Source: Betaproteobacteria bacterium (GTDB lineage: Bacteria; Pseudomonadota; Gammaproteobacteria; Burkholderiales; SG8-41). From it: a stretch of DNA of 58,610 nt. The notes beneath the pieces were generated by a model that was not told the origin of the DNA, ran no database searches, and saw only the letters and a program-made list of their open reading frames with translations. The position numbers and the translations under genes were made by a program. This document shows, in pieces, positions 1 through 58,610 of the stretch. The stretch is taken from assembly GCA_021732605.1 (NCBI GenBank), contig JAKFUS010000037.1, positions 1 to 58,610 on the forward strand, read 5' to 3'. The stretch's first letter is position 1. Each line of letters starts with the position of its first letter.

Positions 1-159
1 GGATGGCCGCAAAAGGCCTAAAGTCTGCACCTCGACATTCAAATCGAGACCAGACAAAATCGCTCGTTTCCACATTCCAATCATCAACTTATAACCGTCT
101 CTCGTGAAAACGTTGGGACACTACTGAAAACATATATTTATTTACCTCTGCTCCCTTCT

Positions 160-1152
160 TCATTTATAGAGCGCCTCCCGCACCTTGCCGCGAAACACGC
201 GATAGGAAAACACCGTGTAACCGGCAATGCACGGCAGCACAATCGCCGCGCCCCACAGCATGAATGTCAGCGCGCTGTCATGGGATGCCGCATCCCAGAT
301 GGTCATACGATCAACGACCACATAGGGAAAGATGCTGTAGGCCAGACCGAGGAAGGCCAGCACATAAATCGCCACCGCGCCGGCAAAGGGCTTCCAGTCG
401 GCTACTTCAGGACGCAGGCTGCGCCACACCCAGATACCGGCGGCTACGCTCGCCATGGGCAGGATCATCAGCCACAGGATGCGCGGAAAATTGAACCATT
501 TGTCATACACCGTCGCGCTGGCCAGTGGCGTCGCAATCGACACCAGCGCCACACCCAGCGCCACCCACAACAAGCCCCACTTCGCCCACGCGTAGGCTTT
601 TTTCTGCAGCTCGCCTTCGGTGCGCAGCACCAGCCAGGTCGCGCCGAGCAGTACATAACCGCCGCAGACGCTGCCGCCGACGATGAAGGCAAACATCCAG
701 TACCCGAAACCGGACTCGAAACCGGTGATGTAGCGGCCGAGCATGAAACCCTGCGCAAGACTGGCCACGAATGAGCCGAACCAGAACAGCCAGTTCCACA
801 GTTCTGCATGCCAGCCCAGCGCCTTCATGCGGAATTCAAACGCCACGCCGCGAAACATCAGGCCGATCAGCATCACCGCCACCGGCAGATAAAGCTCACC
901 GAGCACCACGCCATGCGCTTTCGGGAAGGCCACCAGCAGCAGGCCGATACCCAGCACCAGCCAGGTTTCGTTGGCATCCCAGAACGGCCCGATGGATGCC
1001 ACCATCAGGTTCTGTTCGTCGGGTGTCGCCGCCGGCATCAGCATGCCGACGCCCAAGTCATAACCATCGAGCACGACATAGGCGAGGATGGAAATGCCCA
1101 TCAGCCCCGCAAAAATCATCGGCAGATCAAGGGACGACAGTTCAGGGTTCAT
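160..1152 (-). CDS. cydB: Cytochrome bd-type quinol oxidase, subunit II (CydB)
   Basis: Inner-membrane subunit II of a bd-type quinol oxidase, which reduces O2 to water with electrons from quinol. The 330-residue protein is strongly hydrophobic with about eight to nine membrane segments. It carries the family N-terminus (YVVLDGYDLGVGML at about residues 20-33) and the ETWLVLGIGLLLVAFP stretch. The ATG at 1152 is chosen because it overlaps the cydA stop in an ATGA arrangement, so the two are translationally coupled. The open frame continues upstream inside cydA, but that extension has no CydB similarity. No downstream CydX-type peptide is convincing in the 159 bases left before the window edge. 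Confidence 0.95.
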   Translation of the reverse strand: MNPELSSLDLPMIFAGLMGISILAYVVLDGYDLGVGMLMPAATPDEQNLMVASIGPFWDANETWLVLGIGLLLVAFPKAHGVVLGELYLPVAVMLIGLMFRGVAFEFRMKALGWHAELWNWLFWFGSFVASLAQGFMLGRYITGFESGFGYWMFAFIVGGSVCGGYVLLGATWLVLRTEGELQKKAYAWAKWGLLWVALGVALVSIATPLASATVYDKWFNFPRILWLMILPMASVAAGIWVWRSLRPEVADWKPFAGAVAIYVLAFLGLAYSIFPYVVVDRMTIWDAASHDSALTFMLWGAAIVLPCIAGYTVFSYRVFRGKVREALYK

Positions 1153-2471
1153 TTGAGCGCCTCCTGCTGCTCCGCACCCTTGCCGGCCATGTGTGTGATC
1201 ACCACAAAGTACGCCAGCAGCATCAGGCTGTAGGTCAGCACATAACCGGTGAGGCTGGCGCCGAGTTGCGCGCCGGAAATGTGGCCTACAGCATCCTTGG
1301 TGCGCAAAATACCGGTGACCAGCCAGGGCTGGCGACCGACTTCGGTGACAATCCACCCGGAGAGCGTGGCGATCCAGCCCGAAAAAGTAAATGCCGCGAA
1401 GGTCCACAACAAGGCGCGCGGCAACGGCCCGCCGCGGCGCAGCCGCCAGACGCCGAACCAAGCCAGCGCCAGCATGCCGACACCGATGCCGACCATCAGG
1501 CGAAAGCCGAAAAACAGCGGCGCTACCGGCGGCCGGTCCGGCTCGAATTCATTGAGTCCTTTCAGTTCAGCCTCGGCATCGTGTTTCAGCACCAGCGCTG
1601 CGCCTTTGGGAATCTCGATTGCATAATCATTCCGCCGTTCTTTTTCGTTGGGCAAAGCGAACAGCACCAGCGGCGCGCCCTTCTCGGTTTTCCAAATGCC
1701 TTCAATCGCGGCAATTTTTGCCGGCTGGTGCTGCAAGGTGTTGAGGCCGTGCAGATCGCCGACAAAAATCTGCAGCGGCGCCAGCACTGCAGCGACCAGT
1801 ACGCTGGCACGCATGGTTTTCATCGCGGAATCGTCACCCGGGGCGCGGAGCAGCCGCCACGCCGACAAGCCGGCAATCACAAACGAGGCAGTCAGCCCCG
1901 AGGCCAGCAGCATGTGTGTGAAGCGGTACGGAAACGACGGGTTGAAGATGACCGTGAGCCAGTCGCCGGCAATCAGCACGCCATCCACCGTGATGTGACC
2001 GACAGGGGTGTGCATCCACGAATTGAGCGCAAGTATCCAGAACGCCGACAGCGACGTCCCGACAGCCACCACAATGGTCGACAGCACATGCAGCCAGCCC
2101 GGCACGCGGTTCATGCCGAACAGCATCACGCCAAGGAAAGTCGCTTCAAGGAAAAACGCGGTCAGCACTTCGTAGGCCAGCAGCGGCCCGGCGATATTCC
2201 CGACCTTGTTCATGAAACCGGGCCAGTTGGTGCCAAACTGGAAACTCATGACAATGCCGGTGACCACGCCCATCGCGAAACTCAGCGCAAAGACCTTAAC
2301 CCATAGGCGATAGGTGACCAGCCACGCAGCATCGCCAGTGCGCTCGTAACGCACGCGAAAATACACCAGGAACCAGGCCAGCGCGATCGTCAGCGTGGGA
2401 AACAGAATGTGAAACGCAATATTCAGCCCAAACTGCGCCCGCGCGAGTAACAGGGCTTCGGTGCCATCCAT
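1149..2471 (-). CDS. cydA: Cytochrome bd-type quinol oxidase, subunit I (CydA, short Q-loop / CIO type)
   Basis: Heme-carrying subunit I of the bd oxidase. At 440 residues it is shorter than the E. coli protein of about 520, as in the cyanide-insensitive-oxidase lineage with a short quinol-binding loop. Visible hallmarks are an N-terminal heme-ligand His in NIAFHILFP (His21), a second candidate ligand His in FTHMLLAS (about residue 185) and the GRQPW signature (about residue 385). First gene of a two-gene cydAB unit. It is divergent from the copper cluster across about 165 bases, so both promoters should lie in 2472-2637. The CIO-type assignment rests on length alone. Confidence 0.95.
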   Translation of the reverse strand: MDGTEALLLARAQFGLNIAFHILFPTLTIALAWFLVYFRVRYERTGDAAWLVTYRLWVKVFALSFAMGVVTGIVMSFQFGTNWPGFMNKVGNIAGPLLAYEVLTAFFLEATFLGVMLFGMNRVPGWLHVLSTIVVAVGTSLSAFWILALNSWMHTPVGHITVDGVLIAGDWLTVIFNPSFPYRFTHMLLASGLTASFVIAGLSAWRLLRAPGDDSAMKTMRASVLVAAVLAPLQIFVGDLHGLNTLQHQPAKIAAIEGIWKTEKGAPLVLFALPNEKERRNDYAIEIPKGAALVLKHDAEAELKGLNEFEPDRPPVAPLFFGFRLMVGIGVGMLALAWFGVWRLRRGGPLPRALLWTFAAFTFSGWIATLSGWIVTEVGRQPWLVTGILRTKDAVGHISGAQLGASLTGYVLTYSLMLLAYFVVITHMAGKGAEQQEALK

Positions 2472-2601
2472 GGGCGTCCTCTACGGCGAAATTCAAGCTG
2501 ACCGCAGGGAAATCCTATATCACTTGCACCGCAGCCGCCACCGGTTACCGCACACGTTGAAGCCGTGAACTTTCCGCCCATCCGTCGGTCAATAGGGTTC
2601 G

Positions 2602-2630
2602 TTGCAGCAACCATTAAAAACTCATAAACT
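2602..2630 (+). promoter_or_regulatory. Candidate sigma70-type promoter of the copper cluster
   Basis: TTGCAG (2602-2607) is followed after 17 bases by TAAACT (2625-2630). Each box matches the consensus at four of six positions. The ATG of the first cluster gene is at 2638, so a start of transcription about 7 bases after the -10 would give a leaderless or nearly leaderless message. No CueR- or CopR-type operator was recognised nearby. Weak evidence. Confidence 0.3.
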
Positions 2631-2637
2631 GCAGTCC

Positions 2638-3009
2638 ATGAAGCACTTGCGACTGATTGCCGTCTGGCTGTTGCTGCTGACCCTGCCGATGCAGGGACTG
2701 GCTGCATTTGCGCCGTCGGCGCGCTGCGCCGATGCCCCGTCCGCACAGGCTGCCGCACACGGTAGCCATCAGGGTCATCATGACATCGCAGTACAAGCTC
2801 ATGACCATCCCGCAAATCAACTGCAGCACGACGATGGTCAGCCTTCCGACCAGGCCAACGGCCACTCCTGCTGTCATCATGTGTTTTCCGGCGCGCCATC
2901 GGCTTCGATACCCGGCATGCCGGCGCCGCCGCACGCAGTAACACCGCGCGTGTCACTGCTCACCACGCTCTACATCCCCGAACTGCCCCAGCGCCCGCCC
3001 CGGGCCTGA
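2638..3009 (+). CDS. Secreted His-rich protein, DUF2946/CopL-like (copper cluster)
   Basis: A 123-residue protein with a clear Sec signal peptide (MKHLRLIAVWLLLLTLPMQG). The mature part holds HGSHQGHHDIAV, HDHP and GHSCCHH clusters, suited to binding Cu or Zn in the periplasm. The general build (short signal peptide, a His-rich middle, one Cys pair) resembles the DUF2946/CopL group of copper-associated proteins, but I am not certain of the family. It opens the same-strand copper cluster that runs to 8779. The ATG at 2638 starts directly at the signal peptide. No strong ribosome-binding site precedes it. The metal role is inferred from composition and neighbours. Confidence 0.7.
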   Translation: MKHLRLIAVWLLLLTLPMQGLAAFAPSARCADAPSAQAAAHGSHQGHHDIAVQAHDHPANQLQHDDGQPSDQANGHSCCHHVFSGAPSASIPGMPAPPHAVTPRVSLLTTLYIPELPQRPPRA

Positions 3010-3111
3010 TCCCCTGTTTTCAGCAGCGTTCCGCGCTCCACACGCGGTCGCGCCTGCGTTTTCCTATTCGTTTGGGCCTTTGCACGCCCACAACCAGTAT
3101 TGGGGATCAAC

Positions 3112-3462
3112 ATGCAGTTGAAACTTGCTGCTTTATGGCTGGCCTGCGCCGCATTCGGCACGTCGAATGCAATGGCACAGCAGCGCGCCAACACCAATCC
3201 GGCAGACCCGCGGGCTGAAGCACCGCCGACGCGATACGAGTCGGCATTTACCGGCTATCAGTCGTTTCGCGATGAAAAGCTCGCACCCTGGCGCGAAGTC
3301 AATGACGAAGTCGGTCGCATCGGCGGCCAGATCGGCATCTTCGGCGGCGCACACGCCGGACACGGTGGCGGCAGAAGCGTTGAGAACACTCTCGCTCCGG
3401 CGGCGACTCCGCAAAAGCCCACGCCGATGCATGGGCCAGGCCATCAAGGAATGAAAAAATGA
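3112..3462 (+). CDS. Small secreted His/Met-rich protein of the copper cluster
   Basis: Unrecognised 116-residue protein with a signal peptide (MQLKLAALWLACAAFGTSNAM, cleavage near AMAQQ). The mature region is hydrophilic. It carries an AHAGHGGG stretch and ends in MHGPGHQGMKK, both plausible copper-binding segments. The ATG at 3112 follows a GGGGA ribosome-binding site. The stop overlaps the start of the TolC-like gene (ATGA at 3459), so the two are probably translated together. Similar small ORFs are often found between copper efflux and multicopper-oxidase genes, but no biochemical function can be assigned from sequence. Confidence 0.7.
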   Translation: MQLKLAALWLACAAFGTSNAMAQQRANTNPADPRAEAPPTRYESAFTGYQSFRDEKLAPWREVNDEVGRIGGQIGIFGGAHAGHGGGRSVENTLAPAATPQKPTPMHGPGHQGMKK

Positions 3463-4892
3463 GTTCATCAAATCAAACCACCCGCCATCCAATGCGAACC
3501 GCAACCACCCTTTGCGTGCTGGTATTTCTGGGCGGCTGCGCAACGTTCTCGAAAGACAACGGCTTGGGAAGCGTGCAAAGCGCAACCAAGGCACGCGGAC
3601 TCGAACAGGACGTGCAGTGGATCAAGACTGAACAGGACGCCGAAAAAGCCCGTACCGCGGTCAAAAAACTGCTGGCGGCTCCGCTGACCGCCGATACCGC
3701 GGTGCAGATTACGCTGCTCAACAACCGCGGCCTGCAGGCCACCTATGCCGAACTCGGCATCGCCGAGGCGGATGTGGTTCAAGCCGGGAGGTTGACCAAC
3801 CCCGGCTTCACCTTCGAGCGCCTGCATCGCGGCGATGATGTTTCGATTGACCGCACCTTCCTGTTCAACATCCTCGGCCTGATCACGATGCCGATCCGCA
3901 CCGACCTCGAGAAAAAACGCTTTGCATTGACCCAAGGACGCGTCGCCGCAGAAACATTGCAGACCGCGGCAGATACGCGTCGTGCCTGGCATTCAGCGGT
4001 GGCCGCGCAGGAGTCCGTGAAATACATGGAACAGGTGCGGATGGCCGCGGAAAGCAGCGCCGAGCTGGCGCGCCGGATGGCGGCCGTCGGCAACTTCAGC
4101 AGGCTGGATCAGGCGCGCGAGCAGTCGTTTTATGCCGAAGCCACAGCCCAGCTGGCGCGCACAAAACAGCAGGCACTGGCTGAACGCGAGCGGCTCACCC
4201 GTTTGCTGGGGCTGTGGGGCGAAGATATCCGTTTCAGTTTGCCCGAGCGTCTGCCCGATCTGCCCAAAGCACCGAGAGAAATTGCTGATCTCGAATCCAC
4301 TGCCCTCCGCCAGCGCCTCGACGTCCAGGGCGCCATGCAGGAAGCGGAGAACATCGCCGCCTCGATGGGGCTGACCAAGGCGTCCGGTTTCATCAACGTC
4401 TTGGAAGTCGGCTACCGCCGCAACAGCGAAACCGGCCAGCCGCGCCAGACCGGTTACGAAATCGAGTTGCGGCTGCCGATCTTCGACTGGGGCAGCGCCC
4501 GCGTCGCGCGCGCCGAATACACCTATATGCAGGCGGTCAATCGCGCAGCCGATACTGCCGTCAGGGCCCGCTCCGAAGTACGCGAGGCCTACTCCGCGTA
4601 CCGCACTGCGTACGACCTGACCAAACATTACCGCGACGAAATCGTGCCGCTGAGGAAACGCATCTCGGAAGAAAACCTGCTGCGCTACAACGGCATGCTG
4701 ATCAGCGTGTTTGAACTGCTGGCCGACGCCCGCCAGCAGGTCGGCAGTGTCAACGCCTACATCGAAACCCTGCGCGATTACTGGCTCAGTGAAACCAGTC
4801 TCAATCTCGCGCTGAACGGCAAATCACCGGGCGCCATGAGTCTCGGCGCAAGCAGCGGTATGCAGGCCGCCGCAGATGCACCCGGCCACTGA
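3459..4892 (+). CDS. TolC/CusC-type outer-membrane efflux lipoprotein
   Basis: A 477-residue outer-membrane factor of the TolC family, expected to form a trimeric channel for export out of the periplasm. A lipobox (FLGGC) ends the signal sequence, and two long alternating-helix halves follow, with AYSAYRTAYDLTKHYRDEI in the second. The start at 3459 gives an ATGA overlap with the previous gene. An internal ATG at 3492 would begin right at the signal peptide and cannot be excluded. No RND pump or membrane-fusion gene is adjacent, so any partner pump must be encoded elsewhere. Copper as substrate is inferred from context. Confidence 0.88.
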   Translation: MSSSNQTTRHPMRTATTLCVLVFLGGCATFSKDNGLGSVQSATKARGLEQDVQWIKTEQDAEKARTAVKKLLAAPLTADTAVQITLLNNRGLQATYAELGIAEADVVQAGRLTNPGFTFERLHRGDDVSIDRTFLFNILGLITMPIRTDLEKKRFALTQGRVAAETLQTAADTRRAWHSAVAAQESVKYMEQVRMAAESSAELARRMAAVGNFSRLDQAREQSFYAEATAQLARTKQQALAERERLTRLLGLWGEDIRFSLPERLPDLPKAPREIADLESTALRQRLDVQGAMQEAENIAASMGLTKASGFINVLEVGYRRNSETGQPRQTGYEIELRLPIFDWGSARVARAEYTYMQAVNRAADTAVRARSEVREAYSAYRTAYDLTKHYRDEIVPLRKRISEENLLRYNGMLISVFELLADARQQVGSVNAYIETLRDYWLSETSLNLALNGKSPGAMSLGASSGMQAAADAPGH

Positions 4893-4910
4893 TTATTCCA
4901 GGAGACCACG

Positions 4911-5465
4911 ATGAATTACTCACTACTGTTTGCTGCCGCACTCGCCATTCTGCTGCCCGGCCTCGCCATTGCTCAGCACTCCGGTTATGCCGGGCAGGAA
5001 CAACGCATCATCAAAGCGCTGTCCGCCGAGGAAACACAGCAATATCTTTCAGGCGCCGGCATGGGCTACGCCCGTGCGGCAGAGCTCAACCGCTATCCCG
5101 GCCCGATGCATGTACTCGAGCTCGAAAAACCGCTTGCACTCACTGCCGGGCAACGGGTCGCTACGCAACAGTTGATGGACACTCATAAAACCGAAGCGCG
5201 CACCATTGGCGCCCGGCTGATCACCGCCGAGCAGGATCTCGACCGGTTGTTCGCTGACAGCGCCATCACCCAGGCCGCGCTGGCACAGCAGGTGCAAACC
5301 GTCGCCGCGCTGCGTGGCGAGTACCGGCTGTCGCACCTCGAAACCCATCGCCAGATGCGCACCCTGCTGACCCCGCATCAGGTCATGCAATACGACCAGT
5401 TGCGTGGTTACACCGATGGCAATGCCCATGAATCCCGGCCGCGCCACAACGCGCCGCATCACTGA
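4911..5465 (+). CDS. Periplasmic Spy/CpxP/ZraP-like metal-stress protein
   Basis: A 184-residue exported protein with a signal peptide ending near AIAQH. The mature part is predicted all-helical, with the heptad-like stretches AGQRVATQQLMDTHKTEA and LETHRQMRTLLTPHQVMQY. This is the pattern of Spy/CpxP-type chaperones (LTxxQ elements: ALTAGQ and LLTPHQ). The tail ends in a His-rich segment (HNAPHH). AGGAG is positioned 7 bases upstream of the ATG. It lies between the TolC-like gene and the multicopper oxidase, with short gaps, so it is most likely part of the copper operon, acting as a periplasmic chaperone or metal buffer. Confidence 0.75.
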   Translation: MNYSLLFAAALAILLPGLAIAQHSGYAGQEQRIIKALSAEETQQYLSGAGMGYARAAELNRYPGPMHVLELEKPLALTAGQRVATQQLMDTHKTEARTIGARLITAEQDLDRLFADSAITQAALAQQVQTVAALRGEYRLSHLETHRQMRTLLTPHQVMQYDQLRGYTDGNAHESRPRHNAPHH

Positions 5466-5476
5466 TCGGACATCCC

Positions 5477-6868
5477 ATGAATAACAGACGAAACTTTCTG
5501 CGCGCTGGCGGCGCCCTGCTCGGCGCCGCTGCAGTCAGCCGCGCGGCACAGGGCGCGGTACCTGAAGCGCCGATGCAAACCAAAGCCGAGATGCAGCAAC
5601 CGCTGGTGCCGCCGAACGGCCGGCCATATCAGCCGGTGGCGACGCTGAACGGGTGGACCCTGCCCTGGCGCATGAACAACGGCTGGAAAGAATTCCACCT
5701 CGTCGCCGAACCGGTGCGCCGGCAGATGGCCCCCGGCATGACCGCGCACCTGTGGGGCTACAACGGCCAGTCGCCGGGCCCGACCATTGAGTGTGTCGAG
5801 GGCGACAAGCTGCGCATTTTCGTCACCAACAAACTGCCCGAACACACGACCATCCACTGGCACGGCATCCTGTTGCACAACGGCATGGACGGCGTCGGCG
5901 GGCTGACACAGCCGCAGATTCCAGTCGGCAAAACCTTTGTCTATGAATTCGAGATGAAAAAATCCGGCACCTTCATGTACCACCCGCATGCCGATGAAAT
6001 GGTGCAGATGGCCATGGGCATGATGGGATTTTTCGTGGTGCATCCGAAGAATCCCAGTTTCATGAAAGTGGATCGCGACTTCGTGTTCCTGATCAATGCC
6101 TACGACATCGCTCCAGGCGCCTACACCCCGAAAATCGCGACCATGACCGACTTCAACCTGTGGTCATGGAACAGTCGCGTATTTCCGGGCATCGACCACT
6201 TTGTCGTCCGCAAGGGAGACAGGGTGCGCATCCGTTTCGGCAACCTGACCATGACCAACCATCCGATCCACATGCACGGCTACGATTTCGAAGTGACCTG
6301 CACCGACGGCGGCTGGGTGCCGAAAAGCGCACGCTGGCCGGAAGTCACAGTGGATGTGGCGGTCGGCCAGATGCGGGCGTTTGAGTTCGTCGCTGATACG
6401 CCCGGTGACTGGGCCATCCATTGCCACAAGTCGCACCACACGATGAACGCAATGGGCCACAACGTGCCGACGATGATCGGCGTCGATCATCGCGGCATCG
6501 CGCAGAAGATCATCAACCTGGTGCCGGACTACATGGTGATGGGCGAACGCGGCATGGCCGACATGGGAGAGATGGAAATGCAGATTCCGGACAATACGCT
6601 GCCGATGATGACCGGCACCGGACCGTTCGGCGCGATCGAGATGGGCGGCATGTTCAGCGTGGTCAAAGTGCGCGAGGGACTGGCGCGGAACGATTACAAG
6701 GATCCGGGCTGGTACCAACATCCACCGGGAACAGTGGCCTCTGAATGGACCGGCGCGCCACCGGTTGCGGAACGCCCGAAATCCGCACCTCAGGCTGCCG
6801 CCAAGCCAGCCACCCCCGAACGTGAGGTCCGAGTACGGAAACCCGCCGGCGGTCATGCGGGCCATTAA
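5477..6868 (+). CDS. Multicopper oxidase (copper-resistance type)
   Basis: A 463-residue periplasmic multicopper oxidase, probably oxidising Cu(I) to the less toxic Cu(II). The N-terminus (NNRRNFLRAGGALLGAAAV) is a Tat signal. All four copper-site motifs are present: HWHG (about residue 124), HPHAD (about 170), HPIHMHG (about 262), and HCHKSHH with downstream AMG (about 315). A Met-rich segment around residues 355-385 (MVMGERGMADMGEMEM) resembles copper-loading regions in CopA/CueO-type enzymes. Starts 12 bases after the preceding stop. The C-terminal extension, rich in Ala, Pro and Lys, is probably unstructured. Confidence 0.93.
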   Translation: MNNRRNFLRAGGALLGAAAVSRAAQGAVPEAPMQTKAEMQQPLVPPNGRPYQPVATLNGWTLPWRMNNGWKEFHLVAEPVRRQMAPGMTAHLWGYNGQSPGPTIECVEGDKLRIFVTNKLPEHTTIHWHGILLHNGMDGVGGLTQPQIPVGKTFVYEFEMKKSGTFMYHPHADEMVQMAMGMMGFFVVHPKNPSFMKVDRDFVFLINAYDIAPGAYTPKIATMTDFNLWSWNSRVFPGIDHFVVRKGDRVRIRFGNLTMTNHPIHMHGYDFEVTCTDGGWVPKSARWPEVTVDVAVGQMRAFEFVADTPGDWAIHCHKSHHTMNAMGHNVPTMIGVDHRGIAQKIINLVPDYMVMGERGMADMGEMEMQIPDNTLPMMTGTGPFGAIEMGGMFSVVKVREGLARNDYKDPGWYQHPPGTVASEWTGAPPVAERPKSAPQAAAKPATPEREVRVRKPAGGHAGH

Positions 6869-6895
6869 TTATTATTAAAAATCAAGGAGTTATAT

Positions 6896-7384
6896 ATGAA
6901 AATCCGTCCCGCGTTTATCGCCGCGCTGATCATGGTCACAGCCCCCGCAGCCTGGGCGCACAGTGACGCCAAAAACCCGGCTGCCGCCAAAAAAACCATC
7001 TCTACCGAGGAAAAAGCTTTCGGCCGCGAAGGCGACCCGAAAAAGGCCGTGCGCACCGTCAATGTCGACATGAGCGACAAAATGCGTTTCACCCCGGACA
7101 CACTCACCATCAAACAGGGCGAGACCATCAAGTTCGTAGTCAAGAATTCCGGCAAGACCATGCATGAGTTTGTGCTCGGTACCCTGAGCGAACTGAAGGA
7201 ACACGCCAAGCTGATGCAGAAGTTTCCGGGCATGGAGCACGATGAGCCGTATATGGCGCATGTCGCGCCAGGCAAAACCGAAACCATTATCTGGCAATTC
7301 ACCAAAGCGGGGAATTTTAATTTCGGCTGCCTGCTGCCCGGCCATTTCGAGGCCGGCATGGTCGGCAATGTTGCCGTCAAATGA
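6896..7384 (+). CDS. Periplasmic cupredoxin (type I copper protein, CopI-like)
   Basis: A 162-residue exported blue-copper protein. After a signal peptide (cleavage near AWAH), the cupredoxin fold runs from about residue 45 to the end. Type I ligands are visible: His in TMHEF, then Cys, His and Met in FGCLLPGHFEAGM. An acidic, His/Met-bearing insertion (FPGMEHDEPYMAH) lies between strands. A strong AAGGAG site precedes the ATG. It follows the multicopper oxidase by 27 bases, which fits a role as electron acceptor or copper carrier for that enzyme. The role is inferred from context. Confidence 0.88.
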   Translation: MKIRPAFIAALIMVTAPAAWAHSDAKNPAAAKKTISTEEKAFGREGDPKKAVRTVNVDMSDKMRFTPDTLTIKQGETIKFVVKNSGKTMHEFVLGTLSELKEHAKLMQKFPGMEHDEPYMAHVAPGKTETIIWQFTKAGNFNFGCLLPGHFEAGMVGNVAVK

Positions 7385-7409
7385 ACCCGTCCTCCCGGCA
7401 AGCATTGAT

Positions 7410-7441
7410 CCGCTGCGCGAACTTAATACATGGCGCAGCGG
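7410..7441 (+). other. Intergenic hairpin between cupredoxin and cusF
   Basis: CCGCTGCGC (7410-7418) and GCGCAGCGG (7433-7441) form a perfect 9-bp stem around a 14-base loop. No U-run follows (TCTATTC), so it is not a classical intrinsic terminator. It could act as an mRNA stability or processing element between the upstream metalloprotein genes and the chaperone/redox genes. Confidence 0.45.
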
Positions 7442-7497
7442 TCTATTCTTAAACCGAAAAAAAACATCCAGTTGCTTAGCTTACAAAGGCTTACATC

Positions 7498-7845
7498 ATG
7501 AACCGCAGCGCTCTTATTCTCGCTTCAACTGTTTTTTCCCTGACCGCCCTGCCGCTGGGCGCGCAGACGACCGATCACAAAGCTCATCATCCTGAAGCAG
7601 GCAAAGTGGCACAGACTGCCGCTCCAATGACCGACGGCGAAATCCGCAAAGTCGACATGGACGCCAAAAAAATCACCATCCGCCATGGCGCGATCGAGAA
7701 TCTCGGCATGCCGCCGATGACCATGGTGTTCCAGGTCAAGGATCCAGCACTGCTGCAAAAAGTAAAAACCGGAGACAAGGTCAAGTTCCTCGCCGAGAAA
7801 ACCGGCGGCGCGTACACGGTGCTGCAGATTGAACCTGCAAAATAA
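7498..7845 (+). CDS. cusF: CusF-like periplasmic copper chaperone
   Basis: A 115-residue exported protein whose domain (about residues 45-113) matches the CusF small beta-barrel: GEIRKVD, KITIRHG and NLGMPPMTMVF. In E. coli CusF, Cu(I) is held by His36, Met47 and Met49 with Trp44 capping. Here the His (IRHG) and both Met (MTM) are present, and the Trp position appears to be Met (GMPPMTM). A His pair region (DHKAHH) follows the signal peptide. It would deliver copper to an efflux complex or the neighbouring copper proteins. The preceding gap of 113 bases contains a hairpin. Confidence 0.88.
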   Translation: MNRSALILASTVFSLTALPLGAQTTDHKAHHPEAGKVAQTAAPMTDGEIRKVDMDAKKITIRHGAIENLGMPPMTMVFQVKDPALLQKVKTGDKVKFLAEKTGGAYTVLQIEPAK

Positions 7846-7903
7846 TCAGCGATGGCCACAGTGTGACTCAGCGCAGTAAAGCAAGCACGTAAGGCAGAAA
7901 TCC

Positions 7904-8296
7904 GTGTCTCGAATCAGTGCCTCATTGCGAAAGTTCCACGCCGGCGCCAAGCAACGGTTTTATCCACTCGCCGCATTGGTATTGCTAAGCCTGCTGCTGG
8001 CAGGACTGCCAGCAGCCCGGGAATTTTTCTCCGGGTCGGCGGTAGCGGAGGAGCATGGACAGTACAACAAAAGTCCGGTCATCATGTACAGCACCCCCTG
8101 GTGCCCGTACTGCAAAAAGGCGCGCGAGTATTTCAAGCGTCATCGGTTCAGCTATGTCGAATACGATATCGAGGCCTCGGCGGCAAATCTTGAGAATTTT
8201 CGCGCCCTCAACGGCCACGGCGTACCATTGATCCTGGTCGGAGACCGGCGCATGCAGGGCTTCAGCCCGCAGTCGTTCGAAGCGCTGCTGAAGTAA
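7904..8296 (+). CDS. Membrane-anchored periplasmic glutaredoxin-like protein
   Basis: A 130-residue protein with one N-terminal membrane segment (about residues 20-40) and a glutaredoxin domain (about 56-130). It has the classical CPYC active site in STPWCPYCKKA, the GVPLI cis-Pro motif and a GFSP segment. The anchor places the domain in the periplasm. GTG start at 7904. It lies directly upstream (45 bases) of the DUF411 gene with the in-frame TGA. A thiol-disulfide enzyme here could keep Cys or selenocysteine residues of the neighbouring copper proteins reduced. That pairing is inferred. Confidence 0.85.
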   Translation: MSRISASLRKFHAGAKQRFYPLAALVLLSLLLAGLPAAREFFSGSAVAEEHGQYNKSPVIMYSTPWCPYCKKAREYFKRHRFSYVEYDIEASAANLENFRALNGHGVPLILVGDRRMQGFSPQSFEALLK

Positions 8297-8341
8297 GCTT
8301 CGGACTGACAGCATCTTTCGCCTTCCTGATGGAGTGATGAC

Positions 8342-8779
8342 ATGACAAGCAGAAGGAACTTCATACTGGCGCTCACTGCCTTAGCAGCAGCGCCAGTGCT
8401 CGCCGCGGAACCACCGCTGGTCACGGTTTACCTCAATCCGACCTGAGGCTGCTGCGGCGCGTGGATGGATCATCTGCGCACCAACGGCTTCCGTGTGAAG
8501 CCGGTTGCAGTTGAAGACACCCGTGTCGAGCGCAAGCGCCGCGGCATTCCCGATGCACTGGGCGGCTGCCATACCGGCGTTGTAGGTGGATACGCCGTCG
8601 AAGGCCATGTTCCGGCGCGTGAAATCAAACGCCTGCTGGCCGAACGGCCTGCCGCAGCCGGCCTTGCCGTGCCCGGCATGCCGCAGGGTTCGCCGGGTAT
8701 GGAATCCCCCACGCCCCAGGCTTATAACGTGCTGCTGGTCGACAAAAAAGGCCGTCATTCCATCTACGCACGTTACTGA
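8342..8779 (+). CDS. DUF411/CopG-like copper protein with in-frame TGA: candidate selenoprotein
   Basis: Read through one TGA (8444-8446), this frame encodes a 145-residue exported protein with all DUF411/CopG landmarks in order: signal peptide (RRNFILALTALAAAPVLAAE), VYLNPT-[TGA]-GCCGAWMDHL, GGCHTGVVGGYAVEGHVPA, IKRLLAERP and GLAVPGMPQGSPGME. DUF411 proteins normally have CGCC, so the TGA sits exactly at the first, metal-binding Cys (codon 35). GGAG lies 7 bases before the ATG. The frame stays fully conserved for 110 codons after the TGA and has no other defect, which argues against a dead gene. A hairpin of SECIS type starts 12 bases later. The main alternative is a TGC-to-TGA nonsense mutation. 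Re-initiation at ATG 8465 would lose the whole motif. CopG-type proteins bind copper through a cysteine-based cluster, and selenium at this site would be a chemical upgrade. Proof needs selA/selB/selC in the same genome. Confidence 0.75.
8456..8482 (+). promoter_or_regulatory. Candidate bacterial SECIS hairpin downstream of the TGA
   Basis: Bases 8459-8467 pair with 8471-8479 (nine consecutive pairs, two of them G-U) around the triloop GAT (8468-8470). Two more G-C pairs (8456-8457 with 8481-8482) follow one mismatch. The first loop base is G, and the loop begins 21 bases after the TGA (8444-8446). Bacterial SECIS elements are coding-region hairpins whose apical loop lies roughly 16-37 bases after the UGA and has G in its first positions, so distance and loop both fit. 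The bulged U important in E. coli fdhF is not obvious. Hairpins do arise by chance in GC-rich coding DNA. Confidence 0.6.
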
Positions 8780-8869
8780 AATTCAACACTAACGATCGGT
8801 AAATTGTTGTAATTGCCTCTGAGTGCACCAGACCCGGCAGGCCGACCGCAGCCGGCGCGTCGCGACAAC

Positions 8870-9215
8870 ACCGGCGATCCGGAACTGACCCGGCTTTCGC
8901 TGCAGAAAGTCGGGTTCCACATACTCACGGCCACCAGCCCCCTAACGGCTTCAAGCTGCCTGCCTGCAACCGGGTGGGTATCGTGATCTCCGAAACAAAC
9001 ATGCCTGAGATGGGCGGCGTGGCATCCATGCGGCAAATCCAGTTGATGTATCCCGACGTAATGCGCATGATGCTCAGCGGGGCCGGCAATTTCGGCATTG
9101 CGATGACGGCCATCAATGAGCGAGGGGTCCACAAGTTTTTCGTCAAAAGCCATGATTCAGAAATGCTGCGCAGCGAGATCAAACGAAAATCCGGCATGCG
9201 CCCGGCCATGCCATC
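8870..9215 (+). pseudogene. Decayed response-regulator receiver-domain fragment
   Basis: The two-frame translation parallels the C-terminal receiver domain of the large downstream protein (9543-13550): LTRLSLQKVGFHILTATS in one frame (about 8886-8940), then after a 1-base deletion near 8945 GFKLPACNRVGIVISETNMP, LMYPDVMRMMLSG, and AINERGVHKFFVKSHD in the next. The phospho-acceptor Asp of the motif DENMP is Glu here (ETNMP). There is no start codon, output domain or intact N-terminus. It is most likely the surviving tail of a paralogue or a partial duplication. The rest of 8780-9542 shows no gene. I see only upstream sequence for the next one. Confidence 0.7.
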
Positions 9216-9542
9216 CCGGCATTCAGCGCAGGCCCCCGGCGACCAAGCCGACCACAGACTAACGGCTCGAAGCCTGCCGCCGGACAGGGCATTGCACAGT
9301 CCCGGGAAACCATATTATTGAGATAAAATCGGTCTGCCTGTTTTACGTGCCCACCTTTCCCGCAGCTTCATACGCACCACAATCTTGCAAATTTGCCTTA
9401 ATCTAGCGCACTAATTTGCGCAGCATGGAAGTGCAACGAATGAGTCGCCCCCCCCAGCGCTGCCCTTGGTTATTGCCAGCCGATCCGTACCGATACGGTC
9501 GCCGGTTGTGTATCCCGAGACTGATTTGACCGGATTGTGGAA

Positions 9543-12500
9543 ATGCAGCAGATGATGCGAACAGAAAACGGGTTGAATGTGCTGATCGTCGAAGATCAGC
9601 CGTTCGACGCGGAACTGATCGAAAAAGAGCTGCAGACAGCGGGCCTTGAATTCTCCTGCCTCAGGGTTGAAACCGAATCCGCATTCCGTACCGCCCTGGC
9701 CGACAGACCGGACATCGTGCTCTCCGAATACCACCTGCCACGGTTCAGCGGCCTGCGCGCCCTCGCCATACTCCGCGAATCAGGCATGGACATTCCGTTC
9801 ATCCTGATTTCCGGCGGCATCAACGAAGAACAGGCCGTTGAAGTCATGCGTCTGGGAGCCGATGACTTCCTGCTCAAAGACCGTCTGGGCCGGCTCGGCG
9901 CCGCCATCACCGGCGCCATCGAGCGACGGCAGTTACGGGCAAGCGCACGGCAAACCGAGCAGCGTTACCGTACCACCTTCGAGCATGCACCCATCGGCAT
10001 CACACATTCCGGCCTGGACGGCCGTTTCATCGAAATCAATCCGCAGGCCTGCGAAATTCTTGGTTACCCGCGCGAAGAACTGCTGACCCGTACGTTCCTC
10101 GACGTCACGCATCCCGCCGACCGCGATACTTCAAGTGCCTTCCGCAAACAACTGATCGCAGGCCTTGGCACCCGCGATCCGTACCGGGAAAAACGCTATA
10201 TCCGCCGGGATCAGTCAATCGTCTGGGTAACCGTGTCGCTCGCGCTGGCGCGCAAACCCGACGGTACCCCCGATTTCTTCGTCACGATGTTCCAGGATAT
10301 CTCCAGCCGGAAGTCTGCGGAAGAACGTTTCCGCACCACTTTTGAACAAGCCACTGTCGGCATTTCCCACACCTCGCTTGATGACCGCTACCTGATGGTC
10401 AATCAGAAGTTTTGCGACATGGTCGGCTTCAGCCGTGACGAAATACTCAACATGAGCACCGGTCGCATCGTGCACCCCGAGGACCAGGGCCGGGATCGGG
10501 CGCTGCGCCGGCAACTGCTCGCCGGTGAAATCGGCAATTTCTCCGGTGAAAAGCGCTACATCCGCAAGAACGGCAAGACGTTCTGGGTCAACCGCACCAT
10601 ATCGGTGGCGCGCGACGAGGACGGCAAGCCGCTTTACCTGATCCGGGTCGTCGAGGACATCACCCGGCGCAAGGAGGAAGAGGAGCGTTTTCGCGCGGCC
10701 TTCGATCAGGCGGCCGTCGGCATCGCACGTACTGATCTTGAACGCAGCATCATCTCCACCAACCGGAAATTCTGTGAAATAACCGGTTACACAAAGGAAG
10801 AACTTCGGGGTGTGAATCTGCGACAGATCAGCCATCCGGATGATCGGGGCAAAGATACCGGCTTGAGGCAACGACTCCTGGCCGGGGAAATAGACCATCT
10901 TCAATCCGAGCGGCGTTACATCCGCAAGGACGGCAGCGTCATCTGGGTCCGGCGGACGACATCCCTGGCGCAGGGCATCGCGAACGACGTCTCAAATTAC
11001 ATTTTCGTGGTCGAGGACATCACTGCCCGCAGGATGGTCGAAGAGAGTTATCGCGCGACGTTCGACAACGCGCCGATCGGCATCATGCACAGCACCGCAG
11101 AACTGAAGATCCTGCATGTCAACCCCAAGCTCTGCGAGATACTGGGTTATACGCGTGAAGAACTGTTGGCGATGAAAACCTCCGATTTTCTGTCCCCGGA
11201 CGACCGAAAATCCGACCGTTCGCAATATCTTGAGCAGATGCTGAAAGGGGAAATACGGAATTTTTCTTCCGAGCGTCCGTTCGTCCGCAAAGATGGCAGC
11301 ATCGTGTGGACCAACCGCACGGTTTCGCTGGTACGGGACAGTGCCGGGCAACCGCTTTATTTCCTGCGCATCATCGAAGACATCTCGGAACGCAAGCGCG
11401 CCGAGGATGCACTCGCGCAGGAGAGGCTATTGCTGCGCACCATCGTCGATGCCATCCCCGACCGCATTTATGTCAAGGATATCGAAGGACGTTTCGTCCT
11501 GCAGAACGCCGCCAATCTGCAATTACGCGGCTTCAATCGCCACGAAGACGTCGTCGGCAAGACCGTGTTCGACATTTTCCCGTCGCAACTGGCCCGGCGC
11601 ATCCACGACGAAGATCAGGAGATCATCCGGTCCGGCGAGCCGCTGATCGACCGTGAGAGCCGCACCTATTTCGGCGCCAGCGATGGTCATGAGGACGCGA
11701 TCCACTGGCAACTGACGTCAAAAATACCCCTGAAAAATGCCGATGGCGCCATCTATGGACTGGTCGGCGTCAACCGCGACATCACTGAACGCAAACAGTC
11801 CAGCGAACGCCTGGCGCATCTGGCCCACTACGACAGCGTGACCGGCCTGCCGAATCGGGTGCTGCTGCACGACCGCCTCAGCCAATCCATCGCCCAGGCG
11901 CGCAGAAACAGCTTGTTCGTCGGCGTACTGTTCCTCGACCTGGACCGCTTCAAGCTGGTCAATGACACACTGGGTCACTCAGCCGGGGATCTGTTGCTGA
12001 AACAGGTCGCAATACACCTGACCCAGGCGCTGCGGCCCAGCGATACCGTCGGCCGCCTGAGCGGCGATGAATTTGCCGTGATCCTGCCCGAACTCGCCAC
12101 ACCGCAGAATGCGGGGCTGGTTGCGCAGAAACTGATCGACCTGCTGAACCTGCCCTTCGATCTTGACGGCAACGAGGTGTTCGTCACGGCCAGCATCGGC
12201 ATCACGATCTACCCCACAGACAGCGACAACATCGAAACCCTGATCCGCGACGCCGATGCGGCGATGTATGGCGCAAAATCCGCTGGCCGCAACAATTATC
12301 AGTACTACACCGCGGAAATGAACCAGCGCGCGAACGAAAAGCTGCGCCTTGAAACCAGACTGCGCCGCGCGATCGAACGCGAGGAGTTTGTCCTGCATTA
12401 CCAGCCCAAGGTCGATATCGCGACAGGGAAAATCACCGGTCTTGAAGCGCTGCTGCGCTGGCAATCGCCAGATGAAGGGCTGGTGGGACCCAATCAATTC

Positions 12501-13550
12501 ATACCGATGCTGGAAGAAACAGGGCTGATCTCGCCGGTCGGAGACTGGGTCATCCGTCAGGCATGCGCCCAGATCCGTGACTGGCGCAAAGCCGGCATCA
12601 CGCTGGTGGCAGTGGCCGTGAATCTTTCTGCCCGGCAACTGCGCCAGACCGGCTTTGGTGCCACCCTCGGGCGCGCACTGACCGAATTCAGCGTGCCTGC
12701 AGAACTGATCGAAATCGAAATCACCGAGAGCTCGCTGATGGAGAATCCGGAGCAGGCCATCGTCGTACTTACAGAAATTGCAAATCTCGGCGTCCGCCTG
12801 TCGGCTGACGATTTCGGCACGGGATATTCCAGCCTGAGTTACCTGAAACGGTTGCCGCTGGATGCGCTGAAAATCGACCGCTCCTTCGTTCGCGACATCA
12901 CCTCCGATCCGGACGACGCCGCAATCACCAGGACGGTGATCACGCTTGCACATGGCCTGGACCTCAAGGTGATTGCCGAGGGCGTGGAAACCGAGGAGCA
13001 ACTGGCATTTCTGGGCCAGAACCAATGTGACGAGGCGCAGGGCTATCTGTTCTCGCGCCCCCTGCCCGTCGATGCCTGCACCAAGCTGCTGTCGCAGGGA
13101 AGCGCCCTGCATCCGGCGCGGGTGACGGCAAGCGCCGAAGACATCCCCGCCGTGTTGCTGGTTGACGATGACCCCGATCATCTGATGCTGACGCGGCTCC
13201 TGCTGCAACGCGGCGGACACCGGGTGCTGGAAACGACCAGTACGCGTGATGCCTTCGAACTGCTGGCAACGAACCGGGTGAGCATCATCATTGCCGATGA
13301 AAACATGCCGGGCATGAGCGGCGTCGAATTCCTGCGGCGCGCCAAACTGATGTACCCCGACTCCATGCGCATCATGTTCAGCAGTGACAGCGATTTTGGC
13401 ACCGCAACAGCCGCCATCAACGATGGTGAAGTCCACAAATTTTTCGTCAAGGGCCGTGACGAGGAGTTGTTAAGCCGCGAAATCAGCAAAAAATTCCGCC
13501 AGGACCGGGCCCATCAGCCGGAAATGCAGTCCTCGCCCGATGTGAATTGA
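9543..13550 (+). CDS. Large c-di-GMP signalling protein: REC - five PAS - GGDEF - EAL - REC
   Basis: About 1335 residues, no signal peptide or membrane segment, so a cytoplasmic hybrid sensor. Order with rough positions: receiver 13-130, PAS modules starting at about 142, 263, 383, 503 and 630, diguanylate cyclase 775-935 with SGDEF at about 840, EAL phosphodiesterase 945-1195 with EALLRW (about 969) and DDFGTGYSS, and a second receiver 1202-1325. The N-terminal receiver has Glu at the phospho-acceptor position (VLSEYHLP), while the C-terminal one keeps Asp (ADENMP). The GGDEF motif starts with Ser, which is often still active. Start codon uncertain: GTG 9537, ATG 9543, 9552 and 9555 are all in frame with no clear ribosome-binding site. 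The signal sensed is unknown. Confidence 0.92.
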   Translation: MQQMMRTENGLNVLIVEDQPFDAELIEKELQTAGLEFSCLRVETESAFRTALADRPDIVLSEYHLPRFSGLRALAILRESGMDIPFILISGGINEEQAVEVMRLGADDFLLKDRLGRLGAAITGAIERRQLRASARQTEQRYRTTFEHAPIGITHSGLDGRFIEINPQACEILGYPREELLTRTFLDVTHPADRDTSSAFRKQLIAGLGTRDPYREKRYIRRDQSIVWVTVSLALARKPDGTPDFFVTMFQDISSRKSAEERFRTTFEQATVGISHTSLDDRYLMVNQKFCDMVGFSRDEILNMSTGRIVHPEDQGRDRALRRQLLAGEIGNFSGEKRYIRKNGKTFWVNRTISVARDEDGKPLYLIRVVEDITRRKEEEERFRAAFDQAAVGIARTDLERSIISTNRKFCEITGYTKEELRGVNLRQISHPDDRGKDTGLRQRLLAGEIDHLQSERRYIRKDGSVIWVRRTTSLAQGIANDVSNYIFVVEDITARRMVEESYRATFDNAPIGIMHSTAELKILHVNPKLCEILGYTREELLAMKTSDFLSPDDRKSDRSQYLEQMLKGEIRNFSSERPFVRKDGSIVWTNRTVSLVRDSAGQPLYFLRIIEDISERKRAEDALAQERLLLRTIVDAIPDRIYVKDIEGRFVLQNAANLQLRGFNRHEDVVGKTVFDIFPSQLARRIHDEDQEIIRSGEPLIDRESRTYFGASDGHEDAIHWQLTSKIPLKNADGAIYGLVGVNRDITERKQSSERLAHLAHYDSVTGLPNRVLLHDRLSQSIAQARRNSLFVGVLFLDLDRFKLVNDTLGHSAGDLLLKQVAIHLTQALRPSDTVGRLSGDEFAVILPELATPQNAGLVAQKLIDLLNLPFDLDGNEVFVTASIGITIYPTDSDNIETLIRDADAAMYGAKSAGRNNYQYYTAEMNQRANEKLRLETRLRRAIEREEFVLHYQPKVDIATGKITGLEALLRWQSPDEGLVGPNQFIPMLEETGLISPVGDWVIRQACAQIRDWRKAGITLVAVAVNLSARQLRQTGFGATLGRALTEFSVPAELIEIEITESSLMENPEQAIVVLTEIANLGVRLSADDFGTGYSSLSYLKRLPLDALKIDRSFVRDITSDPDDAAITRTVITLAHGLDLKVIAEGVETEEQLAFLGQNQCDEAQGYLFSRPLPVDACTKLLSQGSALHPARVTASAEDIPAVLLVDDDPDHLMLTRLLLQRGGHRVLETTSTRDAFELLATNRVSIIIADENMPGMSGVEFLRRAKLMYPDSMRIMFSSDSDFGTATAAINDGEVHKFFVKGRDEELLSREISKKFRQDRAHQPEMQSSPDVN

Positions 13551-13568
13551 CCGGTACGCGAGCCGCTA

Positions 13569-13598
13569 TTGACAGCGGGCAGGCGATATCTGAACAAT
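13569..13598 (+). promoter_or_regulatory. Candidate promoter upstream of the Rieske gene
   Basis: A perfect -35 box TTGACA (13569-13574) is followed after 18 bases by AACAAT (13593-13598), a moderate -10. It lies 29 bases before the ATG at 13627 and just after the stop of the large signalling protein, so the Rieske gene probably has its own promoter. Confidence 0.4.
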
Positions 13599-13626
13599 AG
13601 TCGTCCTTGCCTTGGGATTCCCGCTC

Positions 13627-14340
13627 ATGGAACGCCGCGACTTCATCCATGTCTGTGCCGCTTCCGCCCTCGGGCTGGGAACACAGCCCGCGTTTGCCGC
13701 AGCAGCTGATGCGCAACCGCGGCCATACGCGAGGACGCGGCTCACCGACGAATCCGGCCAGCCGCTGCGCGTCTCGCGTCTTTCTGTCGGCGAAAACTAT
13801 GTGTTTCACTATCCGTTCGAAGGCACGCCGTGTTTCCTGATCAACCTCGGCAAAGCCACCACGCAGAACGTCACGCTGAAAACCGGCAATGGCGCAAGCT
13901 ACCAGTGGCCGGGGGGCGTTGGTCCGCAGCGCGCCATTGTCGGTTATTCGGCAATCTGCTCGCATCAACTGACCTACCCGACGCGGCAAATCAGCTTCAT
14001 CAGTTATCGCGACCACTCGACGGCATCAAAAATCAGCAAACCGAGCATGATCCATTGCTGTTCGGAACACAGTGAATATGATCCTGCCGCCGGCGCGCGG
14101 GTCATGGGTGGACCGGCGCCGCAACCACTGTGCGCGATCCTGCTCGAATATGATCGCGCATCCGACGCACTGTTCGCCACCGGCACACTGGGCGGCGAAA
14201 TGTTCAATACGTTTTTCAGCAAATATGAAATGCGACTGGCACTGGAACACGGATCGCCGGCGCGGGCACAGCAGCGGGTCGCCGGAACAACCACGGTGAC
14301 CGCACTGACCCGGTTCTGCAAACAGCAGGTTCGTTGTTAA
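13627..14340 (+). CDS. Tat-exported Rieske-type [2Fe-2S] protein
   Basis: A 237-residue protein starting ERRDFIHVCAASALGLG, a Tat-like signal. It carries both Rieske motifs: C-S-H in SAICSHQLTYP and C-S-E-H in HCCSEHSEYDP, in the right order and separated by about 50 residues. The spacing and the CSH/CSEH form resemble the small subunit of arsenite-oxidase-like enzymes more than cytochrome bc1, but no large subunit is adjacent. The role could be periplasmic electron transfer, and the partner is unknown. The ATG at 13627 is preferred because it opens the Tat signal. Two extra Cys in the C-terminal 10 residues (FCKQQVRC) are unusual. Confidence 0.82.
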   Translation: MERRDFIHVCAASALGLGTQPAFAAAADAQPRPYARTRLTDESGQPLRVSRLSVGENYVFHYPFEGTPCFLINLGKATTQNVTLKTGNGASYQWPGGVGPQRAIVGYSAICSHQLTYPTRQISFISYRDHSTASKISKPSMIHCCSEHSEYDPAAGARVMGGPAPQPLCAILLEYDRASDALFATGTLGGEMFNTFFSKYEMRLALEHGSPARAQQRVAGTTTVTALTRFCKQQVRC

Positions 14341-14376
14341 AAAATATAATATAATCAAATACTTAAGATAATCACA
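14341..14376 (-). repeat. AT-rich intergenic element, copy 1
   Basis: The minus strand contains CTTAAGTATTTGATTATATT, matching the recurrent element seen at 24083, 29021, 42301, 46326, 55165 and 58430. It lies between the Rieske gene and sodC in an otherwise GC-rich region. Confidence 0.45.
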
Positions 14377-14440
14377 AAACAGGCATTAGTGGCATTAGTA
14401 TTAGTCTGTGTTCCGGCAGCACCCACCAAAGGAGAGTTTG

Positions 14441-14959
14441 ATGAAACGCATCATCGCAACAGCAGTGTTCGCCGGCATTGCCGCCGGCTGCGCAGGACCT
14501 GCGGAATACAAGGAAGTCAGCGCGACTGCAACCCTTGAACCGCGCAGCGGCAGCCAGGTGCGCGGCATGGTGACCTTTACCCAGGCCGGTCCGGACATCG
14601 TCCGCGTTGCCGGCAGTTTCAGTGGACACACCAAGGGGACGAAGGGATTTCACATCCATGAAAAAGGCGACTGCAGCGATGCCAAAGGCATGAGTACCGG
14701 CGGCCATTTCAACCCGCGCAACCACAAGCACAGCGGGCCCTATGAACCGGAGCGGCACGCCGGCGACCTCGGCAACCTGACCTTCGATGACAAAGGCAAC
14801 GCCATGGTGAATTTTGTCGTCGGCGGCATTTCAGTCAGCAAGGACAAACCCGACGGCATCATCGGTCGTGCAGTGATCGTACACATGGACACGGACGACC
14901 TGCAGACAGATCCCACGGGCAACGCCGGCGGACGTGTCGCTTGCGGCGTGATTCAGTAA
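14441..14959 (+). CDS. sodC: Periplasmic Cu/Zn superoxide dismutase (lipoprotein)
   Basis: A 172-residue SodC that converts superoxide to O2 and H2O2 in the cell envelope. The signal sequence ends in IAAGC, a lipobox-like site, so it may be lipid-anchored. Metal ligands are visible in GFHIHEKGDC, TGGHFNP, HAGDLGN and RAVIVHMD, and a Cys pair (GDC and VACGV) gives the structural disulfide. An AAAGGAGAG ribosome-binding site fixes the ATG at 14441. It sits near the copper cluster, whose activity would influence its Cu supply. A strong hairpin follows the gene. Confidence 0.95.
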   Translation: MKRIIATAVFAGIAAGCAGPAEYKEVSATATLEPRSGSQVRGMVTFTQAGPDIVRVAGSFSGHTKGTKGFHIHEKGDCSDAKGMSTGGHFNPRNHKHSGPYEPERHAGDLGNLTFDDKGNAMVNFVVGGISVSKDKPDGIIGRAVIVHMDTDDLQTDPTGNAGGRVACGVIQ

Positions 14960-14977
14960 TCCGGTAACGACGGCATC

Positions 14978-15007
14978 TCCGCTTCCGCGCTGCTGCGCGG
15001 AAGCGGA
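14978..15007 (+). terminator. Strong hairpin after sodC (atypical terminator)
   Basis: TCCGCTTCCGCGC (14978-14990) pairs perfectly with its complement at 14995-15007 around the loop TGCT, a 13-bp GC-rich stem. There is no following T-run (ATGGGTGAC), so it may be a Rho-assisted terminator or an mRNA 3'-end stabiliser rather than a classical intrinsic terminator. Confidence 0.55.
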
Positions 15008-15018
15008 ATGGGTGACTG

Positions 15019-15043
15019 ATTTGCGCAATCAATTTGCGCAATC
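15019..15043 (+). repeat. Tandem TTGCGCAA palindromes
   Basis: ATTTGCGCAATC occurs twice in a row with a 13-base period (about 15019-15030 and 15032-15043). Each copy contains the perfect palindrome TTGCGCAA. They lie 60-80 bases upstream of the next gene and could be a paired operator. No regulator can be named. Confidence 0.5.
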
Positions 15044-15102
15044 ATCATCCCGGCAACGCCACGGTTAACCCATTCCATCACCCAAGTATCGAGGAAAACA
15101 CC

Positions 15103-15885
15103 GTGCAATCATGTTGCAAATGGTTGTGGCTGCTGGCCTGGCTTCCGGCCGGCGCTGCGGCCTTCCAGCCGTTAGTCACCGACGACACCGGCACGCAGGG
15201 TGCCGGCGGTAATCAGCTTGAGGCCGCATACAACCGCAGCACCGACAAGCTGGGCGGCGCGAAAACCGTGACCCATGAAATACCGCTGGTCTACACCCGC
15301 GGCATCACCGATGCGCTGGACATCTACGCCGGCGGCACCCGCCTGAGCATTGTGCCGCCCGCACCCGGCGCCACCGAGCGCGGCTGGGGCAACCCGGTGC
15401 TCGGCGCCAAGTGGCGTTTCTATGACAACGAATCGAGCAAAATGAGCTTTGCGTTCAAGCCGGAAATCCGGTTTCCGGTATCCGACAACCGTGAAGCGCG
15501 GGGACTGGGCACCGCCCGCAGCTCTTACGGCGCCGGGCTGCTGATGACACAGGAGACCGGCTTCGGCGCGCTGCTGGCGAACCTGACGGTGGACCGCAGC
15601 AACTATCAGGATGATGCGCTCAACAGCGCCGAGCGGCGCACGGTCACCCGGCTGTCAGTCGCGCCGGTATGGGATGTCGCCGCCGAATGGAAACTTGCGC
15701 TCGACACCGGCATCATGACCAACCCGGATCGTGCTGAGAAGCAGCGCATGGCTTATGTCGAACTCGGTGCAATTTATTCGCCGGGCAAGGATCTCGATTT
15801 CGCGCTGGGTGTGATCCGCAATACCGGTGACGGCGACGTGCGCACGACCCAAGTCACCATGGGCGTTACCTGGAGATTCCGCTAA
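15103..15885 (+). CDS. Predicted outer-membrane beta-barrel protein, unknown function
   Basis: A 260-residue protein with a signal peptide ending near GAAAF. The body consists of alternating short amphipathic strands, many ending in aromatic residues, and it terminates in WRFR after TMGVTW, as outer-membrane barrels do. The N-terminal PLVTDDTGTQGAGGNQLE is reminiscent of proteins annotated as MetA-pathway or transporter-like OMPs. The GTG at 15103, preceded by GAGGAAA, opens the signal peptide directly and is preferred over the longer frame from 15034. Substrate unknown. Confidence 0.68.
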   Translation: MQSCCKWLWLLAWLPAGAAAFQPLVTDDTGTQGAGGNQLEAAYNRSTDKLGGAKTVTHEIPLVYTRGITDALDIYAGGTRLSIVPPAPGATERGWGNPVLGAKWRFYDNESSKMSFAFKPEIRFPVSDNREARGLGTARSSYGAGLLMTQETGFGALLANLTVDRSNYQDDALNSAERRTVTRLSVAPVWDVAAEWKLALDTGIMTNPDRAEKQRMAYVELGAIYSPGKDLDFALGVIRNTGDGDVRTTQVTMGVTWRFR

Positions 15886-15985
15886 CTCCACAAGCGCGGA
15901 TCAGAGCAGCAGCTCAGCGAATCCGGGGGCATCTGGTATTGACCCCAGATCAAAAACCCTGCGCAACGCAAGGTAAGATGGCGCC

Positions 15986-16687
15986 ATGATTCCCTGGCTG
16001 GAAAGCAGTGATCCCTTCCCTCCACTGGAAAGGGCGCTGGCGGAACCCGACGGCCTGCTCGCGGCAGGCGCAGATCTGACGCCGGCACGTCTGCTGACGG
16101 CCTATCAAAGCGGGATTTTTCCCTGGTACAGCGCCGGGCAGCCGGTGTTGTGGTGGAGTCCGGACCCGCGCATGGTGCTGTTTCCCGCCGAGTTCCGCAT
16201 GCCGCGTTCACTGGCAAAACGGCTGCGCCGGCGCGATTACGAGATCCGTGTGGATACTGCGTTTGAAAGCGTGATGCGCGCCTGCGCCGCGCCGCGCAGT
16301 GACGCCGCCGGCACCTGGATCACGACTGACATGATCGCGGCCTACTGCGAACTGCACCGCCTCGGCCATGCGCATTCGGTGGAAACCTGGATCAGCGGCG
16401 AACTGACCGGCGGTCTCTACGGCATCGCGCTGGGACGCGTGTTCTACGGCGAATCGATGTTCACAAAGATGGCCGACGCCTCAAAAATCGCATTGGCACA
16501 CCTGGTGCACCGCCTGAAAAGCCGGCAATTCGGCATCATTGACTGCCAGATGAATACCGCACACCTCGCCCGCTTCGGTGCGCGTGAGATTCCGCGCCAC
16601 GATTTTTCGCGGCATCTGGTGGAATTGGTAAACTACCCCCAGACTGATGATGTCTGGCGTTTTGATGACGAACCGGTGATTTGGTAA
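15986..16687 (+). CDS. aat: Leucyl/phenylalanyl-tRNA--protein transferase
   Basis: A 233-residue enzyme that adds Leu or Phe from tRNA to proteins with N-terminal Lys or Arg, creating ClpS/ClpAP degradation signals. Family motifs: [22 protein letters not shown] near residue 30, [11 protein letters not shown], and [12 protein letters not shown] near 150. Length is typical. Followed after 29 bases by the second N-end-rule transferase, an arrangement characteristic of beta- and gammaproteobacteria. Confidence 0.96.
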
Positions 16688-16716
16688 ATCAAACGGGTAA
16701 ACCAAAGTAAGCAACT

Positions 16717-17442
16717 GTGACCTATCTCTCGGAATTCCCGCTCTCGGTACTGCAGTTCTATGCGACTGCACCCTACCCCTGCAGTTATCTGCCGGAGCGC
16801 ATGGCACGTTCGCAGGTCGCCACCCCCAGCCATCTGATCGACGGCCCCGTCTACAGCGAACTGGTGCGCGCCGGCTTCCGTCGCAGCGGGGCGTTTACCT
16901 ACCGGCCGCACTGTGATCATTGCCGCGCCTGCGTGCCGGTGCGCCTGGTCACTGAAGATTTCCAGGCCAGCCGCACACAGCGCCGCGCATGGAAAAGGCA
17001 CGCCGCGCTCGAATCACGGACACTGGAACTCAAATACCATCCCGAACACTACGCGCTGTATCTGCGCTACCAGGCACAGCGCCACGCCGGTGGCGGCATG
17101 GACCAGGACAGCCGCGAACAATACCGTCACTTTCTGCTGCAAAGTAATATTGACTCCCGGCTGGTCGAGTTCCGCGAGGACGGCGCGCTGCGCATGGTCA
17201 GCATCGTCGACCAGTTGCAGGACGGCTTGTCATCGGTCTACACGTTTTTCGATCCTGAAATTGCGGGCGCCAGTTTCGGCACCTACAACATCCTGTGGCA
17301 GGTCGATCTCTGCCGGCAGATCGATCTGCCCTATCTTTATCTCGGCTACTGGATTGCGCAGAGCCGGAAAATGGCCTACAAAATTCAATTTCAGCCGATG
17401 GAAGGTCTGATTGAAGGCCGCTGGCAAGCGCTCGCGGGCTGA
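16717..17442 (+). CDS. bpt: Aspartate/glutamate leucyltransferase (Bpt, arginyltransferase family)
   Basis: A 241-residue bacterial member of the ATE family that transfers Leu to N-terminal Asp or Glu. The N-terminal Cys motif CDHCRAC (about residues 65-71) and the C-terminal [16 protein letters not shown] signature are both present. GTG start at 16717, just after aat. With aat it forms the N-degron loading branch of proteolysis. Confidence 0.95.
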
Positions 17443-17484
17443 ATCCCGCACCCCGGACGCTCGCCGGCCGATACAATACGCGCC

Positions 17485-18507
17485 ATGTATCCCCTGCTCC
17501 GCCCCCTGCTGTTCGCGCTCGACGCCGAGTCCGCGCACCACCTGACCCTCGAATCACTGCAACTCGCCGCACGCACCGGCATCGTTGGCGCCTTTGCACC
17601 GCGCACCAGCGCAGCGCCACGCACCGTGATGGGCATTTCTTTCCCTAATCCGGTGGGACTCGCCGCCGGGCTCGACAAAAACGGCGAGTACATAGACGCA
17701 CTGGCGACTCTCGGTTTCGGTTTTCTCGAAATCGGCACCATCACGCCGCGACCGCAACCGGGCAATCCGCGACCGCGCATGTTCCGCCTGCCGGCAGCGC
17801 AAGCGCTCATCAACCGCATGGGCTTCAACAATCACGGCGTCGATGCGCTGATTGCCAACGTGCTGCGCTCACGTTTCCGTGGCGTGCTTGGCATCAACAT
17901 CGGCAAGAATTTCGACACACCCATCGAACGCGCCGCCGACGATTACCTGATCTGCCTGCGCAAGGTCTACGCCCATGCCAGCTACGTCACGGTCAATATT
18001 TCTTCGCCCAATACCAAAAATCTCCGGCAACTGCAGCAGACCGATGAACTCGGCCAACTGCTGGCCGCGCTGCAAATGGAACGTGAGCGGCTCTCTGACC
18101 GCCACGGCCGGCGGGTACCGCTGGCGCTCAAAATCGCGCCCGATCTCGACCCCTCGCAGATCTCCGCCATTGCCGGACTGCTGGTTACGCATCAGATTGA
18201 TGCGGTAATCGCCACCAACACCACCACGGCCCGCGACGCGGTCGCGCAATTGCCGCACGGCGCAGAAGCCGGCGGCCTCAGCGGTTCACCTCTGACCGCC
18301 CAGGCTCAGTCGGTTACCGCCCAGCTCGCCGCAGCACTCGGCGGCGCAGTGCCCATCATCGGCGTCGGCGGCATCATGACCGGTAAAGATGCCGCTGCGC
18401 GCCTCCATGCCGGCGCCAGCCTGGTACAGCTCTACACCGGTCTGGTCTATGCCGGACCGGCACTGGTCGGCGCCTGCATCAACGGCAGCGCCCAACCGGC
18501 ACCCTGA
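17485..18507 (+). CDS. pyrD: Dihydroorotate dehydrogenase (quinone), class 2
   Basis: A 340-residue FMN enzyme of pyrimidine synthesis that passes electrons from dihydroorotate to quinone at the inner membrane. Motifs: [33 protein letters not shown], the catalytic-loop region [13 protein letters not shown] with Ser (class 2) and [13 protein letters not shown] near the C-terminus. The hydrophobic N-terminal helical segment that docks to the membrane is present. Followed 15 bases later by rnfB. Confidence 0.97.
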
Positions 18508-18522
18508 TCGGAGACCAGTACC

Positions 18523-19134
18523 ATGGCCCGCGTTGACGCCATTAATACCCTGCTGCCGCAAACACAATGCGGCCAATGCGATTACCCAGGCTGCCGGCCT
18601 TACGCGGAAGCCATGGCCTCAGGAACAGCGCCGATCAATCAGTGCCCTCCTGGCGGCGACGAGGTCATCGCCGAACTGGCTGCCTTGCTGAACGTAGCGG
18701 TGTTGCCGCTGAGCACAGCACACGGTGTTGCCGCCGCACCGGCGGTGGCTGTCATCGATGAGGCCGCCTGCATCGGCTGCGCATTGTGCCTGCCCGCCTG
18801 CCCCGTCGATGCCATCGTCGGCGCACGCCAGCTGATGCATACTGTGATCGCCGCGGAATGCACCGGTTGCGGGTTGTGCCTGCCGCCCTGTCCGGTGAAT
18901 TGCATCAGCATCGTGCCGACCAGCACGCCGCGTGATCACATGGCGCAACGTGCCCTGTCCGGACGATTGCGGGAACGCTATCAGGCGCACCTGCAACGAC
19001 TGACAGCGCGCGCCGTCAAGCACCCCAGCGGAAAAACCACGTCAACAGTCACGGAAAGAGCTGCGCGCAAACAAGCAACCCTGGATCGCGCCATGATCAG
19101 GGCGCGGGCGCGATTGGGCAAAACAGCAGGTTAA
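18523..19134 (+). CDS. rnfB: RnfB/RsxB-type iron-sulfur electron-transfer protein (orphan)
   Basis: A 203-residue protein with an N-terminal 4Fe-4S motif CGQCDYPGC (about residues 17-25) and two ferredoxin clusters ([16 protein letters not shown] and [16 protein letters not shown]). This is the RnfB layout, but the N-terminal membrane helix of full RnfB is lacking and no other rnf/rsx gene is near. Such orphan RnfB-like proteins next to nth are usual in betaproteobacteria. A role in feeding electrons to nearby Fe-S or redox systems is plausible but unproven. The C-terminus is Arg/Ala-rich. Confidence 0.85.
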
Positions 19135-19169
19135 TAAATCGCGGTTAACCTGCTTTTTAAATTGCTGCG

Positions 19170-20135
19170 TCAGCGCCCGAACAGACCGCGCAGCAACTGC
19201 ACCGGATCGATGTCGCTCTTGGGTTGCTCTTGTTGCGGCGCACTGGGCTGTGCAGCAAGGCCGCGCGCCCCTTCCGCAGGCAATGGTTGTGACGCCCGCA
19301 CCGGGCCGGCGCCGGCAGCGATACGCCGGATGTCCAGTTCACGCCCATTCGGCAACTGTGCCACGCGCGGCGTCAGCGCGACGCCCAATTGCTCCAGCCG
19401 GTCACCCGGCGTCGGGTGGGTTTTAAACAGCAGCGCCAGCGATCCATCCTCAGCACCGCGCGCTGCCAGCTTGTGCAGGACATCGACCAGCCCGAACGGG
19501 TTGTAGCCGGCGCGTGCGGCAAGCACCACGCCCATCGCATCTGCTTCATGCTCTGCGCCCTTGTCGAGCCCGCGCGCGAAGATCTCCGCCCCGCTGCCGA
19601 TCATGTTGTTGAGCAATGCCGAGCGGTTGTCACGCTGCGCGATCTGCGCGCCTGCCGACAGGGCGGCGCTTTTCTGCATCACCGTCACATGATGGCGGCG
19701 TACGATATGGGCGATTTCATGCGCCAGTACGCCGGCGAGCTGGGCTTCGTTGTCGAGGATTTCATACAACCCGCGCGTCAGCAGCACATAGCCGCCGGGC
19801 GCGGCAAAGGCGTTGATCGATGCGGTGTCGATCACCGCAAAACGCCACGGCAAGTCGGGCCGTTCGCTCTGCGTCGCCACCCAGCGCCCGACGCGATTGA
19901 CGTAACTTTGCAGCGCGACGTCGTTGACCAGTGGCGCGGCGCCCAGCATGCGTCCGGCGACTTCACGGCCGATTTTCAGTTCTTCCGATTCGCTGACACC
20001 GGCCACTGCAGTGACAGCATCACGCCCGATGTTGAACAGGCGGTTGAGATCAATGCTTTGCGCCTGCGCTGTACCGCAAATCCCCGTCGTCGCGACCAGC
20101 ACCCCCACGCAGATTGCATGCATGCTCGTCATCAT
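19170..20135 (-). CDS. Periplasmic M48-family zinc metalloprotease
   Basis: A 321-residue exported peptidase with a signal peptide (cleavage near AQAQ). The zinc site HEIAH lies at about residues 138-142, and the downstream glutamate ligand is probably in KGAEHEADAMG. BepA/LoiP-type proteases of this family handle misfolded outer-membrane proteins. The Pro-rich C-terminus is probably disordered. Its start overlaps the stop of the SH3-domain gene (ATGA), so the two proteins are probably made together. Confidence 0.9.
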   Translation of the reverse strand: MMTSMHAICVGVLVATTGICGTAQAQSIDLNRLFNIGRDAVTAVAGVSESEELKIGREVAGRMLGAAPLVNDVALQSYVNRVGRWVATQSERPDLPWRFAVIDTASINAFAAPGGYVLLTRGLYEILDNEAQLAGVLAHEIAHIVRRHHVTVMQKSAALSAGAQIAQRDNRSALLNNMIGSGAEIFARGLDKGAEHEADAMGVVLAARAGYNPFGLVDVLHKLAARGAEDGSLALLFKTHPTPGDRLEQLGVALTPRVAQLPNGRELDIRRIAAGAGPVRASQPLPAEGARGLAAQPSAPQQEQPKSDIDPVQLLRGLFGR

Positions 20136-20671
20136 TGGCTGCTCCCGCTGGCCGGGTCGAGATAATCGACCTGAACGGCACTCAATCCGGATTTCCCGGC
20201 CTGCGCCGCCGCCTGCTCACGGCTGGCGGCAAAACCATCGAGTTGCCGCATCTGACCTTCGTCGAAATGCGCCTGCTTCAGGTCCTCTTCATCGAGGCCG
20301 CGGATGCCGATGGTGGCGGTCACATTGACCTGCTGGCGCGGACCGAAGACGCGCCCCAGCGCCGAGCCGGTGCCTCCGCCACTGCTGCTGCCGGCACCCA
20401 CCGCGCCGAAGCGAACATTGAAAGAATAGAGCCAGCCGGTCACCGTGCCGGACTTGACCTGCACCCAGGCACCCTGCCGCGACACCGCGTCGCCAGTCGC
20501 TCCCTTGGCCAGATTGCCGGCAACCCCGGCATCGGTGCGGGGTTCCGCACGCAAAATGCTGTCTCGCTCCACCGTCACCGGCTCAGCCAGTGCCGCTGCG
20601 GCAATCGTCGCGAGCAGGACGGTCGCCAGCCATTGCCTGAGCTTGCTTAACCTTGCCGCGGGTCTGTGCAT
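20132..20671 (-). CDS. Exported SH3-domain protein (partner of the M48 protease)
   Basis: A 179-residue protein with a signal peptide (cleavage near ALAEP). A bacterial SH3 domain covers about residues 30-90: DSILRAEPRTDAGVAGNLAKG, GAWVQVKSGTVTGWLYS. A Ser/Gly linker follows, then a conserved-looking tail with ATIGIRGLDEEDL. The start at 20671 has GGAG 8 bases upstream. The open frame continues upstream but only antisense to nth. Coupled to the protease gene, so it may target the protease to the cell wall or substrate. Confidence 0.78.
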   Translation of the reverse strand: MHRPAARLSKLRQWLATVLLATIAAAALAEPVTVERDSILRAEPRTDAGVAGNLAKGATGDAVSRQGAWVQVKSGTVTGWLYSFNVRFGAVGAGSSSGGGTGSALGRVFGPRQQVNVTATIGIRGLDEEDLKQAHFDEGQMRQLDGFAASREQAAAQAGKSGLSAVQVDYLDPASGSSQ

Positions 20672-20739
20672 CAGGAACTCCGTGGGAACAATGCGCCCAT
20701 TATAATCACCTGGCATCCACAACTCGTTCGAAAAATACC

Positions 20740-21372
20740 TTGAATCCCGCAAAACGCCAGGCCATTTTCGAACGTTTCCGCAACGCCAACCCCGAACCGC
20801 GCGGGGAACTGCAATACGCCTCCCCATTTGAACTGCTGGTCGCCGTCATTCTGTCGGCACAGGCCACCGACAAAAGCGTCAATCGGGCCACCGGGCCCCT
20901 GTACAAAAAGGCGAACACGCCGCAGGCGCTGCTGAAGCTGGGCGTGCCCGGCCTTGAGCAATACATCAAAAGCATAGGCCTCTACCGCACCAAGGCGAAA
21001 AACATCATCGCCACCTGCGCCATCCTGCTCGAAAAACATGGCGGCGCCGTGCCGCGCGACCGCGCCGCGCTGGAAGAACTGCCGGGAGTCGGGCGCAAGA
21101 CAGCGAACGTCGTGCTGAACATCGCTTTTGGTGAACCGACCATCGCCGTGGATACGCATATTTTTCGCATCAGCAACCGCACAGGTCTCGCGCCGGGCAA
21201 GGACGTGCTGGCCGTTGAACAGAAACTGCTGAAGGTGACACCGGAGGCATTCAAGCAGCATGCACACCACTGGCTGATCCTGCACGGACGCTATATCTGC
21301 ATCGCGCGCAAACCGCGCTGCGGCGAGTGCCCGATCAACGACCTTTGCGAGTTCCGCCAAAAATCGAAATAA
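20740..21372 (+). CDS. nth: Endonuclease III (DNA glycosylase/AP lyase)
   Basis: A 210-residue base-excision repair enzyme removing oxidised pyrimidines. Motifs: the helix-hairpin-helix with catalytic Lys in LPGVGRKTANVVLN (about residues 113-126), catalytic Asp in VDTHIFR, and the C-terminal 4Fe-4S cluster CIARKPRCGECPINDLC. The protein most likely starts at the TTG at 20740 (reading NPAKRQAIFERF), because family members begin there. A TATAAT (20701-20706) is placed as a -10 box about 34 bases upstream. It is divergent from the SH3/M48 pair. Confidence 0.95.
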   Translation: MNPAKRQAIFERFRNANPEPRGELQYASPFELLVAVILSAQATDKSVNRATGPLYKKANTPQALLKLGVPGLEQYIKSIGLYRTKAKNIIATCAILLEKHGGAVPRDRAALEELPGVGRKTANVVLNIAFGEPTIAVDTHIFRISNRTGLAPGKDVLAVEQKLLKVTPEAFKQHAHHWLILHGRYICIARKPRCGECPINDLCEFRQKSK

Positions 21373-21403
21373 AAAAACGCGCCGGAAATGCGGCGCGTTT
21401 TTT
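21371..21403. terminator. Bidirectional intrinsic terminator between nth and cytochrome c genes
   Basis: ACGCGCCG (21377-21384) pairs perfectly with CGGCGCGT (21391-21398) around GAAATG. An A-run lies on the left and a T-run on the right, so it can stop transcription from both convergent sides. Confidence 0.9.
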
Positions 21404-21417
21404 GATGCGGCAGACGC

Positions 21418-21738
21418 TCAGTATTTGACCGTGAGCCCAGGCTGGCGCGAATAAAAAGAAGCCAGATCCTCGATATCACGCTGCGACAGGCTGGTGGCCT
21501 GCGGCGCCATGATTGCGTTCTTGCGCTCACCCGCCTTGTATTCCGCCAGGGCTTTGACCAGGTAGTCAAAATTCTGGCCGGCCAGGCGCGGGAAATCCGG
21601 CGCTGCGCTATTGCCGTCCGGTCCATGGCAGGCGGCGCAGGTTTTTGATTTTTCCTTGCCCGCAGCAGGGTTGGCAGCCAGTGACGGGCCGCTGGCAATC
21701 AGCGCCGCACAACCGGCAATCCACAGCAGTTTTTTCAT
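21418..21738 (-). CDS. Small periplasmic c-type cytochrome (class I)
   Basis: A 106-residue mono-heme cytochrome. Signal peptide ends near LAANP. The heme motif CAACH is at about residues 34-38. The distal Met ligand is probably in the NAIMAPQA segment. This is the c553/c5-like single-domain type that shuttles electrons between quinol-oxidising complexes and terminal acceptors. It lies just downstream of a second, related cytochrome gene (gap 18 bases), probably one operon. Confidence 0.9.
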   Translation of the reverse strand: MKKLLWIAGCAALIASGPSLAANPAAGKEKSKTCAACHGPDGNSAAPDFPRLAGQNFDYLVKALAEYKAGERKNAIMAPQATSLSQRDIEDLASFYSRQPGLTVKY

Positions 21739-21756
21739 CAGTATCCCCTGAACCTG

Positions 21757-22098
21757 TTATTTCGACGCCGACTGGACTGCGGTCGATGCATAGTAGGCGG
21801 CAACATCAGCCATGTCCTGATCGGTCAGACCGGCCGCGATCGCGCGCATCGACGGATGCGTGCGGTCACCGTTCTTGTAACCCTGCAGCGCCTTGACGAT
21901 GTAGGCGGCATGCTGCCCGCCTATTTTCGGCACGCTGTAGGTCACGGGGAATGCGGTCTTGTAGCCGGGAATGCCGTGGCAGCCGGCACACATCGCGGAC
22001 TTGCCCTTGCCTGCCGCCGGATTGCCTTCGGCTGAGAGGGCGAGACCCGGGACCAGTGCCATACCGAAGCCGAGGCAAATTGCAGTTAACCGTGTCAT
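21757..22098 (-). CDS. Small periplasmic c-type cytochrome (class I), paralogue
   Basis: A 113-residue mono-heme cytochrome with a signal peptide (MTRLTAICLGFGMALVPG) and the heme motif CAGCH followed by GIPGYKTAFP. The axial Met is probably in THPSMRAIA. It shares the layout AAGK-K-x-CxxCH-G and the YIVKAL-x-YK segment with its neighbour, so the two arose by tandem duplication. The ATG at 22098 opens the signal peptide. Divergent from the SulP permease across a 112-base region containing a direct repeat. Confidence 0.9.
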   Translation of the reverse strand: MTRLTAICLGFGMALVPGLALSAEGNPAAGKGKSAMCAGCHGIPGYKTAFPVTYSVPKIGGQHAAYIVKALQGYKNGDRTHPSMRAIAAGLTDQDMADVAAYYASTAVQSASK

Positions 22099-22149
22099 GA
22101 AGGCGCTCTTTCCTTTTTTGAACGATGCAGGGCGCCGATTATAGCCCAA

Positions 22150-22185
22150 AAATTTCGCTGATTGCCGGGCAAATTTAGCTGATTG
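22150..22185 (+). repeat. Direct repeat with 21-base period in a divergent promoter region
   Basis: AAATTTCGCTGATTG (22150-22164) and AAATTTAGCTGATTG (22171-22185) differ at one base and are offset by 21 bases, two helical turns. They lie between the divergent cytochrome and SulP genes, as paired sites for a dimeric regulator would. The regulator is unknown. Confidence 0.55.
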
Positions 22186-22210
22186 GCCAGTACTGCCGCG
22201 ATGACTCATA

Positions 22211-24097
22211 ATGAAAATCATTGTCCCGGGAAAGCCCTTGAAGTTTTTATTCCGCTCCCGCCCTGAACTGCTGCAGTTCGCCGGCCGGTTATTTCCGTTC
22301 CTGCACTGGTGGCCAATGGTCAACCGCCAGACACTGCGCGCCGACGCACTGGCGGGCATCACCGGCGCGGTCGTCGTGCTGCCGCAAGGCGTGGCTTTCG
22401 CCACCATCGCCGGGCTGCCGCCGGAATACGGGCTCTACGCGGCGATGATCCCGGCGATCATCGCTGCACTCTTCGGCTCCAGCTGGCACCTGGTCTCGGG
22501 ACCGACCACCGCGATTTCCATTGTGATCTACGCCACGATGAGCGGCGTCGCTGAACCCGGCACGCCGGAATACATCCGGCTGGTATTAATGATGACCTTC
22601 CTCACCGGCGTATTCCAGCTCGCGATGGGCCTCGCCCGCATGGGCGCTCTGGTGAATTTCATTTCTCACACCGTCGTGCTCGGCTTCACCGCCGGCGCCG
22701 GCCTGCTGATCATCAGCACGCAGCTGACGCACTTCTTTGGCATTCCAATGCCGCGCGGCATCTCCTTTGCCGAGACCCTGCGCCAGACCCTGTACGGCCT
22801 GGACGACATCAACTGGTATGTCGCCTCGGTGGGCATGATCACGCTGCTGGTCGGCATTTTCGTCAAACGCCGCTACCCCCGCCTGCCCTACATGATCGCG
22901 GCGATGATCGCCGGCACACTGTACACCCTGGCGTTGGGCTGGATCCCGCAACTCGACGCGCACAACCAGATCGCAACCGTGAAGGCGCTGTCGGGAATTT
23001 TTCCCCACTTTGTAGCACCGGATTTTTCGCTCGAAGCCCTGCGCAAGACGGCGTCCATCGCTGTGGCAGTGACCATGCTCGGGTTGACTGAAGCAGTGTC
23101 GATCGCAAGGGCCATCGCAGTGCGTTCCGAACAGCGCATCGACGGCAACCAGGAATTCATCGGCCAGGGCCTGTCCAATATCGCCGGCAGTTTTTTCTCA
23201 GCCTATGCATCCAGCGGCTCCTTCAACCGTAGTGGCGTCAACTACGAGTCGGGGGCACGCACGCCTCTTGCGGCGGTGTTATCCGCCATATTCCTGCTGA
23301 TCATCGTGCTGCTGGTCGCACCCCTGGTGCAGTTCCTGCCGGTGCCGACCATGGCCGGCATCCTGTTCATGGTGGCCTGGGGGCTGATCGACATTCCGCA
23401 GATGCGCAACATCATCCGCACCAGCCTGTCGGAGAGCGTGGTGCTCGCAGTGACGCTGCTGGCGACGCTGTTCGTGCAGCTGGAATTCGCCATTTACACG
23501 GGCGTCCTGCTGTCGCTGATGCTGTATCTGAAGCGCACCTCGCACCCGGTGATCCTCGACGTCAAACCGGATCCCGAGGAAGGCAGTTACCACTACTCCG
23601 CCGACACCGGTCTCCCGGACTGCCCCCAGGTAAAGTGCCTGCGCGTCAACGGTTCGATTTTTTTCGGCGCCGTCGATCACATGCAGCAAATGCTGCACCG
23701 GATCGGCGAGCAGAGTACGCAAAAACACATATTGATCGTCGCCAGTGGCATCAACTTCGTTGATGTGGCCGGCGCCGAGTTGCTGGCGCATGAAGCCAAG
23801 CGCCGGCGGCGGCTCGGCGGCGGCTTGTACTTCTACCGGTTGAAGGATGAGGTGGTCGGACTGCTGCGCCGGGGCGGCTACATGAACGATATCGGCGACG
23901 ACAACTTGTTTCCGGTGAAGCGCAACGCGATCGCGGCGATTTACAAAAAACTCGACTCTGCGGTCTGCCGCGACTGCAAGCTGCAGATTTTCCGCGAATG
24001 CCGCGCCAGCCTGCCCAACGGCGATGCCCGTCTGGCGGTGAATTTTCCGGTCACTGGCGCATTATCTGCTGGAGCGCCACCGGATATCAGTAAGTAA
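22211..24097 (+). CDS. SulP-family anion permease with STAS domain
   Basis: A 628-residue inner-membrane transporter. The membrane domain covers about residues 30-440, including LRADALAGITGAVVVLPQGVAFA and the YGLYAAMIPAIIAALFGSS segment of the family. A cytoplasmic STAS domain follows at about 470-570 (VNGSIFFGAVDHMQQ, ILIVASGINFVDVAG). The C-terminal extension contains Cys residues (CRDCKLQIFREC). SulP proteins carry sulfate, bicarbonate, oxalate and other anions, and the substrate is not readable here. The last codons and stop (DISK, TAA) are part of the dispersed AT-rich element. Start at 22211 accepted without a strong ribosome-binding site. Confidence 0.9.
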   Translation: MKIIVPGKPLKFLFRSRPELLQFAGRLFPFLHWWPMVNRQTLRADALAGITGAVVVLPQGVAFATIAGLPPEYGLYAAMIPAIIAALFGSSWHLVSGPTTAISIVIYATMSGVAEPGTPEYIRLVLMMTFLTGVFQLAMGLARMGALVNFISHTVVLGFTAGAGLLIISTQLTHFFGIPMPRGISFAETLRQTLYGLDDINWYVASVGMITLLVGIFVKRRYPRLPYMIAAMIAGTLYTLALGWIPQLDAHNQIATVKALSGIFPHFVAPDFSLEALRKTASIAVAVTMLGLTEAVSIARAIAVRSEQRIDGNQEFIGQGLSNIAGSFFSAYASSGSFNRSGVNYESGARTPLAAVLSAIFLLIIVLLVAPLVQFLPVPTMAGILFMVAWGLIDIPQMRNIIRTSLSESVVLAVTLLATLFVQLEFAIYTGVLLSLMLYLKRTSHPVILDVKPDPEEGSYHYSADTGLPDCPQVKCLRVNGSIFFGAVDHMQQMLHRIGEQSTQKHILIVASGINFVDVAGAELLAHEAKRRRRLGGGLYFYRLKDEVVGLLRRGGYMNDIGDDNLFPVKRNAIAAIYKKLDSAVCRDCKLQIFRECRASLPNGDARLAVNFPVTGALSAGAPPDISK

Positions 24098-24118
24098 TTG
24101 TTTTTATTGGTATCGCTT
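24083..24118 (+). repeat. AT-rich element, copy 2, forming an 11-bp hairpin
   Basis: Bases 24083-24093 can pair with 24104-24114 over 11 positions (two G-U) around a 10-base loop GTAATTGTTT. The element contributes the final codons of the SulP gene and extends beyond the stop. A nearly identical copy ends the pncC gene at 55170-55199. It could act as a weak transcript-end structure. Confidence 0.55.
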
Positions 24119-24211
24119 TATTGGAATCGCTTTGTTGGAATCAAATTACCACGCTGCACCGAGCCCTGCAGCACGACGCTTATAATGCAGGACCTCCACG
24201 CCTTCAAAATC

Positions 24212-24781
24212 ATGGCAAACCGTCTTTCCAAAATTGTAACCCGCACCGGTGACGACGGCAGCACCGGACTCGCCTCAGGCGACCGCATCGCCAAGGATCA
24301 GACCCGCGTCGCCGTGCTTGGCGACGTCGACGAACTGAACAGCGCCATTGGCATGTTGCTGGCTGAGGAGGTAATGCCTGCCGGCATCCGCGACGCGCTA
24401 CTCGGCGTGCAGCACGACCTGTTCGATCTCGGCGGTGAACTGAGCCTGCCGGGACATGCGCTGATCAGCACCGCGCATCTGGCGCGTATCGAAGAACTGG
24501 TCACGCGGTTTAATGCCGGACTGCCGCCGCTGAAGGAATTTGTACTGCCAGGCGGCACACGCTGTGCCGCGCTGGCGCACGTGGCACGCACCATCTGCCG
24601 TCGTGCTGAACGCACACTGGTTGCTTTGGCACGGCAGGAAGAATTACCGCCACTACAGGTGCAATATCTGAACCGGCTTTCCGACCTGCTGTTTGTGCTG
24701 GCACGCTCGTTTAACCATTCTGATAACCAGACTGGCGGCAAAGGCGACGTGTTGTGGCAGCAGGGCCGCAACCGTAGCTGA
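24212..24781 (+). CDS. Cob(I)alamin adenosyltransferase, PduO type
   Basis: A 189-residue enzyme that moves the adenosyl group of ATP to cobalamin to make coenzyme B12. Motifs: TRTGDDGSTGL (about residues 11-21), the RTICRRAERTL helix with conserved Arg, and YLNRLSDLLFVLAR. The ATG at 24212 begins MANRLSKIV as in homologues. A TATAAT (24181-24186) upstream is a good -10 box, with no clear -35. It converges with a BtuF-like vitamin B12 binding protein, supporting a cobalamin role. No cobalamin riboswitch is recognisable in the 114-base upstream gap. Confidence 0.94.
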   Translation: MANRLSKIVTRTGDDGSTGLASGDRIAKDQTRVAVLGDVDELNSAIGMLLAEEVMPAGIRDALLGVQHDLFDLGGELSLPGHALISTAHLARIEELVTRFNAGLPPLKEFVLPGGTRCAALAHVARTICRRAERTLVALARQEELPPLQVQYLNRLSDLLFVLARSFNHSDNQTGGKGDVLWQQGRNRS

Positions 24782-24807
24782 ACCACAGAAAGATTTCCGC
24801 CTAACGC

Positions 24808-25728
24808 TCAGCGGCGCGCCGCGCGCACCGCGTCGAGATGCGCACACACCATGCGCGCGCCTTCCAGCAAGCGGGGCGTCGGACGCTGAATCAGATCCGG
24901 CGCGATATGGCGCACGGGAATCATGCCCAGCGGCGGCGGTAGTCCCGCCCAGCGCGCAGCAAACCCGGCAGCCAACTCCGCCGAACTGCCGCCCAGCGCG
25001 ATTTCGGGTCGTGCCGCCAGCAGGGCCTCGCGCGACACTTCCGGCGTCAACGGCCGCAAACCCCCGAAAATATTCTTCCCACCACACAGCGCAACCACGT
25101 CACTGATGATGTGCGTATCGTTGACGGTCATCAGCGGTTGCGGCCAGATCTCGTAGAACACGCGCACCGGTGCGCCGCTGTAACGGCGGGCGCGCAAGTC
25201 GCTCAGCCCGGCGTTATAGGCGTCGCGGGCGCGGGCGGCCGCCGGCAAGGTGCCGGCCAGTGTCGCGATGGCCTCAATGCCGCCAGCGATATCCTCCAGC
25301 CGGGAAAATTCCGCCACAAACACCGGCAAGCCGACGCTTTCCAGTCGCGCCACGACGGTGGCAGGCGTGCCGTTTTTCCAGGCCAGCACCAGGTCGGGCT
25401 TCAATGCCAGCAACAGTTCGGTGTCGAATTGTCCGGCGTCGCTGACCACCGGCAAGCGGCGGGCCGCCTCGGGATAATTGCTGAACCGCGCCACACCGGC
25501 GAGATGCGCGCCGGCACCGGCGGCAAAACTGAGTTCGGTGAGATGCGGCGCCAGCGTGATGATGCGTCGGGCAGGCTGCGTCAGCCTGATGGTCGCGCCG
25601 CGGCCGTCAATCACCTGCACCGTCTGCCCAGCTGCAAAACCGGCATTGAGCGCAAGCAGGAGGCCAAGGCTGAAGGCACAGCCGAATGCGGGGCCGGTGT
25701 TTTGCAATAACTTCAAAAGGAAAATCAT
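24808..25728 (-). CDS. BtuF-like periplasmic cobalamin-binding protein
   Basis: A 306-residue ABC-type substrate-binding protein with a hydrophobic signal (ends near GFAAGQ). Family signature: ARRIITLAPHLTELSFAAGAG, then KPDLVLAWKNGTP, and VNDTHIISDVVALCGGKNIFG in the second lobe, typical of BtuF/iron-B12 binding proteins. No BtuC or BtuD gene is adjacent. It sits tail to tail with the adenosyltransferase gene. The ATG at 25728 is chosen, and a GTG at 25746 is the alternative. Confidence 0.87.
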   Translation of the reverse strand: MIFLLKLLQNTGPAFGCAFSLGLLLALNAGFAAGQTVQVIDGRGATIRLTQPARRIITLAPHLTELSFAAGAGAHLAGVARFSNYPEAARRLPVVSDAGQFDTELLLALKPDLVLAWKNGTPATVVARLESVGLPVFVAEFSRLEDIAGGIEAIATLAGTLPAAARARDAYNAGLSDLRARRYSGAPVRVFYEIWPQPLMTVNDTHIISDVVALCGGKNIFGGLRPLTPEVSREALLAARPEIALGGSSAELAAGFAARWAGLPPPLGMIPVRHIAPDLIQRPTPRLLEGARMVCAHLDAVRAARR

Positions 25729-25776
25729 GGGAAGCAGTCGGCGCACGGAATCCGCAGATTCGGCGCGGACAGGAAA

Positions 25777-26319
25777 CTACCGGTTGTCTTCCATCACCCG
25801 CAGCAGGCGTGCGCTGGTCTGGCGCAGACGCAGGGACAGCATGGTGACCATTTTCACCAGAATCTTCGAGCCGAGTCCCTGATGGTCGAGAATGATTTTG
25901 GCCATGTTGTCGCGGGTCAGCACGGCGAAGGTGGTGGATTGTGACGCCATGCAGGTCGCGAATCGCGGCTCACCGTCGATCATCGACATCTCACCGAGTG
26001 TCATGCCGGGGCCAGCACTGGTCATGTGCTGCTGCTCGCCGCGCTGATTTTTTTTCAGGATATCAATTTCACCTTCGACGATCAGCACCATGAAATCGCC
26101 GGCATCGCCTTCGCGGATGATCATCTCTCCGGGCTGCGCGCGATAGACCTCCATGTAACCGGAGAGTATCGAAATATCTTCCTGCGAAAATTCGGTGAAA
26201 AACTGCGATTTACCAACCAGCCCGAAGATTTCCCCGGCAATGGCGATGCCGCCCCCCACGCGCTCGAGCTTGGCGAGGTTGCTCTGGTCGGTTACCGCGC
26301 TGAGGTCGTCTTGGGCCAT
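25777..26319 (-). CDS. Cyclic-nucleotide-binding (CNB) domain protein
   Basis: A 180-residue protein with a single CNB domain at about residues 25-150. It includes EMIIREGDAGDFMVLIVEGE and the phosphate-binding cassette region LGEMSMIDGEPRFATC. There is no DNA-binding domain (the C-terminus is a short helix, LSLRLRQTSARLLRVME), so it is not a CRP-type regulator. It may sense cAMP/cGMP and act through protein contacts. A membrane adenylate cyclase is encoded at 36992-38299. ATG at 26319. A TTG seven codons upstream is possible. Confidence 0.85.
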   Translation of the reverse strand: MAQDDLSAVTDQSNLAKLERVGGGIAIAGEIFGLVGKSQFFTEFSQEDISILSGYMEVYRAQPGEMIIREGDAGDFMVLIVEGEIDILKKNQRGEQQHMTSAGPGMTLGEMSMIDGEPRFATCMASQSTTFAVLTRDNMAKIILDHQGLGSKILVKMVTMLSLRLRQTSARLLRVMEDNR

Positions 26320-26385
26320 TTGTGTTGAGGGAAGATGCAACCGCCAGGCAACTGCATCCCGTATCTCCCCGCTTTTATCTTTCCG

Positions 26386-27456
26386 TTAATTGGCAGCGAC
26401 GGCTCTGAGCCGGCGCTTGCGCACACCGTCCGCCAGCGTCTCGAGCAGCGTCCGGCTTTCATCCCAGCCGATACAACCGTCGGTGATGCTGACGCCATAG
26501 GTCAGCGGCTTGCCCGGCAGCAGATCCTGCCGCCCCGCCTTCAGATGGCTTTCAACCATGACGCCGAAAATGCGATCGTCGCCGCTTGCCACCTGGTGGG
26601 CCACATTCTGGCCGACGTCGACCTGTTTCTCCGGCTTCTTGCTGCTGTTGCTGTGACTGAAATCGATCATGATCCGCGCCGGGATACCGCCGTCGGCGAG
26701 ACCGCGGCCCGCGGCATCAACGCTCGGCGCGTCGTAATTCGGTTCCTTGCCGCCGCGCAGGATCAAATGGCAATCCTCGTTACCGGTGGTCGACACAATG
26801 GCCGAATGACCGGCCTTGGTCACCGACAGGAAATGGTGCGGCGCCTGCGCCGCGCGGATGGCGTCGATGGCAATCTTGATGTTGCCGTCGGTGCCGTTCT
26901 TGAAACCGACGGGGCAGGACAGGCCGGATGCGAGTTCGCGATGGATCTGTGACTCGGTGGTGCGCGCACCGATCGCCCCCCAGGACACCAGGTCGGCGAT
27001 GTACTGCGGCGTGATCATGTCGAGGAATTCGCAGCCAACAGGCATGCCGCTCTCGCTCAGTTCGAGCAGCAGTTCACGGGCAATCTTCAGGCCTTCGTTG
27101 ATACGGAAACTGCCGTCGAGATTAGGATCGTTGATCAGCCCCTTCCAGCCCACGGTGGTGCGCGGCTTCTCGAAATAGACGCGCATCACGATCAGCAGGT
27201 CGGCGGCGAGTTTCTTTTTCGCCTCCAGCAGTTTGCCGGCGTATTCCTTGGCCGCCTTGACGTCATGCACCGAACACGGCCCCATGATCACCAGCAGGCG
27301 GTCATCGGCACCGTGCAGGATGCGATGGATGTCCTGGCGCGCTTCAAACGTCGTGTTGGCGGCTTTTTCGCTGAGTGCGAGTTCGCGCAGCAGATGCTCG
27401 GGAGGCGCCAGTTCCTTGATTTCCTTGATCCGCAGATCGTCAGTACGGTGCAGCAT
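26386..27456 (-). CDS. aroG: 3-deoxy-7-phosphoheptulonate synthase (DAHP synthase, class I)
   Basis: A 356-residue first enzyme of the shikimate pathway, joining phosphoenolpyruvate and erythrose 4-phosphate. Motifs: VIMGPCSVHD (about residues 57-66), RVYFEKPRTTVGWKG, NPNLDGSF-like INDPNLDGSFRIN, GARTTESQIHRELASG, and DFSHSNSSKKPEKQ near the C-terminus. Length matches the AroF/G/H group. Which amino acid inhibits it cannot be told from the sequence alone. Confidence 0.96.
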   Translation of the reverse strand: MLHRTDDLRIKEIKELAPPEHLLRELALSEKAANTTFEARQDIHRILHGADDRLLVIMGPCSVHDVKAAKEYAGKLLEAKKKLAADLLIVMRVYFEKPRTTVGWKGLINDPNLDGSFRINEGLKIARELLLELSESGMPVGCEFLDMITPQYIADLVSWGAIGARTTESQIHRELASGLSCPVGFKNGTDGNIKIAIDAIRAAQAPHHFLSVTKAGHSAIVSTTGNEDCHLILRGGKEPNYDAPSVDAAGRGLADGGIPARIMIDFSHSNSSKKPEKQVDVGQNVAHQVASGDDRIFGVMVESHLKAGRQDLLPGKPLTYGVSITDGCIGWDESRTLLETLADGVRKRRLRAVAAN

Positions 27457-27563
27457 TTTGCGCAGTGCCTTCCTTAACTTTCCATATAATCAATGCATTA
27501 TAAACGATTCTGGACCCGCGATTCCCGTCCCGCCGAATCCTGACCTGCCGGATCGCCCCCTGC

Positions 27564-29006
27564 TTAGACCGTGCCGCCGACGGTCAGCCCGTCGATGCGC
27601 AGGGTCGGCTGGCCGACCCCAACCGGCACGCTCTGGCCTTCCTTGCCGCAGGTGCCGACGCCGGAATCGAGTTTCATGTCATTGCCGATCATCGACACCC
27701 GGGTCAGCGCATCCGGACCGTTGCCGATCAGCGTCGCGCCTTTCACCGGATAGGTCAGTTTGCCGTTCTCGATCATGTACGCCTCGGACGCCGAAAACAC
27801 GAACTTGCCGCTGGTGATGTCGACCTGGCCGCCGCCGAAATTCACCGCATACAAGCCGCGCTCCACCGAGGCGATGATTTCCGCCGGATCGCGGTCACCG
27901 TTCAGCATGTAGGTATTGGTCATGCGCGGCATCGGAACATGCGCGTAGGATTCGCGCCGGCCGTTGCCAGTGGGCGCAACACCCATCAGCCGCGCGTTCA
28001 GCGCGTCCTGCAGATAACCGCGCAGCACGCCATCCTCGATCAGCACATTGCGCTGCGTGGCATTGCCTTCGTCGTCGATATTCAGTGAACCGCGGCGCTG
28101 CGCGATGGTGCCGTCGTCGACCACGGTAACCCCGGGCGCTGCGACGCGTTCGCCAATGCGCCCGCTGAACGCTGAAGTGCCCTTGCGGTTGAAGTCCCCC
28201 TCCAGCCCGTGGCCGATCGCCTCGTGCAGCAATATGCCCGGCCAGCCCGAACCCAGCACCACAGTCATGGTGCCGGCCGGCGCGGGACGGGCATCGAGAT
28301 TGAGCAGCGCCTGCTGCACCGCCTTTTGCGCATAATCGTTCAATACTTCATCGGTGAAATAGCCGTAATCAAAACGCCCACCGCCGCCCGCACCACCCTG
28401 CTCGCGGCGGCCGTCGGCTTCGACAATCACCTGCAGTGACAATCGCACCAGCGGCCGCACATCCGCCGCCTGCACACCATCGCTGCGCGCAACCATGACC
28501 ACTTCGTATTCTCCGGCCAGCGACGCCATCACCTGCGTCACCCGCGGATCAATGCGTCGCGCAATGCCTTCCAGCCGCTCCAGCAGCGCCACCTTCTCCG
28601 GCGCACCGAGGCTGGCCAGCGGATCCTGCGGCGCATATAGCGCGCGCAATTCGCCGCGCCGCGCGATCGCCGTGCTGCCGGCTCCGCCCTGGCGGCCGAT
28701 CGCACGCGTCGCCTGTGCCGCAGCCTGCAAGGCATTAAAGGTGATGTCGTCGGAATAGGCGAAGGCGGTTTTTTCACCACTCACGGCGCGCACGCCAACG
28801 CCCTGGTCAATGTTGAAGCTGCCGGATTTGACGATGCCTTCTTCCAGGCTCCACGACTCGCTGCGCGAATACTGGAAATAGAGATCGGCGTAATCGACGT
28901 GGTGCGCCATGATCTGGCCGAACACCGACTGCAGACGGCCCTCGTCCAGCGCATGCGGGGCCAGCAGCATCGCGCTGGCCGTCTCAAAAATGTTTGCGGC
29001 TTGCAT
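27564..29006 (-). CDS. tldD: TldD metalloprotease
   Basis: A 480-residue zinc protease subunit that with TldE/PmbA degrades or matures peptides such as microcins and unfolded proteins. The zinc motif HEAIGH (about residues 259-264) lies in [16 protein letters not shown]. The C-terminal region has [15 protein letters not shown], the family signature. Length is as expected. It follows the nitrilase gene on the same strand, separated by about 60 bases holding a copy of the AT-rich element. Confidence 0.96.
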
Positions 29007-29020
29007 GTGTTCGATTCACC

Positions 29021-29060
29021 TAAAAAATATTTAATAAAATCAAATACTTATATAAAAACG
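29021..29060 (-). repeat. AT-rich intergenic element, copy 3
   Basis: On the minus strand, reading toward tldD, the sequence contains ATAAGTATTTGATTTTATTA followed by AATATTTTTTAG. It fills the gap between the nitrilase stop and the tldD start. Confidence 0.5.
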
Positions 29061-29067
29061 GGGTGGG

Positions 29068-29934
29068 TTAGCGTCCCAGCGTACGATGCTGCAGCGCCGG
29101 CAAGCTCTGGCGCAGACGTTGTATATGGGTACGGTTCATGCCGGCCACAACCACACCGGAGCCGCGCGGCAGACGGTCAAGAACAACACCCCAGGGATCG
29201 ACGATCATCGAGTCACCGTGAGTCTCGCGGCCGTTGACATGATAACCGCCCTGCGCGGGGGCCAGCACATAAGCGAGGTTTTCAATGGCGCGCGCGCGGA
29301 TCAACGTCTCCCAGTGCGCCTTGCCGGTGGTTTCGGTAAACGCCGACGGCACCAGAATCAGGTCGACCTCACCCATCGCCCGGTAGAGTTCGGGGAAACG
29401 CAGGTCGTAACAGATCGACAGCCCGATGCGACCGAAAGGAGTATCAAAAGCAACAACGTTTTGCCCATGTTCGATGGTGCGTTCTTCCGAATAATGCTCC
29501 TTGCCCATCTCGAACCCGAACAGGTGGATCTTGTCGTAACGCCCAACGCACTTGCCTTTATCGTCGTAGACCAGGCTTGTGTTGAGCACCTTGTCTTTCA
29601 CCGAAGCCACCAGTGGCACCGAGCCACCGACGATCCAGATGCCGTGTTGGCGCGCGGTCGCCGCGAGAAATTCCTGGATCGGGCCGCTGCCGTACTCCTC
29701 GCGCACTGCAACCTTGTCGGTGTCCTTCAGGCCCATGATGCCGAAATACTCCGGCAAACCCACCAGCCGCGCCCCCTGCTCGACGGCCATTTCAATCAGC
29801 CGCGCCGCTTCTTTCAGATTAGCGCCGACATGCGGACCCGATGCCATCTGCACGGCTGCGATGCGCGTGGCGCCGGCATCAGCCTGGTCTGCACCATTTT
29901 TCTGCGCCTGCGTCGATCTCAGTCTGATACTCAT
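29068..29934 (-). CDS. Carbon-nitrogen hydrolase (Nit1/nitrilase superfamily)
   Basis: A 288-residue member of the nitrilase superfamily with the Glu-Lys-Cys triad: Glu in VGLPEYFG (about residue 62), Lys in RYDKIHLFGFEM (about 131) and Cys in GLSICYDLRFPELYR (about 173). Closest in pattern to the Nit/omega-amidase group, where members hydrolyse deaminated glutathione or alpha-ketoglutaramate. It lies between yhdP and tldD in the conserved proteobacterial order. The first about 20 residues are polar and poorly conserved, so an internal start is possible. Confidence 0.92.
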   Translation of the reverse strand: MSIRLRSTQAQKNGADQADAGATRIAAVQMASGPHVGANLKEAARLIEMAVEQGARLVGLPEYFGIMGLKDTDKVAVREEYGSGPIQEFLAATARQHGIWIVGGSVPLVASVKDKVLNTSLVYDDKGKCVGRYDKIHLFGFEMGKEHYSEERTIEHGQNVVAFDTPFGRIGLSICYDLRFPELYRAMGEVDLILVPSAFTETTGKAHWETLIRARAIENLAYVLAPAQGGYHVNGRETHGDSMIVDPWGVVLDRLPRGSGVVVAGMNRTHIQRLRQSLPALQHRTLGR

Positions 29935-29972
29935 ACATTCACACCCCTGGATTGACCATCACACATGGCCGA

Positions 29973-30287
29973 TTATTCTGTGACTTCCAGTCGCAACGCC
30001 GTCGCCAGCGGATCGGCGCGAATCTGCAGACGCGCGCTGTCCAGCGCCAGCGCTACCAGCCATGCGCGCAATTCTTCGGCCTGCAGTTGCGATTCCTGCC
30101 GCGGGCCGTGAATGATCACGATGCGTGCAGCGCTGCTGGCCTGGTAGGTCGCAACCGCGCGCTGCACGGCAACCTGCCCCATCACCGCCTGCGCCGAGCG
30201 CGGACGATCCCATAATTCCGGCGCCAGATCGGCGGCCTGCACGGGCAGCACCAGCCATGACAGCCACAGTAACCGACGAATACTCAC
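29973..30287 (-). CDS. Small exported protein of unknown function
   Basis: A 104-residue protein with a short signal peptide (MSIRRLLWLSWLVLPVQA). The rest contains WDRPRSAQAVMGQ and RIVIIHGPRQESQLQAEELRAWLVALALDS. Small OmpA-unrelated periplasmic proteins with this WDRPRS segment accompany yhdP in some betaproteobacteria, but I know no function. The start overlaps the yhdP stop by four bases (ATGA), so it is co-translated with it. Confidence 0.7.
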   Translation of the reverse strand: MSIRRLLWLSWLVLPVQAADLAPELWDRPRSAQAVMGQVAVQRAVATYQASSAARIVIIHGPRQESQLQAEELRAWLVALALDSARLQIRADPLATALRLEVTE

Positions 30288-33200
30288 TGCGGCGTCTCCG
30301 CGTTCGGCTCCAGGCGCGCCACCCTGTTCACCAGCGGTTCGGCCCAGGTGCCGGTGATATCGTACTCATACGAAGTAATTTCGCCCAGCGGATCTCTCAG
30401 CAGTTTCTGCGCAAGGAATGCCGCAACACCCGCCACCGGGCCGCCAATCAGCGCCCCGGCCACGGAAAAGGTATCGGATATCTGCGGGTTTATTTTGACC
30501 CGCAGTTTTTGCGTTTCGCGGGGCAGATCAACCTGGCCGCTCATGTTGATCCGTGCCGCCGGGCCGGAAATGCGCAGGTTGTCTGTGCTGGCCACGCCCT
30601 GAACCACCTTGATGGCGCCGACGATTTCATCAAACGCCAGGCCGTCGCTGAAAATGTCGCGGAAGTCGAGCGTGATCCGCCGCGGCAGGGACTGCAGGCT
30701 GAGGATGCCAAGCAGTTTGCCGATGCCCGGTTCCAGTTTCAGAAACTGCCCCTTCGCCGCATCCAGCACAAAATTGCCGGACAGCGTCGGGTAATCCAGA
30801 CGTTGCGGACTGCCTGACCAGGCCAGCGAACCTTCGACCTTCGCCGTGCCGCGCCGCACGCCCTCGGCATAACCCAGCCGCGTCAGCAGTCGGCCGACAT
30901 CATTGACCAACAGTTGCACACTGACCTGGACCCGCGGCTGCGCCAGCCAGTTCTGCCAGACGCCGTCCACACTGAGCTTGCTCTCCGGCGTAACGAGCTG
31001 CAGGCGTTCAATGCGCCAGTCTCGCTGCTGCGGCGTCGCCTGCAACTCAAGGCGTCCCAAGGCATTACCGGCGAGTTGGAGTTCATCCACGATGACATCC
31101 AGTGCCGGCAGTTCCGGTGCCCGTGCCTCCGCAATTTGCGTCAGCGGCACAGCTGGAACGGTTGATGGCTCTGCCGCCGGCAGATTCAAGCGGCGCAGCC
31201 GCGCCGTCAGCCGTCCCTTGCCCTGAGCCCGCCAACCCAGCGTGCCCTCAATATCCCGGCCGCGGACGGTGGCCTGCAAAATCCCTTCCGGCGAAGTTGC
31301 CCTGATCGCAAGATCGCCAAAGCGTCGCTCAAACACCCGCATCTCGGCAATGCGTAAATCGACCGCCGCCAGATTAACCCCGCCACTACCTCCAGACTCT
31401 CCGCTCAGTGCCAGCCATTCATTGAAGTCGAGATCCTTGATGACACCCGAAACCGTGAAGCCCGGGCGATCAGGTTCCGCCGCGGCTCCCTCACCGAAGC
31501 GCACGGTGCCGCGCTCGACTTCCTGCTGTTCACCACGCCGCAGCAGCACGGCGCTGACGAGTCCCTCGGCATTGATGGCGATGCGGTCCTGCTGCGGTCC
31601 GGTGAAACGCCGCTCCACCCGCAACGGCAGCGACTCCGCTGCAGTCTTGGTAAACGGCGCTGGAAGATTGACGGCGAGACCCTGCAGCGTGGAATCCACG
31701 ACCAGATCAACGCGCTTGTTGCGCAGGGTCAGCGAACCGCGCCAGTCGGTCGATCCGCGCACGTAGCGCAGCCACTCAACGCCGCCGGCGCGTCGCGCGG
31801 CGTCAGCGTTGACCCGTCCACGGAACTGGATGCTTATCGCTGCATCGCGCTGGCTGCCGGCACTGACATTCAGTGGTCCACCAAGGAAAGTCGCCGTAGC
31901 ACCGGGCACACGCACTCCCGATTCTGTGAACTCCAGCCGGCCGTTGACCTGTTCCAGCGGTGGCATCCCCGGCACCGGCACCAGCTGGTTGTTGACGAAT
32001 TGGTAGGTACCGGCCACTTTGCTTTTATCCATGGCCTGCAACGGCAAGGTCAGCTTCAGCGCCAGTCGCCCCTGTCCCTGCGCACGCATGCCGTCGGTAA
32101 ACCCGTTGATCATCCCGTTCACCGGACTGCGCGCGATGAATTCGAGAAAATCCAGGGTCGCGCCCTCAGCCTCGCCATTGATCTGCAGTATTTCATCGGA
32201 ATGCACCAGATCCGGAATCTGCGCCTGCACTTTGCCCAGCCGCACATTGCCGATCGCAGCCTGACGGGCATTCATTTCCAGGCGTTTGCCACGAAAGCTG
32301 AAATCGCCCTCGATGCCGTTGATCTGCGGCCAGCTATCGCCGTAATGCAGCGTGCCACCGTTGATTTTGGCCACCACTTCGAAAATTCCGCCGCGATCGT
32401 CGGCAAACGGAAACTCACGCAAATCACCCCTGAGGCGGAACCGTACATCGTTCGAACTGCCGGCGAGAAATGCCCGGTCCAGCCAGCCCCGAGAACTTTT
32501 CGCCACCGTCAGCGGCAGATAGGCCGTCACCCGGGATGCCAGCCCTCGACTCAGGTGACCGGTGATATCGGCAACACCCGGGCCATCGCTTGCCGTCCGG
32601 TAAGTACCGAACAACGTGCCCGCCAGATCGGCATTGGCGTAGGCGAAATTGCTGAAGCGCAATTCGGTGCCGCCGGCTGCCCGCGACCAGCCGAGCTGGC
32701 CGGTCAGCGTGTCAAACCGCAGACGCTCACGGAACAGGCTCGGCAGATCCAGCGCCGCCTTTTGTGTTGCGACATGCAATGTGCCGCCTTTTTCCGTGCC
32801 GTCAATATTGCCGCTGAATCCCGTGAATCCGGGCACTGCACCGTGCTGCTGCAGCGACAACTCATGAAAACGGCCACGCGCTGAATACGTTGCCAGCTGC
32901 GGCCAGGTGCCGCTCCAACCGAGGGTCAGGTCATAGACGCCGCCAGTTGGTGCGAACGACATCAGCGATTTGCGCAACGCGGCAGCCAGCGGCAGGCGGT
33001 CGGCGAGCTGTACCAGGGGCGCCAGCTCCAGTGCATTGGCCTGGAATTCCCCGCGGGTATAACCAGCGGCGCCCGCCCCGCTCAGCCGCAACTGCAGATC
33101 AACCGGGGGCAGCGTCAACTGGTCACCGGTAGTGAACGTCAGTTTGCTGGTTGCCACCTCAAAACCGCCTGCCAGCTGTTTCCATGAAAAACGTCCGCCT

Positions 33201-34123
33201 AGTTCGCGCATGTCCAGTTCCGGCAGGCTGGCACCCAGCTGCGCCTTGACATTGTGCAACTGGGTATCGGCGATGACGCCGGTCAGCTCATTGCGACTGA
33301 ACGTGAGCCAGGCGCGCAACGCGCCGGTGCCGCGAGGGAAATGCACCGGGAAATCGATCCACTGCCGCCACGCTGCGATATCGACATGGTCGAGCTGTAC
33401 AAATAACCGCCCGGTCAGCGCCTCCGACAAGGACTGGAAATCCTCACCGGTCAGATCACCGCGCACGTCAAGCGGTGACGCCAGCGCGGCGGGTGGCACC
33501 GCACGCAGTCCGACGCGGTGACGATCACCGTTGTTGATAATGCGCAAATGCAGTTTGTCGAGTTCGAGCGCCGGTGCGGCTCGCAACTCGTCGTTCCACA
33601 CCAGCCGCGCTTCATGAATTTCGATATCGCGCTGACTGAGCAACCAGCTTGAAAAACCACCCTTACCCTGCTGATCAAGGTTCAGTGCGATGCCGGCCAC
33701 GGTGATGCCGCCGCGCGTATCGCGGCGCACCGTCAATACCGGGCGGTAAATGTCGAGCGCGTGAAAATCGACCTGCAGCCGCGCCGCCGAACGCCATGAC
33801 AGCGTGGCATCGACGCGCGGCAATTCCAGCGCGGGCCGCCCCTCGGCATCGTGCACAACAACCTGCGACAAGGCGAGCTGCGGACGCAAGCCGTCCCAGT
33901 TTGCACTGATGCCGCCAATGCTGACGCGCTGCTGAACCGCCCGGCTCAGGGTCCGGGCGATATCATCACGATAAGTCGCGATATCCGGCAGTATCCAGTA
34001 ACGCAGCGCCAGTATCGTTGCGGCAAACAGCAAACCGCAGATCAGGACACCCCAGATCAGCACGCGATAGCCCCACAACGAACAGCTCTGGAACCAGTTA
34101 CGCGTTGTGGCTGAGGGCATCAT
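30284..34123 (-). CDS. yhdP: YhdP-family AsmA-like envelope protein
   Basis: A 1279-residue inner-membrane-anchored protein with one N-terminal membrane helix (about residues 20-45) and a long, beta-rich periplasmic body that ends in an AsmA-like C-terminal region (MSGQVDLPRETQKLRVKINP, then GPVAGVAAFLAQKLL). YhdP, TamB and YdbH are bridge-like proteins carrying phospholipids to the outer membrane. Length fits the family. First gene of the run yhdP, small exported protein, nitrilase, tldD. Divergent from glnE. Confidence 0.94.
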   Translation of the reverse strand: MMPSATTRNWFQSCSLWGYRVLIWGVLICGLLFAATILALRYWILPDIATYRDDIARTLSRAVQQRVSIGGISANWDGLRPQLALSQVVVHDAEGRPALELPRVDATLSWRSAARLQVDFHALDIYRPVLTVRRDTRGGITVAGIALNLDQQGKGGFSSWLLSQRDIEIHEARLVWNDELRAAPALELDKLHLRIINNGDRHRVGLRAVPPAALASPLDVRGDLTGEDFQSLSEALTGRLFVQLDHVDIAAWRQWIDFPVHFPRGTGALRAWLTFSRNELTGVIADTQLHNVKAQLGASLPELDMRELGGRFSWKQLAGGFEVATSKLTFTTGDQLTLPPVDLQLRLSGAGAAGYTRGEFQANALELAPLVQLADRLPLAAALRKSLMSFAPTGGVYDLTLGWSGTWPQLATYSARGRFHELSLQQHGAVPGFTGFSGNIDGTEKGGTLHVATQKAALDLPSLFRERLRFDTLTGQLGWSRAAGGTELRFSNFAYANADLAGTLFGTYRTASDGPGVADITGHLSRGLASRVTAYLPLTVAKSSRGWLDRAFLAGSSNDVRFRLRGDLREFPFADDRGGIFEVVAKINGGTLHYGDSWPQINGIEGDFSFRGKRLEMNARQAAIGNVRLGKVQAQIPDLVHSDEILQINGEAEGATLDFLEFIARSPVNGMINGFTDGMRAQGQGRLALKLTLPLQAMDKSKVAGTYQFVNNQLVPVPGMPPLEQVNGRLEFTESGVRVPGATATFLGGPLNVSAGSQRDAAISIQFRGRVNADAARRAGGVEWLRYVRGSTDWRGSLTLRNKRVDLVVDSTLQGLAVNLPAPFTKTAAESLPLRVERRFTGPQQDRIAINAEGLVSAVLLRRGEQQEVERGTVRFGEGAAAEPDRPGFTVSGVIKDLDFNEWLALSGESGGSGGVNLAAVDLRIAEMRVFERRFGDLAIRATSPEGILQATVRGRDIEGTLGWRAQGKGRLTARLRRLNLPAAEPSTVPAVPLTQIAEARAPELPALDVIVDELQLAGNALGRLELQATPQQRDWRIERLQLVTPESKLSVDGVWQNWLAQPRVQVSVQLLVNDVGRLLTRLGYAEGVRRGTAKVEGSLAWSGSPQRLDYPTLSGNFVLDAAKGQFLKLEPGIGKLLGILSLQSLPRRITLDFRDIFSDGLAFDEIVGAIKVVQGVASTDNLRISGPAARINMSGQVDLPRETQKLRVKINPQISDTFSVAGALIGGPVAGVAAFLAQKLLRDPLGEITSYEYDITGTWAEPLVNRVARLEPNAETPQ

Positions 34124-34220
34124 TTGCCTGAAGAATGTAAAATAGAAAATGTAAAATGCAGAAATGAAACAAAGGCTTAGCTATTCTAACGCGCCTGACG
34201 CGAACCGGCCATGCCATCTG

Positions 34221-34256
34221 CCACTCGTCTACCCACTCGTTTACCCACTCGATTAA
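34221..34256 (+). repeat. Three 12-base tandem repeats upstream of glnE
   Basis: CCACTCGTCTAC, CCACTCGTTTAC and CCACTCGATTAA follow each other without gap, 14 bases before the glnE start. Further upstream, AATGTAAAAT occurs twice within about 20 bases (34136-34158). These may be regulatory or simple slippage repeats in the yhdP-glnE divergent region. Confidence 0.6.
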
Positions 34257-34269
34257 CTCTAACGCAGCA

Positions 34270-37002
34270 ATGGCCATGAACGCCGACCACATCATCGCTG
34301 CTGCTGCGCGCTACAGCCGCTATCTGCAGCGTTTGCTCACGGCACGGCCGGGATTACTGAAGACAACGGAAGTGGCGCAACCGTTCACTGCGCAAGACAT
34401 GCAGGCGGAATTGGCCGCTGCCGCCATCATCGACGACGCCACCCTTGGCCGCGCGCTGCGCCGCCTGCGCCAACGGATCATGGCGCGACTGATTGTGCGC
34501 GACCTCGGTGGACTTGCGGACCTCGACGAAGTTGTCGGCACGGTCACCCAACTTGCCGAAATCGCCATTCGCACCGCCGTCGCGCAGCTTCACAGCGCCC
34601 TCGCGACCGCGCACGGCGAACCCCGCGGCGCAAGCAACGGCGCACTGCAGCAATTGCACGTGGTGGGTATGGGCAAGCTCGGCGGCGCCGAGCTCAACGC
34701 CTCTTCCGACATCGACCTGGTGCTGGTCTATCCCGAGGAAGGCGACACTGACGGCGCACGCACCCTCAGCAACCATGAATTCTTCACGCGACTGACGCGG
34801 CGGCTGATCGGCGCGCTGAACGAATGGACCGAGGACGGTTTTGTGTTTCGCGTCGATACAAGGCTGCGACCGTACGGTGACAGCGGCCCGCTGGTGGTCA
34901 GCTTCGACATGCTCGAAAACTACTTGATCACCCAGGGCCGCGCCTGGGAGCGCTATGCCTGGATCAAGGGCCGCGTGCTGACCGGCGACCAGCAGGATGC
35001 ATTGCTGGCGCTGGTGCGTCCGTTCGTGTTCCGCCGGCATCTCGATTACGGCGCCTTCGCCGCGATGCGCAGCCTGCACAGCCAGGTGCGGCATGAAGTC
35101 AATCGCCGTGACCGGCTTGATGATATCAAGCTCGGCCCCGGCGGCATTCGTGAAATCGAGTTCATCGCCCAGGTCTTCCAACTGATCCGCGGCGGGCACG
35201 AGCACTCGCTGCAGCAGCAATCGACGCTGCCGGTGCTGCAGGCGCTGGGCGACCGCCAGTTCATTGCCCCCGCTGCGGTTGCCGAATTGCGCACCGCCTA
35301 TATTTTCCTGCGCAACCTGGAGCACCGGCTGCAATACCGCGACGACCAGCAGACCCAGGCGCTGCCGGTGGATCCTGAGGCGCGCGCGCTGCTTGCGGAA
35401 TGCATGGGGTTCATGGACGAGGCCGGATTCATCGCCGCCCTCGCAGAGCATCGCGCGGCAGTATCGCTGCATTTTGAGGCCATTTTTGGCGAATCCGACA
35501 CCACCGGGCATCCGCTCTCCGCGCTGTGGCAGGAGCAAGCCGAAGAAAATGACGGAAAAACCGACGCCGACAGCGCCGCGCTGGAAAAACTGGTGAGACT
35601 CGGATTTACTCAGGCGCCTGAACTCTACCGGCGGCTGGCGTTGTTCCGCAACGGCAGCCGTTACCGGCAGATGCCGGCGGCCAGCCAGCGCCGGCTCGAC
35701 CGCCTGGTGCCGGCGGCCATCGCCAGCGCAGCCTCCCGCGGCAATCCTGATGCCACCGCAGAGCGCCTGCTCGCGCTGTTCGAGAGCATCAGCCGGCGGG
35801 AAGCCTACCTTGCGCTGCTGCACGAATATCCGCATGCGCTGGAGCGCGTCGCCGACCTGATGAGTGCCAGCCCGTGGGTCGCGCAATACATCACGCAACA
35901 CCCGATACTGCTTGATGAATTGCTTGACGCCCGTAACTTGCTGGCGGCGCCTGACTGGGCCGCACTGCGCGCCACGCTGCGCACCGGTCTTGACTCGGCC
36001 GAGGGAGACATTGAACGGCAAATGGACCTGCTGCGGCACTTCAAGAACACACAGACGCTGCACTGCATTGCCCAGGATCTCTCCGGCACACTGCCGCTGG
36101 AAACCCTGAGTGACCAGTTGTCCGACCTGGCCTGCGTGATCCTCGAAGAGGTGTTGCGTCTGTGCTGGCAGGGATTGCGCCAGCGGCACTGCGCCACGCC
36201 GCGGTTCGCCATCGTCGGTTACGGCAAACTCGGCGGCAAGGAACTGGGGTACGCCTCGGACCTCGACATCGTGTTTGTTTATGACGATGCAGCGCCCGAG
36301 GCCGCCGAAAACTATGCGCGCCTCGCCCAGCGCATCAACCACTGGCTGACCAGCATCACCGCCGCCGGCGTGCTCTACGAAACCGATCTCCGGCTGCGCC
36401 CGGACGGTATCAGCGGGCTGCTGGTGACGCCGCTGGAGAGCATGCGCCAGTATCAGCTGCAGCAGGCCTGGTTGTGGGAACACCAGGCGCTGACGCGGGC
36501 ACGCAGCGTGGCCGGCGACGCTGCAATCAGCAGCGCTTTCGAGGAACTGCGGATCACGGTGCTGCGCAAACCGCGCGTGTTGCCCGCACTGCGCGGGGAA
36601 ATCATCAGCATGCGCCGGAAAATGCTCGCCGCGCACCCCAACACCAGCAAGCTCTTCGACATCAAGCACGATCCGGGCGGCATCATTGACGTTGAGTTCA
36701 TGGTGCAGTACCTGGTACTGGGCCACGCGCAAAACCATGCCGCTCTGACCGCCAATGCCGGCAACCTCGCGCTGCTCAAAACCGCAGCCGGCCTGGGATT
36801 GATCACCGACGCCGACGCGACAGCGGTGCGCGGCGCTTACCGCCAGTTCCGCGAACTGCAACACCAGTTGCGACTCGCTGGCGAACGCTATGCGCGCGTG
36901 GAGCCGCAGAAAGTGGCGATTTCGGTGGGTGCAGTGAGCGCGTTGTGGAAAACGCTGTTTGGAGAGGCTGCGGGCGACCCGGACCCTGCGGCTAAACCGT
37001 GA
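34270..37002 (+). CDS. glnE: Bifunctional glutamine synthetase adenylyltransferase/adenylyl-removing enzyme
   Basis: A 910-residue enzyme that adds AMP to glutamine synthetase and removes it, under PII control, to regulate nitrogen assimilation. It has two nucleotidyltransferase domains. The N-terminal (removing) one has GKLGGAELNASSDIDLVLVY (about residues 134-153). The C-terminal (adding) one has YGKLGGKELGYASDLDIVFV (about 651-670). Each is followed by a helical PII-associated region. The 3' end overlaps the convergent cyclase gene by 11 bases. Confidence 0.97.
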   Translation: MAMNADHIIAAAARYSRYLQRLLTARPGLLKTTEVAQPFTAQDMQAELAAAAIIDDATLGRALRRLRQRIMARLIVRDLGGLADLDEVVGTVTQLAEIAIRTAVAQLHSALATAHGEPRGASNGALQQLHVVGMGKLGGAELNASSDIDLVLVYPEEGDTDGARTLSNHEFFTRLTRRLIGALNEWTEDGFVFRVDTRLRPYGDSGPLVVSFDMLENYLITQGRAWERYAWIKGRVLTGDQQDALLALVRPFVFRRHLDYGAFAAMRSLHSQVRHEVNRRDRLDDIKLGPGGIREIEFIAQVFQLIRGGHEHSLQQQSTLPVLQALGDRQFIAPAAVAELRTAYIFLRNLEHRLQYRDDQQTQALPVDPEARALLAECMGFMDEAGFIAALAEHRAAVSLHFEAIFGESDTTGHPLSALWQEQAEENDGKTDADSAALEKLVRLGFTQAPELYRRLALFRNGSRYRQMPAASQRRLDRLVPAAIASAASRGNPDATAERLLALFESISRREAYLALLHEYPHALERVADLMSASPWVAQYITQHPILLDELLDARNLLAAPDWAALRATLRTGLDSAEGDIERQMDLLRHFKNTQTLHCIAQDLSGTLPLETLSDQLSDLACVILEEVLRLCWQGLRQRHCATPRFAIVGYGKLGGKELGYASDLDIVFVYDDAAPEAAENYARLAQRINHWLTSITAAGVLYETDLRLRPDGISGLLVTPLESMRQYQLQQAWLWEHQALTRARSVAGDAAISSAFEELRITVLRKPRVLPALRGEIISMRRKMLAAHPNTSKLFDIKHDPGGIIDVEFMVQYLVLGHAQNHAALTANAGNLALLKTAAGLGLITDADATAVRGAYRQFRELQHQLRLAGERYARVEPQKVAISVGAVSALWKTLFGEAAGDPDPAAKP

Positions 37003-38299
37003 CGTCGCGCAGGTGGGGCGCCAGGTTGATCAGGCGATAAACTTCGATATTGCCCTTACCCTTGCCGGTAATACTCATCGGGCCTTCGAACTCGAACTGG
37101 GTTTTGGACCGTTTGTAAGTCATCGAGTCAACCAGTATCACGCCAGAACCCGCCTCGCCGGTAACCCGGCTCGCGGTGTTGACGGTGTCGCCCCACAGGT
37201 CATAGATGAATTTGCGGGTGCCGATCACCCCGGCAACCACCGGACCGGAGCAGATGCCGACATGGATACCGAGAGTCATGCGTTTTCTCTCGGACAGTTC
37301 CGCCATGTACTTGCGCATTTCCAGCGCCAGCCGCAGCATCGCTGCCGTGTAATCGCGGGCATCGACCGCAAAATCAATGCCGTCATGCTCAATCAGTCCG
37401 CCGGCCACCATGTAGGCATCGCCGATGGTCTTGATTTTCTCCAGTCGGTGAAACTCCGCCATCGCGTCGAATCGCGAAAACACCTCGTTCAGCAACTCCA
37501 CCATCGCTTTGGGTGGCACTTCCTCGGCCAGGCGGGTGAAGTCGATGATGTCGGCAAACATCACGGTCACGTCGGCAAAACCGTCGGCAATGATGCCCTT
37601 CTGGTCCTTCAGCCGCTGCGCGATCGGCGCCGGCAGGATGTTGAGCAGCAAGGACTCCGACTTCTCCTGCTCGATGCGCAGCAGGTGATTCTGCTCGCTG
37701 ACTGCCGCTGCCAGCTTGTCGCGCTCGCGCACGAAAAAACTGATCAGCAGGTACATGATCGTGGACATCGCCGCAAAATTCAGCGTGAAAAACACCGCGA
37801 TGCTCTGCATGGTGACGCCGGACTCGACACCGAAGGTCAGCCAGTAGTCGAAAAAACCCGAAATCGCCGTCAATATGATGTATGCGGCAAACCACGGCAG
37901 CGACGGCCGCGCACCCTGGAAAATCATCACCCCCACCGGCGCCAGCAGCGCCCACAGCGCGACGCCGGAGGAACTGACGTAACTGCCGATGCTCCACTGC
38001 ATGATGAACGGCATGAACAGGAACAAACTGACCTGCAATGTGCGAAACACCGCAAAATTCAGCGTGTAGATGTAATACGCCAGGGATACCGCGGAAACAG
38101 CCAGGTAGCTCAAAGGCACGGTCGAGGAAAATTTGATGCCCATGGCCCAGTAGAGCGCGAGCCACAGCACCGACCCAAAACCCATCAGTCCGCAGGAAAA
38201 AATCAGCAGCGTCTTGTTGAGCTTTTCCTGCTCGCTGTCCTGCTCGGTAATGATGCGGTCACTCAAACCATTGAGCCACGCACGCAGGTTTGCCAGCAT
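36992..38299 (-). CDS. Membrane-bound class III adenylate cyclase
   Basis: A 435-residue protein with six predicted membrane segments in residues 28-185, a short coiled coil (AAAVSEQNHLLRIEQEKSES) and a cyclase domain at about 225-420. Catalytic elements visible: first metal Asp in VMFADIIDFTRLAE, Lys-bearing EKIKTIGDAYMVAGG, and DLWGDTVNTASR with transition-state Asn and Arg. Lys in EKIK and Asp in IYDLWG favour ATP over GTP. Its product could serve the CNB-domain protein at 25777-26319. Convergent with glnE, overlapping by 11 bases. Confidence 0.93.
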   Translation of the reverse strand: MLANLRAWLNGLSDRIITEQDSEQEKLNKTLLIFSCGLMGFGSVLWLALYWAMGIKFSSTVPLSYLAVSAVSLAYYIYTLNFAVFRTLQVSLFLFMPFIMQWSIGSYVSSSGVALWALLAPVGVMIFQGARPSLPWFAAYIILTAISGFFDYWLTFGVESGVTMQSIAVFFTLNFAAMSTIMYLLISFFVRERDKLAAAVSEQNHLLRIEQEKSESLLLNILPAPIAQRLKDQKGIIADGFADVTVMFADIIDFTRLAEEVPPKAMVELLNEVFSRFDAMAEFHRLEKIKTIGDAYMVAGGLIEHDGIDFAVDARDYTAAMLRLALEMRKYMAELSERKRMTLGIHVGICSGPVVAGVIGTRKFIYDLWGDTVNTASRVTGEAGSGVILVDSMTYKRSKTQFEFEGPMSITGKGKGNIEVYRLINLAPHLRDVTV

Positions 38300-38590
38300 T
38301 CAGTCTCCCCATCGGAACCGCCGGATGCCGGCTGGAACCGCCCCTTTTTATCAAGGCGCTATTGTATCCGGTAACCGGATTTACTTGGTCACGCTTGTGG
38401 GCAATGGGCAAATTTTCCGCCCCGGCATACAAATCGGCTAAAATGTTCCGTCGTAGTGCGGGGGTAACCGGCAGTGCGGGGTAACGGACCGGCGCAGCCG
38501 CAACACCGGGCCGCCAGACGCTTCCGACCTGTAAAAGCACCCCCAACCAACCATTCAGCACTTTTAAAAAACAACCTGGAGAACTTCGGC

Positions 38591-39517
38591 ATGTCGATGG
38601 CTGATCGCGACGGGCAAATCTGGCAGGACGGGAAACTGGTGCCCTGGCGCGAGGCAACAACGCACGTCCTGACCCATTCCCTGCATTACGGGCTGGCCGT
38701 GTTCGAAGGTGTGCGGGCCTACAACACCGACATCGGCACCGCCATTTTCCGGCTGAAGGAACACACCGAGCGGTTATTCAACTCGGCGCACATCTACATG
38801 ATGAAAATCCCGTATTCCCGGGAAGTGCTGATGGAGGCGCAGAAGGAAGTCGTGCGCGCCAACAAACTCGAATCCTGCTACATCCGGCCCATCGCCTTCT
38901 ACGGTTCGGAAAAAATGGGCGTGTCGCCGAAGGGCGCCAGCGTGCATGTCGCCATTGCTGCCTGGCCATGGGGCGCCTACCTCGGCACCGAGGCGCTGGA
39001 AAAAGGCATCCGCGTCAAAACATCGTCCCACGCCCGTCACCATGTCAACGTGTCGATGTGCCGCGCCAAATACTCCGGCACCTACGCCAATTCGATTCTT
39101 GCCAACCTCGAAGCCACCGAACACGGCTACGACGAGGGCCTGCTGCTGGATGTCGATGGTTTTGTCGCCGAAGGTTCGGGTGAAAACCTGTTCATGGTCA
39201 AAAACGGCAAGCTCTACGAGCCGGAACTGACCAGTTCGCTGATCGGCATCACCCGCGACGCCATCATCACACTGGCCCGGGAAATGGGTTACGAAGTCGC
39301 CGCACGACGCATCACCCGCGACGATCTCTACATCGCCGACGAGGCTTTTTTCACCGGCACCGCTGCCGAAGTCACTCCCATCCGCGAACTTGACGGACGG
39401 ATGATCGGCGACGGCAAACGTGGCCCGATCACGGCCCGTCTGCAGAAAAAATTCTTCGAATGCGTCAACGGCAAGGCCCCCGAGCACCACGGCTGGTTAT
39501 CGCCCGTAGCCGCCTGA
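38591..39517 (+). CDS. ilvE: Branched-chain amino acid aminotransferase
   Basis: A 308-residue fold-type IV PLP enzyme catalysing the last step of Leu, Ile and Val synthesis. PLP Lys is in MCRAKYSGTYANS (about residue 159). The family segments HYGLAVFEGVRAY and DGFVAEGSGENLFMVKNG are present. The ATG at 38591 is preceded by CTGGAG. The upstream 38300-38590 contains a possible -10 (TAAAAT, 38439-38444) but no gene. Followed after 7 bases by the zinc-finger gene, the usual betaproteobacterial order. Confidence 0.96.
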   Translation: MSMADRDGQIWQDGKLVPWREATTHVLTHSLHYGLAVFEGVRAYNTDIGTAIFRLKEHTERLFNSAHIYMMKIPYSREVLMEAQKEVVRANKLESCYIRPIAFYGSEKMGVSPKGASVHVAIAAWPWGAYLGTEALEKGIRVKTSSHARHHVNVSMCRAKYSGTYANSILANLEATEHGYDEGLLLDVDGFVAEGSGENLFMVKNGKLYEPELTSSLIGITRDAIITLAREMGYEVAARRITRDDLYIADEAFFTGTAAEVTPIRELDGRMIGDGKRGPITARLQKKFFECVNGKAPEHHGWLSPVAA

Positions 39518-39524
39518 GGCAATC

Positions 39525-39740
39525 ATGAGTTCACCCACTGATAACCTCATTGCAAACAAATCACGACTGATCGAAGTCACCGCAGCCGACCTGCCGCTGC
39601 ATTGCCCGACGCCGGCGATGCAGCTATGGAACGCGCACCCGCGGGTGTTCCTGCCGATTGAAAATACCGGCGAGGCACTGTGCCCGTACTGCGGTACCCG
39701 CTACACGCTGCAAGGCGGCGCGGGCGCCGGCCACCACTGA
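39525..39740 (+). CDS. Small CHCC-type zinc-finger protein
   Basis: A 71-residue protein with one Cys, one His and a Cys pair: LHCPTPAMQLW, AHPRVFLPIE, LCPYCGTRYTL. This is the zf-CHCC fold, similar to mitochondrial NDUFS6-like proteins, and is found between ilvE and waaF in betaproteobacteria. Function unknown. Zinc binding is inferred from the ligands. Confidence 0.88.
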   Translation: MSSPTDNLIANKSRLIEVTAADLPLHCPTPAMQLWNAHPRVFLPIENTGEALCPYCGTRYTLQGGAGAGHH

Positions 39741-39794
39741 TGCACGGCGCGCGGCTCCCTCTCCGCGCTCAGTGCCGACGATGACCCGCTGCCG

Positions 39795-40820
39795 ATGAGC
39801 ACTCAGCAGCACATCCTCATTGTTGGTCCGTCCTGGGTAGGCGATACCGTAATCTCGCAGTCGCTGCTGAAACTGCTGGTGCAGCAAAACCCTACCGCCA
39901 AGATTGACTACCTCGCGCCGCCGTGGACACTGCCGCTGCTCGCGCGCATGCCTGAGGTGCGGCATGGCATCAGCAATCCCTTCGGCCATGGTGCGCTCCG
40001 CTTCGGCGCCCGCCACGCCATGGGTAAAACGCTGCGCGACCAACACTATGACCATGCAGTGGTGCTGCCGAATTCGTGGAAATCGGCGTTGATCCCTTGG
40101 TCAGCCGGCATTGCGCGGCGCACCGGCTTTCGCGGCGAAGCGCGCTGGGGCCTGCTCAACGATGTGCGGCGGCTCGATGCCGCTGCGCTGCCGCAGATGG
40201 TGCAGCGCTTTGCCGTGCTGGCGCAGCCCGCGGGCTCAACGCTGCCTGCCCCGCTGCCCTTGCCGGCGCTGCAATCCACCACAGCGCAACAACAAGCGCT
40301 GCTGGCGCGACTCGGGTTGTCGACGGATAAACCGGTGGTCGCGTTTTGTCCGGGCGCCGAATACGGACCGGCCAAACGCTGGCCTGAAGCGCATTTCGCC
40401 GCGCTCGCGCGTTTGCTTGCGGCGCGCGGATGCGCAGTCTGGCTGGTCGGCTCACCAAAAGATCATGCGGTCGCAGAAACCATTGCCGCGGCAAGTGCCG
40501 GTGTCTGTATCAACCTCTGCGGCAAAACCGATATCGCCGAGGCCGCCGACCTGCTCGCCGCATCGCGGCTGGTGGTCAGCAACGACTCGGGCTTGATGCA
40601 CATTGCAGCCGCAGTCGGCCGCCCGGTGATCGCGCTCTACGGTTCAAGCTCGCCGCAGTTCACGCCGCCGCTGAGCATTGACGCGCGCATTCTCACACTG
40701 GGTATTGAGTGCAGCCCCTGCTTCCAGCGCGAATGTCCCCTGGGCCATTTCAAATGCCTCAAGGACCTGTCACCGGAACGCGTTTTCGCTGCAATCGACT
40801 TTGCTAGAATCGGCGCCTGA
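39795..40820 (+). CDS. waaF: Lipopolysaccharide heptosyltransferase II
   Basis: A 341-residue glycosyltransferase (family 9) adding the second heptose to the LPS inner core on the cytoplasmic face. Motifs: LIVGPSWVGDTVISQSLLK (N-terminal substrate lobe), FCPGAEYGPAKRWP and NDSGLMHIAAAVGRPV (ADP-heptose lobe). The ATG at 39795 reads STQQHILIVGPS. Indicates a heptose-containing Gram-negative outer membrane. Confidence 0.95.
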   Translation: MSTQQHILIVGPSWVGDTVISQSLLKLLVQQNPTAKIDYLAPPWTLPLLARMPEVRHGISNPFGHGALRFGARHAMGKTLRDQHYDHAVVLPNSWKSALIPWSAGIARRTGFRGEARWGLLNDVRRLDAAALPQMVQRFAVLAQPAGSTLPAPLPLPALQSTTAQQQALLARLGLSTDKPVVAFCPGAEYGPAKRWPEAHFAALARLLAARGCAVWLVGSPKDHAVAETIAAASAGVCINLCGKTDIAEAADLLAASRLVVSNDSGLMHIAAAVGRPVIALYGSSSPQFTPPLSIDARILTLGIECSPCFQRECPLGHFKCLKDLSPERVFAAIDFARIGA

Positions 40821-40858
40821 TCCGCGCAGGCTGTAAAACGCAGACCCCGGGAGCTGCC

Positions 40859-41296
40859 GTGAAAAAAGCACTGTTCGCGACACCACAGGACGCCGAAACG
40901 GCTTTTTATGATGCTTTCGTCAAACGCGACCTCGAAGCGATGATGGAAGTGTGGTCGGACGATGACGACAGTTACTGCGTACATCCTGGCGGCGCGCGTA
41001 TCTCCGGCATCGACCGCATCCGTGAATCGTGGCGGCAGATTTTCGCCAGCGGCCAGGACCTGCGTTTCAGCTTGCGTGATCAACTACTGATCCACACCAT
41101 GATGCTTGCGGTGCACAGTGTGTACGAACATGTGTTTATCGCCGGCCAGTCTCGCGCACGACAGCCGATGATCGCCACCAACATCTATCAGCGCACGGAA
41201 CGCGGCTGGCGCATGGTGGCGCACCATGCCGCGGCAGCACCTGCATCACTCAGAGCGGAGCCGGACACCGAGTCCGCGACCAAAACGCTGCACTGA
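40859..41296 (+). CDS. NTF2/SnoaL-like (DUF4440-type) protein
   Basis: A 145-residue protein with a cone-shaped NTF2-like domain. It includes TAFYDAFVKRDLEAMMEVWSD, CVHPGG and ATNIYQRTERGWRMVAHH, a pattern shared by small SnoaL/ketosteroid-isomerase-like proteins. GTG start. The biochemical role cannot be deduced. It sits downstream of waaF in many related genomes. Confidence 0.82.
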   Translation: MKKALFATPQDAETAFYDAFVKRDLEAMMEVWSDDDDSYCVHPGGARISGIDRIRESWRQIFASGQDLRFSLRDQLLIHTMMLAVHSVYEHVFIAGQSRARQPMIATNIYQRTERGWRMVAHHAAAAPASLRAEPDTESATKTLH

Positions 41297-41375
41297 TTCC
41301 ACAGCCGTAATCATGTCCGCATAGCGGATTAAAAGTCGTCTTGGCGGGGAGCATCGGCTATACTAAAGTAGTCCG

Positions 41376-41409
41376 TTTTGTGGACGCCAAGTTCCTTTTC
41401 GTGGACACC
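41376..41409 (+). repeat. Short imperfect direct repeat upstream of the comA-like gene
   Basis: TTTTGTGGACGCC (41376-41388) and TTTTCGTGGACACC (41396-41409) are near-identical with about 20-base spacing. The first is also part of the inverted pair GTCC...GGAC. The 179-base gap 41297-41475 has no gene. This could be an operator or the decayed end of an insertion sequence. Confidence 0.35.
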
Positions 41410-41475
41410 ATGTTGCATACGACAAAATCCTCGGCAGCGCACATCCGCAACGCCTCAGCTCATCATTAAAAAATC

Positions 41476-42300
41476 ATGGCCGACCAAAACCCTGTGACCG
41501 AACTTGCGCTGCCGCAGCGCAGCCCCAAGCCGCGCCGCCGCGGCATCACCTCGATGATCGACTTCGGCCCCGACACCTTCGGCTGGTCGGGCGGCGAACG
41601 CGGCATTGCTGATCTGCTCGACGTCGCGGCGAACTACATCGACTACGCCAAGATATACGCAATGAACGCACTGCTGATCCCCGGCGAAGTGGTCAAACGT
41701 ACCACCAAACTCTATCTTGATGCCGGCGTGATGCCCTTTGCCGGCGGCATCCTGTTCGAATACGCCTGGCACCGCAACGAGGTCGAAGGGCTGATTGCGC
41801 TGCTCAAACGACTGGCCATCCCCGGTCTCGAGATTTCCGAAAACTATGTGACGCTGAGCGAAGACGAACGCACGCGGATGATCGACCGTTTTCAGAAGGC
41901 CGGTATCCAGGTGGTCTACGAATTCGGCCGCAAAAATCCCGAAGACCCGCTGAGCCTGGATTACCTTGAGGGCATCGTGCGCTCGGTTGCCGCGCAGGGC
42001 ATTCACCATGTCACCGTCGAACAGTGTGAAATGGATTTGCTCGCCAAGAATTCACCCGAGAGCCTGAAAGCACTGTCGGCGCAGGACTGGTTCGACCATG
42101 TCGTCATCGAAGCCGACCCCTACCGCTTCCCACAGCAGCATGTGCAGATGCTGCGCGACTTCGGTCGCGACGTGAACCTCGCCAACATCGCGCCGGGCCA
42201 GATACTGCGCCTCGAAGGCTTCCGCCAGGGCGTGGGCCGCGCAGTCAACTATTCGCTGCTGTCGGGCGATGATTCCCGCCCTGCCGGCATCACCCCGTAA
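41476..42300 (+). CDS. ComA-like (phosphosulfolactate synthase family) protein
   Basis: A 274-residue TIM-barrel protein matching the ComA family: SMIDFGPDTFGWSGG, AKIYAMNALLIPG, LEISENYVTLSEDERTRMI and QVVYEFGRKNP. True ComA joins sulfite and phosphoenolpyruvate on the way to coenzyme M in methanogens. A betaproteobacterium with respiratory genes is not expected to make coenzyme M in that way, so the reaction here is probably different, perhaps a lyase or synthase on a related C3 acid. It is followed by a TcuA-like flavoprotein and a class II aldolase, suggesting a small catabolic operon. Confidence 0.8.
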   Translation: MADQNPVTELALPQRSPKPRRRGITSMIDFGPDTFGWSGGERGIADLLDVAANYIDYAKIYAMNALLIPGEVVKRTTKLYLDAGVMPFAGGILFEYAWHRNEVEGLIALLKRLAIPGLEISENYVTLSEDERTRMIDRFQKAGIQVVYEFGRKNPEDPLSLDYLEGIVRSVAAQGIHHVTVEQCEMDLLAKNSPESLKALSAQDWFDHVVIEADPYRFPQQHVQMLRDFGRDVNLANIAPGQILRLEGFRQGVGRAVNYSLLSGDDSRPAGITP

Positions 42301-42334
42301 TTTTTTAAGTATTTGTTTTTATTGGTATTTTTAA
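42301..42334 (+). repeat. AT-rich intergenic element, copy 4
   Basis: TAAGTATTTGTTTTTATTGG followed by TATTTTTAAG lies between the ComA-like and TcuA-like genes. This is the clearest match to the consensus of the dispersed element. Confidence 0.55.
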
Positions 42335-42346
42335 GAGATTATTGAA

Positions 42347-43846
42347 ATGAGCAAAGACCTGTTTGGCAGTCCTGATGTAGTGGTGGTCGGCGCCGGCAAT
42401 GCCGCGGCCTGTGCAGCGCTGGCGGCGTGTGAAAGCGGCGGCAAGGTAATCATGCTGGAAGCCGCACCGATCGAAGAATGCGGCGGCAACAGTCGCTATA
42501 CCGCAGGCGCAATGCGCGTGCAGTTCGACGGCGCCGATGATCTCAAACTGATCGTTCCGGACCTGACCGATGATGAAATCAAAAACACCGACTTCGGCAC
42601 CTACACCGCCGATCAGTTCTACGACGACATGGGTCGCGTCACCCAGTACCGCACCGATCCCGACCTTTGTGAAATCCTCGTCTCACGCAGCCTCGAGACA
42701 CTGACGTGGATGCGCAAAAAAGGCGTCAAGTTCCAGGCGAGCTTTGGCCGCCAGGCGATGAAAGTCGACGGCAAGTTCAAATTCTTCGGCGGCCTCGCTG
42801 CGGAAACCTGGGGCGGCGGTCCGGGTCTGGTCGACAACGAACACAAAGCCTGCGAGCGCGAAGGCATCAGGATTTATTACGAAACCCCGGCCACCGGACT
42901 GATCACCGATGACAGTGGCACAATCATCGGCATCAAAGCAAAGCACAAAGGCAAGAACGTAGAGATCCCGTGCAAGGCCGTGGTGCTGGCCTGCGGCGGT
43001 TTCGAATCCAACGCCGAAATGCGCACGCGTTATCTCGGCGCAGGCTGGGATCTGGCCAAAGTTCGAGGCACCCGCTTCAACACCGGCGCCGGCATCCGCA
43101 TGGCGCTCGAAGCCGGCGCCTTGCCTTATGGCCACTGGTCAGGCTGCCACGCCGTGGGCTGGGACATGAATGCGCCCCCTTTCGGCGACCTCGCGGTCGG
43201 CGACAACTTCCAGAAGCACAGTTATCCGATCGGCATCATGATCAACGCCGATGGCGAACGTTTCGTCGATGAAGGTGCGGATATCCGCAACTACACCTAT
43301 GCCAAGTACGGCGCCGTGGTGCTGAACCAGCCGGGCATGTTCGCGTGGCAGGTCTTTGATGCGCAATCGATCCCGCTGCTGCGCGACGAATACCGCATCA
43401 AGCAGGTGACCAAGGTGCGCGCCGACACACTGGAAGAACTGGTGAAAAAACTGGATGGCGTGAATGCCGACAACTGTCTGCGCGAGATCAAGGCCTACAA
43501 CAAGGCGGTACGCAGCGAGGTGCCGTTCAACCTGACAGTCAAAGATGGCCGCCGCACCGAAGGCCTGAAAATCAACAAATCGAACTGGGCGCTGACCATC
43601 GACCAGGCGCCGTTTGAGGCTTATGCGGTGACTTGCGGCGTCACGTTCACCTTCGGCGGCGTCAAGATCAACAACGAAGGAAACGTCGAGGACACCGCTG
43701 GCAAGCCGATTGCCGGCCTGTACGCCGCCGGTGAAATGGTTGGCGGGCTGTTTTATCACAACTACCCGGGCGGCACCGGACTGACCTCAGGCGCCGTCTT
43801 CGGCAAACTCGCCGGCGGTAGCGCCGGCATGTATGCACGACAATAA
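42347..43846 (+). CDS. tcuA: FAD-dependent dehydrogenase, TcuA-like (tricarballylate dehydrogenase)
   Basis: A 499-residue flavoprotein of the fumarate-reductase/succinate-dehydrogenase superfamily. It has the N-terminal FAD site VVVVGAGNAAACAALAACE and an ECGGNSRYTAGAMR stretch typical of TcuA. The C-terminal FAD segment is AGLYAAGEMVGGLFYHNYPGGTGL. TcuA oxidises tricarballylate to cis-aconitate, with electrons passed to TcuB. No TcuB gene is adjacent, so the substrate may differ. It is cytoplasmic, with no signal peptide. Confidence 0.8.
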   Translation: MSKDLFGSPDVVVVGAGNAAACAALAACESGGKVIMLEAAPIEECGGNSRYTAGAMRVQFDGADDLKLIVPDLTDDEIKNTDFGTYTADQFYDDMGRVTQYRTDPDLCEILVSRSLETLTWMRKKGVKFQASFGRQAMKVDGKFKFFGGLAAETWGGGPGLVDNEHKACEREGIRIYYETPATGLITDDSGTIIGIKAKHKGKNVEIPCKAVVLACGGFESNAEMRTRYLGAGWDLAKVRGTRFNTGAGIRMALEAGALPYGHWSGCHAVGWDMNAPPFGDLAVGDNFQKHSYPIGIMINADGERFVDEGADIRNYTYAKYGAVVLNQPGMFAWQVFDAQSIPLLRDEYRIKQVTKVRADTLEELVKKLDGVNADNCLREIKAYNKAVRSEVPFNLTVKDGRRTEGLKINKSNWALTIDQAPFEAYAVTCGVTFTFGGVKINNEGNVEDTAGKPIAGLYAAGEMVGGLFYHNYPGGTGLTSGAVFGKLAGGSAGMYARQ

Positions 43847-43978
43847 GGCACGCAATAAGGCCAAGCCCTGATAACGCACCACATCCAGATGCCCATGTTC
43901 CAGACTGTGAGACACCACCCTTGCGCCCGGCAGGTCCGGGCGTAGAATCCAGCGCACGATCCCCAGAAGGAGTCCGTC

Positions 43979-44755
43979 ATGAACGCACCCGCAATCAAGG
44001 TCAATAAATCTGTCCGCGAACAGGTCAGCAAGGAAGAATGGGAAGCCCGCGTCAATCTCGCCGCCTGCTACCGCCTGATGGCGGAATTCGGCATGGTGGA
44101 AATGGTCGCCAACCACATCTCGGTACGCGTGCCCGGCTCCCACAATGAATTCCTGATTAACCCGTACGGCATGCTCTACGAGGAAATGACCGCCTCGTCG
44201 ATGCTGAAAATCGACCTCGACGGCAATGTGCTGTTCAATGCCACCGACTACGGTGTCAATGAAGCGGGCTTCGTGATCCACAGCGCCGTACATGCCGCGC
44301 GCCACGACGTGGATTGCATCATCCACACCCACACCCTTGCCGGCATGGCCGTGTCCGCGATGAAATGCGGCATCATGCCGATCGCGCAATCCTCGATGCG
44401 TTTCCTCGACATTGCCTACCATGACTATGAAGGCGTTGCGCTGCGCCTCGAAGAACGCGAGCGCCTGGTCGAAAACCTCGGCAACCGCGAAGCGATGGTA
44501 CTGCGCAACCACGGCCTGCTGACCACCGGCACCACCATCGCCGAGTGTTTCAACAACATGTACCGGCTGGAGCGTGCCTGCCAACTGCAGGTGATGACGC
44601 TGTCGTGCAACACTGAGCTGCAGATGCCGCCGCAGGAAGTCACCCAGTACACCAACAACCTGATGCTGCCCGGCGTGCGCCGCCGTTTCGGCCTGCTCGA
44701 ATGGCCGGCCATGCTGCGCAAGCTTGACCGCACCGATACCTCTTATCGGGATTAA
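43979..44755 (+). CDS. Class II aldolase/adducin-family protein
   Basis: A 258-residue zinc-type aldolase fold. Metal-binding His are visible in IIHTHTLAGMA and LRNHGLLTTG, with ANHISVRVPG and FLINPYGMLYEE in the N-terminal part. Family members cleave phosphorylated or acid C4-C6 sugars or act as decarboxylases. Third gene of the ComA-TcuA-aldolase run, 132 bases after tcuA, with AGAAGGAG before the ATG. Its substrate is unknown. Confidence 0.85.
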   Translation: MNAPAIKVNKSVREQVSKEEWEARVNLAACYRLMAEFGMVEMVANHISVRVPGSHNEFLINPYGMLYEEMTASSMLKIDLDGNVLFNATDYGVNEAGFVIHSAVHAARHDVDCIIHTHTLAGMAVSAMKCGIMPIAQSSMRFLDIAYHDYEGVALRLEERERLVENLGNREAMVLRNHGLLTTGTTIAECFNNMYRLERACQLQVMTLSCNTELQMPPQEVTQYTNNLMLPGVRRRFGLLEWPAMLRKLDRTDTSYRD

Positions 44756-44770
44756 CCTGCACCGGCGACA

Positions 44771-44798
44771 AAAAAGCCCCGCGCGCGGGGCTTTTTTT
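44771..44798. terminator. Bidirectional intrinsic terminator
   Basis: A perfect stem AGCCCCGC/GCGGGGCT is flanked by A- and T-runs. It sits between the aldolase gene and the convergent DUF4870 gene and can terminate both. Confidence 0.93.
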
Positions 44799-44813
44799 CG
44801 GCTTCGTGCAGAC

Positions 44814-45158
44814 TTACTTCAACAGCCGGATCGCAAACGGATATTTGTAATGCTCGCCTTTGGATACCGCAACCGCGGCGAGTATGCAGAACACCAGATT
44901 GGCGATCAGCAGCAAGGGCATCAGCAGCATCCCGATCAGCACGAACATCAGAATCCAGCTGCCGACAAAGGCAATCATCACCGTAATCTGGAAATTCAGC
45001 GCCTCCTTGCCCTGCTCATCGATAAAGGCAGACTGGTCCTTTTTGATTAGCCAGATGATGAGTGCACCGACGAAACCGGATACGATGCCCAGCAGATGGG
45101 CCAGCATGGCCAGATTACGGTCATCGTTGCTCGTGCCCTGCGCTACGGAATCGCTCAT
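44814..45158 (-). CDS. DUF4870 small membrane protein
   Basis: A 114-residue protein with three predicted membrane segments: an N-terminal one in NLAMLAHLLGIVSGFVGALII, then FQITVMIAFVGSWILMFVLI and LLLIANLVFCILAAVAV. The KDQSAFIDEQGKEALNFQ linker is the DUF4870 hallmark. Function unknown. Confidence 0.9.
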   Translation of the reverse strand: MSDSVAQGTSNDDRNLAMLAHLLGIVSGFVGALIIWLIKKDQSAFIDEQGKEALNFQITVMIAFVGSWILMFVLIGMLLMPLLLIANLVFCILAAVAVSKGEHYKYPFAIRLLK

Positions 45159-45343
45159 GTTGTTATCTCCCTGTTGGGGTTATTGCTGCAGCCGCAGTTG
45201 ATGCCTGCACTCGATTGTGGCACGGGCGTTCACCCGACGTAAACCGTTCACATAAACCGCTTAATATTGGCTTTTTCCAAAAATATGCCCTTCTCGTGAT
45301 AGGCCTGTTTTTGTCACTATTTATGCAACTCTCAATTTTACCC

Positions 45344-46330
45344 ATGGCAACATCGCATTCCGCATACCGGGCACCAGCCTGGCTGCCCGGCGGCCACCTG
45401 CAGACGCTGTATCCGGCGCTGCTGGCACGCCGCCCCGCCGTCGACTATCGCCGCCAGCGCTGGGACACGCCGGATGGCGATTTCATTGATCTGGACTGGA
45501 CTGAAAACCGGGATTCAGGATTGAGGATTGAGGAACAACCGCTGCTAGTGCTGTTCCACGGGCTCGAGGGCAGTTCGCGCAGCCACTACGCGCGCGCGCT
45601 GATGCAGGTCGCCATTGCACGCGGCTGGCGCGGCGTGGTGGTGCATTTCCGCGGCTGCAGCGGCGAACTGAACCGCCTGCCGCGTGCCTACCATTCCGGA
45701 GACAGTACTGAAATCGACTGGATCCTGCGTCGCCTGCAACAGCAACAGAATGGCGCGCCGCTGCACGCAGCAGGCGTCTCGCTCGGCGGCAATGCGCTGC
45801 TGAAATGGCTGGGTGAACAGGGGGCCGCTGCAACAACCATCCTGCGCAGCGCCGCGGCCATGTCGGCGCCGCTCGACCTGCATGCCGCGGGCACCGCGCT
45901 GGAACAGGGCTTCAACATGGTTTATAGCCAGCACTTTCTGGTGAGTATGAAAAAAAAATCCCTGCTGAAGCTGCAGATGCATCCCCGCCTGTTTGATGCC
46001 ACCGCCGTGCGCGCCGCGCGAACGCTGCGCGAATTCGATGATCTGGTCACCGCACCGCTGCACGGCTTTGCCGATGTGAATGATTACTGGACTCGCGCCG
46101 GCAGCAAACCCTGGCTTACGCGTATTGCCGTACCGACATTTCTGCTGAATGCGTGTAATGATCCGTTTCTGCCCGCAACTGCGTTGCCGAAGCCGCAGGA
46201 AATATCTGCAGCGGTAACCACGGAATTTCCAGAAGCGGGCGGTCATGTCGGATTCGTCACTGGCGCCTTCCCCGGCAACCTGGACTGGCCGGCACGGGTC
46301 GTGACCGACTTCATGTCTGCGCAGCTATAA
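45344..46330 (+). CDS. YheT/EMB8-type alpha/beta hydrolase
   Basis: A 328-residue hydrolase with the family start YRAPAWLPGGHLQTLYPAL and an HGLEGSSRSHYARAL oxyanion region. The nucleophile Ser is in AAGVSLGGNALLKWLGE (GxSxG), and the His is probably in EAGGHVGFV near the C-terminus. The ATG at 45344 is chosen because it opens ATSHSAYRAP, and an ATG at 45323 is possible. E. coli YheT is of unknown physiological function. Confidence 0.9.
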   Translation: MATSHSAYRAPAWLPGGHLQTLYPALLARRPAVDYRRQRWDTPDGDFIDLDWTENRDSGLRIEEQPLLVLFHGLEGSSRSHYARALMQVAIARGWRGVVVHFRGCSGELNRLPRAYHSGDSTEIDWILRRLQQQQNGAPLHAAGVSLGGNALLKWLGEQGAAATTILRSAAAMSAPLDLHAAGTALEQGFNMVYSQHFLVSMKKKSLLKLQMHPRLFDATAVRAARTLREFDDLVTAPLHGFADVNDYWTRAGSKPWLTRIAVPTFLLNACNDPFLPATALPKPQEISAAVTTEFPEAGGHVGFVTGAFPGNLDWPARVVTDFMSAQL

Positions 46331-46361
46331 GATAACCATTTGTTTTTATTGATATTTTAAT
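46326..46361 (+). repeat. AT-rich intergenic element, copy 5
   Basis: ATAAGATAACCATTTGTTTT followed by TATTGATATTTTA bridges the hydrolase stop and the ATG of the hexomutase, so it forms almost the entire intergenic gap. Confidence 0.5.
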
Positions 46362-47760
46362 GACCACACTGACAACACCTCCGGCAGCCATTTTCAAGGC
46401 TTATGACATCCGCGGCATCGTCGGCAAAACATTGACTGTTGCCGGTACCGAAGCCATTGGTCGCGCCATCGGTTCGGAAGCACTGGCCCGCGGCCGCAGC
46501 ACCGTGGTCATCGGGCGCGACGGCCGGCTCTCCGGTCCCGACCTCGCAGCGGCATTGGCGCGCGGCCTGCAGGCCAGCGGCGTTGATGTCATCGACGTCG
46601 GCCAGGTCGCCACACCGATGCTCTATTTCGCCGCTCACGAACTCGACACGCTGTCCGGCGTCATGGTCACCGGTTCGCACAACCCGCCGGAATACAACGG
46701 CCTGAAAATGATGCTCGCCGGCGACACCCTCGCCGGCGATGCGATAAAGGCATTGCGCCAGCGGCTGCTCGACAACGATCTGAGCAGCGGCAACGGCAGC
46801 TACCGCACCCACGACATTCGCACCGCCTATCTTGAGCGCATCACCGGCTCACGCATCACAGACTCGATTAAACTCGCGCGGCCGATGCGCATCGCCGTCG
46901 ATTGCGGCAACGGCGTCGCCGGCGCAACGGCCCCGGAACTCTATCGCCGGCTGGGCTGCACAGTGGAAGAGCTCTACTGTGAAGTCGACGGCACCTTTCC
47001 CAATCATCATCCCGATCCGTCGCAACCGAAAAACCTGCAGGACCTGATTGCGGCATTACGCGCGGGCGACGCCGAGCTGGGGCTGGCTTTCGACGGCGAC
47101 GGCGACCGGCTTGGCGTGGTTACCAAGTCGGGAAAAATCATTTATCCCGACCGCCAGCTGATGCTGTTTGCCGCAGACGTGCTGTCGCGTGTACCCGGTG
47201 CCGAAATCATTTTCGACGTCAAATGCACGCGCCACCTGTTCGGCTGGATCCGCAAGCACGGCGGCAAACCGCTGCTGTGGAAAACCGGGCACTCGTTCAT
47301 CAAGAAAAAACTCAAGGAAAGCGGCGCGCCGCTGGCCGGCGAAATGAGCGGGCACATATTCTTCAAGGAACGCTGGTACGGTTTTGACGACGGGATGTAT
47401 GCCGGTGTACGGTTGCTGGAAATCGTCAGCCGCAGCACTGATCCCAGCGCCGTCCTTGAAGCGCTGCCGGATGCGATCAACACGCCGGAGCTGCAATGGC
47501 AGCTGAATGAAGGGGAAAACTACGCCTTGATGGATACACTGCAGAAAACAGCGCGATTCAACGGCGCGCAGGAAATCATCACCATTGACGGCCTGCGCGT
47601 GGAATATGCCGACGGCTTCGGCCTGGCGCGACCGTCAAACACGACGCCGATCATTGTGCTGCGATTTGAGGCCGACAACGAAGCGGCGCTGCGCCGCATC
47701 CAGAACGATTTCCGCAAGGTACTGCTTGCGGTCAAACCAGGGGCGACGCTGCCCTTCTAG
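46360..47760 (+). CDS. Phosphomannomutase/phosphoglucomutase
   Basis: A 466-residue alpha-D-phosphohexomutase interconverting 1- and 6-phosphates of glucose or mannose for surface polysaccharides. Phosphoserine motif TGSHNPPEYNG (about residue 106), metal loop DGDGDRLGV (about 245) and sugar loop GEMSGHIFFKERW (about 330) are present, and the C-terminal phosphate-binding segment RPSNTTP is intact. It resembles the bifunctional AlgC/ManB group. The true substrate range is unknown. Confidence 0.95.
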   Translation: MTTLTTPPAAIFKAYDIRGIVGKTLTVAGTEAIGRAIGSEALARGRSTVVIGRDGRLSGPDLAAALARGLQASGVDVIDVGQVATPMLYFAAHELDTLSGVMVTGSHNPPEYNGLKMMLAGDTLAGDAIKALRQRLLDNDLSSGNGSYRTHDIRTAYLERITGSRITDSIKLARPMRIAVDCGNGVAGATAPELYRRLGCTVEELYCEVDGTFPNHHPDPSQPKNLQDLIAALRAGDAELGLAFDGDGDRLGVVTKSGKIIYPDRQLMLFAADVLSRVPGAEIIFDVKCTRHLFGWIRKHGGKPLLWKTGHSFIKKKLKESGAPLAGEMSGHIFFKERWYGFDDGMYAGVRLLEIVSRSTDPSAVLEALPDAINTPELQWQLNEGENYALMDTLQKTARFNGAQEIITIDGLRVEYADGFGLARPSNTTPIIVLRFEADNEAALRRIQNDFRKVLLAVKPGATLPF

Positions 47761-47779
47761 GATTTGCGGCCAGTCAGAA

Positions 47780-48092
47780 TCAGCGCTTGGCAGGATTCAG
47801 CGTACCGCGGTTGTAATCCTTATCACCGCGCATGATGCAGCGGCCGATACCGAACATGCAGCCCTGGGCGGCCTGCGGGCGTAGCTGATTCTCCGGACTG
47901 GTCGACCACGGTCTTCGCCGCCACGGCTTTCTGCGCGTCCAGATATTCCCATCGGCCATTCGGATGCAGACGCACTTTCTCGCCGGATGCCGTCGTCGCC
48001 TCGATCAATTCCTGCGCGACAGCCTCGGGCAGCAGCGCCATGACTGCAAGGATCGCGACTACAAAACATATTCCTGCTTTACGGCTGCGCAT
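47780..48092 (-). pseudogene. Small periplasmic protein, apparently frameshifted
   Basis: The frame starting at 48092 encodes a signal peptide (MRSRKAGICFVVAILAVMAL) and ATTASGEKVRLHPNGRWEYL. After about 47900 that frame runs into a low-sense tail and stops at 47823. The next frame reads ENQLRPQAAQGCMFGIGRC and then RGDKDYNRGTLNPAKR, which looks conserved, ending at 47780. One lost or gained base near 47895-47910 would restore one protein of about 103 residues. It could be a real mutation or a sequencing error. Function unknown. Confidence 0.6.
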
Positions 48093-48111
48093 TATTGGAT
48101 AATCTCCCGGT

Positions 48112-50742
48112 TTACAGCCGCTGCTCGACCCAGGCTCGCACCGACTGCAGCGCTTCCGGCAGTTTCGAGGGATCGGTGCCGCCGGCCTGTGCCATGTCGG
48201 CCCGACCGCCGCCTTTTCCGCCGACCTGCTGCGCAACATGATTCACCAGTTCCCCGGCCTTCACCTTTGCGGTGAGATCGGCGGTCACACCGGCGATCAA
48301 AGTGACCTTGCTGCCCTCGACAGCCGCCAGCACGATGGCCGCGCTTTTCAGTTTGTCCTTCAGCTTGTCCATGGACTCGCGCAGCGCTTTCGAATCGGCA
48401 CCGTCCATTGCTGCAGCCAGTACCCTAATCACTGTCCCATCCCTGCCCTTGACGTCAACAGCCTGCGTGGCGATGTCATCACCCTGGCTCGAGGCCAGTT
48501 TTGATTTCAGGCGTGCGAGTTCCTTTTCCAGGTTGCGCACATTGTCGATGATCTGGGTGATTTTCTGTCCGACTTCCTGCGGCGATGTGCGTAGTGCAGC
48601 AGCCGCGCCGGCGAGTTTCTGCTCCTGCGCCTGCACGTAAGCCAGGGCGCGGTCACCAGTGGTGGCTTCGATGCGGCGGATCCCGGCTGCAACACCACCC
48701 TCGGACACCATTTTGAAAAAACCGATGTCGCCGGTGCGTTTGACATGAGTGCCACCGCACAGCTCACGCGAGCTGCCGATGTTGAGTACGCGCACTTCAT
48801 CGCCGTATTTCTCGCCGAACAGCGCCATCGCACCGTGTTTCACCGCGTCATCAAACTTCATGATGCGCGACGCAGTTGAAACATTGGCAAGGATTTCAGC
48901 GTTGACCATGGACTCGACCTGCCGCAGCTGTGCTTCGGTCATCGGCTCGTTGTGCGAAAAATCGAAACGCGTCTTGTCGGCGTCAACCAAAGAGCCCTTC
49001 TGCTGCACATGAGGGCCCAGCACCTCGCGCAATGCCTTGTGCATCAAGTGGGTCGCCGAATGGTTGCGCATGGTGCGCGCACGGCGCACGGCGTCCACCC
49101 GCCCGGCCAATCGGTCACCGACGGCCAGCGCGCCGGTCTCGAGCTTGCCGTGATGGCCGAATACATCAGACTGGATTTTCACCGTGTCGGCCACCGCAAA
49201 GGTGCCGCCATCGGCCACCAGCTCACCGGCATCACCGGCCTGGCCGCCGGACTCGGCGTAAAACGGCGTGCGGTCGAGCACTACCACCGCGGATTCTCCG
49301 GCTGAAATCGACGGCACGGCACTGCCATCGCGGTAAATCGCGATGACTTCGGCGTCATCCAGTGCCAGTGTGTCGTAGCCGTGGAATTCGGTCTTGGCGC
49401 CCTGATAGTCAACCGAAGCGCCCATCTGAAACTTGGACGCGGCGCGAGCACGCTCGCGCTGCTGATCCATCGCCGCCTCAAAACCGGCGTAATCCATGCG
49501 CACATTGCGTTCGCGCGCGATGTCGGCCGTCAGGTCCACCGGGAAACCATAGGTGTCGTAGAGCTGGAACACGGTTTCGCCGTCAAGCATCTTGTCTTCG
49601 CGGGTCAGCGCGCCTTCGAGCACCCTCATGCCGTTTTCGAGGGTCTCGGCAAAGCGCTCCTCTTCCTGTTTCAAGACCTGCATCACCCGATCCTGCACCT
49701 TGACCAGTTCGGGATAGGCCGCGCCCATCACTTCCGCCAAGTCTGGCACCACCTTATGGAAAAACGGCTTGGTCTGCCCCAGCTTGTAACCATGACGGAT
49801 GGCGCGGCGAATGATCCGGCGCAGCACATAACCGCGACCTTCGTTGCCGGGAATCACGCCGTCGACAATCAGAAAGGCACAGGCGCGGATGTGGTCCGCA
49901 ATGACCTTCAGCGAATTGTTGTTCAGGTCTTTCGCCCCCGTTTCCCGTGCGGCAGCCTTGATCAGCGCCTGGAACAGGTCAATGTCGTAATTGGAATGCA
50001 CGCCCTGCAATACCGCGGCAATGCGCTCCAGCCCCATGCCGGTATCGACAGAGGGTTTGGGCAAGGGGTTCAACAGATATTCGTCGCCTTTTTTCTGCCG
50101 ATCGAATTGCATGAACACCAGATTCCAGATTTCGATGTAACGGTCGCCGTCGGCGTCCTTGGATCCGGGCGGGCCGCCTTCGACATCGGCACCGTGGTCG
50201 TAAAAAATTTCGCTGCAGGGGCCGCAGGGGCCGGTGTCGGCCATCTGCCAGAAATTATCCGAACCACCGCCCGGCTTGTCACCAATGCGCACGATGCGCT
50301 CTTTCGGCACACCGATGTCTTTCGACCAGATCTCATAGGCCTCGTCATCGGTCTGGTAGACAGTAACCCAGAGTTTGTCCTTGGGCAGCCCGTAAACTGA
50401 GGTCAGCAGCTCCCAGGCGTAATGAATGGCATCACGCTTGAAATAATCACCGAAGGAGAAATTGCCCAGCATCTCGAAAAAGGTGTGGTGGCGGGCGGTA
50501 TAACCGACATTCTCGAGGTCGTTATGTTTACCGCCGGCACGCAGGCTGCGCTGCGAAGTCGTCGCACGCTTGTAGGAACGGGTTTCCTGGCCGAGGAACA
50601 CATCCTTGAACTGCACCATGCCGGAATTGGTGAATAACAGCGTCGGGTCGTTACCAGGAACCAGTGGGCTGGAGGCCACGATGGCGTGGCCTTTGGATTC
50701 AAAGTATTGGAGAAACTTGTTGCGGATTTCTGCGGATTTCAT
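48112..50742 (-). CDS. alaS: Alanyl-tRNA synthetase
   Basis: An 876-residue class II synthetase. The N-terminal catalytic core begins [18 protein letters not shown] and continues with [16 protein letters not shown]. The editing domain has [11 protein letters not shown] and [16 protein letters not shown], holding the zinc-site residues. The C-terminal C-Ala region ends [14 protein letters not shown]. Full length and intact. Confidence 0.98.
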
Positions 50743-50882
50743 GCGGATGCGCCGGTAAGGTTACTGGTAGGAACCAGATAAGGCGCAGATTTTAAACCAG
50801 TTTAACCGTTGCAACCCGCATTACAGAGGAAGTGGGTCTCTGAATGACAAGGATTTATTTGGAATTCGTATATTTAACTCAC

Positions 50883-51527
50883 TCAGATGCAAACAACCCG
50901 CCAAGGAGTCTTCTTTTTTAAGGCAGCAAATGAAAGCCGTACCCTGAATTCTTCGCCAAGACTTGGCGCATTACGACCGACCATCCATATCGTGTTTTTT
51001 TCATCCGAGTTGTAGTCGTTTTGGAAGGCACCGCTGGGAATACAAGCTATTTTTATTTTCTTTAGCAAGGAACCGCTACCCTGCTCTTCATATACGTATT
51101 TCACCACAATGGTTATTGTCTGCATTTTGATCCCAGCGCGTTCTATGAACGTGGGCAAAACGCCCTTTACCGAAACCACATTACCAGCCCGTAACTGCCG
51201 CACCTCCATTGAGGTCTGTGACATTTGAATCGTTGCGGTGTTGCCATCCTTTTCAGCCTTTGAGTCGATCATTAATGCAACATTGACATCCCTGTCTGGC
51301 AGAAACACAACTGCCGCGCGCTTGTAATCAACTTTTCCGTATAGCCTTACGTGAACGCGAGGCACTCCGAGATATTCCAACGCTTCTCGGGTCACATCTT
51401 CGGCAACATCGCTTGCGAGATCAGTTTCTTCTAGGAAAATCTTGACCGCGCTCGGATGAAAATCACGAATCGCCCGGACCACAAGGCGAAGGCAAGATTT
51501 TTCTACTTCTTCAATCCGCTTCGACAT
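50883..51527 (-). CDS. SfiI-like type II restriction endonuclease
   Basis: A 214-residue protein resembling the SfiI restriction endonuclease family: GKVDYKRAAVVFLPDRDVN, then ALMIDSKAEKDGN with the Asp-x-Lys pair of a PD-(D/E)xK site (Asp88-Ser-Lys90), MSQTSMEVR and a C-terminal TPWRVVCI. SfiI cuts GGCC(N5)GGCC as a tetramer, but the exact site here is not readable. The ATG at 51527 with GAGG upstream overlaps the methyltransferase end, and an ATG at 51554 is in the same frame. The region is more AT-rich than its surroundings, a sign of acquisition. Confidence 0.75.
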   Translation of the reverse strand: MSKRIEEVEKSCLRLVVRAIRDFHPSAVKIFLEETDLASDVAEDVTREALEYLGVPRVHVRLYGKVDYKRAAVVFLPDRDVNVALMIDSKAEKDGNTATIQMSQTSMEVRQLRAGNVVSVKGVLPTFIERAGIKMQTITIVVKYVYEEQGSGSLLKKIKIACIPSGAFQNDYNSDEKNTIWMVGRNAPSLGEEFRVRLSFAALKKKTPWRVVCI

Positions 51528-52500
51528 TGGTACGGGCCTCTGCAAGTTGTGCATATTTTTTTAGGCGCTCAATGCCGATGTATTTTCTCTTGAGTTTTCG
51601 CGCAACAGCGGTCGTAGTACCAGAACCAACAAAAGGGTCAAGCACTACATCTCCCTTGTCGGTCAAAAGCCGTATTACGCGATCAGCAAGCATTTCAGGG
51701 AACTCGCATTCGTGTCTATTATTACGCTGAACCGATCTTATGTTCCACACCCCGCGTGACCCCCATTCGGCCCATTCCGCCCTCCCCAAGCGCTCTCGGT
51801 CAACATCTACAATTCCTGGCTTCCAGAATATATAAAGATGTTCAAACTCATCTACCGCCCTATATGAATTACTGTGCCACCGACTGTTTGCCCAGCACGG
51901 ATCTTTGTGCCAAATGCGGTGATCGTAAAGATATAAACCAGCCTCCTTTGCCCAATCTTGCAACATACCGCCTACTAGTAGCACTCGAGTGCCCGCAGTT
52001 CCTTTGCCCCCGCGGACGTTGTTATGTTCGGAGCGGCGCTGGATTGTTTGCTCACTGCAGCCAAGAATACTGGCCAACTCATGGCGACTTGCTTTCGGAT
52101 GCTTTATCTTAGCTTTCAAAACATCTTCGCGGGTTACCGGGGATTTTTTGTTGCTCACATTGTTGGCCATGTAACGGGGCATATTAGGGTCAACAAAGCA
52201 CAGAATATCCGCGATATTAATCACCATAAACGCGCCCTCCTTCATCACGCGAGTATGCTCTTTGATAACGTCACAGATGAGATTTTGCCAGTCCTGAAAC
52301 GTCAAATGTGCCTCATATTCCTTCCCCACGAAATACGGGGGGGACCAAAAACTGAGGTCAACAATATTGTCCGGCATGGACTTGAGAACAGCTCTGGAGT
52401 CTCCGACGTGGATTTTATTTAACCAATCGTCGGAAACAGATGGCACGTAGGCCAAAACCATATCAGCGATGCGGTTTAACATAGATAACTGTAGGCTCAT
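51511..52500 (-). CDS. DNA methyltransferase (N4-cytosine type) with internal helix-turn-helix
   Basis: A 329-residue methyltransferase of the beta class (catalytic motif before the SAM motif). The catalytic SPPY (residues 53-56), rather than DPPY, suggests N4-cytosine methylation. The SAM motif DPFVGSGTT lies near residue 287. An extra segment (about 122-160) reads as a helix-turn-helix: PVTREDVLKAKIKHP, then SRHELASILGCSEQTIQRR. It should protect host DNA from the adjacent SfiI-like nuclease, with which it overlaps. A ribosome-binding site AAGGAG lies inside the upstream zinc-ribbon gene. Confidence 0.88.
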   Translation of the reverse strand: MSLQLSMLNRIADMVLAYVPSVSDDWLNKIHVGDSRAVLKSMPDNIVDLSFWSPPYFVGKEYEAHLTFQDWQNLICDVIKEHTRVMKEGAFMVINIADILCFVDPNMPRYMANNVSNKKSPVTREDVLKAKIKHPKASRHELASILGCSEQTIQRRSEHNNVRGGKGTAGTRVLLVGGMLQDWAKEAGLYLYDHRIWHKDPCWANSRWHSNSYRAVDEFEHLYIFWKPGIVDVDRERLGRAEWAEWGSRGVWNIRSVQRNNRHECEFPEMLADRVIRLLTDKGDVVLDPFVGSGTTTAVARKLKRKYIGIERLKKYAQLAEARTNVEAD

Positions 52501-52504
52501 GCCA

Positions 52505-52894
52505 TCAACTCCTTGTCAGATCGTTGCCGCAAGCTTCGCGGAGTCGTTGCATAACAAACCATGCAGATTTCTGCGTAACGCCAATTTCCTTACTCAATTG
52601 CAGGCTGCTCATGCCCTTACGAGAAGTGGCCACCAGATACATGGCATACAACCACTTATGCAACGGGACGTGCGACCGCTCAAAGATGGTGCCAGTACGA
52701 ACGGTGAAGTCTTGCTTGCAAGCGTTGCAGCGGTAAAAGCCATCTTTGCGAGTAGTAATGCGGTCTCCGCTTGAGCATTTCGGGCATTTGCAGCCGTCTT
52801 TCCAGAGGCGCTTTTCCAAATACTTACGCGCCGCATCCTGATCGGGGAACTTTTTAAAAAGCTGGAGTGTGCTGGCTGCAATTTTGTCGCTCAT
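52505..52894 (-). CDS. IS1595-type zinc-ribbon/HTH protein, transposase N-terminus only
   Basis: A 129-residue protein matching only the N-terminal part of IS1595-family transposases. The zinc ribbon (CKCPKCSSGD, YRCNACKQDFTVRTGTIFE) is followed by the helix-turn-helix SSLQLSKEIGVTQKSAWFVMQRLREA. The frame then ends in GNDLTRS with no DDE catalytic domain. Full transposases are about 300 residues. It precedes the methyltransferase by 4 bases, and its last codons hold that gene's ribosome-binding site. It is either a relic or a domesticated DNA-binding regulator of the restriction operon. Confidence 0.8.
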   Translation of the reverse strand: MSDKIAASTLQLFKKFPDQDAARKYLEKRLWKDGCKCPKCSSGDRITTRKDGFYRCNACKQDFTVRTGTIFERSHVPLHKWLYAMYLVATSRKGMSSLQLSKEIGVTQKSAWFVMQRLREACGNDLTRS

Positions 52895-53010
52895 ACCCCT
52901 CCTTCTTTAGCCGAATCATCAGCCAAAGAGGCGAGGGAGTCAAGTATATAGCCCTATCCACAGACTTGGGATATTGCTCTGGCATCTGACGCCTTGTCAG
53001 TATTAATCGC

Positions 53011-53232
53011 TCAGCGTGCGCTGATGCCCGCCATGCGCTCCGCCCAGCGCTGCTGCGCAGCCACTTCCTGTGCGTCACCCGCTGCTACGGCCGCCGTAGC
53101 GGTGACTGGTGCAGGTGCCGCGACAACCTCCTGGATCGCAAAAAAACCGGTTGACAACAGGTCGCAGGCGGCGATGATCATTGCCGTCCAGAATACAATT
53201 AAGTCTTTGTTTTTAAACATTTCTTTAACCAT
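53011..53232 (-). CDS. Small membrane protein, unknown function
   Basis: A 73-residue protein beginning VKEMFKNKDLIVFWTAMIIA, one membrane helix (about residues 12-32), then an Ala/Val-rich stretch and a polar C-terminus. GGGAGA lies about 5 bases before the ATG, supporting translation. No family is recognised. It lies between the restriction island and recX, in a region where composition returns to the core type. Confidence 0.55.
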   Translation of the reverse strand: MVKEMFKNKDLIVFWTAMIIAACDLLSTGFFAIQEVVAAPAPVTATAAVAAGDAQEVAAQQRWAERMAGISAR

Positions 53233-53266
53233 ATCATTCTCCCTCTTATACTCCCGCTCTTCCTAC

Positions 53267-53731
53267 TTAATCTTCCATTTCATCTTTTGCCAAACCGCGC
53301 AACAACTTGGTGATGACTTCGCCGCTGAAACCGCGACCCATTAAAAACTGTGCCTGCTTCGCGCGTTCCGCTGCACCCACCGGCAATGCCTTGAATTTTC
53401 GACGCCACACGGCATTCGCCGCTTCCAGCTCACCGTCCTTCAGTGCAGCAACCGTGGTGCTGACCACTTCGGCGGCTACACCTTTTGCTTGCAGGTCGCG
53501 GCGAATACGCGCTATTCCGTATCGACTGCGCCGCGCATGCGCCATCTGTTCTGCCGCGCGCTGTTCAGACATCCAGCCGCGCTGCGTGAAGTCATCCAGG
53601 ACCTCGGCGATTTCCGCTTCCGACTCAGCGTGCGGCGCGAGCTTTAGCGTCAACTCGTGACGGGTATACTCGCGCCGCGCCAAGTGCCTAAGTGCTCGGG
53701 CCCTGAGACTACTGGGTTCTTTAGAACTCAT
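53267..53731 (-). CDS. recX: RecA regulator RecX
   Basis: A 154-residue three-helix-repeat protein that limits RecA filament growth. Start SLRARALRHLARREYTRHEL and middle VLDDFTQRGWMSEQRAAEQM, with RYGIARIRRDLQAKGV, are family signatures. It lies 168 bases downstream of recA on the same strand, the usual arrangement. That gap contains no gene I can see. Confidence 0.95.
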   Translation of the reverse strand: MSSKEPSSLRARALRHLARREYTRHELTLKLAPHAESEAEIAEVLDDFTQRGWMSEQRAAEQMAHARRSRYGIARIRRDLQAKGVAAEVVSTTVAALKDGELEAANAVWRRKFKALPVGAAERAKQAQFLMGRGFSGEVITKLLRGLAKDEMED

Positions 53732-53898
53732 CTCATAAACGGCCTGCGCTTGTCATGACTTTGTCGCCCACTGCGTTCCTCCTCGCCTTACCTTTCGGTA
53801 ATGTCTCGTCGGAGCCTCGCGTGCTTCGCGTCATGCCTGCGCTCGGCGCGTTTCTGAAATGAGTTCGAGTTTGGTTAAATAGTGGAAATCAGATCGGC

Positions 53899-54981
53899 TT
53901 ACTGCCCGGACGCTTTTTTCCGCGCCACCGGATCTGATTCAACGACTTCCAGCGGCGGTTTCTTGACTTCACCCGTGGTCGCCGGGCCGCCGGCAACGCC
54001 GACCGCAGCACGGATTCGCAGTTCGATCTCGTTGGCCATTTTCGGGTTTTCCTTCAGATACTCGCGGGTGTTGTCCTTGCCCTGGCCGATGCGATCCTTG
54101 CCGTAGGAATACCAGGCGCCGGATTTTTCGATGATGTTGTGGATCACGCCGAGTTCAATGATCTCGCCTTCGCGCGAAATACCTTCGCCGTAGAGAATGT
54201 CGAATTCAGCCTGACGGAAGGGTGGCGCCACCTTGTTCTTGACGATCTTGGCGCGGGTCTCGGAACCGATGACCTCCTCGCCCCGCTTGATCGAACCGAT
54301 GCGGCGGATGTCGATACGCACCGAGGCGTAGAACTTCAGCGCATTGCCGCCGGTGGTGGTTTCGGGGTTGCCGAACATCACACCGATCTTCATGCGGATC
54401 TGGTTGATGAAAATCACCAGCGTGTTCGAACGCTTGATGTTGGCGGTGAGTTTGCGCAGCGCCTGCGACATCAGCCGCGCCTGCAGGCCCATCTGCGGCT
54501 CACCCATTTCGCCTTCGATCTCGGCGCGCGGCACCAGTGCTGCCACCGAGTCGATCACCACCACATCGACCGAACCCGAACGCACCAGCATGTCGGCGAT
54601 TTCCAGTGCCTGCTCGCCGTTGTCCGGCTGGGAGATGATCAGCTCGTCCACCTTGACGCCCAGCTTGACGGCATATTGCGGATCCAGCGCATGTTCGGCG
54701 TCGATGAACGCTGCCGAGCCGCCGAGTTTCTGCATCTGTGCGATCACCGACAGCGTCAGCGTGGTTTTGCCCGAGGATTCCGGACCGTAGATTTCAACCA
54801 CCCGGCCACGCGGCAGACCACCGATGCCGAGCCCGATGTCGAGCCCCAGCGAACCGGTCGATACCGACTGGATATCACGCGCAATATCGGCCTCGCCCAT
54901 GCGCATGACCGAGCCTTTGCCGAATTGTTTTTCGATTTGCGACAGTGCTGCCGCGAGTGCCTTGCTTTTATTTTCGTCCAT
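53899..54981 (-). CDS. recA: Recombinase RecA
   Basis: A 360-residue DNA recombinase and SOS co-protease. Walker A GPESSGKT (about residues 67-74), [18 protein letters not shown] and the L2 region [19 protein letters not shown] are intact. The upstream region (54982-55150) has no obvious LexA box by eye, so SOS control could not be confirmed. Confidence 0.99.
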
Positions 54982-55164
54982 GGTGCCCTCTCAGTTCGTC
55001 GGTCCGGTTCAGTCGTGCAGTTCAGCCCAGAACAGCACTTGGTTATCTTGCTTGTTGCGTTGCTCGTTGCGTTGCTTTTTGCTCAGGTGATGGCCGCATT
55101 ATACATAAATTTTTGGAAAAAGCTGTTTATTTATACAGTAGTGTTTAAATCACCAGATGAATTA

Positions 55165-55200
55165 CAAATATATTAATAAAAACAATTACTTATTGATATC
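55165..55200 (-). repeat. AT-rich element, copy 6, forming a hairpin at the pncC stop
   Basis: Read on the minus strand, ATATCAATAA (55199-55190) and TTATTAATAT (55179-55170) can pair at nine of ten positions around a 10-base loop. The left arm supplies the last codons (DINK) and the stop lies in the loop. The arrangement is almost identical to that at the SulP gene end (24083-24114). Confidence 0.55.
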
Positions 55201-55698
55201 AGATATTACCGCGGGCAGCAAACCGAGCACACCATTCAGCGCAAATTCGACCGATCCGCGGCGCACCGCCTCACGGTCACCCGGGAAGTGCCGGGTCGCA
55301 GTTTTCGGTTCGCCGTTTTTAACGCTCCAGGCAAAACACACGGTGCCCACCGGCTTCTCTGCAGTGCCTCCCGAGGGGCCCGCCGTGCCGCTGACCGCCA
55401 CCGCAATCTGCGCATGGCTGTTGGCCAGCGCGCCGGTCACCATCTCACGCACCGTCTGCTCCGACACCGCGCCATGCGTACCCAAGGTATCTTGGCTCAC
55501 GCCGAGCATTTCGCGTTTGGAGATATAGGTATAGGTCACAAAGCCGCGTTCGAACCATTGCGAACTGCCGGGCACCGCCGTCACCGCCTGCGCCACCCAG
55601 CCGCCCGTGCACGATTCCGCCGTCGCCAGCATCAGGCCCTGCGCCTGCATTGCCTCACCTACCTTCTCCGCCAGCTCAAACAATGTTTTGTCGGTCAT
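55186..55698 (-). CDS. pncC: Nicotinamide-nucleotide amidohydrolase (CinA C-terminal domain type)
   Basis: A 170-residue PncC/CinA C-terminal enzyme that deamidates nicotinamide mononucleotide in NAD recycling. Motifs: LATAESCTGGWVAQAVTAVP, FVTYTYISKREMLGV and VAVSGTAGPSGGTAEKPVGT are characteristic. Stand-alone domain, not fused to the CinA N-terminal part. The C-terminal DINK and stop lie in an AT-rich repeat. Follows pgpA by 15 bases. Confidence 0.95.
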   Translation of the reverse strand: MTDKTLFELAEKVGEAMQAQGLMLATAESCTGGWVAQAVTAVPGSSQWFERGFVTYTYISKREMLGVSQDTLGTHGAVSEQTVREMVTGALANSHAQIAVAVSGTAGPSGGTAEKPVGTVCFAWSVKNGEPKTATRHFPGDREAVRRGSVEFALNGVLGLLPAVISDINK

Positions 55699-55713
55699 CG
55701 TCAGCCCTTCCCG

Positions 55714-56223
55714 CTAACTTATTAAGGCATAAACCGCTGCAATCACCAACAGCGCGTAGGCTGCGGCAATCAGGTCATCCCACATCACGCCGAAACCATT
55801 TTTCAGTGTGCGGTCATAGTAACGAATGGGCGGCGGTTTGAAGATGTCAAAAAACCGAAACACCACAAACGCAAATGCCTCCCAGTAACCACCCGCTGGC
55901 ACAAAAAACAGCACCAGCAAAAACGCCACCACCTCGTCCCATACCATGCCGCCGTGATCTGCCGCGCCCAGCGCGCGTCCGGCCACCGCGCAGGCCCACA
56001 CGCCCAGCCAGAATAAAGCGACGATCACAACGAGGAAAGGCCACGCATCCAGGCGCGGCTGCAGAACATGGAACAGCGGTATCGCGAGCAACGTGCCGAA
56101 GGTGCCCGGCGCAAACGGGATCAGGCCGATGCCGCCACCAAAGGCAATGAAATGCGCCGGATGACGGTAGACGAAATGCAGGTTGGGACGAACGATGGAT
56201 TCAGCCATGAACGCGCCGGTCAT
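55714..56223 (-). CDS. pgpA: Phosphatidylglycerophosphatase A
   Basis: A 169-residue inner-membrane enzyme dephosphorylating phosphatidylglycerol phosphate. GGGIGLIPFAPGTFGTLLAI is the family N-terminal signature, and HGGMVWDEVVAF holds the catalytic Asp/Glu region. The ATG at 56223 overlaps the toxin gene stop (ATGA), so the toxin-antitoxin pair and pgpA probably share a transcript. An internal ATG at 56208 (AESIVRPN) is the alternative start. Confidence 0.93.
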   Translation of the reverse strand: MTGAFMAESIVRPNLHFVYRHPAHFIAFGGGIGLIPFAPGTFGTLLAIPLFHVLQPRLDAWPFLVVIVALFWLGVWACAVAGRALGAADHGGMVWDEVVAFLLVLFFVPAGGYWEAFAFVVFRFFDIFKPPPIRYYDRTLKNGFGVMWDDLIAAAYALLVIAAVYALIS

Positions 56224-56639
56224 GCCTGCCAGGGATCAACCACTGGAACCTTCAGATCGCGGAAATGCCGCACATTGCGCGTCGCCAGCGTGGCGCGCCG
56301 TGCCAGCGCGATGCCGGCAATCTGCGTATCACGCACATCCACCGGACGACCGAGTTTCTGTCGCGCCGCCGCCAGGACCGCTGCCGCCGCGGCCGCGGCA
56401 CTGTCGAAGTCCAGCACGCGGTTCTCCAGATCATCTTCCAGCAGGCGATCAAACGCAGACTCCAGCGCCTGCCGCCTGCGCCCCTTCGGCAACAGGTTCA
56501 AGCCGAAGCGCGCCTCAAACAGGGTCACGCTGGTAATCCAGATTGACTCCGGCGGCTGGCGGTCGAGCCAGTCGATGACCGGCGCGTCGGGCACCGTACG
56601 CATCAGCGCCGACAGCACATTGGTGTCGAGAATGATCAC
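56220..56639 (-). CDS. PIN-domain toxin (FitB/VapC-type ribonuclease)
   Basis: A 139-residue PIN-domain protein. Acidic residues of the metal site: Asp in MIILDTNVLSAL, Glu in LFEARFGLNLLP, and Asp in RPVDVRDTQIAG. Such toxins cut RNA when freed from the antitoxin. The start is a GTG whose GTGA overlaps the antitoxin stop (56636-56639), indicating translational coupling. The middle contains an unusual Ala run (AAAAAAAVLAAA). Confidence 0.92.
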   Translation of the reverse strand: MIILDTNVLSALMRTVPDAPVIDWLDRQPPESIWITSVTLFEARFGLNLLPKGRRRQALESAFDRLLEDDLENRVLDFDSAAAAAAAVLAAARQKLGRPVDVRDTQIAGIALARRATLATRNVRHFRDLKVPVVDPWQA

Positions 56640-56884
56640 CGGCCGAAATCGGCGGATCGCGCAGCATTGCCGCGCAGCTCGGGCAAATCACCGGCAAGGC
56701 CGGCCTTGCTGAAACGTGCCGCGATACGTGAGCCGAGCTTCGGCTGCGGACGATTCGATTCCTTTGCCGCATTGCGCAGGATCTGGCGCACCTCCTCCTC
56801 CATGCTGCGCCCGTGGCGCTCCGCACGGCGCTTCAGGCGCGCCTTGACCTCATCCTCAAGATGACGGACTACGAACTGGGCCAT
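56636..56884 (-). CDS. Ribbon-helix-helix antitoxin (FitA-like)
   Basis: An 82-residue antitoxin with an N-terminal DNA-binding ribbon (AQFVVRHLEDEVKARLKRRA, then GRSMEEEVRQILRNA). The C-terminal tail (ESNRPQPKLGSRIAARFSKAG) would thread into the toxin. The ATG at 56884 has GGAG upstream. A perfect palindrome 30 bases before the gene (56914-56927) is a likely autoregulatory operator. Confidence 0.9.
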   Translation of the reverse strand: MAQFVVRHLEDEVKARLKRRAERHGRSMEEEVRQILRNAAKESNRPQPKLGSRIAARFSKAGLAGDLPELRGNAARSADFGR

Positions 56885-56913
56885 GATCAAACTCCTGCGT
56901 AAAACACCTGTGA

Positions 56914-56927
56914 GATATCATGATATC
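56914..56927. promoter_or_regulatory. Perfect palindrome GATATCATGATATC, likely FitA operator
   Basis: A 14-base exact inverted repeat lies 30 bases upstream of the antitoxin start. On the minus strand, it begins within a possible -35 (TTGATA). Ribbon-helix-helix antitoxins with their toxin bind such sites to repress their own operon. Confidence 0.7.
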
Positions 56928-56952
56928 AATTCATATCCTGCCGGACAAGGAC

Positions 56953-57686
56953 TCAAACCGCCAGCTCCCCCTGCCCCGGCATTGCACCTCCGTCGATCAC
57001 ATCATCCTTGCGCGGGCGTCCCCGTGTCCGGGCCTCCCGCCGCACACCGGTCATTTTCTCGATCTTCGCATGAAACCGTGAATTCCCCAGCGCCTGCCCC
57101 TGATTCAGCGCCAGGCGGATGTCGTCTATCGCTTCACGGTCAAGCTGGGCGCGGAACAGCGCGCGGTAAGCTGCCTGACGGGTGGCGGCAGTCCTGCCCA
57201 ACGCCAGATACAGAGAATGCGGCGTCAGCCGCGAATCGAGCTGGCCCAGCGCGTTCGCCCGGTAACTGGTCCAGCGGTAATGCGCCGGGTCTTCCACCAT
57301 CGCCGCCCGCACCGGATTCAATTCAATGTAACGCTGGCAGGCCAGCAGATAGTTCTCGGCCTGCACCGTGGAGGATTTGTAACGACTGTCCCACAACGTG
57401 CCGGGCGTTTGTACATGCGGTTGATGTACTGCACATAACGCCGTCCCAGCGCGATGATCAGTCCGGGCACGGTAGCGGCACGTTTCGGCGTCAGCAGCAG
57501 ATGCACATGGTTGGTCATCAGCACATAGGCATGCAGCGCGCATTCAGCTTCGGCCAGCGCCTCGCCCAGCCAGTGCAGATAACTCAGGTAATCGTCTTCG
57601 GCGAAAAAGCAGGGTTCGCGGTTGTGGCCGCGCTGCACGATGTGCAGCGGGACATTATCGAGATGGTCGCGCGGGCGACGGGGCAT
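56953..57686 (-). pseudogene. REP-associated tyrosine transposase (RAYT, Y1 family), frameshifted
   Basis: The N-terminal part starting at 57686 (PLHIVQRGHNREPCFF) has the catalytic NHVHLLLTP His-x-His motif and ends its good frame near RMYKR. From about 57400 the next frame continues GTLWDSRYKSSTVQAENYLL and RYIELNPVRAAMV. A one-base loss at about 57400 separates them. With it repaired the protein would be about 245 residues, including an Arg-rich C-terminal extension. RAYTs move or maintain REP sequences, but no REP array was seen beside it. Confidence 0.85.
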
Positions 57687-57705
57687 CGCACACCCTCCTT
57701 TACAC

Positions 57706-58002
57706 TCAGGGCGCCATCGCGGGCGCGCGTTTCACCTTGGATTTGAAGGCTTTCCGCGCCTGCAACAGATCATGGGAAGCTTGCTCCGCCAGCCACACGT
57801 CCGCGCGGCCGCCGTTCTCCACCCCCAGCCACTTCTCGATGCGCAGCGCCATCTCCGGCGATATCGCCGTACGCCCGTTGAGCACCCGCGACAGTGCCGC
57901 GCGCGTGACCCCCAGCTGTGCCGCTGCTTCGGTGACCGTCAGCCCCAACGCAGGCAACACATCTTCGCGCAGCGTTTTGCCGGGATGCGGCGGATTGTGC
58001 AT
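57706..58002 (-). CDS. higA: HigA-type antitoxin (XRE family)
   Basis: A 98-residue protein with an HTH at about residues 22-60 (LTVTEAAAQLGVTRAALSRV, then GRTAISPEMALRIEKWLG). HPGKTLREDVLPALGL at the start is the HigA/VapI hallmark. The C-terminus is basic (KAFKSKVKRAPAMAP). The toxin gene comes first and higA follows after 22 bases, the typical higBA order. ATG at 58002, just upstream of the conserved HNPPHPG. Confidence 0.94.
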   Translation of the reverse strand: MHNPPHPGKTLREDVLPALGLTVTEAAAQLGVTRAALSRVLNGRTAISPEMALRIEKWLGVENGGRADVWLAEQASHDLLQARKAFKSKVKRAPAMAP

Positions 58003-58024
58003 TCTGCTCACGTTCAAATTCCTG

Positions 58025-58303
58025 TCAGTGATAATCCTGATAGTCCACCAGCACGGCATGAACGCCCTCGAAAGCAAAGGTCAGGCGCCAGTTGCCGCTG
58101 ACCCACACCGCGTAATGGCCGGCCAGTGCCCCGCGCAACGGATGCAGTCTCCAGCCGGGGATATTCATGTCCGACGGGCTGATCGCTTCGTCCAGCCGCC
58201 GCAATTGCCGCGCCAGCCTCGACGCATGATCCGCCCGGATACCGGCTTTGCTGCCCTTCTCGAAAAAAGCAGCAAGGCCTTTATGCCGGAAAGTTTTGAT
58301 CAC
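58025..58303 (-). CDS. higB: HigB-type toxin (RelE/ParE superfamily)
   Basis: A 92-residue mRNA-interferase-type toxin: IKTFRHKGLAAFFEKGSKAG, RLDEAISPSDMNIPGWRLHP, and GNWRLTFAFEGVHAVLVDYQ are HigB signatures. GTG start at 58303. A promoter and overlapping operator lie within 40 bases upstream, with the expected transcription start almost at the GTG, so the message may be leaderless. Confidence 0.94.
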   Translation of the reverse strand: MIKTFRHKGLAAFFEKGSKAGIRADHASRLARQLRRLDEAISPSDMNIPGWRLHPLRGALAGHYAVWVSGNWRLTFAFEGVHAVLVDYQDYH

Positions 58304-58312
58304 AGGGTTGAT

Positions 58313-58340
58313 CGTATAGCATCGGTATACGGACCGTCAA
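58313..58340 (-). promoter_or_regulatory. higBA promoter with overlapping inverted-repeat operator
   Basis: On the minus strand, TTGACG (58340-58335) and TATACG (58318-58313) are separated by 16 bases. The inverted repeat CGTATA-N7-TATACG (58313-58331) covers the -10 box and most of the spacer, a typical HigA autorepression site. Confidence 0.65.
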
Positions 58341-58429
58341 TCGGGCAAGGGTGGTCCGGATGCTGTGGCGGGATCGGCAGGATGGCCCGCTTAAATCAGG
58401 ATGGCAGAGAGTGGCCCAACAGAAGGCAC

Positions 58430-58462
58430 TATAAGCCATTGTTTTTATGGATTTTTATTTTA
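58430..58462 (+). repeat. AT-rich intergenic element, copy 7 (divergent)
   Basis: ATAAGCCATTGTTTTTATGG followed by ATTTTTATTTTAATG resembles the dispersed element but is the least similar copy. It lies between higB and the IS3-type gene end. The remaining 58341-58525 shows no gene. Confidence 0.35.
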
Positions 58463-58525
58463 ATGCGGCGACAAGATTACGGGTATATCGAGCCTGAGGC
58501 ATCCCGGTTTCCACGGACAGGTTAA

Positions 58526-58610
58526 TCAAGCACCGCGCCATTGTCTCTCAACTTGCTCGGGGGTGCGGTAGCCGAGCGATTGGTGAATTCGTTTGCGGTT
58601 GTAGAACAAT
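58526..58610 (-). mobile_element. 3' end of an IS3-family transposase (partial at window edge)
   Basis: The minus strand reads FYNRKRIHQSLGYRTPEQV then ERQWRGA and a stop, the conserved C-terminus of the IS3-family integrase (OrfB). The gene enters from the right and its start is beyond the window. The element's terminal inverted repeat is probably the segment at about 58490-58520, but the exact end cannot be set without the other end. Confidence 0.88.

Follow-up and report, generated by a model that had tools for sequence, protein, structure and literature searches.

CopG of Pseudomonas aeruginosa (Hausrath 2020, as given via PMC7558416 and PMC8456105) is represented by the structures 6wis and 6wje, which the PDB names 'DUF411 domain-containing protein' and the first of which PMC7558416 names CopG. 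In passages of these two papers the protein is described as holding a tetranuclear Cu cluster by a CxCC motif and two methionines, with Cu(I) oxidation proposed as its role. CutG carries the motifs C40xC42C43 and M120x6M127, and Ala mutants of these motifs in Rhodobacter capsulatus had little effect on CutO activity, according to a section of PMC8456105. Among selenoproteins, most of those lacking an assigned function look like thiol oxidoreductases, as stated in part of a 2026 inventory (PMC13188914). Here we describe a DUF411 gene that very probably encodes a selenoprotein, namely a CopG/CutG-type copper protein carrying selenocysteine (Sec), a reading built on comparative sequence analysis.

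The gene belongs to Betaproteobacteria bacterium GCA_021732605.1 and lies on contig JAKFUS010000037.1, of which positions 1 to 58,610 make up the whole stretch of DNA analysed, hereafter the window. Its features and upstream neighbours are as follows:

3459 to 4892, plus strand: outer-membrane efflux protein (OEP), upstream in the same direction
4911 to 5465, plus strand: LTXXQ/Spy-CpxP-like protein, neighbour (match below cut-off)
5477 to 6868, plus strand: multicopper oxidase, neighbour
6896 to 7384, plus strand: CopI-like cupredoxin, neighbour (below the NCBIfam cut-off)
7498 to 7845, plus strand: CusF-like periplasmic copper-binding protein, neighbour
7904 to 8296, plus strand: glutaredoxin-like protein (CPYC), neighbour
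8331 to 8334, plus strand: GGAG, likely ribosome-binding site, 7 nt ahead of the ATG at 8342
8342 to 8779, plus strand: DUF411/CopG-like gene with a TGA proposed to be read as selenocysteine, 145 aa, stop TGA at 8777-8779
8342 to 8407, plus strand: signal peptide with a twin-arginine-like SRRNFI motif (by eye; export predicted)
8444 to 8446, plus strand: in-frame TGA (codon 35), proposed selenocysteine codon, at the first position of U/CxCC
8447 to 8455, plus strand: Gly-Cys-Cys, remainder of the copper-binding motif
8456 to 8482, plus strand: proposed bacterial SECIS hairpin, 11 of 12 pairs in the window's copy, 3-nt loop GAT

The coordinates, frame, motif and DUF411 landmarks given in the original prediction were all correct (ATG at 8342, TGA at 8444-8446), and the ribosome-binding site that it had called good is probably the GGAG listed above. 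Codon 35 stands in the context NPT-U-GCCGAW, after which the frame is open until the stop TGA; the TGA at 8444-8446 is the single internal stop, and the frame is open whatever residue it encodes. Pfam DUF411 (PF04214) matches residues 74-120 at 90.4 bits against a gathering score of 27, and residues 23-145 align in sequence with 6wis/6wje at E 2.5e-30, CGCC facing UGCC. In an alignment of 19 sequences that writes U as C, columns 35-38 are invariant, as are U35, C37, C38, M113 and M120, and R4 is almost invariant. Counted with Sec as its first Cys, UGCC is a CxCC motif, and M113 and M120 form the Mx6M. These five residues match the ligands of CopG and CutG, from which we infer that Sec serves as a copper ligand in place of the first Cys; for the copper cluster of the window protein we consider such a role slightly favoured. 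The SRRNFI stretch (RRxF) near the N-terminus, which we take to be a Tat-type motif, suggests export by the Tat route.

The copper-related surroundings recur among relatives. Within the fetched flanks, many of them short, one or more of multicopper oxidase, cupredoxin and CusF adjoin DUF411 in 15 of the 17 same-genus relatives, 13 of which have all three, in 12 of 32 other-genus matches and in 1 of 12 Acidobacteriota loci. The glutaredoxin-like gene adjoining the DUF411 gene resembles Uxx-star (seleno)protein models, though below threshold, and is shared only by L016/L109 among the relatives examined. On the other side, 8974-9321 is a response-regulator fragment that starts within the receiver domain, its below-cut-off Pfam match covering positions 44-110 of 111; it lies just ahead of a large PAS/GGDEF/EAL-like protein (9537-13550, by eye) whose C-terminal sequence it resembles, and looks like a duplication remnant.

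The TGA at codon 35 is conserved well beyond the window. A homology scan of genome contigs was followed by retention of the best 80 of 285 loci, in which codon 35, called by a tblastn-based codon map and not by regular expression, is TGA in 17 (16 betaproteobacterial and one acidobacterial, judged by record titles) and TGC or TGT (Cys) in 63. (A superseded regular-expression screen of the 80 loci had put 16 at codon 35, misplaced 5 and returned none for 59.) When 74 genomes of the window's family were searched with a profile, 50 DUF411 matches were recovered in 46 of them, with TGA at codon 35 in 45, TGC in 3 and the region absent or too partial in 2; a TGA copy was found in every one of the family's nine genera. 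This set and the 80-locus set have species in common and are not independent. In Acidobacteriota, a TGA-bearing DNA pattern matched 12 of 297 genomes, each time an in-frame DUF411 gene with UGCC, and the reversed pattern matched none; among 398 genomes sampled from the window's own phylum, the window was the sole match. A pattern admitting TGA, TGC or TGT gave 45 matches in 44 of 300 genomes sampled from the window's order: the six with TGA come from six of the nine genomes sampled in the window's family, and the 39 with TGC or TGT all fall in other families. The latter are presumed DUF411 genes on the strength of the pattern, which misses members with different flanking residues. The reversed control matched once in this sample.

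Both sides of the TGA evolve under purifying selection. Across 17 same-genus TGA genes, pN/pS is 0.374 in codons 24-34 and 0.319 in codons 51-145, and the two sides are thus retained as one protein. Close relatives with an ordinary Cys and a decaying frame had been named in advance as grounds for discarding the selenoprotein reading; one close relative does have Cys (L022 = L106), and the frame is under purifying selection. This relative (G007/G039) groups among the TGA loci but has TGC at codon 35 while its hairpin is retained; it looks like a recent reversion from Sec to Cys. Separately, the DUF411 relative L140 (G076) has CGCG, not CGCC, and thus lacks the third motif Cys, and the MAG containing L048 is titled Bordetella parapertussis, a name that looks wrong for a DUF411 gene grouping with the window's environmental family.

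The genome encodes the machinery for selenocysteine. In this assembly (3.48 Mb, 75 contigs, 96.5% complete), models identify selB (423 bits), tRNA-Sec on the selB contig (75.9 bits) and selD (L096, 421 bits), and a selA-like ORF lies immediately upstream of selB (by eye). The presence of selB and tRNA-Sec settles in favour of the prediction one of the refuting conditions that it had named. The selD gene has a single in-frame TGA, in the context GGG-U-GCK, presumably the usual Sec site of SelD, and is thereby itself a predicted selenoprotein gene. At locus L099, a thioredoxin-reductase-like FAD/NAD(P) protein (5948-6874, by eye) directly follows selB and precedes tRNA-Sec, and is possibly a selenium-related gene. 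Within the window's family, selB scores above cut-off in 65 of 74 genomes, including 39 of the 41 of good quality. Of the 43 genomes that carry DUF411 with TGA, 40 have selB, and the three in which it was not found are 62, 80 and 84% complete. For the 80-locus set, selB is present in 16 of 17 TGA genomes; it was not found in the Cys genome G007 (L022 = L106; a draft, 74% complete), which has tRNA-Sec. Together these 18 genomes include 17 with tRNA-Sec, the TGA genome G016 giving no match. All 12 Acidobacteriota genomes matched by the pattern have selB, as do 30 of 40 comparators; in that phylum selB is therefore consistent with Sec use but only weakly associated with DUF411 genes that carry TGA.

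A hairpin lies directly downstream of the motif. Codons 39-47 of most same-genus sequences fold into a 12-bp stem capped by a 3-nt loop that begins with G, the stem starting 9 nt and the loop 21 nt from the TGA; the window's copy has one mismatch, and many other-genus sequences have a 5-nt loop. A bSECIS-type element was recognised in the main clade only, the window's copy included. Synonymous differences per comparable pair among 17 Sec genes (16 loci plus the window) fall to 0.092 in codons 36-50 against 0.252-0.575 in other stretches, that is, 2.7-6 times fewer in the hairpin codons than in the rest of the gene; the corresponding values for the 63 Cys genes are 0.374 and 0.479-0.591. Among the 17 same-genus TGA genes, pS in codons 36-50 drops to 0.125, and in 28 other-genus TGA genes the drop is much weaker (0.478 versus 0.619 in codons 51-145). 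When folding energies are compared with codon-shuffled nulls, z < -2 is reached by 28 of the 45 Sec genes and by 6 of the 63 Cys genes (mean z -2.16 versus -0.38). The window gene has z -2.23, with 16 of 500 codon shuffles equally low, and two (L106, L145) of the three Cys copies in its family also have z < -2. No excess stability was detected in the six sequences of a second betaproteobacterial Sec subclade (z +0.22 to -1.21) or in L092 (z +0.97), and the 12 Acidobacteriota sequences have a mean z of -0.76, just one lying below -2; a SECIS is expected in these acidobacterial DUF411 genes.

The main-clade helix covaries. Pairs, counted on a structure that was derived from the same sequences, are formed in 83.6% of helix cells as against 74.0% after shuffling, and double-sided changes number 31 as against 11.3, neither value being reached in any of 500 shuffles; sliding the partner strand gives at most 49.3% pairing. 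Some changes couple a protein-changing base with a silent one, for instance a Met- or Ile-to-Val change at column 22 with the third base of a His codon at column 30. In 19 of the 34 distinct sequences the pair 24-28 does not form. RNAalifold on all 45 sequences yields just -3.4 and -1.1 kcal/mol, a weak consensus because the subclades differ. In the window, an Rfam scan returned no matches and ARAGORN no genes.

These observations bear directly on how the TGA might otherwise be explained. A nonsense mutation or sequencing error, leaving a pseudogene or a codon that is truly TGC and a Sec reading that is coincidental, needs a single step from TGC to TGA and can point to the TGC of the close relative L022 = L106. 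Twelve Acidobacteriota genes and 45 of the family's 50 matches nevertheless share the TGA at this codon, selection acts on both sides of it in a frame with no further internal stop, and the hairpin region is under a constraint of its own; with the TGA conserved, the frame selected and the hairpin constrained, we reject this account as having a negligible probability. It is also very improbable that the TGA is a real stop that ends a 34-residue secreted peptide, followed by a second protein from ATG 8465 that would have neither signal peptide nor UxCC. Such an ATG does open a 104-aa ORF after the TGA, but only 17 of the 45 TGA sequences have it, the non-TGA state is always Cys (63 loci of the 80-locus set and three family copies), and between the TGA and ATG 8465 residues G36, C37, C38 and W41 never vary across 19 sequences, while G39 and A40 hardly do. 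An internal restart at 8465 is rejected on the invariant residues ahead of the ATG and its presence in 17 of 45 sequences.

Decoding outside the Sec system, whether by near-cognate readthrough or by a reassigned code (Trp or Cys), would fit a frame that stays open for any residue at the TGA. It can hardly be credited, however, when TGA also terminates the DUF411 gene and many more of the window's ORFs, the internal TGA aligns with Cys, the Sec machinery is present, SelD itself has a TGA at its usual Sec site, and the hairpin covaries and folds with z < -2 far more often in Sec than in Cys genes. Code reassignment is accordingly rejected on TGA stops elsewhere in the window, the Cys alignment, the Sec machinery and the hairpin. 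A different kind of alternative accepts the selenoprotein and makes Sec a redox residue, with selenenylsulfide-type chemistry and copper not bound through Sec. The resemblance of most uncharacterised selenoproteins to thiol oxidoreductases (in part of PMC13188914) favours it, as does the glutaredoxin-like gene just upstream in the window, although L016/L109 alone among relatives share that gene. With the CopG ligand positions (CxCC and two Met) all conserved and copper genes adjoining DUF411 in 15 of 17 same-genus relatives, we regard this alternative as possible yet rather unlikely. The candidate selenoprotein is, by contrast, supported by selB and tRNA-Sec in the genome and by the conservation of TGA in relatives that the original prediction had suggested looking for: codon 35 is TGA in 45 of the family's 50 matches, and in 17 same-genus TGA genes the stretches before and after it are under purifying selection.

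Two trees describe the history of the Sec codon. The first has 111 rows and excludes L148 and L149 (too short) and L022 (the same gene as L106); the second has 85 rows, for which 25 of 62 Cys loci were hand-picked. On the latter, the Sec/Cys label needs at least seven changes, of which well-supported branches force only two, with 34 of the tree's 82 inner branches open. The main betaproteobacterial Sec group contains one Cys gene (L106). Of the second betaproteobacterial subclade's six genes, four cluster with Sec genes from Acidobacteriota; other acidobacterial Sec genes are placed elsewhere. Either repeated gain of Sec or transfer between phyla is likely, and the grouping of the second type with acidobacterial genes suggests transfer. 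Two genomes hold two TGA copies each (L125 and L142 in G024; L128 and L144 in G025), one of each betaproteobacterial type.

Under the selenoprotein reading, a ribosome meeting the UGA at codon 35 would find, 9 nt further on, a hairpin that recruits SelB with Sec-tRNA; Sec would be inserted and translation would run on to the true stop, likewise a UGA. The precursor would then be exported, perhaps via the Tat route, and the mature protein would fold as a thioredoxin-like domain in which UxCC together with M113 and M120 may hold Cu(I), the Sec selenolate standing in for the thiolate of the first CxCC Cys. Its probable role would be to oxidise and buffer periplasmic Cu(I) alongside the neighbouring multicopper oxidase, cupredoxin and CusF. 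In broader terms, we lean modestly towards a polynuclear copper(I) site in which a Sec ligand replaces the CopG Cys, gained repeatedly or spread between phyla, and tuning periplasmic copper redox chemistry or detoxification.

The original prediction did not count DUF411 among the established selenoprotein families, and this holds within the inventory, NCBIfam and the literature checked. DUF411/CopG is absent from the table of 119 families in the 2026 inventory (PMC13188914), and the window protein matches no NCBIfam model. Full-text literature searches returned nothing combining DUF411 with selenoprotein, or CopG with selenoprotein and copper resistance; the sole match for COG3019 with selenocysteine concerns Tat in alphaproteobacteria. 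A prior mention is possible because a 2026 groundwater MAG study is said to contain unvalidated selenoprotein candidates. The best reading of these sequence comparisons is that DUF411/CopG constitutes a new selenoprotein family, missing from the inventories checked. If so, a copper-resistance family joins the selenoproteins, and selenium and copper metabolism are joined in environmental bacteria, here a single betaproteobacterial family of environmental origin together with some acidobacteria. Gene callers probably truncate or miss the DUF411 gene at the TGA in such lineages. The natural Sec/Cys series, including the apparent Sec-to-Cys revertant, offers a way to ask why selenium is used at a copper site.

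Among selenoproteins already listed in Table 1 of PMC13188914, the SO_0444 family Cu/Zn efflux transporter and the CopZ-family (2Fe-2S) proteins are linked to copper by name, but they belong to other families without a CxCC DUF411 domain. Thioredoxin-like UxC/UxxC selenoproteins (for example PF13192 Sec.2; same table) are of the class predicted for the window protein and have Sec first in the motif, as proposed for that protein, but their motif is not CxCC and the Pfam family is different. CutG of Rhodobacter capsulatus, as described in part of PMC8456105, shares the motifs and a multicopper oxidase gene alongside, and differs in having Cys and in its operon, cutFOG. CopG of P. aeruginosa resembles the window protein in its homologous residues 23-145, the position of CxCC, the two methionines and the company of copper genes, and differs from it at the first position of the motif, which is Cys in CopG and predicted to be Sec in the window protein.
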